Below are positions 1-64,000 of a DNA stretch of 64,000 nt, one piece after another. The first letter of the stretch is position 1. Every line of letters starts with the position of its first letter. The translations under genes were made by a program, and so were the position numbers. The stretch lies in the NCBI GenBank assembly GCA_016936455.1, contig JAFGXV010000039.1, positions 1 through 64,000 on the forward strand, read 5' to 3'. The stretch comes from Desulfuromonadaceae bacterium. GTDB lineage: Bacteria > Desulfobacterota > Desulfuromonadia > Desulfuromonadales > Desulfuromonadaceae. Under the pieces are notes generated by a model. It was not told where the DNA came from and made no database searches. It worked only from the letters and a program-made list of their open reading frames with translations.

Positions 1-1698
<1,698 letters not shown>

Positions 1699-1736
1699 TT
1701 TTCTGTATTGAAATAAGCCTATAATAAAACTCTTCT

Positions 1737-1763
1737 AAGGAAGTAGAGCGATATTTCCTTTTT
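1737..1763. terminator. weak candidate bidirectional terminator between CRISPR array and arsJ
   Basis: AAGGAA-N12-TTCCTT followed by TTT, located between convergent units. Confidence 0.3.
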
Positions 1764-1786
1764 GAAATGGTGCAGGGACGCTCATT

Positions 1787-3010
1787 TTAAGATTGGAACA
1801 TGGCGACTTGATCTCGGGGCAAGAACAGAGAGATTCCTCCCGCAATCAGAACAAACAGTGTTGACACCCACAAGCAGCCAACGAGGCCCGCGAATTGGAA
1901 AACAATGCCTGACAGGAGGGTGCCAAGTAATCTCCCGGCGGCATTGGCCATGTAGTAGAATCCGACGTTGAGTGCTGCGTGGTCCGCCTCGGAATAGGCC
2001 AGGATCAGGTAGGAGTGAACCGAGGAGTTGACCGCAAAGATCAGGCCGAAAAGTGACAGCCCAGCGACGACGGTTAGCCAGGGAGATAGGCCGATCTCTA
2101 CGCAGATCGCGATGAGTGCGGTCAGGGCTGCCAAGCCAAACGCTCCGAGACTGGCGGTTCCGCCGCGTGGTGTGGCACCGTGCAGGGCTGTTTTCAGCAA
2201 TCCTGGGGCCAGCGCCTGTACCCCGCCGTAGCCGATCACCCACAGGGCGAGATAAGCGCTGACCTCGGTATGGTTCCAGTCGAGGCGGGCGGAGAGGAAG
2301 ACCGGCAGGCCGACCACGAACCAGATATCTCTTGAGCCGAAAAGAAAGAGCCGTGCTGCGGATAACAGGTTGATGTCGCGGCTTTTCGAGAAAATGGCGG
2401 AGAATTTGATCTTGTTCTTTGCTCTGCCGATTTCTCGCGGCAAAGAGAAAAAAATCGCCAACAAGACCAGTGCCAGTCCGGCTGCCATTAACCACAGCGC
2501 AGCGCGAAAACCGACCACTGAGAGCAGTAAGCCGCCGAGGAAGAATCCGGCTCCTTTCAGGGCGTTCTTTGACCCGGTCAGCACGGCGACCCATTTGAAC
2601 AGGGCGCTATCGGCCTCGGGAGGCACCAGCACTTTGATTGCGCTTTTGCTGCTCATCTTGGTGAGGTCTTTGGCAATGCCCGAGAGGGCCTGCAGCCCCA
2701 TTACATAGCAGACGGAAAACAGCGGGGGCCAGCCGGGGGCAAGCAGACCCAGGGAAAACAGGGCGAAGATCTGCAGGGCCAATCCGCTGAACAGGGTCAC
2801 TTTGAGTCCCATGTGGGAACCGATCCAGCCGCCAATCAGGTTGGTGATGACACCGAAGAATTCGTAAAGCAGGAACAGAAAGGCGATCTGTGTCGCGCTG
2901 TAGCCGAGTTCGTGAAAATGCAACAGCACCAGCATGCGCAGGGCGCCGTCGGTGAGGGTGAAGCCCCAGTAGGCACCGGTGACCAAGGCATAGTTGCGCA
3001 GATCGGTCAC
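1787..3010 (-). CDS. arsJ: ArsJ-type MFS organoarsenical (1-arseno-3-phosphoglycerate) efflux permease; GTG start at 3010 preferred over ORF-track 3037
   Basis: [31 protein letters not shown]-terminus, MFS-like hydrophobic pattern, adjacent to gapdh and arsR; GTGA overlap with the gapdh stop. Confidence 0.88.
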
Positions 3011-4017
3011 GGCAGACTCAGCGACACTTTTTTGCACAGTTCCATCATTCGGTTGGCGTAGCCGAATTCGTTGTCGTACCAGATGAAGAGTTTCAGCTGC
3101 GTGCCATCGACCACCATGGTTGAGGGGGCGTCGATAATGGCCGAGCGCGGATCACTCTTGTAGTCGATGGAAACCAGCGGTCGTTCCTCAATGCCGAGAA
3201 TCCCTTTGAGGTAGCTGTCGGCCGCTTCATGGAACAGCCCATTCACCTCTTCGACGGTCACGTTGCGTTTCATCTCGAATACGGCGTCGGTCAGTGAACC
3301 CGTCAGAAGCGGAACACGGAGAGCGTGGCCGTTGAGCTTCCCTTTCAGTTCAGGGTAGATCAGCGTGATGGCGGAGGCGCTGCCGGTGGTGGTGGGGATC
3401 AGGGACATCCCCGCCGCTCGGGCTCGACGCAGGTCCTTATGGGGGGCGTCGATGACCACCTGAGTATTGGTCGCATCGTGGACGGTTGTGATCACGCCGT
3501 GGGTGATGCCGATTTTTTCATGCAGCACCTTGACCACGGGAGCCAGACAGTTGGTGGTACAGCTGGCCGCGGTCAGCAGATGATGTGTCGCCGGGTCGTA
3601 GAGGTGATCGTTGACCCCCATGACGATATTGAGTGCGTCCTGTTTAACCGGTGCCGCGACGATCACTTTTTTGACTCCGCGCTCATAATAAGGCTGGAGC
3701 AGCTCCGGGGTGCGGAACTTGCCGGTTGATTCGATGACGATATCAACGCCCAGCTCATTCCAGGGAACCTCGCCCGGCGTTTTATAGGTGCTGAAACCGA
3801 CTTTCTGGCCGTCGATTGTCACGGCGTGGTCGTCAAAATGGATCTTCCGGTCCCAGCGACCATGAACCGAGTCGAACTCCAGCAGGTGGGCAGCGCACTT
3901 TGCACCGCCATTGATTTCGTTGATGTGGACGATTTCAAATTCCCGCCAGTCCCAGGCGGCGCGCAGGGCGAGTCTGCCCATTCGGCCAAAGCCGTTAATT
4001 GCGACACGAATCGACAT
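3007..4017 (-). CDS. gapdh: glyceraldehyde-3-phosphate dehydrogenase, ars-operon type
   Basis: [13 protein letters not shown] Rossmann start, [17 protein letters not shown] active site, [12 protein letters not shown]. Confidence 0.93.
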
Positions 4018-4093
4018 GATGAATCCTTTGTTTCAATGAGAGTGCTCTGGAATGTTTCACCCCGTGCTGTTTCCGGGTGAAAATGGGTGAATG

Positions 4094-4426
4094 TTATTTG
4101 ACAGTCAGACCAAACGTATCAGCATGTTCTTCCGCCTGAAGGGTGAGGACCGATTCGATACAGCCGAAAAAGTTAAGGATACAAGGAACTTTCAACTGAT
4201 AAAAGACCTGATTGCCGCGTTTGTCATCCGCCAGCAAGCCAGCCTGCTTGAGAACGGATAAATGTTTCGATACCGTCGAAATGTCTGCACCGATCATCGC
4301 TGTCAAATCACACACGCAACGCTCCCCCTTGGCCAATTCCTCAAGGATAAAAAGACGGCTGGGGTGGGCCATGGCTTTGAGAACCTTGGCGCGTGCCTCA
4401 AAATGTTTTTTTTTCATGTAATACAT
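4094..4426 (-). CDS. arsR: ArsR/SmtB-family transcriptional repressor
   Basis: winged-helix pattern with RCVCDLTAMIGADISTVSKHLSVLKQAGLL; Cys pair typical of As(III)-sensing ArsR. Confidence 0.92.
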   Translation of the reverse strand: MYYMKKKHFEARAKVLKAMAHPSRLFILEELAKGERCVCDLTAMIGADISTVSKHLSVLKQAGLLADDKRGNQVFYQLKVPCILNFFGCIESVLTLQAEEHADTFGLTVK

Positions 4427-4448
4427 TATCGCTGCGCTCCTTGGGTTT

Positions 4449-4482
4449 TTGGCAATATGGCCAAGTGTTTGATTTTTGTCAA
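4449..4482 (-). promoter_or_regulatory. arsR operon promoter with overlapping operator-like palindrome
   Basis: Minus strand TTGACA (4482-4477) - 17 nt - CATATT (4459-4454); the -10 is the exact centre of inverted repeat TTGGC-N6-GCCAA (4449-4464). Confidence 0.65.
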
Positions 4483-4867
4483 GCCCGTCCTGTCAAGGTT
4501 TGAAGGGGCGATGGTCGGCTCCGCTTTTTTATCAATAAAATTAGATGGGTAGAATATTGATGGTCGGGTCGATGGCTGGTCATCTTGTCTCCAGAGTCGA
4601 TCCACTGATCTGTTTTTTTATTTGAAAGACAACCGTTTTATACAGAGCGTATATTTTTTTCATACTTTCTGGTTTATTTTTTTATTTCAAGTGGTTGAAT
4701 CGAATTTACGGCTTGTTCTGTCTGCCGGAACAAAAGAAAGCTGCATGGCTTTTGTATACAATCAAAGGTGCTGATAAAGGGGATGACTCAGTAAAGAGTG
4801 GTTGCCTCTTTTTTTTATGAAAGGATTTCAGATTGTTATGGGGATTCGTTTTTTGTTTGATATCTTT

Positions 4868-4883
4868 TGGCATGCCTGTCGCA
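4868..4883 (+). promoter_or_regulatory. candidate sigma-54 (-24/-12) promoter
   Basis: TGGCATGCCTGTCGCA: GG (4869-4870) and GC (4881-4882) separated by exactly 10 nt; one mismatch to TGGCAY-N5-TTGCW. Confidence 0.5.
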
Positions 4884-5012
4884 ATGTGGGGGAAGTCGAG
4901 CAGGGCACCTGCCAGCGGGAAAAAAGATTGTGACAGAAGAGTTTGATGAAAAGATTTGGCCGATTAATCGGTGAAAAATAAAATTCAGAAGGCGAAGAAA
5001 GGAAAACGAATC

Positions 5013-5240
5013 ATGAAAATAACACTGAAAACAGTTCTGATGGCTTTGGCTTCCCTGATGGTGGCGTCGCCGGTAATGGCGGCCTCACAGCGTACGGACA
5101 ACAGTGGAATTCTGGTGTGGGCGTTTCTGGGTTTTTGCGCTCTGATTGTTGTGGCTCAGCTGGTGCCGGCCGTGATGATGATGCTTGGTATTGTCAAAGG
5201 GGTTGCCAGCTCAAAAGAACAGGCTTCTGACAAGGCCTGA
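5013..5240 (+). CDS. small single-TM protein with signal peptide, paralog 1 (ORF track start 4971)
   Basis: MKITLKTVLMALASLMVASPVMAASQRTDNSGILVWAFLGFCALIVVAQLVPAV; shares core motif with the next ORF. Confidence 0.8.
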   Translation: MKITLKTVLMALASLMVASPVMAASQRTDNSGILVWAFLGFCALIVVAQLVPAVMMMLGIVKGVASSKEQASDKA

Positions 5241-5331
5241 TTGACTTGATTGATGGAGTGGGATGCGCCGTCCTGTTTCGGGGGGCCTCCGCATGTTATT
5301 TTATTACTTTTTTATGGACAGGAATGGGAAA

Positions 5332-5556
5332 ATGAAAAAACTGCTTTCTCTGGTTATTGCTTCTCTGATGTTGGCTTCTCCGGCTCTGGCTGAAACAACC
5401 GCCGGTCGTACGGATCACAGCGGGATTCTGGTGTGGGCGTTTCTGGGTTTCTGTGCCCTGATTGTCGTGGCTCAGTTGCTGCCGGCTCTGCTGGTAATTC
5501 TGGGTGTTGTCAAAAGCACGGAACCTGCCAAAAAGGCTGCGGCACAGAAGCACTGA
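5332..5556 (+). CDS. small single-TM protein with signal peptide, paralog 2 (ORF track start 5263)
   Basis: MKKLLSLVIASLMLASPALAETTAGRTDHSGILVWAFLGFCALIVVAQLLPAL; tandem duplicate of the preceding ORF. Confidence 0.8.
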   Translation: MKKLLSLVIASLMLASPALAETTAGRTDHSGILVWAFLGFCALIVVAQLLPALLVILGVVKSTEPAKKAAAQKH

Positions 5557-5605
5557 TACCTTCTTCGAGGATTCATTCCATGCTTTTGTTGCAGAAAATA
5601 CGATC

Positions 5606-6028
5606 ATGGTCCCGGTAATCATTGCTGGAGCGACGCAGGAGTTGGTGCGCAGCCTGCAGCAGGTTGCGCAGCAGGCAGGAGGCCATCCCGAAGCCGTCGC
5701 GAATGTGGCCGAAGCGGTGACGGCTCTGCGTACTGCCGGTATGCCGGGTGTCCTGTTGCTGAGCCAGACCTTTGATGGCAGTAATGCCCTGGAACTGATT
5801 CCGATTTTTCGCCAGTGCCAGAAGGGGGTCAAGATCATCCTGCTGGCGGATACGGATTCAGTCGGTTTTTTGCGCCAGGCACGTTCTAGCGGCATTTTTT
5901 ACCATACTCTTGAACCTCGCACGGACGAAGATTGTGACGAGTTGAGACTGGCGATTGAGTCGGCGCGCGAAGCCTGTGAAAAGCAGTCGGAGGGGTTGTG
6001 GAGTAAGGTGGCAATGGCTTTCCACTGA
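5606..6028 (+). CDS. receiver-like (pseudo-receiver) domain protein (ORF track start 5504)
   Basis: about 140 aa alternating beta/alpha pattern like CheY but no DD pair, no phospho-Asp, no conserved Lys. Confidence 0.6.
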   Translation: MVPVIIAGATQELVRSLQQVAQQAGGHPEAVANVAEAVTALRTAGMPGVLLLSQTFDGSNALELIPIFRQCQKGVKIILLADTDSVGFLRQARSSGIFYHTLEPRTDEDCDELRLAIESAREACEKQSEGLWSKVAMAFH

Positions 6029-6092
6029 CTCAGGATCATTTAAATTTATTTTGCGATAACTTTCGCATTCAGTTGGATGTTCTTGTTGTGTG

Positions 6093-6124
6093 AGCGACCC
6101 TTTTCTCAAGGGTCGCTTTTTTTA
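6093..6124 (+). terminator. rho-independent terminator
   Basis: AGCGACCCTT-TTCTC-AAGGGTCGCT followed by T run. Confidence 0.85.
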
Positions 6125-6236
6125 TGCCCGACGCGCCGGGGTATTCTTTTGTCTTTCCCGTGGTTGGCTGTCGGCGGGAAGCGGTTATGCTGTGTAGAAG
6201 GGATTGGTCTCTTGAGCACGTAAGAAGGGATGGAGG

Positions 6237-7010
6237 ATGACGAAAATAACCTGTTTGGTCGCAGTTCTGTTTGTCTGTTTGCTGTCAGGTTGCGTGCCGT
6301 CTGCCACCGTGCCCCTGCAGACATTGAACTATCCGCTGTATCCCCAGCAGCGCCAGAAAACACTGCTGGTGCTGTTGCGCGGGATCGGCGGTCAGGCCAG
6401 CGACTTTAAAGAGCTTGGCTTGGTCGATATGATTCAGGGGAGCGCAATGCCTTGCGATGTTCTGGTTCCCGATGCGCACTACGGCTATTACCGCGACCGC
6501 AGCGTGGTTGAGCGGCTGAAGCAGGATGTGATCGATCCCGCTCGTGCGCAGGGCTATCAGCATATCTGGCTGGCCGGTTTTTCCATGGGTGGGATCGGAT
6601 GCCTGTTTTATCTGCGCGAACATCCGCAGGACATCGAGACCGTACTGCTGATCAGCCCGTTTCTCGGCTGGGACAGCCAGCTGGAGCCTATTCTCGCGGC
6701 CGGGGATCTGCGTTGCTGGCAGCCGTCGGCGGATGAGCAGAATGATTTTCCCGAGCTGCTGTGGCTGTGGATCAAACAGTACCAGCAGCAACCGAGCGTT
6801 TATCCGCCCATCCATCTGATCTATGCGGCGAACGACTGGATTACGGGTGATGGGCCCGCATTGCTGGCCACGGTGTTGCCGGCATCGCGGGTGATTCGTG
6901 ATCAGGGCGGCCATGACAATGAAACGCTGGTCCGCTTGTTTGGACGTCTGTTTTTGCCGCTGAGTTCAACGGCGCAGGCCGATGAGGATTCGTTGAGGAG
7001 GAACCCGTGA
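6237..7010 (+). CDS. alpha/beta-hydrolase lipoprotein
   Basis: lipobox LLSGC; nucleophile-elbow GFSMGG. Confidence 0.75.
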   Translation: MTKITCLVAVLFVCLLSGCVPSATVPLQTLNYPLYPQQRQKTLLVLLRGIGGQASDFKELGLVDMIQGSAMPCDVLVPDAHYGYYRDRSVVERLKQDVIDPARAQGYQHIWLAGFSMGGIGCLFYLREHPQDIETVLLISPFLGWDSQLEPILAAGDLRCWQPSADEQNDFPELLWLWIKQYQQQPSVYPPIHLIYAANDWITGDGPALLATVLPASRVIRDQGGHDNETLVRLFGRLFLPLSSTAQADEDSLRRNP

Positions 7011-8398
7011 TGAATTGGTGGCGCTGCTGGATCGAAACCGGGCTCCTGGTGCGTAGCAGGTTGTTGCGGCCGCTGTTCCTGGTGGTGCTGGCTCTGATGA
7101 TCTCTGGCCCCGCCCATTCCGACGCCCCTGCTCCGGCCGATCTGTCCGGTTTTGGTCCATGGATGGTGCAGAACACCCTGCCGTTGATCACCACGGATGA
7201 TTTTGCACCCTTGTTGGCGCGCTGCGGCGCCGCTCAACTGGTCCTGCTGGGGGACGGCAGCCATGGCAGCGACGAATTTTACCGTTTGCGGCGCCTGATC
7301 AGCCTGGAGTTGATGCGTTGTCAGCGCATCGATTTTGTCGCGATTGAAGCCGACTGGCTGAGCTGTCGCAAGATGGACGCCTACGTGCGTGAGGCTTGCG
7401 ACGAGTATGAGAGTGCTGAGTCGCTGTTGCGGGCATTGCCTGGCTGGCTGGCCTGGGTGTGGCAGAATCAGGACATGGCGCTGTTTCTCGAACAGCTGCG
7501 TGCCCTTAATCTGACGCGGCCGCCTGCGCGGAAGGTGGCCATTTACGGGATGGATCTGCTCGATGGACGGGACAGTCTGCACGGCTTGATCGGCTGTCCC
7601 CCGTATGACCGGGCTGCCCGCGCGCTGGAGACCTGTCTCGACTGGCGCGGCGATCCGCAGGATTATCTGCGCCATCTGGCGGCCGGAGCGCCGGACTGTG
7701 AAACGGCCGCGCAGAACCTGCTGCAGCAAGTCCCGGCCAGTGGTCTCTTTCCGTACTGGCTGGAAGATCGGTCTTTTGATCGGCTGCAGCAGGCGCTGAT
7801 GGCGGTCGGGACCGAGGCCTATTACCGCTGTCAGCTCTTGTATGGCGAGCGGGGCTGGAATGTGCGCGTGCGCCATTTTTCCCGCACCCTGCAACGGTTG
7901 CTGAAACGCCACGGCTCGGCGTCCCGGGGGATTGTCTGGGCGCACAACACCCATGTCGGTGATGCGACGGCCACACCGATGCCCCGCTGGGGGCTGGAGA
8001 GCCTGGGCCAGCTGCTGCGGCGCAACTGCGGTGCGCAAGGGGTGTTTCTGCTCGGCCAGTTCAGTTTTCAGGGTTCAGTTCGTGCCAGTCGCCAGTGGCA
8101 GGGTGAGGTAGAAAACCTGATTGTTCCTCCGGCGCGCGACGGCAGTCTTGAAGCCGTACTTCATCACAGTGGTGTTAAGGCGGGGATGTGGCTGTTTACG
8201 GCTGCCGAGCGCCGTGGCGGTCCGAATGTTTCCCTGGACCAGCGGGCCATCGGCGTGGTGTATGAGCCGCTGCGCGATCAGAGTGAGAACTATCTCCGTG
8301 TCTACCCCATGGAGCGCTATGATGGTCTGATCTTTGTGGACCAGACCACTGCTGTACGCCCTCTGACCCCTGCGCCCGCAGAAGGGGGGGGGCGATGA
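7007..8398 (+). CDS. erythromycin esterase-like family protein, exported
   Basis: LVLLGDGSHGSDEFYRLRRLI, FVAIEADW, VWAHNTHVGDA motifs; overlaps the upstream stop. Confidence 0.8.
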   Translation: MMNWWRCWIETGLLVRSRLLRPLFLVVLALMISGPAHSDAPAPADLSGFGPWMVQNTLPLITTDDFAPLLARCGAAQLVLLGDGSHGSDEFYRLRRLISLELMRCQRIDFVAIEADWLSCRKMDAYVREACDEYESAESLLRALPGWLAWVWQNQDMALFLEQLRALNLTRPPARKVAIYGMDLLDGRDSLHGLIGCPPYDRAARALETCLDWRGDPQDYLRHLAAGAPDCETAAQNLLQQVPASGLFPYWLEDRSFDRLQQALMAVGTEAYYRCQLLYGERGWNVRVRHFSRTLQRLLKRHGSASRGIVWAHNTHVGDATATPMPRWGLESLGQLLRRNCGAQGVFLLGQFSFQGSVRASRQWQGEVENLIVPPARDGSLEAVLHHSGVKAGMWLFTAAERRGGPNVSLDQRAIGVVYEPLRDQSENYLRVYPMERYDGLIFVDQTTAVRPLTPAPAEGGGR

Positions 8399-10254
8399 CG
8401 CGATGGTATCATCTGCTGGTCTGCTTTTTCCTGCTGGGCTGGGGCGCAACGGTAGCCGCGGAATCGTTGCCGTTGTTTCAGGATCCCTATGCCCTGTTCG
8501 AAGCTCATTATCAGGCGACGGGTGGTCTGGAGCGCTGGCGGGCCCTGCACAGCAGCTATCAGGAAGGGACGGTGCGAGAGGACGGCCTGAACGGGACCTT
8601 TCGCCAGTGGTGGTGTGAGCCGCTTCAGACCCGGCTTGAGGCGGATTTCGGGATTATCCGTCAGAGCGAGGGCGACAACGGCCGTGTCGCCTGGTATCTG
8701 GATACCAATGGCCAGCGCGATTTTCAGCGCGATGTTCAGACGCTGCAGCGCCGCGAACTGGCGCGCAGGCTGGCACAGTTTGAACACCTCAGCCGCAACT
8801 CGGTGATTTTTTCCCTATCCATGGAGGCTCCGGCAACCCTGGAGGATCATCGCTGTCAGGTCGTGCGGCTGGAGAACCGTCTCAACAGCGATGTCAGCTG
8901 GTACTATTTCGACGGCCGGACCCTCAACCTGCTGGCGGCACGTACCCGTCTGCCCGACTTGACCCTTGTCAGCCGCTACGACGATTTCCGCACCGTGGAC
9001 GGGCTGGTGGTGGCCTTTCATCAACGCGACGAGATGTCGCCGCGCAACAAGGTGCGCGAGGTGTGGCTGAAGCGTCTCGATTTGAACCCGACGATTGCGT
9101 CGCAGCGTTTCGTCCCCCCGTCGCCGCGGCCGACACCGGTTTATTTCGCTGGCGGCCAAAGCGAGGTGACGTTGCCGTTTCGTCTGGTGGACGGAGCCAT
9201 TTATCTGCCGGTGACTCTCAATAATGACACCCGCTGGTGGCTGCTGGACAGCGGCGCCTCGGGAACGGTGATCGATGCCGATTATGCCCGTTCCTGTGGC
9301 CTGGAGGTAAAGGGGGAGATCAGTGGCTTTGGGTATGGCGATCCTTTTGCCGTGCATTTCACCACCTTGCCCACCGTTCGGGTTGGCAAGGCTCCGAACA
9401 CGGTGACGCTGGCCCCGCACACCGTGATGGCCTGCTCCGGCCTTGTCCAGGGCACTTATGAGCCGACCTGTCACGGTATCCTCGGTTACGATTTCCTCAG
9501 TCGGGTGGTCGTGCGTATTGATTATGCTCACCGTCAACTGACCCTGTTCCCCCTCAATACGCCGCCTGCGCTGCCCTGGCGCGATGCGCCTTTGAAATAC
9601 CGGATGCTGACACTGCCTGTGCTGGTGGACGGTTGTCTGTCCGGGAGTTGGTGCGTTGATACCGGGGCGGAGTACAGCGCGTTTTTTGCTCCCAGCGCTC
9701 AACGCTATCGGCTGCGGGAGCGCAAGGGGGTGGAGCAGCTCAGTCTCGGGATCGGCGGCTGGCGTATCGATCGACTGGTGCGTTTCGATGGGCTGCAACT
9801 GGCCGGGATGCACATTGAGCGGCCGGTTCTCAGCGTGCCGTCGGCAGGTGATGGCGGCATGCGTTCTGTCGGCGAGCTGGACGGCACCCTCGGGGCGTCC
9901 ACTCTCCGTCACTTCGTGCTGTGGCTTGACTGCTCGCGCCAGAAGCTGGCGTTGATGCCGGGGGACGATTTTAATGCGCCGCAGGCGCTGGACAAAAGCG
10001 GTCTGCTGGTGGGGCTGTCCCATGACGGCGTGCCGATGGTGTCTTTTGTGGCCAGCGGGACCCCGGCTCAGCGTGCCGGGTTTGTCGCCGGTGATCTCAT
10101 TGAGGCGATTGATGGTCGGCCCGTTGATCAGTTTGATGGCGCACGGGCGATCCGTGCCCTGCTGCGCAAGGAAGTCGGCCGCTGTTACCGTTTCCAGCTA
10201 CGTCGGGATGGCGAAGTGCGGGAACTGCAGCTATGTCTGGAGGAACTGCTGTGA
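8395..10254 (+). CDS. exported double retropepsin-like aspartic protease with C-terminal PDZ domain
   Basis: two D-[ST]-G sites (WWLLDSGASGTVIDADY; SWCVDTGAEYSAFF) and PDZ-like GTPAQRAGFVAGDLIEAIDGRPV; ATGA overlap with the upstream gene. Confidence 0.8.
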   Translation: MTRWYHLLVCFFLLGWGATVAAESLPLFQDPYALFEAHYQATGGLERWRALHSSYQEGTVREDGLNGTFRQWWCEPLQTRLEADFGIIRQSEGDNGRVAWYLDTNGQRDFQRDVQTLQRRELARRLAQFEHLSRNSVIFSLSMEAPATLEDHRCQVVRLENRLNSDVSWYYFDGRTLNLLAARTRLPDLTLVSRYDDFRTVDGLVVAFHQRDEMSPRNKVREVWLKRLDLNPTIASQRFVPPSPRPTPVYFAGGQSEVTLPFRLVDGAIYLPVTLNNDTRWWLLDSGASGTVIDADYARSCGLEVKGEISGFGYGDPFAVHFTTLPTVRVGKAPNTVTLAPHTVMACSGLVQGTYEPTCHGILGYDFLSRVVVRIDYAHRQLTLFPLNTPPALPWRDAPLKYRMLTLPVLVDGCLSGSWCVDTGAEYSAFFAPSAQRYRLRERKGVEQLSLGIGGWRIDRLVRFDGLQLAGMHIERPVLSVPSAGDGGMRSVGELDGTLGASTLRHFVLWLDCSRQKLALMPGDDFNAPQALDKSGLLVGLSHDGVPMVSFVASGTPAQRAGFVAGDLIEAIDGRPVDQFDGARAIRALLRKEVGRCYRFQLRRDGEVRELQLCLEELL

Positions 10255-10359
10255 AAAAAGTCTCATCTTGCGCTTGAAAAACCTTGCAACGGCGTTAGGT
10301 TGGAGGAAGAGGGTGTTCGTGGTCGGGAGATAGGCAAACTTGCACACAAGGAGGAGACA

Positions 10360-10806
10360 ATGACACTGGTACGTTGGGATCCATGGCGGGAGATGGAGGA
10401 ACTGGTCGAACGGTACAACCGGGAACTGGGGGCTGGAAAGGAAGAGAGCAGCCAGGACGTGATGCGCAAGGGGGACTGGTCGCCACGGGTCGATATCGCC
10501 GAAACGGATGATCAGTTTATTATCAAGGCCGAGATCCCCGAGGTGAAGAAGGAAGACGTCAAGGTGACGGTGGAAAACGGTGTCCTGCTGCTGCATGGTG
10601 AGCGCAAGCAGGAAAAGGAAGAGAAGGGAAAGACCTATCACCGTATCGAACGGCACTACGGGGTGTTTAATCGCAGTTTCACTTTGCCCGAGACGGTTTC
10701 GCAGAAAGGCATCGAGGCCAGTTTCAAGGACGGGGTCTTGACCATTACCTTGAAAAAGCAGGAGAAAGCCAAGCCCAAAACCATTGAGGTCACCATCAAC
10801 GACTGA
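10360..10806 (+). CDS. Hsp20/alpha-crystallin small heat shock protein
   Basis: MTLVRWDPWREMEEL..., ADIPEVKKEDVKVTVENGVLLLHGERKQE-type alpha-crystallin domain; GVLTITLKK. Confidence 0.93.
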   Translation: MTLVRWDPWREMEELVERYNRELGAGKEESSQDVMRKGDWSPRVDIAETDDQFIIKAEIPEVKKEDVKVTVENGVLLLHGERKQEKEEKGKTYHRIERHYGVFNRSFTLPETVSQKGIEASFKDGVLTITLKKQEKAKPKTIEVTIND

Positions 10807-10936
10807 GGGAGCTGATTTGGCCTGTTTGCGCTGTGCGGGGCGGTTTCCGGGAGGGAGCCGCCCCGTTTGCATTGAGGCGTGCTTTCCGTGTTATGATGCG
10901 ATCATTCCAGCGCCGTCCGTGCGAAAAGGGAAGAAC

Positions 10937-11563
10937 ATGGATCCTCAAACCCTTCATTTTTATACCCGTCAGGCTTCGGACTATGCCAGACGGGCCGACC
11001 GCGATGAGGTGACAGACCTGCAGGCGGTGCTGCGGCAGTGGCTGCCGTCGCGCTGCCGCGTGCTGGAACTTGGTGGCGGCAGCGGCCGCGATGCGGCCTG
11101 GCTGCAGACGCAGGGCTACCAGGTGACGTACAGCGATGGCTGTGAGGCCATGGTCAAGCAGGCTGTGGCGCAACATGGCGGTCTGCAGGGGCGGGCGCTG
11201 ACAGCCGAGGTTCCCCTGCCTTCGAGTCACCCCCTGCTGGGGCGGCGTTTTGATGCGGTGGTGGCTATTGCCCTGATCCTGCATCTGGACGATGGGGCGC
11301 TGGCGCAGACACTGGCCCAGCTAGTGGCGCTGCTTGTGCCTGCTGGACGGTTGATCCTGACTTCCTGTGTTGGGGCGGGTCGCTGTGCCGGCGTGCAGAC
11401 CGCTGCCCGGCGCGATGAGGACGGACGCCTGATGTGTCTGCGGCAGCCGGATGACGTATCCCATCTTGCCTGTCGTTACGGCTTGCAGCAATGTTCTGTG
11501 AGCTGGCAACACGACGGCCGTGGTCGTGATCGGCTCTGGTATACGCTGGTGTTTGAGCGGTGA
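10937..11563 (+). CDS. class I SAM-dependent methyltransferase
   Basis: VLELGGGSGRDAAWL motif I; ORF track start at 10784 overlaps hsp20 so 10937 ATG preferred. Confidence 0.75.
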   Translation: MDPQTLHFYTRQASDYARRADRDEVTDLQAVLRQWLPSRCRVLELGGGSGRDAAWLQTQGYQVTYSDGCEAMVKQAVAQHGGLQGRALTAEVPLPSSHPLLGRRFDAVVAIALILHLDDGALAQTLAQLVALLVPAGRLILTSCVGAGRCAGVQTAARRDEDGRLMCLRQPDDVSHLACRYGLQQCSVSWQHDGRGRDRLWYTLVFER

Positions 11564-11630
11564 ATTCCGGCCAATTTTTCCGTGCAAGCGTGTATACTGG
11601 CGAGAATCATTTTACGAAAAGAGCTTTTTC

Positions 11631-12062
11631 ATGGCTGTTGAACTGTTTTTGCCTCCACAGAATTCAAAAGGGCCGGCGCTGCCGCTATTTCTTGAACCGG
11701 TGCCCGCCGGCTTTCCCAGCCCGGCGCAGGACTATGTCGAAAAGACGCTGGATTTGAACGAGTTGTGCATCCAGCATCCGGCGGCAACCTTTTTTGTCCG
11801 TGCCCAGGGCGAGTCGATGACGGAGGCCGGAATCTATCCCGACGACGTGCTGGTGGTGGACCGCTCCCTGACGGCCCGTCATGGCGATATCGTGATTGCC
11901 GTATGGCATGGGGAACTGACGGTGAAGAAGCTCGAAACCCGACCGCAACCCCGGCTGGTGGCCATGAACAAAACGTTTCCGGTCATCGAGGTGCCCGAAG
12001 GGGTGGAACTGGAGATCTTCGGCGTGGTCACCACGGTGGTACACCGGGTTCGCCAGCCATGA
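11631..12062 (+). CDS. umuD: UmuD-like SOS peptidase S24 subunit
   Basis: [43 protein letters not shown]. Confidence 0.92.
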
Positions 12063-13330
12063 GCCGGATTGCCCTGGTCGACTGCAACAATTTCTACGCC
12101 AGCTGTGAGCGACTGTTCCGGCCCGATCTGCGCGGTCGGCCGCTGGTGGTGCTGTCGAACAACGACGGCTGCGTGGTGGCGCGCAGCCCCGAGGCCAAGG
12201 CGCTGGGTGTCGGCATGGCCGTGCCCGCCTGGCAGGTGCGAGAACTGCTGCGGCGACATGACATGGCTGTGTTTTCTTCCAACTATTCGCTGTACGCCGA
12301 TATTTCCGAGCGGGTGATGATCACCCTGGAATCCCTGGCGCCGAGAGTGGAGATCTATTCCATCGATGAGGCGTTTCTGCCCCTGCCCGAGTTCCTGCCT
12401 GGTGGCGAGTCCCATGAGCAGCTGGCGCGGCGCATCTGCGAGCGGGTGAAGCAGTGGACCGGCATTCAGGTCAGTGTCGGCATGGCCGGTACCCGGACCC
12501 TGGCCAAACTGGCGACGGTGGCGGCCAAGCGCTATGTGGCGACGCAGGGCGTGGTGGTGCTCGAAGATCCCTCCCGCACGCAGCGGCTGCTGCAGCTGAT
12601 GCCCGTGGAGGAGGTCTGGGGGGTCGGTCGTCGTCTGGCTCCCCAGTTGCAGCGTCTGGGCATCAAGACCGCCTGGGAGTTGTCCCGGCGCTCGCCCCGT
12701 GCCATGGGACGGCGTTTTTCCGTCAATCTGGAGCGAACCATCCGCGAACTCAATGGCGAGGCCTGCCTGGATATGGAGACGGCACCGTCACCACGTCAGC
12801 AGGTGCTATGCTCGCGCTCCTTTTCCCACCGCGTGACCGATTACGCGGCCCTGCGTGAAGCTGTGTGTCACTACGCGGTGCGCGCGGCGGAAAAACTGCG
12901 TGAGCAGCAGCAACTGGCGCGGCGGGTGACGGTGTTTATCCGCACCGGCGCCTATCAGTCCGATGAGCGTCACTATGCCAACAGCGCCACCGCGCCGATC
13001 GAGCGGCCCAGCTCCGACAGCCGCGCCCTGTCGCACCAGGCGGCCCGGTTGTTTGACAGCCTGTGGCGCGACGGTTTTCGTTATGCCAAGGCGGGGGTGG
13101 TGCTGACGGACCTGAGTTCTGTCCATTGCTGTCAGCACGGGCTGTTCGACGCCCTGTCCAGTCAGCCGCACCAGCCCGGGCTGATGCGGGCGCTGGATGA
13201 TCTCAACCGCGGCGGGCGGCATCAGGTCTGGTTCGGCAGCGAGGGCATCGTGCGCGACTGGCGGATGCGCCGCGAACATCTGTCTCCAGCCTACACCACG
13301 CGCTGGGACGAGATCCCCCGGGTGGGCTAG
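12059..13330 (+). CDS. umuC: UmuC-like Y-family DNA polymerase V catalytic subunit
   Basis: [51 protein letters not shown] overlap with umuD. Confidence 0.95.
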
Positions 13331-13331
13331 G

Positions 13332-13817
13332 GTGGACACCTTCAGTCATGCCCTGTGGGGCTGGGGGCTGTTCGGGCGTCGTCATGCCGGACTGGCGCTG
13401 TTTTTCGGTGCCTTGCCGGATCTGGTTTCCTTTGCCCCGCTGCTGGCGGGACGACTGCTCATGGGAACCTGGGTGCCGGGGCGCCCGTCGCTGGCAACCA
13501 TTCCCGGCTGGTGTTTTTTTATGTATGATCTGGCGCATAGCGCCGTCATTGCCGGACTGGCGGTTTTTTTACTGTGGCGCTGGCGCAGAGATATCGGCTT
13601 TGTGGCCTGTGGCTGGCTGTTTCATATCCTGCTGGATTTTCCTTTTCACAGCGCGGCCTACTTTCCAACCAAGCTGTTCTGGCCGCTGAGCGGCTGGGTG
13701 TTTGATGGTATTTCCTGGGGGCAGCCGATTGTCTGGTACCCCAACCTGGCTGGTCTGTTGCTGCTGCTTGGCTGGCGCTGGTGGCAGCGTTGTCAGCGTT
13801 GTCAGCGTGTGCGCTGA
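13332..13817 (+). CDS. polytopic membrane protein, DUF457/YdjM-like putative membrane hydrolase
   Basis: GTG start 1 nt after the umuC stop; DTFSHALWG..., FHILLDFPFHSAAYFPTKLFWPLSGW. Confidence 0.55.
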   Translation: MDTFSHALWGWGLFGRRHAGLALFFGALPDLVSFAPLLAGRLLMGTWVPGRPSLATIPGWCFFMYDLAHSAVIAGLAVFLLWRWRRDIGFVACGWLFHILLDFPFHSAAYFPTKLFWPLSGWVFDGISWGQPIVWYPNLAGLLLLLGWRWWQRCQRCQRVR

Positions 13818-13943
13818 ACGGCGGCAGGAAGCCGTCGGAAAAAGGAGTTGTGCTCATAAAAATCTGATGTTTTTTGCGTTGTATAAGGATCGCTACGGCA
13901 AGGGCCGGCAGATCAATTCTTTTTTTGCGCAGATGGAGGCCAA

Positions 13944-14798
13944 ATGGCCAGAGGAAAGTTGAAGTTTATTTATTCTGGTCTGATGCTGGCGTGGATGGTT
14001 CTGCTGCTGGGGGGCTGCAGCTTGTCCGGTTTCGGTACCCGCCTGGGTGAAACGGTGCTCAATCAGGACGATCCGGAACTGGTGCGCAGTGGCGCTCCCG
14101 CTTATCTGCTGCTGATCGATACCCTGATTGCTGATAATCCCGATGATGAAGACTGGCTGTGCCTGGGCGCGAATCTCTATAGTGTTTACGCGGCGGCATT
14201 TGTCGATGATCCGCAGCGGGCACGGCGCCTGTCTGGGCGGGCTTTCGATTATGGATGCCGGGCCCTGTGTGCCGTGGAGGATGATTTCTGTGGCCTGACC
14301 GAGCGGCCATACAAGGAATTCGTTACCCGCCTGCAGGATCTTGATGAGGATGAGCTGCCGCAGCTGTTTGCCCTGACCGTCAGCTGGCTGGGCTGGGCGC
14401 AGGCCCACAGCCAGGACATGACGGCTTTGACGGCCCTGCCGAGGCTGGAGCTGGCCCTGAAGCGTATTGTCGAGCTGGACGAGGGCTACGCCGGTGGCAG
14501 TGCCTGGCATTATCTGGGCATTCTTTACAGTCTGCGTCCGCCGTCGCTGGGTGGGCAGCCAGAACAGGCCCGTGTCTGTTTCGAGCAGGCCCTGCACCTG
14601 AGCCGGGAGCGTAACCTTGGGGTCAAGGTTGATTATGCCCGCTATTATGCGCGTCTGCTCTATGATCGTGAACTGCATGACCGCTTGTTGTATGATGTGT
14701 TGCAGGCGGATCCCCATGCGCCGGGGCTGACGTTGATGAATATTCTGTCTCAGCAGCAAGCGCGCTGTTTGCTTGATAGCGCAGCGGATTATTTTTGA
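13944..14798 (+). CDS. TatT-type TRAP-transporter-associated lipoprotein
   Basis: lipobox LLLGGC; DPELVRSGAPAYLLLIDTLIADNPDDEDWLCLGANLYSVYA; immediately upstream of dctP. Confidence 0.8.
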   Translation: MARGKLKFIYSGLMLAWMVLLLGGCSLSGFGTRLGETVLNQDDPELVRSGAPAYLLLIDTLIADNPDDEDWLCLGANLYSVYAAAFVDDPQRARRLSGRAFDYGCRALCAVEDDFCGLTERPYKEFVTRLQDLDEDELPQLFALTVSWLGWAQAHSQDMTALTALPRLELALKRIVELDEGYAGGSAWHYLGILYSLRPPSLGGQPEQARVCFEQALHLSRERNLGVKVDYARYYARLLYDRELHDRLLYDVLQADPHAPGLTLMNILSQQQARCLLDSAADYF

Positions 14799-14816
14799 CG
14801 GAGAGTGTAATCAATC

Positions 14817-15863
14817 ATGAAGCGTCATTTTGTTATTGGTTTTGTTCTGTTGTTCGGTGCCCTGGCAATGGGCCTGTTGTCTGCAACGGCGGGTCAGGCA
14901 CAGATTTTCAAGATTGCCACCGTTGCCCCGGAAGGTTCCGACTGGATGGTCAAAATGCGCGCCGGCGCCCAGTCCATCAGCGACAAAACCCAGGGGCGGG
15001 TCCAGCTGAAATTCTACGGTGGTGGCGTGATGGGCAACGAGATGAGTGTGTTGCGCAAGATCCGCGTCGGCCAGCTGCAGGGGGGGGCGTTCACCGGCGG
15101 TGGCCTGGCCAAGATCTCGTCCGACATGCTGATTTACAGCCTGCCGCTGCTGGCACGTTCCGAGGAGGAAATGGCACAGCTGCGTCGCCATCTTGATCCG
15201 CTGCTGACGGACAGCCTGAATCAGGCAGGTTTTGTCTGCTTCGGATTCGCCTCGGGCGGATTTGCCAATCTGTTCAGCGAACGGCCGATCAGCAAGGTGG
15301 ATGATCTCAAGGGATTGAAACTGTGGGTGCCGGAAGGGGACCAGGTCAGTTATGCGGTGATGGAGGGGTTGGGTCTGTCTCCGGTAACCTTGCCCTTGTC
15401 CGATGTCATGACCGGTCTGCAGACCGGCTTGGTCGAGGTGGTCGCCACGTCGCCGCTGGGGGCCTTGGCCTTTCAGTGGTATACACGCGTGAACTGTATG
15501 ACGGATATGCCCCTTGCTTATGTCTATGCGGGGCTGGTTCTGGATAAATGTTCTTTCAGTCGCCTGTCGGCCGAGGACCAGCAGGTGGTGACGCAGGTGC
15601 TGGGCGCGATTTACCGTGAGTTCGATCAGCAGTCCCGGCCGCAGAACGAAGAGTCCCTGGCTGCCCTGCAGCAGCAGGGTGTTGACCGGGTGGAGCCGGT
15701 GGAGGGGGAATTCCAGCGCTGGAGCGAGGTGGCTGACCGGGTGGCGCGACAGCTCTCGGCTCAGGGTCTGTTTCCTGAACCGCTCTACCAGCGGGCGGTG
15801 GAACTGCTGAACGACTATCGCCAGCGCACGACAGCTGGCTCAGGAAACTCCACGTGCCGCTGA
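14817..15863 (+). CDS. dctP: TRAP transporter substrate-binding protein DctP family
   Basis: KIATVAPEGSDWMVKMRAGAQSISDKTQGRVQLKFYGGGVMGNEMSVLRKIRVGQLQGG. Confidence 0.93.
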   Translation: MKRHFVIGFVLLFGALAMGLLSATAGQAQIFKIATVAPEGSDWMVKMRAGAQSISDKTQGRVQLKFYGGGVMGNEMSVLRKIRVGQLQGGAFTGGGLAKISSDMLIYSLPLLARSEEEMAQLRRHLDPLLTDSLNQAGFVCFGFASGGFANLFSERPISKVDDLKGLKLWVPEGDQVSYAVMEGLGLSPVTLPLSDVMTGLQTGLVEVVATSPLGALAFQWYTRVNCMTDMPLAYVYAGLVLDKCSFSRLSAEDQQVVTQVLGAIYREFDQQSRPQNEESLAALQQQGVDRVEPVEGEFQRWSEVADRVARQLSAQGLFPEPLYQRAVELLNDYRQRTTAGSGNSTCR

Positions 15864-16387
15864 AAACAACCGCCCGTTTTCTGATCGGCGTGGCGCGTGT
15901 TTGTCGGCGGTGTGAAGATACGCTGCTGGCGCTGTTGCTGGCGGTCATGGTTTTGTTGGCCGTGGTGCAGATCGTTCAGCGCAACCTGTTCGGCAGCAGT
16001 TTTATCTGGAGTGATGAGCTGCTGCGCATTCTGGTGCTGTGGCTGACCCTGATTGGCGCCATGGTGGCCAGCCGCAGTGATCAGCATATCCAGATGGATA
16101 TCCTGATCCGGTGGGTGCCGCCTTTGTGGCGTGGGGGGTTGCGTCGGCTGGTCCATGCCCTGACCGCCCTGGTCTGTGGTGTGCTGGCCTGGCATGCTGT
16201 CACCTTTGTGGCCATGGAGGCCGAGTTTCAGAGTCAGGCTCTGGGGGGCTACCCCGCCTGGTGGTTCGAAAGTATCCTGCCCGTCGGTTTTGGCCTAATG
16301 AGCTGGCGTTATCTGCTGCTGATGCTGCATCCGCCCCTGGCCCAGTTGGAGTCTCCCAATGGCGACGTAAATGGAGGCAACGCGTGA
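15854..16387 (+). CDS. dctQ: TRAP transporter small permease DctQ
   Basis: WSDELLRILVLWLTLIGAMVASRSDQHIQMDIL. Confidence 0.9.
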   Translation: MPLKTTARFLIGVARVCRRCEDTLLALLLAVMVLLAVVQIVQRNLFGSSFIWSDELLRILVLWLTLIGAMVASRSDQHIQMDILIRWVPPLWRGGLRRLVHALTALVCGVLAWHAVTFVAMEAEFQSQALGGYPAWWFESILPVGFGLMSWRYLLLMLHPPLAQLESPNGDVNGGNA

Positions 16388-17658
16388 TTCTGCCAATTGT
16401 CCTCCTCTCGACCCTGGCATTGCTGGGAATGCCCCTGTTTGCAGTTATCGCCGCCGGCGCGTTGTGGGCGTTTCATTCCTCCGGCATTGATCTCTCCGTC
16501 GTCGCGATTGAGTTCTATCGCATTGCCGAAATGCCGGTGCTGCTGGCGATTCCGCTGTTTACCTTTGCCGGCTATCTGCTCAGCGAGAGCAAGGCGCCGG
16601 ATCGACTGGTCGCCCTGACTCAGGCCCTGATCGGCTGGTTGCCGGGTGGGCTGGCCGTTGTGTCCCTGGCCGCCTGCGCCTTTTTCACCGCTTTTACCGG
16701 GGCCTCCGGTGTTACCATCATTGCCCTCGGTGCTCTGCTGTATCCGGCTCTGCGTCAGGCCGGTTATCGGGAAAATTTCAGTCTTGGTCTGGTGACGACC
16801 TCGGGCAGCCTCGGATTGCTGTTCGCACCCTCTTTGCCGCTGATCCTGTATGGCATTGTCGCTCAGCAGCTTAATGTCGGCGAACCTGTTTCCATCGATC
16901 AGCTATTTCTGGCCGGTATCCTGCCTGGATTGCTGATGGTGCTGCTGCTGGCGGGCTGGAGTGGCTGGACCAACCGCTCCCTGCGGTCCTCCTGGCAGGA
17001 TTTCTCGTGGCAGGCGGTGGCGGAGGCGCTACGGCGCTCCCTGTGGGAGTTGCCGTTGCCGGTAGTGGTTCTTGGAGGGATCTACAGCGGCTATTTCGCT
17101 GTTTCCGAGGCGGCAGCGGTGACGGCCTGCTATGTCTTCGTGGTCGAGGTGCTGATCCTGCGCGAGATTCCGCTGCGCTCGTTGCCGCGGGTCATGCACC
17201 GTTCGATGATTCTGGTCGGCGGCATTCTGATCATTCTCGGCGTGTCCCTAGCCTCGACCAATGCCATGATCGACAGCGGTGTTCCCGAGCGGCTGTTCCG
17301 TTTCATGCAGCAGCATGTGGATAACCGACTGACGTTTCTGCTGCTGCTGAATCTGTTTCTGCTGGTTCTTGGCGCCTTGCTCGACATCTTCTCTGCTCTG
17401 GTGCTGGTGGTGCCGCTCATTTTGCCCGTTGCCGTCGGTTACGGCATTCATCCCGTCCACCTTGGGATCATTTTCCTTGCCAATATGCAAATCGGCTACC
17501 TGACACCCCCGGTCGGCATGAACCTGTTCATCGCCAGTTACCGCTTTGAGCGCCCCGTCGGTCAGCTTTACCGGGCCACCTGGCCGTTCCTGCTGTTGCT
17601 GCTGCTGTGTGTGGTGCTGATCACTTATATTCCCCGGCTGTCTCTCTGTTTTCTGTAG
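16384..17658 (+). CDS. dctM: TRAP transporter large permease DctM (GTG start)
   Basis: long hydrophobic ORF with PLFTFAGYLLSES, GASGVTIIALGALLYPAL, LTPPVGMNLFIA; overlaps dctQ. Confidence 0.93.
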   Translation: MILPIVLLSTLALLGMPLFAVIAAGALWAFHSSGIDLSVVAIEFYRIAEMPVLLAIPLFTFAGYLLSESKAPDRLVALTQALIGWLPGGLAVVSLAACAFFTAFTGASGVTIIALGALLYPALRQAGYRENFSLGLVTTSGSLGLLFAPSLPLILYGIVAQQLNVGEPVSIDQLFLAGILPGLLMVLLLAGWSGWTNRSLRSSWQDFSWQAVAEALRRSLWELPLPVVVLGGIYSGYFAVSEAAAVTACYVFVVEVLILREIPLRSLPRVMHRSMILVGGILIILGVSLASTNAMIDSGVPERLFRFMQQHVDNRLTFLLLLNLFLLVLGALLDIFSALVLVVPLILPVAVGYGIHPVHLGIIFLANMQIGYLTPPVGMNLFIASYRFERPVGQLYRATWPFLLLLLLCVVLITYIPRLSLCFL

Positions 17659-17695
17659 GAACATTATCGCACTGCGGATGAAAAGGGTTCCAGTC

Positions 17696-18598
17696 TCAGG
17701 GCAGCTTCGGCAGCAGGTACAACAGCAGGGTGAGGCTGCCGGCGCTGCACAGGGTGGTCGTGACGATGGTGCTGGCCACCAGATCGGGGCGCGTGTTAAA
17801 GCGCAGGGCGTAAAGCAGGGGCAGGACGGCGGCCGGCGTACTGGTCTGCAGCAGCAGCACGTCGCGTTCCAGACCGCGGATGTGCAGCAGCTGGCAGAGT
17901 CCCCAGCCGACTGCTGGCCCGGCGATCAGTCTCAGGCCGATACCGGCCAGCATGAATCCGCCCAACCATTGCCAGCGTGTCCGGCTGATCTGCATGCCCA
18001 GTAAAACCAGCATCAGTGGCACGGCGGCCTGACCCATCAGTTCAAGGGGACGCAGCACCATGGGCGGCAGCTGGATGGAAAAAGCCTGCAACAGCATGGC
18101 CAGGGCCGCAGCGTGGAAAATGGGAATCTTCAGGCTGTTGACGATGGCGGTGCGCCAGTTCGCGCCTTCTCCCTGAGCAATGATAATGGCCAGCGATCCC
18201 AGCGGCAGTGAAAAAATAACGAAGACGACAATGGCGATGGGGACCCCCGCCTCGCCAAAGGCGAACCAGGTCAGCGGCAGGCCGAAGTTGCCGATGTTCA
18301 TCATGGAGGAGGACAGCGACAGCGCTCGCCGACTGTCACCATCGCAGCCGAGCAGGCGGCCAACGCTCGCGGACAGAACCAGCATGATCACCAGATAGGC
18401 CAGCATGTAAAACAGAACATCGCCCAGCAACTGGCTCTGCAGCGGATGCCGCAGTAGGGCGCTGAGGGTCAGTGCCGGAGCGAACAGGTACAGGGAACTG
18501 GTCGTCAGAGGCTCAAGCTCAATGCGCCCGTAGCGTTCGAGCAGAAAACCGCAGAAAACAATGACGAATACCGGAACAATGATATTGATAAAAAGCAT
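17696..18598 (-). CDS. AEC (auxin efflux carrier) family transporter
   Basis: polytopic N-terminus IIVPVFVIVFCGFLLERYGRIE, SSSMMNIGNFGLPLTWFAFGEAG. Confidence 0.85.
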   Translation of the reverse strand: MLFINIIVPVFVIVFCGFLLERYGRIELEPLTTSSLYLFAPALTLSALLRHPLQSQLLGDVLFYMLAYLVIMLVLSASVGRLLGCDGDSRRALSLSSSMMNIGNFGLPLTWFAFGEAGVPIAIVVFVIFSLPLGSLAIIIAQGEGANWRTAIVNSLKIPIFHAAALAMLLQAFSIQLPPMVLRPLELMGQAAVPLMLVLLGMQISRTRWQWLGGFMLAGIGLRLIAGPAVGWGLCQLLHIRGLERDVLLLQTSTPAAVLPLLYALRFNTRPDLVASTIVTTTLCSAGSLTLLLYLLPKLP

Positions 18599-18779
18599 GA
18601 TGGTTTTTGACGGTTTCTTCTGTTTTCACAGCAGGATAGAGGCGATTTTGGCAATGTTGCCCGGTGCGACTTTGCGATTGACATTGGCGCGGCATTGCTG
18701 ATTTAATTCCCGGTTGTATCTTTTTGCCGATATCTGTTCAGTGCAGGGCTTCGGCTTTTCCCAACGAGGAGATTTTATC

Positions 18780-20078
18780 ATGAATCCACTGGCTCAAGAA
18801 TTGAATGAAATGCTCGCCAAGAGCAATCCCTATGTCCTTGAAATGCTTTCTGAGTTAGGCAAAAATCTGTTCTTCCCCAAGGGTATCCTGACCCAGTCGG
18901 CGGAAGCAAAGGAAAAAGCGCACCGTTTTAACGCGACCATCGGCATTGCGACCGAGAACGGCGGCCCCATGTATCTGCAGTGCATTCAGGATAAACTGAG
19001 TGCTTTTGATCCCAAGGATATCTACACCTATGCACCGCCGGCAGGCAAGCCGGAATTGCGCAAGGCCTGGCGCGACAAGATGCTGCGTGAAAACCCGAGC
19101 CAGCAGGGCAAGCATTTTAGTCTGCCCGTTGTGACCAGTGCGCTGACCCATGGTCTGTCGATTGTGGCCGACCTGTTTGTGGACGCCGGTGATCAGATGG
19201 TGCTGCCCGATATGATGTGGGGCAACTACAATCTGACCTTCAGCACCCGCTGCGGTGCCGTGATAAAGAAGTACCCGACTTTTACCGTCGATGGCGGTTT
19301 CAATGTCCCGGCCTTCAAGGCTGAACTGCAGAACGTGGCCGCTGAAAAAGGTAAGGCCATCGTGCTGCTGAACTTCCCCAATAATCCCAGCGGTTATACG
19401 CCGACGGTGGCCGAGGGCGATGCTATTGTGGCCACCATCAAGGAAGTGGCTGAAGATGGCTGTAACCTGGTCGTCATCACCGACGATGCCTATTTCGGCC
19501 TGTTCTATGAAGATTCCATGCAGGAGTCGCTGTTCGGTAAACTGGCTAACCTGCATCCGCGTATTCTGGCGGTGAAACTGGATGGCGCGACCAAGGAAGA
19601 GTATGTCTGGGGCTTCCGTACAGGTTTCATCACCTTTGCCGATGGCACCAGCAGCGATGCCGTATTGACCGCGCTGGAGAAGAAAACCCTGGGCTGCATC
19701 CGTGCTACAATTTCCAACTGCCCGCATCCCGGCCAGACCTTTGTTCTCGAAGCGCTGAATTCACCGGACTTCGTTGCCCAGAAGCAGCAGAAATATGAGG
19801 TCATGAAGGGCCGTGCGCTGAAGGTCAAGGCTGTGCTCGACAGCGGCAAGTATGACAGCGCCTGGAGCTACTACCCGTTCAATTCCGGCTACTTCATGTG
19901 TCTGAAACTCAAGAATGTGGATGCCGAAAAGCTGCGCGTTCACCTGCTCGATAAGTACGGTGTTGGCGGCATTTCCATCGGTAAAACCGACCTGCGTATT
20001 GCCTTCTCCTGCATTGCCGAGCAGGACATCCAGGAACTGTTTGATCTCATCTATCAGGCGGTTCAGGATCTGGCCTGA
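18780..20078 (+). CDS. PLP-dependent aminotransferase class I/II
   Basis: LNFPNNPSGYTPTVAEG, VITDDAYFGLFYE, AVKLDGATKEEYVWGFRTGFI. Confidence 0.88.
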   Translation: MNPLAQELNEMLAKSNPYVLEMLSELGKNLFFPKGILTQSAEAKEKAHRFNATIGIATENGGPMYLQCIQDKLSAFDPKDIYTYAPPAGKPELRKAWRDKMLRENPSQQGKHFSLPVVTSALTHGLSIVADLFVDAGDQMVLPDMMWGNYNLTFSTRCGAVIKKYPTFTVDGGFNVPAFKAELQNVAAEKGKAIVLLNFPNNPSGYTPTVAEGDAIVATIKEVAEDGCNLVVITDDAYFGLFYEDSMQESLFGKLANLHPRILAVKLDGATKEEYVWGFRTGFITFADGTSSDAVLTALEKKTLGCIRATISNCPHPGQTFVLEALNSPDFVAQKQQKYEVMKGRALKVKAVLDSGKYDSAWSYYPFNSGYFMCLKLKNVDAEKLRVHLLDKYGVGGISIGKTDLRIAFSCIAEQDIQELFDLIYQAVQDLA

Positions 20079-20101
20079 TCTTTACCGGGTCGTCTGTTAT
20101 C

Positions 20102-20128
20102 AAAGCCCGCCGCAAGGCGGGCTTTTTT
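20102..20128 (+). terminator. rho-independent terminator
   Basis: AAAGCCCGCC-GCAA-GGCGGGCTTTTTT. Confidence 0.88.
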
Positions 20129-20143
20129 ATGAAGCCGTAAACA

Positions 20144-20332
20144 ATGAAATTTTTCTGGACCGTAATAGGCGTGGTGATGGTGCTGGAAGGGGTGCCCTGG
20201 TTTCTCTCTCCCTCCGGCGTCAAGCGCATGATTGTGCAGTTTCTTCCCGTCCGTGAGCGCAGCTTGCGCCTGATGGGCTTTGTGCTGATGTTGACCGGAC
20301 TGGTCACGGTCTATTGCGCCGGTCATTTCTGA
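20144..20332 (+). CDS. DUF2065 (YjeT-like) small membrane protein
   Basis: 62 aa, MKFFWTVIGVVMVLEGVPWFLSPSGVKRM...LRLMGFVLMLTGLVTVY. Confidence 0.75.
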   Translation: MKFFWTVIGVVMVLEGVPWFLSPSGVKRMIVQFLPVRERSLRLMGFVLMLTGLVTVYCAGHF

Positions 20333-20333
20333 C

Positions 20334-21368
20334 ATGAAGCTGACGGATTTTGATTATACGCTGCCGTCGGAGCTGATTGCCCAGTATCCGACACCACAGC
20401 GGGATGCTTCACGTCTGCTGGTCGTACGGCGCGACACAGGTTCGCTTCAGGATGAGCCCTTCAGCCAGATCTCGCACTATTTCCGGGCGGGCGACGTTCT
20501 GGTGGTCAATGATACGCGCGTGATTCCGGCCCGGCTGCTCGGCCGTAAACAGACCGGCGGGCAGGTCGAGGTGTTTCTGGTGCGCCGTCTGGCGGATCAG
20601 CCCGGTCAGTGCTGGCTGTGTCTGACGCGCAGTTCCAAGGCGCCACGGCCGGGGATGCGGCTGGAACTCGATCAGGGTTTAACGGCGACGGTGGTTGAAA
20701 CCGGAGAACAGGGTTACCGTACCATCCGTTTCGATTATGACGGAGACTTCCTGGCTCTGCTTGAGCAGATCGGACAGGTGCCGTTGCCGCCTTATATCCA
20801 GCGCGCACCGGCCGAGGCTGACCGTGAGCGCTACCAGACGACTTTTTCCGCGGCGCCCGGGGCCGTGGCCGCACCAACGGCGGGTCTCCATTTTACACCG
20901 CAGATTCTGGATGAACTGCGCCAAAAAGGGGTGATCATCTGTCCGCTCACCCTGCATGTCGGGCTGGGAACCTTTCTGCCGGTGCGGGTCGAGAACGTGC
21001 GTGAACACCGCATGCATGCCGAGGCTTTTGCTATCCCACAGGCCACGGCGGATGCCGTCAATGATGCATGCCGGGAGGGTCGCCGTGTGGTCGCTCTGGG
21101 AACCACCGTGACGCGGACGCTGGAGCATGCCGCAACAGCCCGGGGGTGTGTTGTCGCTGGGGAGGGGCTGACGGATATCTTTATCTATCCCGGCTATCAG
21201 TTCAAAGTAGTGGATGCGCTGGTGACCAATTTTCATTTGCCCCAGTCGACGCTGCTGATGCTGGTCAGTGCCTTGGCGGGCCGTGAGCTGATGCTGCAAG
21301 CCTATGCCCATGCCGTGGAACAACGCTATCGCTTCTTCAGTTATGGCGACTGCATGCTGATCTGCTAA
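20334..21368 (+). CDS. queA: S-adenosylmethionine:tRNA ribosyltransferase-isomerase
   Basis: DFDYTLPSELIAQYPTPQRDASRLLV; VAAPTAGLHFT; upstream of tgt. Confidence 0.97.
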   Translation: MKLTDFDYTLPSELIAQYPTPQRDASRLLVVRRDTGSLQDEPFSQISHYFRAGDVLVVNDTRVIPARLLGRKQTGGQVEVFLVRRLADQPGQCWLCLTRSSKAPRPGMRLELDQGLTATVVETGEQGYRTIRFDYDGDFLALLEQIGQVPLPPYIQRAPAEADRERYQTTFSAAPGAVAAPTAGLHFTPQILDELRQKGVIICPLTLHVGLGTFLPVRVENVREHRMHAEAFAIPQATADAVNDACREGRRVVALGTTVTRTLEHAATARGCVVAGEGLTDIFIYPGYQFKVVDALVTNFHLPQSTLLMLVSALAGRELMLQAYAHAVEQRYRFFSYGDCMLIC

Positions 21369-21423
21369 AAAGATTATTATCAAGTTGTTACAAAGACTTC
21401 TTCATGTTTTTTATCGCTTCTGA

Positions 21424-22560
<1,137 letters not shown>

Positions 22561-22657
22561 AGCGTAACGCGTTATAACAGCATGTTCATGTTTGGCCTAA
22601 TGTCAGATAAACTGTTCATTCGTGCATGAAATAAGCCTAAATTAAGGAGGAATTCTC

Positions 22658-22972
22658 ATGGTTTCAACAGCTTACGCAATGGCGGGTAACGTCGCTCCGG
22701 AAGGGGGACGCCAGGGGTACGAAGGGATCATCATGCTGGTGATCATGTTCGCGATCTTTTATCTGCTGCTGATCCGTCCCCAGCAGAAGCGCGCCAAGGA
22801 ACATCGCAATCTGCTCGACGCTCTGAAAGCCGGTGATCTGGTTGTCACGGCGGGTGGCATCCATGGCCGCATCGTGACGGTTCTGGAGGATGTGGTGACT
22901 CTGGAGATCGACAAGGGCGTAAAAATCAAGATGAATCGTGCATCGATTACCGCTATGGGGAAAGAAGCCTGA
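22658..22972 (+). CDS. yajC: preprotein translocase subunit YajC
   Basis: FYLLLIRPQQKRAKEHRNLLDALKAGDLVVTAGGIHGRI. Confidence 0.96.
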   Translation: MVSTAYAMAGNVAPEGGRQGYEGIIMLVIMFAIFYLLLIRPQQKRAKEHRNLLDALKAGDLVVTAGGIHGRIVTVLEDVVTLEIDKGVKIKMNRASITAMGKEA

Positions 22973-22985
22973 TCGTCTATCCCTC

Positions 22986-23013
22986 GCGCCGACCGTGAAG
23001 GTCGGCGCTTTTT
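22986..23013 (+). terminator. rho-independent terminator (yajC/secD junction)
   Basis: GCGCCGACC-GTGAA-GGTCGGCGC TTTTT. Confidence 0.75.
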
Positions 23014-23055
23014 CCTGTAGTTCTCGAATTTATGTCAACGGAGTGAATAACGGAT

Positions 23056-24654
23056 ATGTCGAACAGCATCAAAATACGGGGTGTGCTGGTTCTTTTCTGC
23101 CTGCTGTTGGCGCTGGCCTCTCTGGCACCGACACTCATGAGGGACGCACTGCCGGGCTGGTGGCTCAAGGCTTTTGACCCGATTCATCTGGGACTTGACC
23201 TGCAAGGCGGCATGCATCTGGTTCTGGGCGTCGATGTCGACAAGGCGGTCGAGAGCCGCCTCGACAGCACCATCGATCAGGTGGACACCCTGTTGCGTGA
23301 TGAAGATGTGGTCTTCAAGCGCATTGAACGTCTCAGTGCAGAAGCGCTGGCCATCACGGTTTATGACCAGCAGGCGGCTGCGGAAGTGGACGCCCTGATG
23401 CAGGAGAATTTCTCTTCCCTCGAAGCCATGACCGTTGGTGGCGAGGGGGGCTATATCCGTAAAAACTACCGTTTCAGCGACCGTGAAATTGTCCAGATCA
23501 AGGACTATGCCGTGCGTCAGGCTCTGGAAACCATGCGCAATCGCGTTGACCAGTTTGGCGTCAGCGAGCCGCTGCTGCAGCGTCAGTCCGACAACCGCAT
23601 CCTGATTCAGTTGCCCGGTGTCAAGGATCCGCAGCGTGCCGTGGACCTGCTGGGCAAGACCGCACGCCTGGAATTCAAGCTGGTGGCGGAAAATGCCGAT
23701 CCGAGCCTGGCGGCGAAGGGGCAGCTGCCGGCCGGGACCAGCCTGCTGTATGAGCGTCGTGTCGATTCGCGTACCGGTCAAGTGACCGAGATTCCGCTGG
23801 TGGTGTACGAGCGCTCGGTGCTGACGGGAGACCTGTTGTCCGATGCGCAGGTGCGTATCGATACCCGCTTTAACGAGCCCTATGTTGCCATCGATTTCAA
23901 TGCTGTGGGCGCCCAACGCTTTGATCAGGTTACGGCGGCCAATGTCGGCAAGCGCATGGCGATTGTGCTGGACGATACGATCTACTCGGCACCGTCCATC
24001 CGTGAGCGCATCTCCGGCGGCAGCGCTCAGATCAGCGGTTCCTTCACCGAGCAGGAAGCGACGGATTTGGCCATCGTGCTGCGGGCCGGATCGCTGCCGG
24101 CGCCGGTTCGGATTCTTGAAGACCGGACGGTCGGTCCCTCTTTGGGCCATGATTCCATTGCTCAGGGGATCAAATCGGTACTGATCGGTGGGGTGTTGGT
24201 GATTCTGCTGATGCTGGTCTACTATCGCGGCGCCGGTCTGGTCGCCAACGTGGCGCTGGCTCTGAATGTCGTGTTCATCCTGGCGATGCTGTCCCTGTTC
24301 AAGGCTACCCTGACCCTGCCTGGTCTGGCGGGTATCGTTTTGACCGTGGGTATGGCGGTGGACGCCAACGTGTTGATCTTTGAGCGTGTGCGCGAAGAAC
24401 TGCGTCATGGCAAGACCGCGCGTAACGCCATCGATGCTGGTTTTGCCAAAGCCTTTGTTACCATCGTCGACGCCAATATCACCACCCTGATTGCCGCGCT
24501 GGTGCTGTTCCAGTTTGGCACCGGTCCGGTCAAGGGTTTTGCTGTGACTCTGTCGATCGGTATTCTGGCCTCCATGTTTACTGCGATTTTTGTCGCGCGC
24601 TGGATTTTTGATCTGTTCCTCGAAGGCCGCAAGGTCGAGAAGCTGAGCATATAA
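23056..24654 (+). CDS. secD: protein translocase subunit SecD
   Basis: GLDLQGGMHLVLGVDVDKAV, TVGMAVDANVLIFERVREELR. Confidence 0.97.
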   Translation: MSNSIKIRGVLVLFCLLLALASLAPTLMRDALPGWWLKAFDPIHLGLDLQGGMHLVLGVDVDKAVESRLDSTIDQVDTLLRDEDVVFKRIERLSAEALAITVYDQQAAAEVDALMQENFSSLEAMTVGGEGGYIRKNYRFSDREIVQIKDYAVRQALETMRNRVDQFGVSEPLLQRQSDNRILIQLPGVKDPQRAVDLLGKTARLEFKLVAENADPSLAAKGQLPAGTSLLYERRVDSRTGQVTEIPLVVYERSVLTGDLLSDAQVRIDTRFNEPYVAIDFNAVGAQRFDQVTAANVGKRMAIVLDDTIYSAPSIRERISGGSAQISGSFTEQEATDLAIVLRAGSLPAPVRILEDRTVGPSLGHDSIAQGIKSVLIGGVLVILLMLVYYRGAGLVANVALALNVVFILAMLSLFKATLTLPGLAGIVLTVGMAVDANVLIFERVREELRHGKTARNAIDAGFAKAFVTIVDANITTLIAALVLFQFGTGPVKGFAVTLSIGILASMFTAIFVARWIFDLFLEGRKVEKLSI

Positions 24655-24665
24655 GGAGAACGTCA

Positions 24666-25592
24666 ATGGAGCTGATTAAACCCGATATCAATGTGGATTT
24701 TGTCGGTCGGCGCCGTCTGGCGTTTATCGCTTCGATTGCCCTGATCCTGGTGGGGCTTGTTTCGCTGATCGCTCATGGTGGCCCTGAATACGGCGTTGAT
24801 TTTGCCGGTGGCACCCTGGTACAGCTGCGCTTCGATGAGAATACCGATGCTGCCCAGCTGAAACAGCTGCTGGTTCCGGAGCCGTTGCCTTCGGCTGTCA
24901 TTCAGCAGTTTGGCGACGAGGCCAATGAGTTTCTCATCCGCGCGCAGGTCACGGACAGCGGTCTGCAGGGATTGCGCAGCGCTATCCTGAGCCGCCTTGA
25001 GGCGAGTTATGGCGCTGGCAAGGTGGATCTGCGACGCATTGAGATGGTTGGTCCCCAGGTTGGTAAGGAACTGCGTGAAAAGGGATTGCTGGCCATTTTG
25101 TATGCCATGATCGGCATTCTGGCCTATATCACCTGGCGCTTTGAGTTCCGGTTTGCCGTCGGTGCCATCGTTGCCCTGATGCACGATGTATTGCTGACAC
25201 TGGGGGCATTCTCCCTGTTCGGCAAAGAGATCGACCTGCCGATCATTGCCGCCTTTCTGGCCATCATTGGTTATTCTCTCAATGACACCATTATTGTCTA
25301 CGACCGCATCCGTGAGAACATGGCACGCCATCATAAGGACGACTTCTCGCGGGTGGTCAACCGCAGTATCAATGAGACCCTGTCACGCACCCTGCTGACG
25401 TCGGGGACCACGCTGCTGGTGGTTCTGGCGCTGTTTGTCTTTGGTGGCGGGGTGATTCACAATTTCGCCTTTGCTCTGCTGGTCGGTGTGGTCGTGGGGA
25501 CCTATTCCTCCATTTTTGTCGCCAGTCCGATCCTGATCGCCTGGCAGAACCGGGCGGGGACGAGCAAGAAGACCGTTGCGCATGAGGCGTGA
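24666..25592 (+). CDS. secF: protein translocase subunit SecF
   Basis: GVDFAGGTLVQLRF, GYSLNDTIIVYDRIREN. Confidence 0.97.
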   Translation: MELIKPDINVDFVGRRRLAFIASIALILVGLVSLIAHGGPEYGVDFAGGTLVQLRFDENTDAAQLKQLLVPEPLPSAVIQQFGDEANEFLIRAQVTDSGLQGLRSAILSRLEASYGAGKVDLRRIEMVGPQVGKELREKGLLAILYAMIGILAYITWRFEFRFAVGAIVALMHDVLLTLGAFSLFGKEIDLPIIAAFLAIIGYSLNDTIIVYDRIRENMARHHKDDFSRVVNRSINETLSRTLLTSGTTLLVVLALFVFGGGVIHNFAFALLVGVVVGTYSSIFVASPILIAWQNRAGTSKKTVAHEA

Positions 25593-25637
25593 ACCTTCAA
25601 GCTTCCCCTGTTTAAAGATGAATAGTGTGCTTCAACC

Positions 25638-25664
25638 AAAAAGGCCGGGTGACCGGCCTTTTTG
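25638..25664 (+). terminator. rho-independent terminator after secF
   Basis: AAAAAGGCCGG-GTGA-CCGGCCTTTTT. Confidence 0.88.
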
Positions 25665-25708
25665 TTATTGTTAGCACAGTGACGGAGTGTGACGTGCGTC
25701 AAAGCGTT

Positions 25709-27421
25709 ATGAAACCCCATTTGCAGCGTGTCTGGAATCCTCGCACGGAGACTTTCCCGTCGTGGGTGGATCAGTCCGGCGGATTGTTTTCCGCCCTGAT
25801 CGCCCGTTTGCTATTCCTGCGCGGGATGGAGACACGACAGCAGGCTGAGTCCTTTGTCGGGGCGCGGCTGAAGGATTTGCCGGATCCTTTCCTGCTGCGT
25901 GGGATGGAGAGTGCGGTCGAGCGACTGGTACGCGCGATCCGCAGCGGCGAGCAGATTGCCGTGCATGGCGATTATGATGTCGACGGCATCAGTGCCACGG
26001 CCCTGTTGTGCCAGGCCCTCCGGGGCTTTGGCGCTCAGGTGCAGTATCACATCCCGCTGCGGATGAGGGACGGCTACGGCTTGTCGGCCGAGGCGCTGCG
26101 TCAGGCCGCTGCCGCTGGCACGGCCGTCGTGGTTTCGGTCGATTGCGGTATTTCGGCCCACGAGGAAGCGGCGCTGGCGCGCACGCTGCAACTGGATCTG
26201 ATCATTACCGATCATCATCAGCCCCCACAACAGCTGCCGGACGCGCTGGCCTGTGTCAACCCTTGGCTCAGTCCGGATTTTCCCTTTCAACCGCTGGCCG
26301 GTGTTGGCGTGGCCTTCATGCTGGTCATTGGCCTCAACAGCCGCCTGCGACGGGAAGGGCTGTTGCCTCAACCGGTGCCGGATATCCGTTGTCTGCTCGA
26401 TCTGGTGGCCTTGGGGACGGTGGCAGATCTGGTTTCTCTCACCGGCGTCAACCGGCTGCTGGTACGGGTGGGTCTGGAATTGATGCAGCAGGGCGGTCGG
26501 CCCGGTCTTGAATGTCTGCGGCAGGTCGCACAGATGGAGGAAGTGAGCAGCAGTGGCGTGGGCTTCAAGCTGGCTCCACGTCTGAATGCCGCTGGCCGGT
26601 TGCAGGATGGTGCAAGTGGCGTGGAACTGCTGTTGACGGCGGATCCAGGGCAGGCACGACGCATTGCCAAGGAACTGGATGACTGGAATCAGCAGCGGCG
26701 CCAGATTGAACGGGAGACCTTTGAGCAGGCGCTGGAACGCATTAGTGCCGAACTGGATGGACAGCAACGGACTATCGTGCTGGCCGACGAACGCTGGCAT
26801 GCCGGCGTTATCGGCATTGTCGCCAGCCGCCTGGTTGAGCAGTTTCATCGACCCGTGGTCCTCGTGGCGCTGGATTCTGAAACAGGTCAGGGCAAAGGCT
26901 CGGCGCGTTCGATTCGCGGCTTCCATCTTTATGACGCCCTGTGCGGGTGCGGCGGGCATCTGCTGGCTTATGGCGGACATGCCTGCGCCGCAGGTCTGAC
27001 CCTGGCGATCGACCAGGTGACCGCCTTTGCTCAGGCTTTTGAGTCCCTGGCCGGGGAGCGGCTGACGCCGGAGCAGCTGCAGCCTCAGCGTCGTTACGAT
27101 CTGGAGGTGGGGTTAGAACAGTTGGATGAGAATCTTTATCGTCAGCTGCAGCAGCTGGCTCCTTTCGGCATGGACAATCCCGAGCCCCTGTTTCTCATCC
27201 GCCGGGTCCGTCCGCAGCAGCTGAAGCAGGTTGGCCAGCAGCATGCACGTTTTATGGCGGCGCAAAACAACGGTTGCCTGCCCTGTATCGCGTTTGGCGT
27301 GGGAGAGCGCTTCAGTCAGCTGACAGGGGAAGTCGACCTGCTGGCGCACCTGACGCTTAATCGCTGGCAGGGCCGCGAAACCCTGCAGCTGCAGATTCGG
27401 GATTTCCGCTGTGCTGAGTAA
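25709..27421 (+). CDS. recJ: single-stranded-DNA-specific exonuclease RecJ (ORF track start 25625 lies in the terminator)
   Basis: DHH family: VHGDYDVDGISATALL, IITDHHQPP, GRLQDGASGVELLL. Confidence 0.95.
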   Translation: MKPHLQRVWNPRTETFPSWVDQSGGLFSALIARLLFLRGMETRQQAESFVGARLKDLPDPFLLRGMESAVERLVRAIRSGEQIAVHGDYDVDGISATALLCQALRGFGAQVQYHIPLRMRDGYGLSAEALRQAAAAGTAVVVSVDCGISAHEEAALARTLQLDLIITDHHQPPQQLPDALACVNPWLSPDFPFQPLAGVGVAFMLVIGLNSRLRREGLLPQPVPDIRCLLDLVALGTVADLVSLTGVNRLLVRVGLELMQQGGRPGLECLRQVAQMEEVSSSGVGFKLAPRLNAAGRLQDGASGVELLLTADPGQARRIAKELDDWNQQRRQIERETFEQALERISAELDGQQRTIVLADERWHAGVIGIVASRLVEQFHRPVVLVALDSETGQGKGSARSIRGFHLYDALCGCGGHLLAYGGHACAAGLTLAIDQVTAFAQAFESLAGERLTPEQLQPQRRYDLEVGLEQLDENLYRQLQQLAPFGMDNPEPLFLIRRVRPQQLKQVGQQHARFMAAQNNGCLPCIAFGVGERFSQLTGEVDLLAHLTLNRWQGRETLQLQIRDFRCAE

Positions 27422-27453
27422 AGAGTAAAATTTGCCCAGACCGCCTGTTCGAT

Positions 27454-28713
27454 TCAGTCCGCCAGCAGGGCTTGTCCCTCACTACGCAGCTCGTCCATCA
27501 GCCTCGGGTCTGCAACGACCTTGTTCAGCATTTCTTTGCCCTGTTTCTCCCAGCCAAGAGCCAGGTAGGTCTGGGCCACCCGTAACGACCAGCGCGGATT
27601 GTCCGGCTCCAGATGGCAGGCATGATTGAAGGTGTCGAGAATCTTTTTCAGGTCGCGTTTGCGCCGCAGCAGAAATTCGGCAAGGTAGAGATTTATCCCG
27701 TTGCCGCCGCAGCCGGCAGCGGCGGGAATGGCGCTGTAGGCTTTTTCGGCTTCCTCGTACTCGTTGTTGGCCTCGAGCAGCATCGCCGTCAGCAGCACAA
27801 GGTGAGCATCCTTTTCCCCCAAGGCCAGAGCCTGTTTGCCATGGCGCAGGGCCTGCTGGGCGTCGTTCATACTGTGGTGAACCAACAGCAACTGCCCATG
27901 GCAGAAGGCCGGATCGCATTCTTTGCCCAAGAGTTCATGGAGAAGATGAACGGCCAGATCCTGTTTTTTCATGCCGACCAGCAGGGTTACCAGGGCTTCA
28001 GCGGCAAGGGTCAGAGACGGATTCTTTTTGATGGCTGAATAAAGGGCGTCGCAGGCTTTTGCCGGCTCCCCCAAACGGGCCATGGCGGATCCCGCCTCAA
28101 AGTCAAACAGATCGTCCTGCTCGCCAGCGGGCAGTTTGCCGAACTGTTTCAGGGCCTCCACATCCTTTTCCTCATGGGTCAGCATGAAGGCCTGCAGGAA
28201 TTCAGGACTTTTCTGCTGATAGCGTTCTCGCAGCGCGGCGGGATAACCGGCCAGAATCAGCTCCAGCCGGGTTTCAAAGTCGGCGTCATCTGCCTCTGTT
28301 GCCGGAGGGGAAGACGGCGCGGTTCCCGCACTGCAACTGCTGCATCCGCTACAGGTTGCTGCTGGGGTTGCTGCCGGGAGAGGTGCTGGGGTTAAATTCG
28401 CCAGAGCTTGTCTGACCTGTTCCTTTATCTCATCTGTTGACGCTTGTTGGGCGGCCAGCTGCAGCAGTTCCTGGGCCTCCTGATGCTGGTTGTTGTTTTG
28501 CAGGCACTGGGCTTCATCGAGATTCTTCCTGGCCAGAGCATCCCCCGCTGACGCGATCAAGGCTTCGATTTCGGTGTGCTCTGCGTCGGCCGGTCCAGTT
28601 TCGAGCAATGCTCGGCCGATCGACAGTGCTTCGGCATGACGTTGATGGGCGACGGCTTTGCGCAGTGCCGGGAGGTCATTGGATGGGGAGAAGAAACGAC
28701 GAAACAGGCCCAT
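27454..28713 (-). CDS. TPR-type protein with internal Cys-rich linker
   Basis: helical repeats; central TCSGCSSCSAG segment. Confidence 0.6.
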   Translation of the reverse strand: MGLFRRFFSPSNDLPALRKAVAHQRHAEALSIGRALLETGPADAEHTEIEALIASAGDALARKNLDEAQCLQNNNQHQEAQELLQLAAQQASTDEIKEQVRQALANLTPAPLPAATPAATCSGCSSCSAGTAPSSPPATEADDADFETRLELILAGYPAALRERYQQKSPEFLQAFMLTHEEKDVEALKQFGKLPAGEQDDLFDFEAGSAMARLGEPAKACDALYSAIKKNPSLTLAAEALVTLLVGMKKQDLAVHLLHELLGKECDPAFCHGQLLLVHHSMNDAQQALRHGKQALALGEKDAHLVLLTAMLLEANNEYEEAEKAYSAIPAAAGCGGNGINLYLAEFLLRRKRDLKKILDTFNHACHLEPDNPRWSLRVAQTYLALGWEKQGKEMLNKVVADPRLMDELRSEGQALLAD

Positions 28714-28797
28714 AACGCGATTTCCTTTGTCGATATGTTGGCGCGAACGGTTGGTTTGCGGTTCAGGTTTTGTCAGGCCAGCCGTGGCAGGCTGAAT

Positions 28798-28835
28798 CCG
28801 CCACTGCGGGTACGATCCCTCGCCCGCAGTGGCGG
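28798..28835. repeat. 13-bp perfect inverted repeat, 12-nt loop, no flanking T run
   Basis: CCGCCACTGCGGG-TACGATCCCTCG-CCCGCAGTGGCGG. Confidence 0.9.
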
Positions 28836-28851
28836 AGCATTTGGCTGGAGG

Positions 28852-30048
28852 CTAGCGCGGCTGGAGGCCGACTTCAGCGGCCAGCTTTTTCCATGCCGGC
28901 AGGCTGCGTTCGATGATGTCGAGATCAATGCAGTAGGCAATGCGGAAGTAGCCGGGGGCGCCAAAGCCGCGTCCTGGTACCAGCAGGATGTTGTATTTCT
29001 GGGCCAAACCGACGAATTCCACGTCATCGGCCAGCGGTGATTTCGGGAACAGATAGAACCCGCCCTGGGGCTTGACCATGTCGAAGCCCATGGCGGTCAA
29101 CTCGTTGTAAAGCCGATTGCGCTTGTGCTCATAAGCGGCGATGTCGACGCTTTCGTGCTGCAGATGGGTGACCAGACGCTGGACCAGGGCGGGGGCGTTG
29201 ACAAAGCCGAGGACACGGTTGCTGAAAATAGTGCCTTCCATGAAGCTTTTGACCTCGTCCATGGCGGGATTGGCGGCCAGGTAGCCGATACGCTCGCCCG
29301 GCAGTGCCAGGTCCTTGGAGTGGGAGGTGACGATGACGGCATTGCGGATGCTGTTGAAGATGCACGGCACCGTCAGTCCGTCGTAGGCCAGACGGGCATA
29401 GGGCTCATCGGAGATGACGTAAATGGTCTGCCCCAGTTCGGCTTGTTTACGCTGCAGCAGTTGCTGCAGCTCGACGAGGATCGATTCGGGATAGATGACA
29501 CCGGTGGGATTGTTGGGCGAGTTGAGAATGATCGCCTTGGTCCGCGCTGTAATGGCCTGCTCGATCGCATCGATGTCGGGCAGGAAGGTGTCGCTGCAGG
29601 TGGGTACCACGGTGGCGACTCCGCCATGGTTGTCGATGTAAAACTTGTATTCAACGAAGTAGGGAGCCAGAATCAGGACTTCTTCTCCGGGGTTGAGGAT
29701 GGTTTTCAGCACTACGTTCAGGGCACCGCCGGCACCGCAGGTCATGACGATATTGGCCGCCGTCACCGGGGTTGTGCTCTGTGCACTCAGGGCTTCGGCC
29801 ACGGCGGTGCGGGTCTCATCGTAACCAGCATTGCTCATGTAGCGGTGCATGCCGGGCAGGGGGGCCTCCGCCAGCTGTCGCAGGGCGGCATGGAAAGCGG
29901 CCGGCGGTTCAACGGAAGGGTTGCCGATGGTGAAATCGAACACCTTATCGTTGCCATACTGCTGGCGTAGCAGTGCACCCTGTTCAAACATCTTGCGAAT
30001 CCAGGAAGATTGTTCCAGGCAGTTCTGTATTTTTTCGGCAATGGCCAT
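28852..30048 (-). CDS. PLP-dependent aminotransferase class I/II
   Basis: ILNSPNNPTGVIYPES, VISDEPYARLAYDG, SHSKDLALPGERIGYLA. Confidence 0.92.
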   Translation of the reverse strand: MAIAEKIQNCLEQSSWIRKMFEQGALLRQQYGNDKVFDFTIGNPSVEPPAAFHAALRQLAEAPLPGMHRYMSNAGYDETRTAVAEALSAQSTTPVTAANIVMTCGAGGALNVVLKTILNPGEEVLILAPYFVEYKFYIDNHGGVATVVPTCSDTFLPDIDAIEQAITARTKAIILNSPNNPTGVIYPESILVELQQLLQRKQAELGQTIYVISDEPYARLAYDGLTVPCIFNSIRNAVIVTSHSKDLALPGERIGYLAANPAMDEVKSFMEGTIFSNRVLGFVNAPALVQRLVTHLQHESVDIAAYEHKRNRLYNELTAMGFDMVKPQGGFYLFPKSPLADDVEFVGLAQKYNILLVPGRGFGAPGYFRIAYCIDLDIIERSLPAWKKLAAEVGLQPR

Positions 30049-30354
30049 GCTGTCAGCTCCGTTTCTGCCCGAAGGCGATAAGATAAACGTGGTGGGCTGC
30101 GGGAGCGCATAAAAGGCGCCCCCGGCGAACCGAAAAAGAGTCTAGCGACGGCCATGCTGGGGGTCAAGGACAAAGCGCGCTGGCGCGGTCCAACCTTCGA
30201 TTGATTCAGCATCAGGCCGTCGTGAAATTGACCTGTTGCGCCAACTGTGCTAGCGTCCGCAGACAAACCGCTTCCCGGTTTTCGTCATCTCATTCTAGCC
30301 ACAGTCTGCTGCAGCGCTTGCTGTCCGCACACTGTCGAGAACAAGGCCCCCGCC

Positions 30355-32061
30355 ATGCCCCAGCAGGGAAATTCTGTTTTTTTATATCTCTTTTTCAGTC
30401 TGGTCCTGACCTTGACCGGCTGTGCACCTTCCCTGCCGGTCACGCCACTGCCGGGTACCGTGATCGACGGCGCGGACCTGGATCGGTCACGTCCCTGGGC
30501 GGATTATCTCAAGGCGCGCCTGAGTGCCGATGAGGGCGATCTGGAACAGGCCCTCGACTTTTTGCAGCGCAGTGCGACGGGGGATCCGGGCGAGGCCTAT
30601 CTGTATACCGCGCAGGCCAGCGTTCTACTGGAGCTGGAGCGCCATGAGGATGCCCGCGCTGCCTTACGCCAGGCGCGCCAGCTGGCACCGGACGATCTGG
30701 CGGCACAACTGCTGCAGGCGGATCTGCTCTACAGCGAGGACAGGATCGACGAGGCTATTGACGCCTTTAAAAACGTTGCCGAGCGCTACCCGGAGCAGGA
30801 CGAGATTCTCTTTCACATTTGCCGACTTCAGGTTGAGCTCAAGCGCTATGACCAGGCGGTGGAGACTTTGGAGCGGGTGTTGGAACGCAGCCCTGAATCC
30901 TCCCGCGCGCTGCTGGAACTGGCCCGCGTTGAGCAGCTGCGGGAACACTGGAGTTCGGCCATCAAGGACTATCAGACCCTGATCGCTCTCGAACCGGATG
31001 CCGTGCGGCCCTATCTGGAGTTGGGCCATCTGCTGGAGACGCGTCATCGCCTGGATGAGGCTCTGGCCCTTTATCAGCGCGCCAGCGTTGCCGTGGAGGA
31101 CGATGCCGGACACTTTGTACGGTTGCAGGCCATGGTTTTGATCCAGCTTGAGCGCCTTCAGGATGCGCGTCAGCTCGTCGAAGCCGCACTGGTGGACAAC
31201 GACGAGGTTCAGACCCGGCTGCTTTACGGTTTTATTTTGCTTGAACTGCGACATTTTGCCGCAGCCGAAGCGATTTTTCGCGAGATTGTCGCCCTGCCCA
31301 AAGAGTTGAACAATCAGATCTGGCTGTGGTTGGGTCGCAGCCTCGAAGGACAGCAGCAATGGCAACAGGCGCTGGCCGCTTATCAGCAGGCGGAGGACGA
31401 TCCGGTCTTTCGCCTTGAGGTCCTGCTGCATCTTGTCGGGCTTTATCAGCAACTGGGGCGCTATGACGAGGCCATTGCCAGTGTTGAATCGCTCCTCGCC
31501 AGCGGAAAACTGGACAAAATCCTGTTTCGTCAGCTCTATGCCCTGTGCCTGATGAACGAACAGCCGGAAAAAGCTCTCAAGGCGCTGGAGAGAGGGCTGG
31601 AGCAGTATCCCGATGAAGCGGATTTCTACTATGATCAGGGAGTGTTCTACACCCTGCACCATCAGTTTCCGCAAGCTGTTTCAGCCCTGCTGCGGGCCAT
31701 CGACAAAAATCCGGACCATGCGGCGGCGCTGAATCATCTGGCCTATCTTTACGCCGAGTCGGGGGAAATGCTTCATGCCGCGCTGGATATGGCGGAGGCC
31801 GCTGTGCAGCTGGACGGGCAGGGCGCCTATGTCGATACCCTGGGCTGGGTCTATTACAAGCTGGGCAAACTGGTTCAGGCGCGACACTATCTGGAGCAGG
31901 CACATCAGCTGCTGCCTGATGATAGCGAAATCCGCGAGCATCTTGGCGACGTGTATGCTGCCCTGGGTCTTTCGGACATGGCGCGCTCAGCCTATCAGGC
32001 CGTCTTGGTGGCGCGACCGCAGGCGACAGCCGTACTCGACAAGCTGAGGGAGCTGCCATGA
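30355..32061 (+). CDS. TPR-repeat lipoprotein
   Basis: lipobox TLTGC after start at 30355; many TPR units through 600 aa. Confidence 0.85.
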   Translation: MPQQGNSVFLYLFFSLVLTLTGCAPSLPVTPLPGTVIDGADLDRSRPWADYLKARLSADEGDLEQALDFLQRSATGDPGEAYLYTAQASVLLELERHEDARAALRQARQLAPDDLAAQLLQADLLYSEDRIDEAIDAFKNVAERYPEQDEILFHICRLQVELKRYDQAVETLERVLERSPESSRALLELARVEQLREHWSSAIKDYQTLIALEPDAVRPYLELGHLLETRHRLDEALALYQRASVAVEDDAGHFVRLQAMVLIQLERLQDARQLVEAALVDNDEVQTRLLYGFILLELRHFAAAEAIFREIVALPKELNNQIWLWLGRSLEGQQQWQQALAAYQQAEDDPVFRLEVLLHLVGLYQQLGRYDEAIASVESLLASGKLDKILFRQLYALCLMNEQPEKALKALERGLEQYPDEADFYYDQGVFYTLHHQFPQAVSALLRAIDKNPDHAAALNHLAYLYAESGEMLHAALDMAEAAVQLDGQGAYVDTLGWVYYKLGKLVQARHYLEQAHQLLPDDSEIREHLGDVYAALGLSDMARSAYQAVLVARPQATAVLDKLRELP

Positions 32062-32840
32062 TGAGGCGTCGTTTCATCCTTTGGCGCCTTTTCTTGGTGC
32101 TGGGCCTTGTGGCGATACTGGGGGGCTGTGTCGGCATGGCACCGCCGGCCCCTACCGCGCTGGAACTCTCCGATACGCAAATGCGCCAGATCGTGCAGCA
32201 ACGCATGGCGTTGCAGAGTTGGCAGGGTCTGGCTTCCGTTCACTGCACGTGGCTGGATGGCCGGTCTACCTCTTCCGCGACGCAGGCGCTGCATGTGCAG
32301 CGACCCAACCGGCTGCGGGTGGAAGTGTTTGGCGTTTTCGGACAGCAGTTGATGCTGATGGCGGCGTCGGGCAGTCACATGGCGGCCTATGTGCCGTCGC
32401 AGCAGACATTTTACAGCGGCCTGCCCAGTCGCGAGCGGGTGGAGCATTTTACCGGTGTCCCGCTGACGGTTCCCGAGCTGGTGGCTCTGCTGCTTGGCCA
32501 GTTGCCCGAGATGGTGTGGCGTTTGGCGACGGTGCGGGCCCAAGGGCAGAGCCTGATCTACGATGTGGGAGCGGGGGAGTTTTACCAGGTGCAGTTCGAG
32601 AATGGCATGATCCGCACAATTACCTGTCTGCGTCTTGGACAGACGGTTTATGAAGCTTGCTATGAACAGCCGGATGCTGACAATTCGTTCCCGCGCCAGC
32701 TGACCCTGCAGGTGCCGGATCGTGGACTCACAGTCCAGGTCAAGCTGGAGGGTCTTGATTTGAATCCGCAGCTGGATGAGGCGCTGTTTGAGTTGACGTC
32801 GCCGCCGGGCAGTCAGCTGTTACCGCTGGAGGCGTTGTAG
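32058..32840 (+). CDS. LolB-like / DUF4292 outer-membrane lipoprotein
   Basis: lipobox LGGC; RPNRLRVEVFGVFGQQLMLMAASG...FYSGLPSRERVEHFTG; overlaps the TPR gene stop. Confidence 0.65.
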   Translation: MMRRRFILWRLFLVLGLVAILGGCVGMAPPAPTALELSDTQMRQIVQQRMALQSWQGLASVHCTWLDGRSTSSATQALHVQRPNRLRVEVFGVFGQQLMLMAASGSHMAAYVPSQQTFYSGLPSRERVEHFTGVPLTVPELVALLLGQLPEMVWRLATVRAQGQSLIYDVGAGEFYQVQFENGMIRTITCLRLGQTVYEACYEQPDADNSFPRQLTLQVPDRGLTVQVKLEGLDLNPQLDEALFELTSPPGSQLLPLEAL

Positions 32841-32841
32841 C

Positions 32842-34485
32842 ATGAAGAGCTTGTTTGGGTTGCGTCTGGGGGGATGGCTGGTGTTTGTTTTGCTGGTGCT
32901 GCTGTCGGTGGGCTGCCGTCAGCACGAGGCGGATCCCTCTGTGTCAGAGCGGTTGTCGGCCCGGCCGGAAGCGGGCGATACCATCATCATGGGCACCATC
33001 GGCGATGCCAGCAATCTGTTGCCCATGCTGGCATCCGATGCCTCTTCGTCCGAAGTGGCGGGGCTGGTTTACAATGGCCTGGTCCGCTACGACAAAAATC
33101 TGCAGATCGAGGGTGAACTGGCCGAGTCGTGGGAACTCTCGGACGACGGCTGCGAGATCATTTTTCACCTGCGTCATGGCGTCAGCTGGCACGATGGCGT
33201 TCCCTTTACCTCGGCCGACGTGCTGTTCACCTACCAGCTGATGATCGATCCGAAGACCCCGACAGCCTATGCCGAGCGCTACAAACAGGTCAGCGCCGCC
33301 AGCGCACCGGATCCCTATACCTTTTGTGTCCATTACGACAAGCCCTTGGCCTCGGCCTTGATCAGCTGGTCGCTGGGAATTTGTCCCAAACACCTGCTGG
33401 AAGGCCAGGATGTCACCGCCAGTCCACTGAACCGCTCACCCGTAGGCACCGGTCCGTTTCGGTTCGTCACCTGGCAGCCCGGCGAAAAGATCGTGCTGGA
33501 GCGCAATCCCGACTATTTCGAGGGTGCTCCCTGGATCCAGCGCGTGGTGTACCGCATTATCCCCGATCTGACGACCATGTTTCTCGAACTGCAGTCCGGT
33601 GGCTTGGACCAGATGGGGCTGACCCCCCTGCAGTATGCCCGTCAGACCGATGGCCCGGCGTTCCGGCGCCGCTTCAGCAAGTATCGCTATCCCGCCTTTG
33701 CCTACACTTATCTCGGCTACAATTTGCACAAGCCCATGTTTCAGGATAAGCGGGTTCGCCAGGCCATCTCCCATGCCATCAACCAGCAGGAGCTGATCGA
33801 CGGTGTGCTGCTTGGCCTCGGGCAGCCGGCCACCGGTCCCTACAAGCCGGGCAGCTGGCCCTACAATGGCCAGGTGAAACGCTATGACTACAATCCGCAG
33901 CGGGCGCGTGAACTGCTGGCGCAAGCCGGCTGGCAGGATGCCGATGGCGACGGCTGGCTTGAGCGGGAGGGCAAGCCCTTTTCCTTTACCATCGTGACCA
34001 ATCAAGGCAATGATCAGCGCATCAAAGCTGGTGAAATTATTCAGCGCCGGTTGCAGGAAGTGGGGATCAAAGTTCAGTTACGGGTCATTGAGTGGGCGTC
34101 CTTTCTGAAGGAATTCATCCATCCGGGAAATTTCGAGGCCACGCTGCTGGGCTGGACCGTGCCGATGGACCCCGACGGTTATAACGTCTGGCATTCGAGT
34201 AAAACCGGCAAGGGCCAGCTCAACTTCATTAGCTTCAAGAACGAGCGGGTCGATGAACTGCTGGAGCTTGGTCGGCGGACACTGGGCCGGGCGCAGCGCA
34301 AGAAGATCTATGCCGAGTTCCAGCAGATTCTGGCCGAGGAAGTGCCCTATACTTTCCTCTTTGTGCCCGATTCGTTGCCGGTGGTGGCCCGGCGTTTCCA
34401 CGGTATCGAGGAAGCACCGGCCGGCATCATGCATAATTTTATTCACTGGTATGTGCCCAAAGACCAGCAGAAATTTTTGCGTTAG
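32842..34485 (+). CDS. peptide/oligopeptide ABC transporter substrate-binding protein (SBP_bac_5)
   Basis: lipobox [63 protein letters not shown]. Confidence 0.93.
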
Positions 34486-34496
34486 GGGAGAGGTCG

Positions 34497-35471
34497 ATGC
34501 TGTTCTATCTGCTGAAACGTGTACTGCTGATGCTGCCATTGCTGCTGGGAATCACCCTGATCTCCTTTACGGTGATTCATTTGGCACCGGGGGAGCCAAC
34601 GGATCTGCAGACGGAGATGAATCCGGAAGCCGGTGTGGAGTTCAAGGAGAGATTGCGCAACCAGTACGGGCTGGATCAGCCGCTGCTGGTGCAGTACGGC
34701 ACCTGGGTCAAGCGACTGGCCACCCTGGATTTCGGCCATTCTTTTTCCCAGGACCGGCGACCGGTCTGGGACAAGATCGTCGAGCGCTTACCGGTCACGG
34801 TCCTGATCAATCTGTTGTCAATCGGCCTGATTTTGCTGGTGTCGATTCCTATCGGCATCCTTTCGGCCCTGCGACGCCACTCCTGGTTCGATCGCATGAC
34901 CACGCTGCTGGTGTTCATCGGCTTTGCCACGCCGTCGTTCTGGCTGTCGCTGCTGCTGATGGACTATCTCGGCGTCTATCTGGGCTGGTTTCCCGTCTCC
35001 GGCATCAAGTCCCTGGGCTACGAGTACCTGGGTCCGGTCAACCAGATCTGGGATGTCATACATCACCTGATCCTGCCGGTGCTGGTATCGGCCTTTGGTG
35101 GACTGGCCGGGTTTTCGCGTTATATGCGTTCCAATATGCTGGAAGTGATTGGGCAGGATTACATTCTCACCGCCCGCGCCAAAGGCCTGCCGGAACGGCT
35201 GGTCATTGGCAAGCACGCCCTGCGCAATGCTCTGCTGCCGCTGATTACTATTCTCGGTTTGTCCGTGCCCGGCCTGATCGGTGGCAGTGTCATCTTCGAG
35301 AGCATTTTCGCCATCCCCGGCATGGGCAAGCTGTTTTACGACGGCGTCATGATGCGTGACTACCCATTGATTATGGGGATTCTGGTCATCGGCGCGGTTT
35401 TGACGCTGATTGGCAACCTGCTGGCTGATGTCGGTTATGCCCTGGCGGATCCGCGCATCCGCAACCGCTAA
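34497..35471 (+). CDS. DppB/OppB-like ABC transporter permease
   Basis: [60 protein letters not shown] loop. Confidence 0.94.
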
Positions 35472-35669
35472 TCCCCAGTGCATTTTTTTGTGTCTGCCTG
35501 GGTATTGGTTCTTATGGGAAAAACTAAAAAATTATAATTATTTGCAACGCGATGATATCAGACTGTTTTCAGCTTCGTGTCTGGAAACGGATGGAAGTCT
35601 GCTTGACTTAACGTTTTTTTCTGTTCTAATTTGAAAACTCAAGACCTCATCTTTCAGGAGGATAAACCG

Positions 35670-36005
35670 ATGATTGACGCGATGAGTACAGCACTTTCAG
35701 GAATGCGGGCGCAGACGATGCGGCTGGAGTCCTCTGCCAATAATGTGGCCAACAGCCAGACGGAAGGTTACGTTCCCTCCTCAGTGAACATGGCTGAGGG
35801 TGTTGACGGCGGCGTGCGGACACAACTTCAGAAGCCCGTCGCTGCAACCGGTGTGGCTCAGGATGCCGAAAATAAGACTTCCATGGTTGATCAAGCGAAG
35901 GAAATGATCTCTATGATGGAAAGCAAATCCATGTATCAGGCCAATATGAAAACCGTGCAGACCTCGGAACGCATGGTCGGCAACCTGCTTGATACGGTAG
36001 GCTAA
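35670..36005 (+). CDS. mini flagellar rod/hook (FlgC-like) protein, 111 aa
   Basis: N-term MSTALSGMRAQTMRLESSANNVANSQTEGYVPS and C-term MMESKSMYQANMKTVQTSERMVGNLLDTVG. Confidence 0.75.
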   Translation: MIDAMSTALSGMRAQTMRLESSANNVANSQTEGYVPSSVNMAEGVDGGVRTQLQKPVAATGVAQDAENKTSMVDQAKEMISMMESKSMYQANMKTVQTSERMVGNLLDTVG

Positions 36006-36035
36006 GCGCGATTTCTGCTGTGCCTATCAGATCCT

Positions 36036-36067
36036 GGCCCGCTGCTTTGAGTGCAGCGGGCCTTTTT
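36036..36067 (+). terminator. rho-independent terminator
   Basis: GGCCCGCTGC-TTTGAGT-GCAGCGGGCC TTTTT. Confidence 0.9.
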
Positions 36068-36120
36068 GTTGGCGGTTTTTTTGGTTTAGCCCGGCGGAAA
36101 TTTCTGCTACAACACCCGCC

Positions 36121-37365
36121 ATGGAAAACCTTATTTTTTCTCTGATGATTGGCATCCTCATCGTCGATTACCTGCTCGGGCGTCTGCTTGATGGCTTGAA
36201 TGCCAGCCGGATGGGCGATCCCGTGCCCCAGACGCTGACCGGTCTTTACGATTCTGAGAAATACCAGACCCAGCAACGCTACCAAAAAGCCAATATTCGT
36301 TTTGACCTGGTCTTTTCGACCTGCAGCCTGCTGATCCTGCTGGGATTCCTGGCCCTGTCCGGATTCGCTCGGGTGCATGGTTTTGCGGCGGCGGTTACGG
36401 CTAACCCCCTGTGGCAGCCGCTGATCTTTTTCGGCGTGCTGCTGCTGGCGCAAGATCTGCTGACAACGCCTTTTGAGCTGTACCGCACCTTTGTCATTGA
36501 GCAGCAGTTCGGTTTCAACAAAACCAGCCCGCGGCTGTTCTGGGCCGACAAACTCAAGGGCTGGCTGCTGATGGCCGTTGTCGGTGGGACCGTGCTGGTG
36601 CTGATGACCTGGTTCTACCTGCGCACCACAGACCGTTTCTGGCTCTATGGCTGGCTGCTGGTCAGCGGGGTGGCGTTGTTTTTCACGCTGTTTTATTCGA
36701 ACCTGATTGTCCCCCTGTTCAACCGCCAGACAGAACTGGAGGAGGGAGAACTGAAGAGCGCCATCGAGGGTTTTGCCCGCCGGGCGTCTTTCCCGGTCAA
36801 GGATCTCTACGTTCTTGACGGGTCGAAGCGTTCGACCAAAGCGAATGCCTACTTTGCCGGACTGGGACGCAAAAAACGCATCGTGTTGTTCGATACGCTG
36901 ATAAAGGACCTGTCAACGGACGAGGTGGTGGCGGTGCTGGCCCATGAGATCGGCCACTTCAAAAAGAAGCATACCCTGCAGGCGATGCTGATTTCGATAG
37001 CGCAGACGGGTGTGGTGTTCTATCTACTGTCGTTGTTTCTTGGGCAGGAAGTGTTTTTGCGCGCCCTGGGTGTCGAGGGAGCGGTCTTCCATGTCGGACT
37101 GGTGGCGTTCATGTTGCTCTATGGACCGGTGTCACTGGTGACCGGCCTGCTGGTCAATGGCTGGTCGCGTAAAAATGAGTACCAGGCCGATGCCTTTGCC
37201 GCGGACCATGGCAGCGCCGGGGCGCTGGTTTCCGCCCTGAAGAAGCTCTCCCTCAACCATCTGAGCAATCTGACACCCCACCCGGCTTATGTCTTCTTCC
37301 ACTATTCCCATCCCAGCCTTTATCAGCGCGTTCAGGCCTTGGAGGCCAGGACATCCGTCTCGTGA
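36121..37365 (+). CDS. M48 family Ste24-like CAAX endopeptidase
   Basis: VVAVLAHEIGHFKKKH zinc motif; SKRSTKANAYFAGLGRKKRIVLFDTL; NEYQADAFA. Confidence 0.92.
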   Translation: MENLIFSLMIGILIVDYLLGRLLDGLNASRMGDPVPQTLTGLYDSEKYQTQQRYQKANIRFDLVFSTCSLLILLGFLALSGFARVHGFAAAVTANPLWQPLIFFGVLLLAQDLLTTPFELYRTFVIEQQFGFNKTSPRLFWADKLKGWLLMAVVGGTVLVLMTWFYLRTTDRFWLYGWLLVSGVALFFTLFYSNLIVPLFNRQTELEEGELKSAIEGFARRASFPVKDLYVLDGSKRSTKANAYFAGLGRKKRIVLFDTLIKDLSTDEVVAVLAHEIGHFKKKHTLQAMLISIAQTGVVFYLLSLFLGQEVFLRALGVEGAVFHVGLVAFMLLYGPVSLVTGLLVNGWSRKNEYQADAFAADHGSAGALVSALKKLSLNHLSNLTPHPAYVFFHYSHPSLYQRVQALEARTSVS

Positions 37366-37452
37366 CGCCGCAGGCTATCGTTTAAGCTGATCTTTTGTCT
37401 TTTGTCTATTATGATTTTCGATGCGACAAATGGGGTGGCTTTATCTTAGACT

Positions 37453-38304
37453 GTGACCATGAATTCTGCCGCCTTCCATATGGCATCTCTGCCGCCATTT
37501 CATGTCGAGCATCTGCTTCAGCAGGGCTCCGGTCGTTTCAATGAAGACCGGGTGCTGGTGACACCGAATCTCTTCGGCGTTTTCGATGGCGCTTCAAGTC
37601 TGGTTTCCCGCTATTATGATGACAAAAGCGGTGCCTGGTGGGCGGCGGAACTGGCCTGTCAGGAATTTGCCGGCGGGCAGGATGAGGATCTGCTTGGGTT
37701 GGCCAAGCTGGCTAACGAACGCATTGGTGAGGCCATGGAGCGCCACGCCGTCGATCCCGCGGACAAACTGCAATGCTGGAGCACCAGCGCAGCGGTGTTT
37801 CGCCTGCGCGCCGGCTTGCTTGAATGGGTTCAGACCGGCGACTGCCTGATTCTGGCCATCGATGACCATGGCCGCCATGAACTTCTCACCCCGTACCACA
37901 ACCACGACGCTGAAACCTTTGCCCACTGGTGGCTGCAGCCTGATGAAAGTCTGGAGCAGGCCCTGGAACGTTTGCGACCGGTGATTGAACGGGTGCGCCT
38001 GGGCATGAATCGCCATTATGGCGTGCTCAGTGGCGCCCCCGAGGCCGAGGCTTTTTTGCACCACGGCCGCACCCCGTTGCAAGGGCTTCGTCATGTGCTG
38101 GCGTTCAGCGACGGCTTTTTTCCCCCAGAGAGTCGTGGGGGCGAGCTCGATTTTTCCCGTCTGGTCGCACTCTATCTCGATCACGGGCTGGAGGCCGTCG
38201 CTCAGTGGGTCCGTTTGCTGGAAGGCCGTGACCCCCAGTGCCGCCTCTATCCGCGGTTCAAATGTCATGACGACATGTCGGCCGTTGCCGTGACCTTCTG
38301 CTGA
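37453..38304 (+). CDS. PP2C-like phosphatase domain protein
   Basis: RFNEDRVLVTPNLFGVFDGASSLVSRYYDDKSGAWWAA; C-term CHDDMSAVAVTF. Confidence 0.7.
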   Translation: MTMNSAAFHMASLPPFHVEHLLQQGSGRFNEDRVLVTPNLFGVFDGASSLVSRYYDDKSGAWWAAELACQEFAGGQDEDLLGLAKLANERIGEAMERHAVDPADKLQCWSTSAAVFRLRAGLLEWVQTGDCLILAIDDHGRHELLTPYHNHDAETFAHWWLQPDESLEQALERLRPVIERVRLGMNRHYGVLSGAPEAEAFLHHGRTPLQGLRHVLAFSDGFFPPESRGGELDFSRLVALYLDHGLEAVAQWVRLLEGRDPQCRLYPRFKCHDDMSAVAVTFC

Positions 38305-38314
38305 TTTTCCTGTT

Positions 38315-39607
38315 TCAGTTCCGACCCTGTTTTTGCGCGCGTTGTTCTTGCCAGGCGTGCTCATAGCCCTGTTCCATGCGGGCGACCGTCGCTTCCCAGC
38401 TATACTGATGGAGGATGCGGGCGACGCTGTCGGGCATGTGCATGCTGTCGGTATCTGCCGGGCGGCGGATGGATTGAAACTGTCGTTGAATCCCCTGTTT
38501 CAGGGAGCGAATAAAAATCCCTTCCCCTTCTGGCGTTGGCACGTCGATGCCCTGCATGGGCGGAAGCGGAACGTGCTCGATCCAGTCGTGGCGAATATCG
38601 GCAAACAGCTGCTGGGCTCCTGGCAGCTCGGTTGTCAGCAGGCGGCAGCCGCAGGCCAGGGCTTCGAGCAGGATCAGCGGCAGCCCTTCATAGAAAGATG
38701 GCAACAGGCACAGGTGGCTGCTGCGCAGCAGATTGGCCAGCTGTTTCTGGCTGATCAGACCGTGTAAACGGATCTGGTTCGGGCGCTGCGCGGCCAGCTG
38801 CAGAATTTCTTCTTTCTCTTTCCCCTGTCCATCCCCTGCCAGATGGAGCTGCCACTGCGGGTCGTCGTTTTCGAGCAACGCTTTGAGTAGCCAGGGTAAC
38901 CCCTTTGCCCGACTGAGCTTGCCAGCATAGACCAGCTGGATCGTTTGTTGCGGCCGGGTGGTTGGGTAGGGATAAAACAGATGCTCGTTATAGCCGGAGC
39001 CGACCAGATCAATGCGGGTCGACTCAATGCCGTACAGGGTCTCAATCTCCGGGATTTGTTGCGGATGCAGGGCATAGACGCGGTTGATGTGGCGGCTGCC
39101 GCGGAGAGCTCGCTGTTGCAGCTGCGGGCAGGAACGGAACTGACGCAGGTCCGTGCCGTGGCAGCTGACGACCAGGGGCAACTCGGGGAACAGCTGGCCG
39201 GCCAGTGACGTGAGCAGCCACAGGTGGTGGGAGTGGATCAGCTCGGGTTGCCATTTTTCCACGGCCTTGCACAGATGGTCGGTAAAGCAGGCTTCATACT
39301 GATCGACCTGCTGCGGTGTCAGATCGCAGAAGCGGCTGCTTGGGTAAGGCATGACATCGCTCATGCCGACCACGGAATGGGGCAGGCTGGGCCAGTTTTT
39401 CTGGGCGTCGCTGTCACCAAACCGGACGAAATGGCAGCCCTCGCACGCCAGCTGGTCGCTATGGCGTCCCGCCCCGAAGTCCATCGGCACCCCGGCCAGC
39501 AGCAGGTTCTGGTGGCCACGGCGCGCGGCATGGCGCATGGCGGCCTGCAGGTAGATACCACTGCCGGTGGCTGAGGGGATTTGGCTAAGTAGGTGGAGGA
39601 TGCGCAT
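38315..39607 (-). CDS. GT4-type glycosyltransferase
   Basis: YAGKLSRAKGLPWLLKALLEND, LLPSFYEGLPLILLEALACGCRLLTTELPGAQQL. Confidence 0.9.
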   Translation of the reverse strand: MRILHLLSQIPSATGSGIYLQAAMRHAARRGHQNLLLAGVPMDFGAGRHSDQLACEGCHFVRFGDSDAQKNWPSLPHSVVGMSDVMPYPSSRFCDLTPQQVDQYEACFTDHLCKAVEKWQPELIHSHHLWLLTSLAGQLFPELPLVVSCHGTDLRQFRSCPQLQQRALRGSRHINRVYALHPQQIPEIETLYGIESTRIDLVGSGYNEHLFYPYPTTRPQQTIQLVYAGKLSRAKGLPWLLKALLENDDPQWQLHLAGDGQGKEKEEILQLAAQRPNQIRLHGLISQKQLANLLRSSHLCLLPSFYEGLPLILLEALACGCRLLTTELPGAQQLFADIRHDWIEHVPLPPMQGIDVPTPEGEGIFIRSLKQGIQRQFQSIRRPADTDSMHMPDSVARILHQYSWEATVARMEQGYEHAWQEQRAQKQGRN

Positions 39608-39880
39608 ACGGCGGCGATGACTCCTAGGTGCTGGGATCGGGTGCGGATTAAACGGGCTTCAGCATAGCAGGTCTTGCTGTCTTTGCGTAGTTCGCTTGAG
39701 AATGCCCCGATTTTATCTGCTCAATAAGAGGATTTCAGGAGATATTTTTAAGGTTAATTCAGTTTGACGCTGATCCGGCAGTTTTGATACAGTCGAAAAT
39801 CCTGTCGTGGACGTTTGACGCGACGAGATTTTTAAGAGTGAACCCTGTGCTGGCTGGCACCCAAAATAAGGAATGACGAC

Positions 39881-40102
39881 GTGGCAAAGAACAAGATTGT
39901 TATCAACGAGTTGCGTTGCAAGGGCTGTGCCCTGTGCACCGTGGCCTGTCCCCAGGGGCTGATCAAGATGAGTACTGAGCTCAACCGGCAGGGGTTTCTG
40001 CCCGCCGTGATCAGTCTCGAAGATCTGGAGCGCTGCACTGGCTGCACCCTGTGTGCGCAGGTCTGTCCTGACGTCGCCATCGAGGTCTATCGCGGCGTTT
40101 AA
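39881..40102 (+). CDS. korD: 2-oxoacid:ferredoxin oxidoreductase, 4Fe-4S ferredoxin (delta) subunit
   Basis: CKGCALCTVACPQGLI and CTGCTLCAQVCPDVAIEVY. Confidence 0.9.
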   Translation: MAKNKIVINELRCKGCALCTVACPQGLIKMSTELNRQGFLPAVISLEDLERCTGCTLCAQVCPDVAIEVYRGV

Positions 40103-40141
40103 CCGGGGCGGCTGCGTACGCTCTTCGCAATGGAGGAACAG

Positions 40142-41206
40142 GTGACTAAACGATTGTTTGTTAAAGGCAATGAAGCGGTGGCCATGGGCGCCCTGGAAGC
40201 CGGCTGCCGCTACTACTTCGGCTATCCCATCACCCCGCAGAGCGATATTCCCGAGTACATCTCGCGCGAATTGCCTAAGCTGGGCGGGGAATTTATTCAG
40301 GCCGAAAGCGAAATCGCTTCCATCAATATGCTGCTCGGCGCCAGCGCCTGCGGGGCACGGGCCATGACCTCGTCATCGAGCCCGGGTATTTCCCTCAAGC
40401 AGGAGGGCGTCTCCTACATGGCGGGCAGCGAATGCCCGGGCCTGATCGTCAATATCTGTCGCAGCGGCCCCGGCCTCGGCGGTATCGACGCGTCCCAGGC
40501 CGATTATTTCCAGGCCACCAAAGGCGGCGGACACGGTGGTTACCATATCATTGTTCTGGCCCCAGCCTCGGTGCAGGAGATGTACGATCTGACCATGCTG
40601 GCTTTTGACCTTTCGGACCGCTACCGGGTGCCGGCGATGATCCTGGCGGATGCCGTCATCGGCCAGATGAAGGAGGCGCTGCAACCGCATCCCTATACGG
40701 CGCCGGCGGATCTGGAACCAAAGAACTGGGCCCTGATCGGTGAAGGCCGGGCCGGTGAGCAGAAGATCGTCAAGTCGCTCTATCTGGGGGACGGTGAACT
40801 GGAGGCGCACAACAACAAGCTGCACGCCAAGTATGCGGTGATGCAGGAAAAAGAGGTGCGCTATGAAACGGTGGCCCTGGCCGATGCTCAACTGATCGTT
40901 ACCGCCTATGGCAGCACCGCCCGTATTGCCAAGACCGCGGTGCGGCTGGCGCGTGAAGAGGGGATGAAGGTCGGTCTGCTGCGGCCCATCAGCCTGTTCC
41001 CCTTTCCGAAAGCCGCCTACCGGCAGGCGACCCAACAGGGGCAACGGATCCTGTGTTTTGAACTGAACAACGGTCAGATGGTGGATGACGTGCGACTGGC
41101 GGTTCCTGGTATCGAGGTCGACTTTTACGGCCGTCCTCCCGGTGCCGGCTCCCTGCCGACGCCCGAGGAATTCCTGGCCCAGATCCGTTCCCGCTACGAG
41201 GCTTGA
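40142..41206 (+). CDS. korA: 2-oxoacid:ferredoxin oxidoreductase alpha subunit (GTG start after GGAGG)
   Basis: [33 protein letters not shown]. Confidence 0.93.
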
Positions 41207-41208
41207 TT

Positions 41209-41952
41209 ATGACCACAGAGATGAAAAAGGTATTTTCCCGTCCGGAATCCCTCAAGGATGTTCAGACCCACTTCTGCCCCGGCTGCCAGCACGGCACCAC
41301 CCATCGCCTGGTGGCTGAGGCCATGGATCACTTCGGCATCAAGGATCAGACCATCGGTGTGGCATCTGTCGGTTGCAGCGTGTTTCTCTATGGCTATTTC
41401 GATATCGATGTCATTGAGGCGCCGCATGGTCGGGCACCGGCCGTGGCGACCGGCGCTAAACGCGTTCACCCGAACCGGCCTGTTTTTACCTATCAGGGCG
41501 ACGGTGATCTGGCCGCCATCGGCACCAGTGAGATCATCCATGCCGCCAACCGTGGCGAACACCTGACCGTGATTTTTGTCAACAACACCACCTACGGCAT
41601 GACCGGCGGTCAGATGGCGCCGACCACCATGCCGGGGCAGACCACCTCGACGACGCCTTATGGCCGGGACGTGACCAAGGCTGGCTATCCGATCAAGATG
41701 GCGGAACTGCTGTCTGGGCTGGAAGGGGTGGCCTATTCGGCGCGTGTGGCCGTCGACACCCCTAAACACGTGTTGCAGGCTGCCAAGGTGATCCGCAGGG
41801 CCTTCCAGACGCAGCTCGACGGCAAGGGGTTTGCTTTTGTCGAGGTACTGGCGGCCTGTCCTACTAACTGGGGCATGAGCCCGCTGCAGGCCAATGAGCG
41901 GGTAGGCAATGAGATGATCCCTTACTTTCCGCTGGGCGAGTACAAGGGATAA
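41209..41952 (+). CDS. korB: 2-oxoacid:ferredoxin oxidoreductase beta subunit (TPP)
   Basis: [63 protein letters not shown]. Confidence 0.94.
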
Positions 41953-42027
41953 CCGGCAACTTGAAGCCGTTGGGACCGGAACGAGAGTGTAACGTGCAGG
42001 CTGCACCTGCATGGAGGAATAGAGACG

Positions 42028-42579
42028 ATGAATCATGATGTGTTTATGGCGGGCTTCGGTGGCCAGGGTGTCTTGCTGATCGGCAACCTGCTGGCCTATG
42101 CGACCATTCTGGAAGGGAACAATGCTTCCTATTTTCCGGCTTACGGGGTCGAAAAGCGTGGCGGTGCCGCCACCTGCACCGTGGTGATGGCCGATGGCGA
42201 CGTGGGTTCACCGGTTGTCGGTGCCCCCGAGGCTGCGCTGCTGCTTAACCCCCTGTCCATGGAAAAATACTACAGCCGGGTCCGGCCGGGCGGTTTTGCC
42301 CTGATCAACAGCTCTCTGGTTGAGGATGACGGCAGTTCGCGTGACGACCTGAAGAAGGTTTGCATCCCGGCCAATGAGATGGCACTGCAGGTGGGTGACG
42401 CGCGTCTGGTTAACATGATTGTGCTCGGGGCGTACCTCGAACACAGCAAGGTGGTCGCTATGGACAGCGTCAAGGAAGCCCTCAAGTATGTCCTGCCTGA
42501 ACGCAATCATCGCTTCCTGCCGTTGAATTATGAAGCTCTGGAACGTGGTGCTACTTTCTGCCGTCAGGCACTGGCCTGA
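42028..42579 (+). CDS. korC: 2-oxoacid:ferredoxin oxidoreductase gamma subunit
   Basis: FMAGFGGQGVLLIGNLLAYA...YFPAYGVEKRGGAATCTVVM. Confidence 0.93.
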   Translation: MNHDVFMAGFGGQGVLLIGNLLAYATILEGNNASYFPAYGVEKRGGAATCTVVMADGDVGSPVVGAPEAALLLNPLSMEKYYSRVRPGGFALINSSLVEDDGSSRDDLKKVCIPANEMALQVGDARLVNMIVLGAYLEHSKVVAMDSVKEALKYVLPERNHRFLPLNYEALERGATFCRQALA

Positions 42580-42666
42580 GGCTGGAGACGGCTCTCTGGT
42601 TCAGTCCCCTGTTTTCAACCCGAGGGCTTCTGTCGTCCTGCTGGACGGATGATATCTTGTTATGAT

Positions 42667-42693
42667 AAAAAGGCCGGATTTTCCGGCTTTTTT
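42667..42693 (+). terminator. rho-independent terminator
   Basis: AAAAAGGCCGGA-TTT-TCCGGCTTTTTT. Confidence 0.8.
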
Positions 42694-42756
42694 ATTTTTT
42701 ATGGAGCAGTAGATGCTGCCTGACCTGGTGTCGGGCGGAGAAGGATAGAAGATCCC

Positions 42757-43206
42757 ATGCAGCCTGTTGTTGAGTTCGTCCGGCTGGAGCGTGCGGAGAA
42801 AGCCAAGGTCCTGTGTCAGCTGGCGCAGCAGTTTTTCGGTCAGAAACACCGGGTGCTGATTCGGGTGGAGGACGCCGAGCAGGCCATGGCCCTCGACCGC
42901 TATATGTGGACCTGGGACAGGGGCTCGTTTCTGCCCCACGTCTGGGACAACGGCGCGGTGGAGTGCTATGATGAGCCGATTACCATCTGTACTGAGGCCC
43001 GTAACAGCAATGGCGCCACGGTATTGATTGCCGGTGCGCCCTGTGCCCTGGATTTCAGCCGCCGCTTCCGTCATGTGGTTGATTTTGCCGAAACCTGGGA
43101 TGACAAGCGACGGGCGGCGGCTCGCGAACGTTTCAAGCTGTGGCGGGAATTGGGCTGCCAGCCAACCATGCGGGAAGCTCACCCGTTGGAGACTGGCGAT
43201 GAATGA
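42757..43206 (+). CDS. holC: DNA polymerase III chi subunit (HolC-like)
   Basis: VLCQLAQQFFGQKHRVLIRVEDAEQAMALDRYMWTWDRGSFLPHVW. Confidence 0.85.
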   Translation: MQPVVEFVRLERAEKAKVLCQLAQQFFGQKHRVLIRVEDAEQAMALDRYMWTWDRGSFLPHVWDNGAVECYDEPITICTEARNSNGATVLIAGAPCALDFSRRFRHVVDFAETWDDKRRAAARERFKLWRELGCQPTMREAHPLETGDE

Positions 43207-43948
43207 CCAGCGCAACGAAACGCTGATTCGCTGTCCGGGCCATCTCAAGCTGGAGCAGGAAGCGGTATTGTCTGTGGACGGTTGCCAGGCGCTAGCCTTG
43301 TGGCAGGCCCGTTGCGGCGAAATCCTGACGGTGCAGGATGACCAGCAGAATTTTTTCCGTGCCCGCCTGAGCTTCTGGCAACAGGATGAGGCGCGCATCG
43401 TGCCCTTCGAGGCCATCGAAAATCCAGAGTCGCCCGTCGAAATCTGTGTCTATCAGGCCCTGCCCGAGAAGGAGCGCTTTGAATGGATCGTCCAGAAGCT
43501 GACGGAGATCGGCGTGGTGCGCATTGTCCCTTTCACCTGCGCCCGTTCCACCACGCTGGAACAGCGCGACGCGGGACAACGTAAATCCCATCGCTGGCCC
43601 GATGTCATTCTGCGGGCGGCACGCCAGTGTCGCCGGGCACTGTTGCCGCAGCTGGATGAGGTGCGCAGCTGGCAGGAGGTGCTGGAGGAGCTGGCGGACT
43701 GGGATGTCAAACTGCTCCTGGCGGAAAAGGGTATGCGCTGGTCTTTCGGCGAAGGGCTCGGCCACAGCCGGCCACAGCGGGTCGCGCTGCTGGTCGGTCC
43801 TGAAGGCGGTTTTGAGGAGCAGGAAGTCCTCGCTGCGCAGCAGCGTGGGGCGGTGCCGGTTCAGGTTGGACCGCGCATCCTGCGCACGGAGACGGCCGCA
43901 GTGGTCGGTGCGACTCTGGTTCAGGGGCGGGTGGGAGACTATGTCTGA
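43199..43948 (+). CDS. rsmE: 16S rRNA (uracil1498-N3)-methyltransferase
   Basis: ALPEKERFEWIVQKLTEIGVVRIVPF; LLVGPEGGFEEQEV; LRTETAAVVGATL. Confidence 0.93.
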   Translation: MNDQRNETLIRCPGHLKLEQEAVLSVDGCQALALWQARCGEILTVQDDQQNFFRARLSFWQQDEARIVPFEAIENPESPVEICVYQALPEKERFEWIVQKLTEIGVVRIVPFTCARSTTLEQRDAGQRKSHRWPDVILRAARQCRRALLPQLDEVRSWQEVLEELADWDVKLLLAEKGMRWSFGEGLGHSRPQRVALLVGPEGGFEEQEVLAAQQRGAVPVQVGPRILRTETAAVVGATLVQGRVGDYV

Positions 43949-44735
43949 GTTGATGACGAAGAGCAGCGGGCAAAGGGGCTTGACGGCTGGCATTGCCGTG
44001 GTGCTGGTGGAACCCCAGGGGCCGCTGAATATCGGTTCCGTGTGCCGGGCCATGGGCAATTTCGGCTTTTGTGATCTGCGCCTGGTTAATCCGCAAACCG
44101 ATCATCTGTGTGATGAAGCGCGGAGGATGGCGGTGAAGGCTTCGGCGCTGCTCGAAGCCGCGACGGTCTATGGCAGCCTGGCCGAGGCCCTGTCGGACTG
44201 CCGCTACGCTCTGGGAACCACGCGCCGTTTTGGCCGCTATCGGGAAGATTTTGTTCATCCTGATGAGGCGGGCGAGTTGCTGGTCGAGCTGGCGGGCGAG
44301 GTGAAAACGGCCCTGGTCTTCGGTCGCGAGGACCGGGGGCTGCTGACCGAGGAACTCGACCTGTGTCAGCGTCTGCTGACCATCCCCACCTGCGATGCCT
44401 TGCCGTCAATGAATCTGGCTCAGGCCGTTTCCCTGTGCCTGTATGAAACCTCGCGCGCCGTTGCCCGTCAGTGTGGCAAAAAGGCCGCGGGACCCAAACC
44501 GGCGCGTAATGAGCAGGTCGAGTCCATGTTTCAGCACATGCGCTCGACCCTGAGCCGGATCGATTATCTGGACCGGCAAAATCCGGACCATATTCTGCGC
44601 AGCTATCGCCGGATGCTGGGAAAAAACGGTCTGAGTGAGCGGGATGTTCGCATCCTTCATGGTTTGTGGAGTCGTATCGACTGGCTGGCCGACGAATGTG
44701 GTCTGGCTGACAACGCCCCAACTCAGGAAAACTAG
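43941..44735 (+). CDS. TrmJ-like tRNA/rRNA 2'-O-methyltransferase (SPOUT)
   Basis: VVLVEPQGPLNIGSVCRAMGNFGFCDLRLVNP; VFGREDRGLLTEELDLCQRLLTIPT; LNLAQAVSL-type end. Confidence 0.9.
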   Translation: MSELMTKSSGQRGLTAGIAVVLVEPQGPLNIGSVCRAMGNFGFCDLRLVNPQTDHLCDEARRMAVKASALLEAATVYGSLAEALSDCRYALGTTRRFGRYREDFVHPDEAGELLVELAGEVKTALVFGREDRGLLTEELDLCQRLLTIPTCDALPSMNLAQAVSLCLYETSRAVARQCGKKAAGPKPARNEQVESMFQHMRSTLSRIDYLDRQNPDHILRSYRRMLGKNGLSERDVRILHGLWSRIDWLADECGLADNAPTQEN

Positions 44736-44744
44736 GTGGAACAC

Positions 44745-45062
44745 ATGACGCAACTGAATCCGCAGCAACTGGAAAACGGGGTCCGGCTGGCATTCGAGGA
44801 CACAACCAATCGGTATTATGGTGATTACCATCGCGTTAAAATCGAGGTGCGCATCCGTCTGGCGGAAAATGGCTATGAACGCGCCTATGATTTTAAGGCA
44901 CTGGAAAAAATGGCCGTTCCCGGGGCCGAAGTGGACGCAGTGCGTCAGCAGTTGCTGGAAAACTTTCGTCAGCAGTTGTTGCCGTATCTTGCGCGACCCG
45001 ATTTTGCGCAACGTTTTCTCGCTACGCAGCGTCGTCAGGGGCTGCGGTTGCTGCGCAATTGA
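44745..45062 (+). CDS. conserved hypothetical protein, ~105 aa
   Basis: ORF with AGGTGG SD upstream of ATG 44745, between two methyltransferase genes. Confidence 0.6.
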   Translation: MTQLNPQQLENGVRLAFEDTTNRYYGDYHRVKIEVRIRLAENGYERAYDFKALEKMAVPGAEVDAVRQQLLENFRQQLLPYLARPDFAQRFLATQRRQGLRLLRN

Positions 45063-45071
45063 TCAGAAAGC

Positions 45072-46373
45072 TTGATGCAAATGGTTGAATCCGTCGAGAT
45101 CACAACCTTGGTTCATGGGGGTAGCGGGCTGGGCCATGGTGAAGATGGCAAGGCCGTCTTCGTGGCGGGCGCCATTCCCGGCGATCATGTTCGCTGCCGG
45201 ACGGTGCAGGAGAAGAAACGTTACCGCAAGGCCGATCTGGTTGAACTCCTGACATCCTCACCGCAGCGGATTGTTCCTGCCTGTTCCCATTTTGGTGATT
45301 GTGGGGGCTGTGACTGGCAGATGCTGAGCTATTCGGACCAGTGTGACTGGAAACAGCGCCTTTTCGAGCAGTCCTGCGCCCATCAACTGGGTGAGGAGGT
45401 CATCGAGCGCATGGTTGCGCTGCGGGTTGCCGACGAGCCCTTTGGCTATCGCAGCCGGGTCCAGATGAAGTGCCATGCCGCGCATGGGGCCTTCGCTTTG
45501 GGCTTTTACCGGCGTGGTACCCATTATGTGGTCCAGGTCGATCATTGCCCGATTCTGGCGCCGTCGCTCAATGCCCTGCTTGGTCCTCTGCGGCAGCTGT
45601 TTGCCGGCTCGGATTACGCCGATCAGGTGCCGCAGATCGATCTGGCGACGGGGGATGATAGGGCGGTGCGGCTGGTGATTCACTACCGTGGAGACGTCAC
45701 GGACAGGTTCTGCGGCTGGCTTGGTCGGCGCGTATCAGGGCTCAAGGCGGCAGTGCTGGTGCAGTCCGGCCGCAAGCAGCAGCTACGTTGCGTGCAGGGT
45801 GGTGAGCTGTTGACCATCCAGGTGGATGATCCTCCCTTGGCTTTGCATTATGGACCCGGTGGTTTCGCTCAGATCAATCTGGCGCAGAATCGTGAACTGG
45901 TTCGCCGTGTTCTCGACTGGGCGGCAGTCACAGAGCAGGAGAAGGTCCTTGATCTCTACTGCGGGATGGGGAATTTCTCCCTGCCGCTGGCGCGGCGCGC
46001 GGCACGGGTGATCGGGGTGGAGGATTATGCGCCCTCCATCGCGCAGGCGCGTGACAATGCCCGTCAGGCCGGGTTGACGGCCGAGTTCCATGTCCAGCCC
46101 GCGGCTGATTTTCTTGCCGGTTGGCGAGAGCCCCTGGATCTGGTTGTGCTTGATCCGCCGCGCACCGGCGCCTGGGAGGCTGTTGGCCCGCTGCTGGAGG
46201 CGTTGCCGCAGCGGATTGTCTATGTCTCCTGTGATCAGCAGACGCTGCTGCGTGATCTAAAGCCGTTGTTGGGACGGGCTTACCAGCTGGAACGTATCGG
46301 CGCGGTCGATCTGTTCCCCCAGACACACCATACCGAAGCGGTCGCCCTGCTGCGGCGGCGAAGCGTGGTGTAA
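45072..46373 (+). CDS. 23S rRNA (uracil-5-)-methyltransferase RumA/RlmD family
   Basis: TRAM-like N-term; CSHFGDCGGCDWQML Fe-S motif; VLDLYCGMGNFSLPLA; VLDPPRTGAWEAV. Confidence 0.93.
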   Translation: MMQMVESVEITTLVHGGSGLGHGEDGKAVFVAGAIPGDHVRCRTVQEKKRYRKADLVELLTSSPQRIVPACSHFGDCGGCDWQMLSYSDQCDWKQRLFEQSCAHQLGEEVIERMVALRVADEPFGYRSRVQMKCHAAHGAFALGFYRRGTHYVVQVDHCPILAPSLNALLGPLRQLFAGSDYADQVPQIDLATGDDRAVRLVIHYRGDVTDRFCGWLGRRVSGLKAAVLVQSGRKQQLRCVQGGELLTIQVDDPPLALHYGPGGFAQINLAQNRELVRRVLDWAAVTEQEKVLDLYCGMGNFSLPLARRAARVIGVEDYAPSIAQARDNARQAGLTAEFHVQPAADFLAGWREPLDLVVLDPPRTGAWEAVGPLLEALPQRIVYVSCDQQTLLRDLKPLLGRAYQLERIGAVDLFPQTHHTEAVALLRRRSVV

Positions 46374-46407
46374 CCGAAGAGATAAAGAGGCTTTCTGTGT
46401 TTTTCTC

Positions 46408-46436
46408 TTGTGCTGAATGCGGCTGTGTGCTAGAAA
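46408..46436 (+). promoter_or_regulatory. candidate promoter of rimP-nusA-infB operon (extended -10)
   Basis: TTGTGC-N17-TAGAAA with TGC preceding the -10. Confidence 0.35.
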
Positions 46437-46467
46437 ATAACGGTTTTATCTTTTCATGCTGAATGGG

Positions 46468-46498
46468 AAGTGAGCTTGTCGCTCACTTTTTTTATTTT
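46468..46498 (+). terminator. terminator/attenuator hairpin directly upstream of rimP
   Basis: AAGTGAGC-TTGTC-GCTCACTT then TTTTTATTTTT, 34 nt before the rimP ATG. Confidence 0.75.
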
Positions 46499-46531
46499 TG
46501 GCCGGAACATTTTGGATCTGGATGGGTTACG

Positions 46532-47020
46532 ATGGATCATTCATCGATCATAGAAAAGGTGACACGTCTGACGCAGCCGATACTGGATGAGCTGGGTCTG
46601 GAACTGGTCGACCTGGAGTACCGTCAGCATGGGCGCGAGTGGTTTTTGCGGCTTTTTGTTGATAAAGAGGGTGGTGTTACTCTCGATGACTGTGCGGAGT
46701 TCAGCCGGGAAGTCAGTATGATTCTCGATGTGGAAGAAGTGATTCCAGTCGCCTACCGACTTGAAGTGTCCTCTCCGGGGCTGGATCGGCCATTAAAGAA
46801 GCCTTCAGATTTTGAGCGCTTCAAAGGGGAGTTGGTCAAAATCAAGGCGAAGGAGTTGCTTGATCCTGATGGCCGCGGGCATCGGCGGAAGACCTTTGTC
46901 GGTCAGTTGCTCGGCCTGGAAGATGGTCTGGTACGGATTGAGCAGACGGATCGCAAAGGTGGCGTGATTTCACTGCCCCTGGATGAGCTTGAGCAGGTTC
47001 ATCTGGAACCGGAATTTTAA
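46532..47020 (+). CDS. rimP: ribosome maturation factor RimP
   Basis: ELGLELVDLEYRQHGREWFLRLFVDKEGGVTLDDCAEFSREVSMILDVEEVIP.YRLEVSSPGLDRPL. Confidence 0.96.
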   Translation: MDHSSIIEKVTRLTQPILDELGLELVDLEYRQHGREWFLRLFVDKEGGVTLDDCAEFSREVSMILDVEEVIPVAYRLEVSSPGLDRPLKKPSDFERFKGELVKIKAKELLDPDGRGHRRKTFVGQLLGLEDGLVRIEQTDRKGGVISLPLDELEQVHLEPEF

Positions 47021-47128
47021 ACGCTTTTAAGCGAAAAAATAAAAGTTTTCTGTGGGTCTGTGATCCACGGCTATTCCAGGGTCGAGGCGGCGCCGCGTTG
47101 CCGGACCGACAAATAGAGGAGAACAGGA

Positions 47129-48277
47129 ATGGTTGTCAATCTCAACCACGTCATCGATCAGGTTGTCAAGGATAAGGGTGTTGATCGTGCCGTGCTGGTC
47201 GAGGCGCTGGAGTCGGCGGTCCTCTCTGCTGCTAACAAGAAATTCCGTAATACCCGTGATCTTGAAGCCCACTACAACACCGAACGCGGCGAGGTTGAGC
47301 TGTTCGAGTTCGTGACCGTTGTTGATGAAGTACAGGATTCCTACAAGGAAATCGATCTCGACGAGGCACGTGAGATCGATCCGGATGTGGAATGCGGTGA
47401 CTCGCTGGGCATGAAGATGGAGTCGGGCAGTTTCAGCCGTATCGCCGCCCAGACGGCCAAGCAGGTTATCATCCAGAAGGTGCGTGAGGCCGAGCGGGAA
47501 GGCATTTACAACGAGTTCAAGGACCGTGTTGGTGAGCTGGTCAACGGTATCGTCCGTCGCTATGAGCGCGGTGACCTGATTGTCGATCTCGGTCGCGCCG
47601 AGGCGCTGTTGCCCCATCGGGAGCAGGTGCCGCGCGAGAACTACCGCCAGTCCGACCGTGTGCGGGCCTATATTTCCGATGTGCGCATGTCGCCGAAAGG
47701 GCCGCAGATTATTCTGTCGCGCACCCATCCCAATCTGGTCATTGAGCTGTTTCGGACTGAAGTGCCCGAAATCGCCGAAGGTATTGTCGATATCGTTTCC
47801 TGCTCGCGTGAGCCGGGCAGCCGGGCCAAGATTGCAGTGGTCTCCCACGATCCCGATGTTGATCCCGTCGGGGCGTGCGTCGGTATGCGTGGCTCACGGG
47901 TACAGAATGTGGTCTCCGAGTTGCGTGGCGAGAAGATTGACATCATTCCCTGGACGCCGGATATGGCCCGCTTTGCCTGCGCTGCACTGGCACCGGCCGA
48001 TGTGGCGCGGGTTTATGTTGACAACGAAGAACAGGCCATGGAAATCATTGTTCCGGATGACCAGCTGTCATTGGCCATCGGCAAAAAAGGCCAGAATGTG
48101 CGCCTGGCGGCACGACTGATCGGCTGGAAGATTGACATCAAGAGTGAAACCCGTGCGGCGGAGATCGAAAAAGAAGGCCTGACGGACGAAGCTCCCGGTG
48201 AGGAAAGTTCGGAGGAGGCAGATTGTTTGCCGGAACCGTCCGCCGATATGGTGATTGACGAGGAACAGCAGTCTTAG
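47129..48277 (+). CDS. nusA: transcription termination/antitermination factor NusA
   Basis: S1 and KH domains; [53 protein letters not shown]. Confidence 0.97.
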
Positions 48278-48897
48278 TGAGTGTTTCCGGAGAGAACGAA
48301 ACACCAGCGGATCATTCCCGCCCTGAGCGGACCTGTGTCGGTTGCCGGCAGCCGGCCGATCCACAGACTCTGGTGCGCTACGTGTGCGCTCCGGATGGTT
48401 CCCTGCTGGTCGATTATCGCCATAAGCTGCCGGGACGTGGTGCTTATACCTGCCTCAAGAGAAGCTGTGTTGAACAGGCCGTGAAGCGGGGAGCCTTTAG
48501 TCGCGCATTCAAGCGACCCTGTCCTGTTCATGATGCCAAGAATCTGGTTCATCAGATTGAACAGGCGCTGCTGCAACGGATTCTTGGTCTGATTGGCATG
48601 GCCCGCAAGTCGGGCAAGGCGGTTAGCGGCCACCAGAGCATCGAGGCGTCGCTCAGGCATCCCGAAGAACTGGCCTGGCTGCTGGTTGCTGATGACATGG
48701 CACCTTCAATGTCGCAGCGTCTGAGCAAGCAGGCCCAGCGTCAGGGTGTCCGGGTTTTGGCGGCCTTGAGTAAAGAATATCTGTCCAGCGCGCTCGGAAA
48801 AGGAGAGCGCAGTGCGTTGGCGTTGAAAAAAAGCGCACTTGCGCAGACGCTGGAATATGAGTTACGACGTTATAAAGATGTAATAGGGGAAGGCTGA
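48277..48897 (+). CDS. YlxR (DUF448) fused to L7Ae/YlxQ-like domain
   Basis: [19 protein letters not shown]...GRGAYTC N-domain, then [27 protein letters not shown]7Ae-like C-domain. Confidence 0.85.
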
Positions 48898-51776
48898 TGG
48901 GTAAAATACGGATTTATGAACTGGCACAACGCATGGGCCTTGAAAACAAGGATCTGTTGGAGCGCCTTCATGACAAAGGTGTGGAAGCGAAGAGTCATAT
49001 GAGTGTCGTGGATGAAGAGGTCCTGAAAGCATTGGCCCCGGCAGGTGAGCAGTCTGAGCCGGAAGAGAAGGTGACGTTTGATGAAGAGCGTATCAGCACT
49101 GGCCTGATTCGTCGTCGCCGCAAAGCAGCTCCGGTTGAAGTAGCGACTGAAAAAGAATTGCCGGTGGCAGAGGAAAAGCAACAATCCACTCCGGTTGTCG
49201 CCGAGCCCGTTGCTCAGCCTGAGCCTGTTGTCTCTCCTGTTGTCGAGGTTGTTGAAAAGCAGGTTCTACCGGTAGAACCTGTTGTTTCGGTTGACACGAA
49301 GAATGAGCCTGTCGCTGTTGAGCCGACTCCTGCCGTGAAGATGCCTTCAGAAGAAGAGGTCGCAGCGAAAGCGAAGGTTGAACCGACGCAGAAACCTGCC
49401 CGGGTGAAAGAGGTTATTATCACGGCCGAACCGCAGAAGCGCCCGACCCGGCACACGGCAACAATCGTCACACCTGCGGAACAGAAGCAGGCAGCTGGTC
49501 AGCCGTCGAAGGGGGGTGCCAAGATCCTCGGCCGCGTTCAGTTGCCACAGTCCGCCCTGCGTCCCGAACCCGGAGCTAAAGGTGCTCCACGGCCGGCGCA
49601 TAAGCCGTCCGGTGGCCCTGGGGGGTCGTTTAAACCTGGTGGTGCCCCCGGTGGCTCCTATAAGCCCGGCGGTGCTCCCGGTGGACCTTTCAAGCCCGGC
49701 GGTGCACCGGGCGGTGCCCGGCCGAAACCTCAGGCTGGTGAGCGAAGTGGCGGGCCTGGCGGTCCGAGCTTGCCGAAGCTGCCTGTGGCGGGAGATGAGC
49801 CTGTTGATGAGAAGGGGCGCGACCAGAGGGTTCGCAACAAAAAGAAAAAGGGTCGTGGTAGTGACTACAGCGCGACGGATAGCCAGCTGAGAGGACGTCG
49901 CCGTGACCGGATGGAGGTGTTTGAGCCGGAGCATGGTGGCAAGCTGCGCAAAGGAAAAAAAGCGCAGAAGGTGACGCGTCAGACTGAAATTACCGTACCC
50001 AAGGCGATTAAGCGCAAGATCCGTATTACGGATGTGATCAGTGTCGGCGAATTGGCCAAGCGGATGGGGGTCAAGGCCAACGATCTGATTCGCGAACTGA
50101 TGCGTCAGGGTTCGATGGTGACAATCAACCATTCTCTTGATTTTGAAACCGCCGCGATTCTTGCCGCCGACTTCAACTACGAAGTTGAAAATGTGGCGTT
50201 CGACGAGGTCAGTGTTCTTGGAGAGGATGTTCTGCCGGTGGCTGAACAGGAAGAAAGCGGCAATCTGACTGTTCGCCCGCCTGTCGTGACCATTATGGGC
50301 CACGTTGACCACGGTAAAACCAGTTTGCTTGATGCCATTCGCAGTGCCAAAATTGCGGAAGGTGAGGCCGGCGGGATTACCCAGCACATTGGTGCCTATG
50401 ACGTTAAAATCAACGACAAAACCATTTCTTTCCTCGATACTCCGGGTCACGAGGCTTTTACCGCCATGCGTTCCCGTGGTGCTCAGGTCACGGATATCGT
50501 TGTCCTGGTGGTCGCAGCCGACGATGGCGTGATGCCTCAGACCAAAGAGGCGATCAATCATGCCAAAGCGGCCGGTGTTCCCATTATTGTGGCCGTCAAC
50601 AAGATTGACAAGCCGGGTGCCAATCCTGAGCGTGTTAAGCAGGAGTTGACCGAGTTTCAGATGGTGCCGGAAGAGTGGGGGGGCGATACGATTTTCGTTG
50701 AGGTTTCGGCGAAAAAACATATCAACCTTGACCAACTGCTCGAAATGATCCTGCTTCAGGCGGAGGTTCTCGAGCTGCGCGCTGATCCATCCCGGCGCGG
50801 TCGCGGTACGATTGTCGAGGCCCGGCTGGACAAGGGTCGTGGCGCCGTAGCGACCGTCCTGGTTCAGGATGGTACCCTGAATGTGGGAGATGCCATCGTT
50901 GCCGGTCTGCATTATGGTCGCGTGCGGACGATGATCAATGATCGTGGTGAGCAGGTCAAATCGGCTGGCCCTTCCATCCCTGTAGAAGTAACCGGATTGC
51001 AGGGCGTGCCCGAAGCTGGTGATAACCTCCATGCCCTGGAGACTGAAAAGCTGGCCAAGGAAGTGGCGATGCATCGTCAACAGAAGGTCCGTGAAGCCGA
51101 GATGGCCAAGAGCAGCAAGCTGTCGCTGGACCAGCTGTATGCCCGGATCAAGGAAGGCAATGTCGAGGAGCTCAAAGTTATCGTCAAGGCTGACGTACAG
51201 GGCTCCGTGGAAGCCGTTAAAGATGCCCTGGTCAAGCTTTCGACGGGTACCTGTCGTCTGACTATTGTTCATACTGCCGTAGGTGGGATCACCGAAAGCG
51301 ACGTATCGCTGGCGACGGCATCCGATGCGATTATTATCGGGTTCAGTGTCCGCCCCGAACCGAAAGCTGCAATGCTGGCCGAGAAGGAAGGCGTTGATAT
51401 CCGTCTTTACAGCATTATCTACGACGCTGTGGCAGACATCAAGGACGCGATGGAAGGCCTTCTTGCCCCGACGCTGCGCGAAAAACATCTGGGCCGCGTT
51501 GAGGTTCGGGAGACGTTCAATGTCTCCAAAGTTGGCACCATTGCCGGTTGTATGGTGACGGAGGGCAAGGTTCACCGCCACGCCCAAGTGCGCCTGGTCC
51601 GTGATAACATTGTGGTCTGGGAGGGTGCCCTCAGCTCTCTCAAGCGCTTCAAGGATGACGCCAAAGAAGTCGCTACCGGTTATGAATGTGGTATCGGCCT
51701 TGAAAAGTACAATGACATCAAAGTGGGTGACGTGATTGAAGCCTACGAGATGGAAGAAACTAAAACCGAGCTGTAG
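48897..51776 (+). CDS. infB: translation initiation factor IF-2
   Basis: [53 protein letters not shown]. Confidence 0.98.
49617..49718 (+). repeat. in-frame 30-bp tandem repeat in infB (10-aa PGG[S/P][F/Y]KPGGA units)
   Basis: [33 protein letters not shown]. Confidence 0.9.
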
Positions 51777-51788
51777 AAGGAGTTCCCC

Positions 51789-52157
51789 ATGTCGAGTCAG
51801 CGTGCCCAGCGGGTAGGCGAACAGATTCAGAAAGAGCTGGCTGACCTGTTTTTGCGAGGGTTACGCGATCCGCGTGTCGGTTTTGTTACCATCAACTCTG
51901 TCGATGTCACGACCGATCTGAGTCTGGCACGGGTCTATTACACGGTGATGGCGACAGACGAAGACGCTGAAGAGAAACGCAGGGAGACGCAGCTGGGGCT
52001 CGAAAGCGCGGTTTCTTTTTTGCGCCGGGAGTTGGGAAAGCGGTTAAAACTGCGCCATATTCCCGATTTGGCTTTCCGTTATGACACCTCGATTGAATAT
52101 GGTTGTCATATTGAGCAGTTACTGAAAGAGATTCATCAGAATGACGGCACTGAATAA
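51789..52157 (+). CDS. rbfA: ribosome-binding factor A
   Basis: RVGEQIQKELADLFLRGLRDPRVGFVTINSVDVTTDLSLARVY. Confidence 0.96.
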   Translation: MSSQRAQRVGEQIQKELADLFLRGLRDPRVGFVTINSVDVTTDLSLARVYYTVMATDEDAEEKRRETQLGLESAVSFLRRELGKRLKLRHIPDLAFRYDTSIEYGCHIEQLLKEIHQNDGTE

Positions 52158-53097
52158 AACCGTTGACGCACTAAAAACGGGGAAGACGTTTCTGATCGCT
52201 GCCCACGAAGGGCCTGATGGCGATGCACTGGCTTCGACACTGGCTCTGGCCAATGCTCTGCGGGAGATGGGCAAAGATGCTGTCGCGTATAATGTCGATG
52301 GTGTCCCTGAGAAGCTGCGTTTTCTTCCCGGTTCGGAGCGAGTCGTCAGCTGTTTGGCCTCAGACCAGCGTTTTGATGTCGGCGTGATTCTTGATGCCGG
52401 CGAGATTCGCCGTGCCCGCGTGGATGCGCGGGAGCGCTGTGACCTGTTGGTCAATATCGATCATCACCCCTGTTCGGAAGATTTCGGTGATCTTTATCTG
52501 GTTGATGATGAGGCCAGTGCGACCGGTGCGATGATTTACCGGGTGTTGAAGGCGGCGGGCCATCCCATCAGTCAACCGGTGGCCGAGTGTATCTATACCG
52601 CGATTCTTTCGGATACCGGATCCTTTCGCTACAGCAGTGCCAATCCGGAAGCTTTTGCCATTGCCGGGGAGATGGTTGCCTGTGGGGTTGATCCGTGGGA
52701 GATCGCCGGTGGTCTGTATGAAAGTCAGGAAGCTGAGAGGTTGCAGCTGCTGGCCTTGACGCTGGCGACTCTTAAAGTCTCTGAGTGTGGTCGGATTGCG
52801 GCTGTGACCACGACAACACAGATGTTTGACCAGATTGGGGTCGGGGCTGAGTACGCAGACAGTTTTGTCAACTATCCCCGCTCGATTCATGGCGTGGAGG
52901 TTGCGCTGTTCTTTCGTCAGCTCGCGCCCGAGCGTTTCAAGCTTGGCATGCGCTCCAAGGGGCGGGTTGATGTTGGGGCTTTGGCTCGTGAACTCGGTGG
53001 TGGTGGCCACCATAACGCTGCTGGTGTTGAGCTGGTTGGCTCGTTGTTGGATGTGCAGCAATTTGTCTTTTCCCGTCTTCAATCCCTGCTGTCCTGA
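52141..53097 (+). CDS. nrnA: DHH/DHHA1 bifunctional oligoribonuclease/pAp phosphatase NrnA
   Basis: AAHEGPDGDALASTLAL, NIDHHP, ILSDTGSFRYSS, GGGHHNAAG. Confidence 0.93.
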   Translation: MTALNKTVDALKTGKTFLIAAHEGPDGDALASTLALANALREMGKDAVAYNVDGVPEKLRFLPGSERVVSCLASDQRFDVGVILDAGEIRRARVDARERCDLLVNIDHHPCSEDFGDLYLVDDEASATGAMIYRVLKAAGHPISQPVAECIYTAILSDTGSFRYSSANPEAFAIAGEMVACGVDPWEIAGGLYESQEAERLQLLALTLATLKVSECGRIAAVTTTTQMFDQIGVGAEYADSFVNYPRSIHGVEVALFFRQLAPERFKLGMRSKGRVDVGALARELGGGGHHNAAGVELVGSLLDVQQFVFSRLQSLLS

Positions 53098-53121
53098 TGG
53101 TCCCGTGAGTCCTTTTCAACT

Positions 53122-54018
53122 GTGAACGGTTTTCTGCTGATTGATAAACCGCAGGGGATTACGTCCCACGCCGTGGTCCAGAAGGTTCGTCGCGCGTGTA
53201 AAATTCGTCGGGTCGGTCATGCCGGTACGCTGGATCCCCTCGCGACAGGGTTGTTGCTGGTCGCTGTCGGTCAGGCGACACGTCTGGTTGAGTATCTGAT
53301 GGCTGAGGACAAGCGCTACCGGACAACGTTGCGCTTTGGCCTGGTCACCGATTCCCAGGACATTACGGGCGAAGTGGTTGCAGAACACTCCGTGCCGGAT
53401 TTTAGCCTTGGTCAGCTGGAAACCGTGTGCCAGCGTTTTGTTGGTGAGATTGATCAGGTTCCGCCGATGTTTTCCGCGTTGAAGAAAAACGGCGTGCCGC
53501 TCTATCGGCTGGCGCGTCGTGGTGAAGAAGTCGAACGTCAGAAGCGCCGCATTACGATTCACGCCATTGATCTCCTCTCTATTGATGGCGCAGAGGTTAC
53601 GCTGGATGTGCATTGTTCGAAGGGAACCTATATTCGGACCCTGTGTCACGATATCGGTCAGGCGCTGGGCTGTGGCGGTTGCATGACGGCGCTGCGCCGT
53701 CTTTCCAGTGGTCTTTTTGACAGCTCACAGCTCATCTCGCTTGATCAGTTGGAAGCGGGGTCGTTCAACCTCCTCTCACCCCTGGATGGTTTTGTCGGTT
53801 ACCCCAGGCTTGACGTGGATGAAGCTGGAATATCCCGTTTGCGTGAGGGGATTCCGCCCCGGTTGGAGCAGGTTTCTGGTGCGTTGCCGCAGCAGGGTGA
53901 ACCTCTGCTCCTGACGGCTGCAGGCCACCTGTTGGCCATCGCGGTAGCGGATACACTGCATCAACGGGAACAGCGTGGGGATTTTAAGTTGCTGAAAGTT
54001 TTTCCGGAAGGGATCTGA
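53122..54018 (+). CDS. truB: tRNA pseudouridine(55) synthase (GTG start)
   Basis: GFLLIDKPQGITSHAVVQKVRR...VGHAGTLDPLATGLL. Confidence 0.97.
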   Translation: MNGFLLIDKPQGITSHAVVQKVRRACKIRRVGHAGTLDPLATGLLLVAVGQATRLVEYLMAEDKRYRTTLRFGLVTDSQDITGEVVAEHSVPDFSLGQLETVCQRFVGEIDQVPPMFSALKKNGVPLYRLARRGEEVERQKRRITIHAIDLLSIDGAEVTLDVHCSKGTYIRTLCHDIGQALGCGGCMTALRRLSSGLFDSSQLISLDQLEAGSFNLLSPLDGFVGYPRLDVDEAGISRLREGIPPRLEQVSGALPQQGEPLLLTAAGHLLAIAVADTLHQREQRGDFKLLKVFPEGI

Positions 54019-54161
54019 TCTGCTTTATGGTGAAGCGGAAACTCCCTGAACTGGCGCAGGAATGGTCTTTACAGCTGATTTCAGATGTGATAAGTACTTG
54101 CGCTATCTACACTCGATCGCCCGGACTGCCGGGATTTTAAGTTTGAAAGGAGATGCCACAA

Positions 54162-54428
54162 GTGCTGGCCACAGAAAAAAAACAGGAAATTATCAAGGAA
54201 TTTCAGTCAAAAGAAGGTGATACCGGTTCCCCTGAAGTTCAGGTTGCATTGCTGACCGAACGGATTACCTACCTGACTGAGCATTTCCGTACCCATAAGA
54301 AGGATCACCATTCCCGTCGTGGTCTGCTCAAGCTGGTCGGTCAGCGTCGCCGTCTGCTTGACTACCTGAAAAGCAAGGATGTCGAGCGCTACCGCGGTCT
54401 GATTGAGCGTTTGGGAATTCGTCGTTAG
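54162..54428 (+). CDS. rpsO: 30S ribosomal protein S15 (GTG start at 54162; track ATG 54153 abuts the Shine-Dalgarno)
   Basis: [68 protein letters not shown]. Confidence 0.97.
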
Positions 54429-54434
54429 TCCCTG

Positions 54435-54472
54435 GCGGCAACCTTTCACTGGGAAAGGTTGCCGCTTGTTTT
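54435..54472 (+). terminator. terminator-like hairpin after rpsO
   Basis: GCGGCAACCTTT-CACTGGG-AAAGGTTGCCGC TTGTTTT. Confidence 0.85.
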
Positions 54473-54559
54473 AAGGCAGGCTTGGGAGGATGTCCGGAGA
54501 GGGAGACCGACAGATGTCGGGTTCTGTCTCAGGCCAACCTCCTGTAGCCTTTTTTTTTG
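54473..54559 (+). other. structured RNA element with T9 tail in rpsO-pnp intergenic region (leader/attenuator or sRNA)
   Basis: closing helix AAGGC/GCCTT, GGGAGG/CCTCCT, inner CCGAC-AGAT-GTCGG, followed by TTTTTTTTT. Confidence 0.5.
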
Positions 54560-54607
54560 TGTTGGGAACTGAGCCTCAACCGGGGCTCTATCCGCAGGAG
54601 ATTGAAT

Positions 54608-56704
54608 ATGAGTTACCAGAAGATTGAAGTTGATTTTAATGGCCAACCGCTGACGATTGAGACCGGTAAAATGGCTCGACAGGCGGATGGTGCAACCGTT
54701 GTGACATACGGCGAAACCAAAATCCTGTGCACTGTTGTGTCGGCCAAAACCATGCGCGAAGGACAGGATTTCTTTCCCCTGACCGTAAACTATCAGGAAA
54801 AGTTTTACGCCAGTGGCAAAATTCCGGGATCCTTTTTCCGCCGCGAGCGGGGTTCTTCGGAGCGTGAGACGCTGATCTGCCGGCTGATTGACCGCCCCAT
54901 GCGCCCTTTGTTCCCCAAAGGCTACCTCTACGAAACCCAGATTATCCCGACGGTTATTTCCGCCGACTGCGTCAATGACCCTGACACTCTGTCCGTTCTT
55001 GCGGCGTCTGCGGCTGTGACCGTGTCCGATATTCCGTTTGCCGGTCCGATTGCCGCAGTTCGGGTCGGACGGGTCGAGGGTGCATTTGTTGCCAACCCGA
55101 CACTTGAGCAGATGAAGCAGAGCGACGTGGATATTGTCGTTGCCGGTTCACGTGATGCGATCATGATGGTCGAAGGTGAAGCCGATCTGATCAGTGAAGA
55201 TGAAATGCTCGAAGCCGTCTTTTTTGGTCACGAGTCTATCCAGCCGCTCATCACCATGCAGGAGCAGTTGCAGCAGCAGGTCGGGGTTGTGAAACGTGAG
55301 TTTTCCTTGCCGGCTATTGATGCTGAACTGGAGGAGAAGGTTGTTGCTGCCGGCGAAGCGGGAGTGCGCGCTGCTGTGAGCATCCGCACCAAACAGGAGC
55401 GCTATGCGGCAATGAAAGAGAACCGGGCTCAGGTTCAGCAGCAGCTGGCTGAGAGCTTTCCGGAGCGTGGTGGTGAAATCGACACCATTATGAGCAAGAT
55501 CGAAAAGCGCGTTGTCCGCCGCATGATCATTGAGGACGGTGTGCGGATCGATGGCCGCGATATGAAGACCGTCCGTCCCATCAGCTGTGAAGTCGGATTG
55601 CTGCCGCGCGCGCATGGCAGCGCCCTGTTTACCCGTGGTGAAACGCAGGCACTGGTCACCGCCACACTGGGAACCGCCAGTGATGAGCAGCGCATGGACA
55701 ATATTCAGGGCATGGAATTCAAAAAGTTCATGCTGCATTACAACTTCCCACCGTTCTCTGTGGGTGAGACCAGCATGCGACTGTTCCCGGGACGGCGTGA
55801 GATCGGTCATGGCATGCTTGCCGAGCGTTCTGCCACCAAGATTATGCCGACGTTTGACGCGTTCCCTTACACCATTCGGATCGTTTCCGATATTCTCGAG
55901 TCCAACGGGTCTTCATCCATGGCATCGGTTTGTGGTGCCTCCATGGCACTGATGGATGCCGGTGTGCCGGTCAAGCAGCCGGTAGCCGGTATCGCCATGG
56001 GCCTGATCAAGGAAGGTGACGACGTGGCCGTGTTGTCGGATATTCTGGGCGACGAGGATCATCTGGGTGATATGGATTTCAAAGTCACGGGTACCTGTGA
56101 TGGTGTCGCTGCATTGCAGATGGATATCAAAATCGGTGGCGTGACACGCGACATCATGCACAAAGCGCTGGCGCAGGCTCGCGAAGGTCGCCTGCATATC
56201 CTGGAAAAAATGGCTGAGGCCATTTCGGTTTCCCGAGAGGATCTTTCTCCCTACGCGCCGCGCATTACCACCGTATATGTCAAGCCTGATCAGGTGCGTA
56301 CGGTCATTGGTTCCGGTGGCAAGACGGTACGCGGCATCATTGAAGCGACGGGTTGCGGGATCGATATCGAAGATGATGGCCGCATTAACGTCTCTTCGGC
56401 CGACGGTGCGGCAGCAAAACTTGCTGTGCGTATGATCCGTGAATTGACCCAGGAAGCCGAAGTTGGCAAGCTGTACAATGGCACCGTTAAGAAGGTTATG
56501 GATTTTGGCGCCTTTGTCGAAATTTTTGCCGGGACGGATGGCCTGGTTCATATCAGTGAACTGGCTGAGGAGCGCGTGCGCAATGTAACGGATGTCCTCA
56601 ACGAAGGGGATAAGGTGCTGGTTAAGTGCATCGGCGTCGATCGTCAGGGCAAAATCAAGCTGTCTCGTAAGGAGGCCCTTGGTCAGACCCTGTCCGAGGA
56701 GTAA
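54608..56704 (+). CDS. pnp: polyribonucleotide nucleotidyltransferase (ORF track start 54557)
   Basis: [54 protein letters not shown] and S1 C-terminus. Confidence 0.98.
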
Positions 56705-56760
56705 TGCTTTCAGCGGATAAAAAAATCTGAGCCCTCCGGCTTTTAACGTTGAACCTCTGG

Positions 56761-56803
56761 AGTCCCTGCCATCTTTTGTTAGAATTTGGCAGGGACTTTT
56801 TTT
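56761..56803 (+). terminator. rho-independent terminator after pnp
   Basis: AGTCCCTGCCA-N15-TGGCAGGGACT TTTTTT. Confidence 0.85.
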
Positions 56804-56850
56804 GTTGCCGTGTCGGTGACGTTTTGGTTTTTCTTTATTCGGGAGGGTGG

Positions 56851-58113
56851 ATGGTACAAAAGACGGTTCTCGACAACGGGGTCAGGGTTCTGACGGAAGA
56901 TATTCCTCACAGCCAAACCGTCAGCATCGGCTTTTTTATCGGTCGGGGATCGCGGCATGAGCGGCCGGAAGAAAGTGGGATGACCCATTTTATCGAGCAT
57001 CTGCTTTTCCGGGGTCGGGGCCTGAAGACCTCTTTGGCGACGGCGAAGGAAGTTGACCGGATTGGTGGTCCGTTAAACGGTTTTACTGGCCGGGACTATT
57101 CGTGCTTCTATCTCCAGACACTGCCGGAGAATGTCCCGCAGGGGATTGCACTGCTCAGTCGGCTGTTATTTGAGACCGAGTTTGATGCGCAGGCCGTTGA
57201 GAAGGAGCGGGCTGTCATCCTTCAGGAATTGCATGCTCTGCGGCACAATGCCGATGAGTATATTCATGATTTTTACATGCAGACCTGCTGGCGTGATCAT
57301 GGTCTCGGTCGTCCGGTTTTGGGGACGGAGGAGGGGCTGCGGAGTATTCAGACGGCGGATGTGACGCGTTTTCTTGACGAGCATTATCGCAGTTGCTGCC
57401 ATATTGTGTCAGTGGCCGGCTGTATCGACCATGGGCACATTGTTACGTTGCTTCAGAGCGCCCTGGAATGTCTGAGCCCCTATAGCCCGGTTCTGGTAAG
57501 AGATGAGCCGCGCAACCAGGGCGGGGTAGCGATGAAACCGACGGATGATACCCTGCTTCATCTGTGTCTCGGTATTCCAGCCCTGTCGCAGGCACACCCC
57601 AATCGTTTTGCCAACCTGTTGTTAAATGCCATTTTTGGCGGAGGAATGAGCTCACGATTGTTTCAGCATATCCGTGAACAGTGTGGCTGGGCTTACCATA
57701 CCTACAGCTATCTCAATTGCTACGCCGATGCCGGAACCATGGTGGCCAGTGTAACGACAACACCGGAGCATGGTGTTCAGGTTGTTGAGGCGATCTGTCA
57801 GGAGTTGACCGCGTTGAAGTCAGGCGATGTTGACGAAGATGAGCTGGCAGCAGCCTGCAGTCAGCTTCAGGGCCGCTTGCGTATGGCCCAGGATAGCGCC
57901 CATGCACGGATGGAGCGACTGGCGGTAAGTGAGTTTTACCATGGCCACTTTGTGACGGTGGATGAGGTATTGCGTGCGTTAAGCCGAGTTACGGTGCGCC
58001 AGCTCCAGCAGTTGGCTTCTTATCTGGTCCAACCGGATGCGACCGTCCTCTGTGCTGTGGGAAATATTGACGATCGTTTGCAAAAATTGCACAATGCTTC
58101 TCTGTTGTCGTAA
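56851..58113 (+). CDS. M16 family zinc peptidase
   Basis: GMTHFIEHLLFRG (HxxEH) and EKERAVILQEL; downstream of pnp. Confidence 0.93.
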   Translation: MVQKTVLDNGVRVLTEDIPHSQTVSIGFFIGRGSRHERPEESGMTHFIEHLLFRGRGLKTSLATAKEVDRIGGPLNGFTGRDYSCFYLQTLPENVPQGIALLSRLLFETEFDAQAVEKERAVILQELHALRHNADEYIHDFYMQTCWRDHGLGRPVLGTEEGLRSIQTADVTRFLDEHYRSCCHIVSVAGCIDHGHIVTLLQSALECLSPYSPVLVRDEPRNQGGVAMKPTDDTLLHLCLGIPALSQAHPNRFANLLLNAIFGGGMSSRLFQHIREQCGWAYHTYSYLNCYADAGTMVASVTTTPEHGVQVVEAICQELTALKSGDVDEDELAAACSQLQGRLRMAQDSAHARMERLAVSEFYHGHFVTVDEVLRALSRVTVRQLQQLASYLVQPDATVLCAVGNIDDRLQKLHNASLLS

Positions 58114-58192
58114 CCCGCTCTGCAATACGGATTTTTGCATCCTGATGCGGCCATTCATGCGAGCATCTGGTTTATGAAAGAGAGATCGGTCG

Positions 58193-58639
58193 ATGAAACA
58201 GGTCGATGTGGCGATCAAGTGTCTTCATCCACTTGCCCAGTTGCCACGCTACATGACAGCCCAGGCTGCTGGTATGGATGTCTGTGCTGCGCTGGATGAT
58301 GTACTGGTTTTAGGGCCGGGCGAACGGGCGCTGGTCCCGACCGGACTGGCTATTTCCCTGCCCGAAGGTTTCGAAGCTCAGATTCGGCCCCGTTCCGGCT
58401 GGGCTATTCGCGACGGGGTGACCCTGGTGAATAGTCCTGGAACCATCGATGCCGATTATCGCGGCGAGATTCAGATCATCCTGATCAACCATGGACAGCA
58501 GAGTGTGGCCGTCGAGCCGGGCGCACGCATCGCACAAATGATTATTGCCCCGGTTCTTCAGGCATGCTGGCGCCAGGTTGACACACTGGACAGCACGGAT
58601 CGCGATGACGGCGGCTTTGGTCACACCGGTCATCAGTGA
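58193..58639 (+). CDS. dut: deoxyuridine 5'-triphosphate nucleotidohydrolase
   Basis: [50 protein letters not shown]. Confidence 0.96.
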
Positions 58640-58674
58640 TGAAGTTGAGGCGCCTAAACAAGGACAATTGACAT

Positions 58675-58944
58675 ATGGCAGAGCAGCAAACCTTGCAGGA
58701 GTTCCCCTGCGATTATCTCTTCAAGGCGTTTGGTTCCAATGACCCGGCAGAGTGTTTTGCCGAACGTGTCGTTGCGGCGGTCAATGATGTCGTCACGGTT
58801 CCACGCGATGCTTTTAAACAGCGCACCAGCTGCAAAGGCGGCTATCTGTGTGTGTCGGTGGTCGCCTATCTGCACAACGATCAGCAACGCCAGCGTGTGT
58901 ATGCCAGCCTGCGCCAAATCGAAGGACTGAGGTATCTGTTGTGA
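58675..58944 (+). CDS. DUF493 (YbeD-like) protein
   Basis: FPCDYLFKAFGSNDPAECFAERVVAAVNDVV...SCKGGYLCVSVVAYLHNDQQRQRVYASLRQIEGLRYLL. Confidence 0.8.
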   Translation: MAEQQTLQEFPCDYLFKAFGSNDPAECFAERVVAAVNDVVTVPRDAFKQRTSCKGGYLCVSVVAYLHNDQQRQRVYASLRQIEGLRYLL

Positions 58945-59552
58945 TTTTGTCTATTCATCCACAAAATCCGCAGCCCCGGTTGATCCGTCAGGTGGTCGAC
59001 TGCCTGAACAGCGGTGGGGTCATTGCTTACCCGACGGATACGATTTACGGTTTGGGCTGTGACATCTTCAACAAGAAAAGTTTGCAACGGATTTATCAGA
59101 TCAAGCAACGCGATCCGCGCAAGCCGTTTTCCTTTATCTGTAGTGACCTGTCTGAGGTGAGCCGTTATGCCCAGGTCAGTAATCAGGCCTTCAAGATTAT
59201 GAAACGGCATCTGCCCGGACCGTACACCTTCGTGCTGGATGCCACCCGTGAAGTTCCCGAACTTCTGATGACCAAGCAGCGTACCGTGGGAGTCCGAATC
59301 CCGGATAATCCGATCGCTCTGGAGATTGTCCGACAGTTGGGACATCCCCTGGTGACAACCAGCGCCAATGTGACTGGCGATGAGACCTATCAGGATCCTC
59401 GCCAGATTCAGGAGGATTGGGGAAAGCAGCTGGATCTGGTTGTCGATGGCGGTCTGCTGTATGGTGATCCTTCTACGGTCATCAGCCTGCGGCAGGATCA
59501 GGTTGAGGTGTTGCGTGAGGGCTGCGGTTCTACGGACTGGATCGTGCGCTGA
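58941..59552 (+). CDS. YrdC/YciO/Sua5-family protein (L-threonylcarbamoyladenylate synthase-like), GTG start overlapping upstream stop
   Basis: LNSGGVIAYPTDTIYGLGCDIFNKKSLQRIYQIKQRDPRKPFSFIC; VTTSANVTGDE. Confidence 0.9.
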   Translation: MILSIHPQNPQPRLIRQVVDCLNSGGVIAYPTDTIYGLGCDIFNKKSLQRIYQIKQRDPRKPFSFICSDLSEVSRYAQVSNQAFKIMKRHLPGPYTFVLDATREVPELLMTKQRTVGVRIPDNPIALEIVRQLGHPLVTTSANVTGDETYQDPRQIQEDWGKQLDLVVDGGLLYGDPSTVISLRQDQVEVLREGCGSTDWIVR

Positions 59553-59624
59553 TCGGCGACTTTGCGACCACGAGGCTTTTGGTGTAAGGCTGCCCCGGAA
59601 AATTTTTAGTCAACAAGGATCAAT

Positions 59625-60005
59625 ATGAAAACCATAACCGTTGTCTTTTATGATCGTCAGTTTGCTGGTGATTGGCGTTATGCGTTTGATGAGGAGGCCC
59701 TGCCGGCCTTTTTTTCCGGGCTGAATCAGGAGTTGCAGGGGTGTGGCGTCGCGTTTGACTATCAGTTCGAGCGCTGTATTACCATGCGGATTAACGGCTA
59801 TGGCGACCTGCTCAACAGCATTCGTATCCGTTCTCTGGAAGACGGTTTCAGCAGCCTTTGTCTCAGTCAGGTGGTCGGTGCCAGTCAGGATGCCAATCTG
59901 CTGGCTGATATCAAGCGAGGTGTCCGGCGTGTCGCCTTCTCGCCCGAGAGCATTGTGCCGCAAGACAGTGCCCAGGTCTGCCACAATTGTGGCTGCGGCT
60001 GTTGA
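59625..60005 (+). CDS. hypothetical protein with C-terminal CHNCGCGC cluster
   Basis: 126 aa ORF between sua5-like gene and terminator; C-terminus VCHNCGCGC. Confidence 0.65.
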   Translation: MKTITVVFYDRQFAGDWRYAFDEEALPAFFSGLNQELQGCGVAFDYQFERCITMRINGYGDLLNSIRIRSLEDGFSSLCLSQVVGASQDANLLADIKRGVRRVAFSPESIVPQDSAQVCHNCGCGC

Positions 60006-60013
60006 TCCTATTG

Positions 60014-60040
60014 CGCCCGGCAGCTTCTGCCGGGCGTTTT
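60014..60040 (+). terminator. rho-independent terminator
   Basis: CGCCCGGCAG-CTT-CTGCCGGGCG TTTT. Confidence 0.85.
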
Positions 60041-60142
60041 ATGTTTTGTGAGAATAATCTTTTCATTCCTAACTTTTTTTGTCATTAATGGGGTTCTTTG
60101 TCGGGTGGCAAGGGCCCATGAACTTATCGTGACAGGAGTATT

Positions 60143-61894
60143 ATGAACTATCCGGTATGGTATCTTCCTGAAATAGGTGGCGGTTTGCTCATGGTCCTGA
60201 TTGCCGTCACCCATGTGTTCGTCTCCCATTTTGCTGTGGGAGGAGGGCTCTATCTGGTGGCGACCGAACATCGCGCCCGGCGTGCCAATGACTTCGAGAT
60301 GCTCGAGTTTCTCAAGAAGCACACCAAGTTCTTCATGCTCGTGTCCATGGTTTACGGTGGTGTGACCGGTGTTGGCATCTGGTTTACCATCGGCTTGATC
60401 CAGCCGGACGCCACGTCGGACCTGATTCATGCTTTCGTATTCGGCTGGGCAGCGGAATGGGTGTGGTTCCTGGTCGAGATTGTGGCCCTGCTGGTCTATT
60501 ACTACCGTTTTGACAGTTTGGACGAACGCACCCATCTGGCGGTGGGATGGATCTATTTTGTCGCGGCGTGGATGAGTCTGTTTCTGATCAACGGCATCAT
60601 CGATTTCATGCTGACACCGGGCGAGTGGCTGCAGAATCATAATTTCTGGTCCGCCTTTTTCAATCCGACCTTCTGGCCTTCGCTGCTGTTCCGTTTTGCT
60701 TTCGGGACCCTGCTGGCGGGCGTCTACGCGTTTTTTACCACGGCCAAAGTCTCTTCGATCTCCTTTCGCCTGCGTATGACGCGCTATTCTTCTCAGTGGT
60801 GCCTGATTTCGTTGCTGGTCGTTCTGGTCGCCGGCGCCTGGTATGTCGCTGCGCTGCCCTCCGGCTCCCAGGCGCTGTTTGCCCTCTCGCCAACGATCCG
60901 GCACTCCGTTTTGGTTGGGGCGGCCGGACTCCTGGTTTTCAGTGTGCTGGTGACCCTGTTTACCTTCCTGAAGCCGTCATGGCACAACATGGGTATTGCG
61001 ATCCTGGTAGCGGTCTGCAGTTTTCTGGTGCTGAGTGCTTTCGAGTGGATTCGCGAGGCGGATCGCCGGCCCTACGTGATCAACAACTATCGCTACTCCA
61101 ACGGGATTGCGGTCACCGATGTCACCCAATTGAATCAGGGGTTTCTGGCGGCATGCCGCTGGAGTCCCATTGCGGAGGTGACGCCGGATAATGTGATGCA
61201 GGCCGGACAACTTCTATTCAAATTTCAGTGTTACGCCTGTCATACCCTGGACGGGGTGAATAATGACATCCGACCGCGTACGGCTTCGGCTTCGTTCAAC
61301 GGCATGGTCAGTTATCTGGTTACGATGCACGAAAAACGTCCCTTTATGCCCCCTTTTGTCGGTACTGAACTGGAACGCAAGGCACTGGCGGCCTACCTGG
61401 TGGGTGAGCTGCATGGCAAGGAAGCGCCGGTTTTTGCTCCGCCGAGGGTGCAATCCCCCGGAGAAGTGTTGTTCGAAAAGCATAGCTGTTCCATGTGCCA
61501 TGCTGCGCAGCTGGTGTTCGACTGGGCCCAGGGACAATCCGTTGAGAGCCTCGAGCAGGGGCTTTCAACCCTCAGTCAGATTGATGGTTCCATGAAAGAT
61601 TTTGCCGGCAGCGCCCAGGAGCGTCGGCAGCTGGCCGATTATCTGCTTGCACCGCAGGACCCTGTCATGCCCACGCTGGATGGTCGTCAGCTTCTGGATG
61701 ATCAGTGTGTCATGTGCCATGATGCCCAGCTGACGGTTGATTGGGCCGCGGCGCTCAGTCCCGAGCAGATTCGTCAGGGTCTGCTGACATTGAGCCAGAT
61801 CAACAGCAGCATGGAGGACTTTAGCGGCAGTGAGGCGCAACTTGATGCCTTGGTTGCCTACCTGGAGCGGGCAGGAAAGGAAGGTGTTCAATGA
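60143..61894 (+). CDS. cytochrome bd-superfamily CydA-like protein with C-terminal triheme c domain
   Basis: multi-TM N-half with CydA-like pattern (FGWAAEWVWFLVEIVALLVYYYRFDSLDERTH; EWIREADRRPYVI resembling the E..GRQPW loop) and three CxxCH motifs (CYACH, CSMCH, CVMCH). Confidence 0.75.
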   Translation: MNYPVWYLPEIGGGLLMVLIAVTHVFVSHFAVGGGLYLVATEHRARRANDFEMLEFLKKHTKFFMLVSMVYGGVTGVGIWFTIGLIQPDATSDLIHAFVFGWAAEWVWFLVEIVALLVYYYRFDSLDERTHLAVGWIYFVAAWMSLFLINGIIDFMLTPGEWLQNHNFWSAFFNPTFWPSLLFRFAFGTLLAGVYAFFTTAKVSSISFRLRMTRYSSQWCLISLLVVLVAGAWYVAALPSGSQALFALSPTIRHSVLVGAAGLLVFSVLVTLFTFLKPSWHNMGIAILVAVCSFLVLSAFEWIREADRRPYVINNYRYSNGIAVTDVTQLNQGFLAACRWSPIAEVTPDNVMQAGQLLFKFQCYACHTLDGVNNDIRPRTASASFNGMVSYLVTMHEKRPFMPPFVGTELERKALAAYLVGELHGKEAPVFAPPRVQSPGEVLFEKHSCSMCHAAQLVFDWAQGQSVESLEQGLSTLSQIDGSMKDFAGSAQERRQLADYLLAPQDPVMPTLDGRQLLDDQCVMCHDAQLTVDWAAALSPEQIRQGLLTLSQINSSMEDFSGSEAQLDALVAYLERAGKEGVQ

Positions 61895-62946
61895 ATTCTC
61901 TGATTCCGACACCGGATATTCTGCCGGTTGCACGGGGGATTTTTGAGTTTTTACTGTTGCTCACCTTCCCGTTGCATCTGCTGGTGATGAACAGCTTAAT
62001 CGGCAGCTTGCTGATCGCTGGCTGGGCGCAATGGCGAGGGGGGGACGCCGGGCAGCGGCTGGCGTATCGTCTGGCACAGATTATCCCGTTGCTGATCGCG
62101 TTCACCATCAACCTCGGCGTGCCGCCACTGCTGTTTGTCCAGGTCCTCTACGGCCACATGATCTATTCCAGTTCCGTCCTGATGGGGATTTTCTGGATTG
62201 GTGTGATTCCGATTCTGCTGATTCTGTACTATGGGGCCTATTTTTATGATTTCCGTTTCTGGTCACTGGGGCGCCGGGGTCTGCCCGTTCTCTTCTCGGT
62301 TCTAATGCTTGGGCTGGCCGTAGCCTTTATTTTCAGCAACAACATGACCCTGATGCTGACACCGGAGGTCTGGCCGCACTATTTCAATTCGGATAATGGG
62401 AATTTCCTCCATTTAGGCGAGGTGTCCCTGTTACCGCGCTATCTGCATATGATGGTTGGCGCCAGTGCCGTTGGCGGATTGGCTGTGGCATTTTTGAGTG
62501 GATTGTGGCGTAACGAGGACCCGGAGATGGTCGATTGTGCCAGTTCCTACGGACTGCGCCTGTTTATTGCGGCAACGCTGGTGCAGATTGTGGTGGGCAG
62601 CTGGTTTTTGCTCTCCTTGCGTGCCGATGTGCTGTCGCTCTTCTTTGGTCAGCATCCGATGGCGACAGCGTTTTTTGTCGCGGCTCTGCTGCTGGTTGTT
62701 GTGGCGCTGCACAGTGCCTTGAACCGTCGGGTGGGGGCAACCTTTGCCTCGGTTGTTGTTTTGCTTTATCTGATGAGTTTTCTGCGGGCCTATGTGCGCG
62801 ATGGCTACCTGATCCGAACCTTTGTCGAACTGTCTACGGCATCCGTTCCTGATTATTCACCGCTGTGGCTGTTCGTTGGCACCCTGCTTGTTGGACTGGT
62901 CCTGGTGGCGTGGATGGTCCGTGTTGCCTTTTGTTGTAAGGAGTAG
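61891..62946 (+). CDS. polytopic membrane protein, probable second subunit of the bd-like complex (CydA-like)
   Basis: ATGA overlap with previous gene; FPLHLLVMNSLIGSLLIAGW and LLPRYLHMMVGASAVGGLAVAFLSG TM segments with His. Confidence 0.65.
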   Translation: MNSLIPTPDILPVARGIFEFLLLLTFPLHLLVMNSLIGSLLIAGWAQWRGGDAGQRLAYRLAQIIPLLIAFTINLGVPPLLFVQVLYGHMIYSSSVLMGIFWIGVIPILLILYYGAYFYDFRFWSLGRRGLPVLFSVLMLGLAVAFIFSNNMTLMLTPEVWPHYFNSDNGNFLHLGEVSLLPRYLHMMVGASAVGGLAVAFLSGLWRNEDPEMVDCASSYGLRLFIAATLVQIVVGSWFLLSLRADVLSLFFGQHPMATAFFVAALLLVVVALHSALNRRVGATFASVVVLLYLMSFLRAYVRDGYLIRTFVELSTASVPDYSPLWLFVGTLLVGLVLVAWMVRVAFCCKE

Positions 62947-62949
62947 GGG

Positions 62950-64000
62950 ATGAAACAGACCGGTACTGGGGCGATTTCTCTGACGGGGCACTGTTTCTGG
63001 GTCGGTGCCTACGATCCGCAATTGCGCATCTTTGATGAACTGTATCCGACTGAAAGCGGGACGACCTATAATGCCTATCTGATTCGTGGTGAGCAGAAAA
63101 CGGTCTTGGTCGACAGTGCTGAAGAGCGCTGCTTCGATGAGTTTTTCTCCAGACTGAGCGCCTGCTGTTCCGTGGACGAGATTAATGTGATCGTGACCAA
63201 CCATACGGAGCACGATCATTCCGGTTCCATCGGTCGCCTGCTGGAAATGAATCCCGGCATCGAAGTCTGGGGATCGCCTACGGCGATGCGTTTTTTGCGC
63301 GAGCAGCTCAATCGTGATTTCAATGCCCATGCGGTCAAAGACGGAGAACGTCTCGACCTGGGCGGCCGTACGCTGCGGTTTATTCTGGCTCCCTTCCTGC
63401 ACTGGCCGGACACCCTCTTTACCTGGGTTGAGGAAGAAGGGCTGCTGATTTCCGGGGATGCCTTTGGTGCCCATTTCTGCCCGCCGGCGGGTCGGATTTT
63501 CGATGACGAGGTTGGTGCGTTTTACAGCGACTTCAAGCTCTATTTCGATACCATCGTTCGTCCCTTCAAGAGCTTTGTTCAGAAAGCCCTGAAAAAGGTG
63601 GAGGGGCTGCCTGTCCGCATGATCTGCCCGTCCCATGGTCCGGTCCGCAGGACGGCTGTCGCCGAATCGCTTGCGGCCTACAAGGGTTGGTCGCAGCAGC
63701 AATGCCTGGAAAAAAGAGAAATTGTTTTGCTGGAACATTCACCCCATGGCACGACACGGGCGATGGGGGATCGTGTGGTGCGGCAGCTGGAGGCGGCAGG
63801 TTATGCGGTGCAACGCTTTGCCGCAGTGACGTTGGAAGAGGAAGCTTTTCAGTCCGCTCTTGAGTGTGCTGATGGACTGATTGTCGGCGCCGCAACCATC
63901 AACCGTGATGCCGGTCCGCCGGTGTGGCGGGCACTGACCCATTTGTCCACGGTGACACCAAAAAACCGGCTGGCGATTGTCTATGGGGCCTATGGCTGGA
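62950..64000 (+). CDS. FprA-family A-type flavoprotein (flavodiiron O2/NO reductase), truncated by window end
   Basis: Open + frame from ATG 62950: NHTEHDHSGSIGRLLEMNP (HxExDH), LISGDAFGAHF, MICPSHGPVRR, start of flavodoxin domain; absent from ORF track because no stop in window. Confidence 0.9.
   Translation, partial: MKQTGTGAISLTGHCFWVGAYDPQLRIFDELYPTESGTTYNAYLIRGEQKTVLVDSAEERCFDEFFSRLSACCSVDEINVIVTNHTEHDHSGSIGRLLEMNPGIEVWGSPTAMRFLREQLNRDFNAHAVKDGERLDLGGRTLRFILAPFLHWPDTLFTWVEEEGLLISGDAFGAHFCPPAGRIFDDEVGAFYSDFKLYFDTIVRPFKSFVQKALKKVEGLPVRMICPSHGPVRRTAVAESLAAYKGWSQQQCLEKREIVLLEHSPHGTTRAMGDRVVRQLEAAGYAVQRFAAVTLEEEAFQSALECADGLIVGAATINRDAGPPVWRALTHLSTVTPKNRLAIVYGAYGW

Follow-up and report, generated by a model that had tools for sequence, protein, structure and literature searches.

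We analysed a window of 64,000 nucleotides from Desulfuromonadaceae bacterium (contig JAFGXV010000039.1 of assembly GCA_016936455.1, which is 79% complete in 64 contigs). At its 3' end lie three co-directional genes: gene A for a CydA-like membrane protein with a haem-c tail, gene B for an all-helical membrane protein, and a gene for a flavodiiron protein (FDP) (Table 1). A first-pass annotation had described a 4-nt overlap and a 3-nt gap between these genes, and both were borne out: A and B share the ATGA at 61891-61894, and 3 nt separate B from the FDP gene. The FDP reading frame extends beyond the window, and the contig contains all of it (L003:10951-12174). Reading the sequence by eye, we found a plausible GGAG-like or GGAAGG-like ribosome-binding site ahead of each of the three genes. 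Since a strong terminator-like hairpin parts the small upstream gene from A, A seems to open an operon of its own. Hairpins inside the operon were weaker matches only, occurring at about twice the shuffled rate and all in coding sequence. A, B and the FDP gene are probably co-transcribed in Desulfuromonadaceae bacterium.

Table 1. Features of the locus, in window coordinates.
Feature	Position	Strand	Basis or note
Terminator-like hairpin (11 base pairs followed by a T-rich tail) separating A from the small upstream gene	60013-60037	+	L003:8014-8038 plus 51999
AGGAG ribosome-binding-site-like stretch of A	60134-60138	+	Read in sequence
Gene A (CydA-like 8-helix membrane half and predicted periplasmic three-haem c tail)	60143-61894	+	583 aa
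H24, equivalent to CydA H19 (active-site haem ligand)	60212-60214	+	Alignment
R184, at the place of CydA b558 ligand H186	60692-60694	+	Arg in 113/113
E305-Y311 (EADRRPY), equivalent to CydA E445..GRQPW, active-site motif	61055-61075	+	Alignment
CxxCH c1, residues 363-367, axial M402	61229-61243	+	Motif, homologue alignment
CxxCH c2, residues 449-453	61487-61501	+	Motif
CxxCH c3, residues 522-526	61706-61720	+	Motif
Gene B (all-helical paralogue of A membrane half, predicted bd fold)	61891-62946	+	351 aa
Class A flavodiiron protein gene	62950-64000 in window, ends at contig position 64173	+	407 aa

Two further genes flank the operon in the family of loci to which the window belongs (the window family). 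A small conserved ORF (59625-60005, 126 aa), with a Cys-rich C-terminus (CHNCGCGC) and no Pfam or NCBIfam match, lies 5' of A throughout this family and is kept even at loci without A-B. Every locus of the family also has a gene for a CcdA-like membrane protein (L003:12206-12973, minus strand) that converges on the operon; this protein could have a role in cytochrome c maturation.

To classify protein A, we compared its sequence and predicted structure with known proteins. Pfam matched Cyt_bd_oxida_I in the N-terminal half only (E 8e-11), together with cytochrome-c domains, in agreement with the earlier description of a CydA-like membrane half followed by three CxxCH motifs. A profile of 27 A homologues matched Geobacillus CydA (5doq; E 2e-7). 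The AlphaFold model of A (mean pLDDT 86) was searched against the PDB with Foldseek, and the first 20 matches were all bd chains, the best being 5doq_A (E 1e-6). An NrfD/DmsC-like fold was rejected, as its Foldseek matches were weak (E 0.27 or worse) and ranked below those 20. These results support membership of A in the cytochrome bd superfamily, with the predicted fold of the catalytic subunit. The first-pass annotation had proposed a bd-superfamily oxidase and had named a DmsC/NrfD-like fold as an outcome that would speak against it; the predicted structures of both membrane proteins matched bd chains, and no such fold was found.

We then mapped the residues of A by alignment to the CydA of the same genome, giving CydA residues the numbers that we take to be those of the E. 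coli sites (H19, E99, E107, H186, M393, E445, R448 and P450). The alignment paired H24, E105, E112, E305, R308 and P310 of A with H19, E99, E107, E445, R448 and P450, respectively, indicating that A keeps the di-haem active-site residues H24, E105, E112, E305 and R308. Key active-site residues were unchanged in 112-113 of 113 homologues, a set that includes a few contigs taken twice (e.g. L007 and L103). B adjoined A in at least 110 of the 113 loci, and two of the other three showed B by tblastn; this pairing and the residue conservation argue that the locus is not a product of chance. The ADRRPY stretch had been read as a quinol-loop motif, but it aligned with the E445/R448 active-site region of CydA, and the Q-loop is deleted in A. 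In CydA, the GRQPW motif lies outside the Q-loop and holds the E445/R448 region at the end of helix 8. H29 of A, at a place where CydA has Pro, was kept in 112 of the 113 sequences.

A canonical CydA and CydB are encoded elsewhere in the same genome (C58). This quinol-oxidising pair (qOR) shares with A the fold and the six aligned residues, whereas the whole Q-loop, the M393 region and helix 9 are absent from A, which therefore lacks both the Q-loop and the b558 ligands (H186/M393) of the qOR enzymes and bears a haem-c tail. The model of A contains eight membrane helices, and only every second loop carries positive residues. This topology would place the tail in the periplasm, beside the active-site haems and at the site of the lost helix 9.

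The c1 site and its axial M402 were present in all 112 homologues reaching that region. With the missing Q-loop and b558 ligands, this conservation favours the first-pass suggestion that electrons enter through cytochrome c rather than quinol. From the topology and the missing quinol site, a periplasmic cytochrome c would be the donor to the tail. The tail itself varied, with one, two, three or four small haem-c domains within the order and, in many lineages, one haem plus a heptahaem MtrC/MtrF-like domain (1+7). Such 1+7 homologues (~850-910 aa) are widespread in the phylum, for example at L073:8001-10640 (plus strand) and at L074-L079, L081, L084, L106-L113, L126-L129 and L131-L135; L080 and L083 encode the heptahaem part on its own, in a gene immediately 3' of a one-haem A. 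In the 8-haem forms the gene order is reversed, with B before A. The MtrC-like heptahaem tail could draw on extracellular-electron-transfer cytochromes.

The many MtrC-like tails, and a host order rich in extracellular electron transfer (PMC8235581), would also fit a protein pair that relays electrons or senses redox state within the metal-reducer cytochrome network and is no longer an oxygen reductase, with the MtrC-like fusions as its outlet. We consider such a role improbable, as all 113 sequences keep the active-site ligands, a simple relay would have no use for H24, E105, E112, E305 and R308, and one-haem forms were the commonest (50/113).

To characterize protein B, we searched it against the same resources. 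By sequence it matched nothing in Pfam or the PDB, while the confident structure matches of its model (pLDDT 86) were bd chains only, including both CydA and CydB chains in Foldseek. Alignment of the A and B profiles with hhalign gave a probability of 97.6% (E 5e-12) spanning the whole membrane half. Judged by this alignment, B is a paralogue of the membrane half of A, as in a CydAA'-type heterodimer. The first-pass annotation had said that B did not look like textbook CydB; the lack of a Pfam match agrees with this, and the paralogy with A goes further than was claimed. We rejected B as a CydB family member on these two grounds, and the sole PF02322 gene of the genome, the family of CydB partners, is the one at C58. 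The partner of A is thus by sequence a paralogue, unlike that of canonical CydA, and the pair is closer to the published CydAA' arrangement than to CydAB. The helix-1 histidine H29 of B was kept in 110 of 110 sequences and H186, at or near the b558-ligand position, in 108 of 110. The E445 position, with its alignment column inferred by eye, held Glu, Asp, Ala or Gln, and B appears to lack a full active site.

The third gene had been annotated as a flavodiiron protein, and the results agreed. Pfam recognized the ODP metallo-beta-lactamase fold, alignment to Moorella 1ycf gave E 4e-64, and the diiron ligands H85, E87, D89, H151, D170 and H229 (HxExDH...H...D...H) were all present with a flavodoxin domain, as in class A. 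Like Moorella 1ycf and Desulfovibrio ROO (1e5d), the FDP has the full ligand set and the flavodoxin domain and is without a rubredoxin domain; we found no difference that matters from these class A proteins except the operon context.

We next surveyed the homologous loci for linkage of the FDP gene to A-B. Within the window family, A-B-FDP occurred in the own genome, G039, G028 and G029, and A-B without FDP in L052-L056; in L095 and L096 this place held an FDP gene but no A-B. Outside it, each of the six loci of family f36 and a single f105 locus had an FDP gene close by, on the strand of A-B; most homologue loci elsewhere had no FDP nearby. The survey ruled out a fixed A-B-FDP module as a general rule. 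The O2/NO-scavenging module with the FDP (FprA) that the first-pass annotation proposed was supported in part: the loci have an O2-defence context, but an FDP is not regularly found beside A-B. The FDPs of the three linked groups form three separate branches and their A proteins three separate clades, indicating that the linkage arose independently in three lineages. In a rough model that took 25 families, each genome having 1.5 to 3 FDPs, the chance of two independent FDP links outside the window family was ~0.003 to 0.05, a figure that is suggestive, not conclusive.

All three gene states at one place in the window family would be expected if A-B and FDP were mere neighbours where O2-related genes collect, with no functional coupling. 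The independent linkage to different FDPs in f36 (6/6 loci) and f105, and the 3-nt spacing of B and FDP in the window, make this rather unlikely. It concerns coupling only and is compatible with the function we favour for A-B below.

The f36 stretch encodes a Fur-family regulator, rubrerythrin, superoxide reductase, ferritin, peroxiredoxin, A, B, rubredoxin and FDP, in a list pooled over contigs not all of which show every gene. Of all the evidence, this oxidative-stress island speaks most strongly for a place of A-B in O2 defence. A-B stands beside a second oxygen-scavenging enzyme in the window lineage and in two unrelated lineages, which points to defence against oxygen. Apart from this, in the f36 peroxiredoxin gene (AhpC/TSA; L144:3696-4400, plus strand) the exact position of the catalytic Cys is occupied by an in-frame TGA (FTFV-TGA-PTE), and the product is likely a selenoprotein.

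We consider it likely that A-B is a cytochrome-c-fed, two-subunit O2 reductase of the bd superfamily that serves in O2 defence. The computed basis for this reading is the fold, the residue pattern, the missing Q-loop and b558 ligands, the paralogy, the pairing, the operon layout and the repeated FDP linkage; from these we infer haem occupancy, electron flow, O2 as the substrate and the role in O2 defence. Electrons would enter the periplasmic tail and pass from c3 to c2 to c1, and then to a membrane di-haem site held by H24 and E305 with E105, E112 and R308. By analogy with established bd-oxidase chemistry, which is O2 reduction, O2 would be reduced to water at this site, with the cytoplasm presumably supplying the protons, as it does in cytochrome bd. 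B would complete the heterodimer with A. With the soluble FDP alongside, O2 (or NO) could be cleared at the membrane by A-B and in the cytoplasm by FDP. Against the favoured reading count the canonical CydAB of the genome, since A-B is not the sole possible O2 sink, and the lack of an FDP link at most loci together with the modest chance figure given above; no haem-copper oxidase was found in the genome, a weak result at 79% completeness. More tentatively, and short of an even expectation, A-B may be a modular oxidase with which anaerobes defend themselves against O2: its haem-c tail would be remodelled to suit different donors, and it would have teamed repeatedly with FDPs, O2 being cleared on both sides of the membrane.

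Flavodiiron proteins reduce NO as well as O2. A-B might accordingly be a nitric oxide reductase that passes electrons from cytochrome c through the di-haem site to NO, with FDP as the cytoplasmic NO reductase; the best solved FDP match, 1ycf, was deposited as a nitric oxide reductase, and E. coli flavorubredoxin came next. We think this improbable, because the f36 island consists of genes for defence against O2, superoxide and peroxide and bd chemistry as established acts on O2. NrfA was also not found in the genome, which weighs little at 79% completeness.

The cytochrome bd superfamily was reportedly analysed by Murali, Gennis and Hemp in 2021. According to later papers that draw on the 2021 analysis and treat mostly the OR-N enzymes of nitrite oxidisers, the superfamily has qOR, OR-C and OR-N branches, OR-N comprising putative cytochrome-c-oxidising CydAA' enzymes (PMC10839748, PMC12342949, PMC13189123). 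The lack of a quinol site marks the non-qOR branches in those papers (PMC13189123, PMC10839748), and A has none; we regard A-B as a putative member of OR-C. As far as these sources go, A-B shares with OR-C/OR-N the bd-type core, the missing quinol site, the likely cytochrome c donor and a CydA paralogue as second subunit (CydAA'), and differs in its three-haem tail and the FDP in the operon, the relatives having 1 to 4 or 1+7 haems. The kind of enzyme is already known, while a limited literature search turned up no account of the haem-tail series, the MtrC-like fusions or the repeated FDP linkage. A published inventory of Desulfuromonas oxidases lists caa3, cbb3 and CydAB, without the A-B pair (PMC8235581). 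If A-B is indeed a cytochrome-c-fed bd oxidase, it would be an overlooked O2 sink in many strict anaerobes rich in cytochromes c, and its forms with 1, 2, 3, 4 and 8 c haems would be a natural series for testing exchange of the bd donor side.

A matches were found in 49 of 136 genomes of the order and, in some form, in 101 of the 395 genomes sampled from the phylum (~70 strong), with B adjoining A in 59 of 60 further phylum loci examined. The pair is mostly found in Desulfobacterota and also on plasmids of Thermus, Agrobacterium and Methylosinus, where the annotation, if visible, reads "cytochrome c" plus "hypothetical protein" or "cytochrome C". Viral or plasmid-borne spread was considered and rejected, as the searches returned no viral homologue and four plasmid records only. 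On the Agrobacterium and Methylosinus plasmids (L124 and L125), the genes after A-B encode an ATP-binding (sensor-kinase-like) protein and then a response regulator, possibly a redox-responsive control unit.
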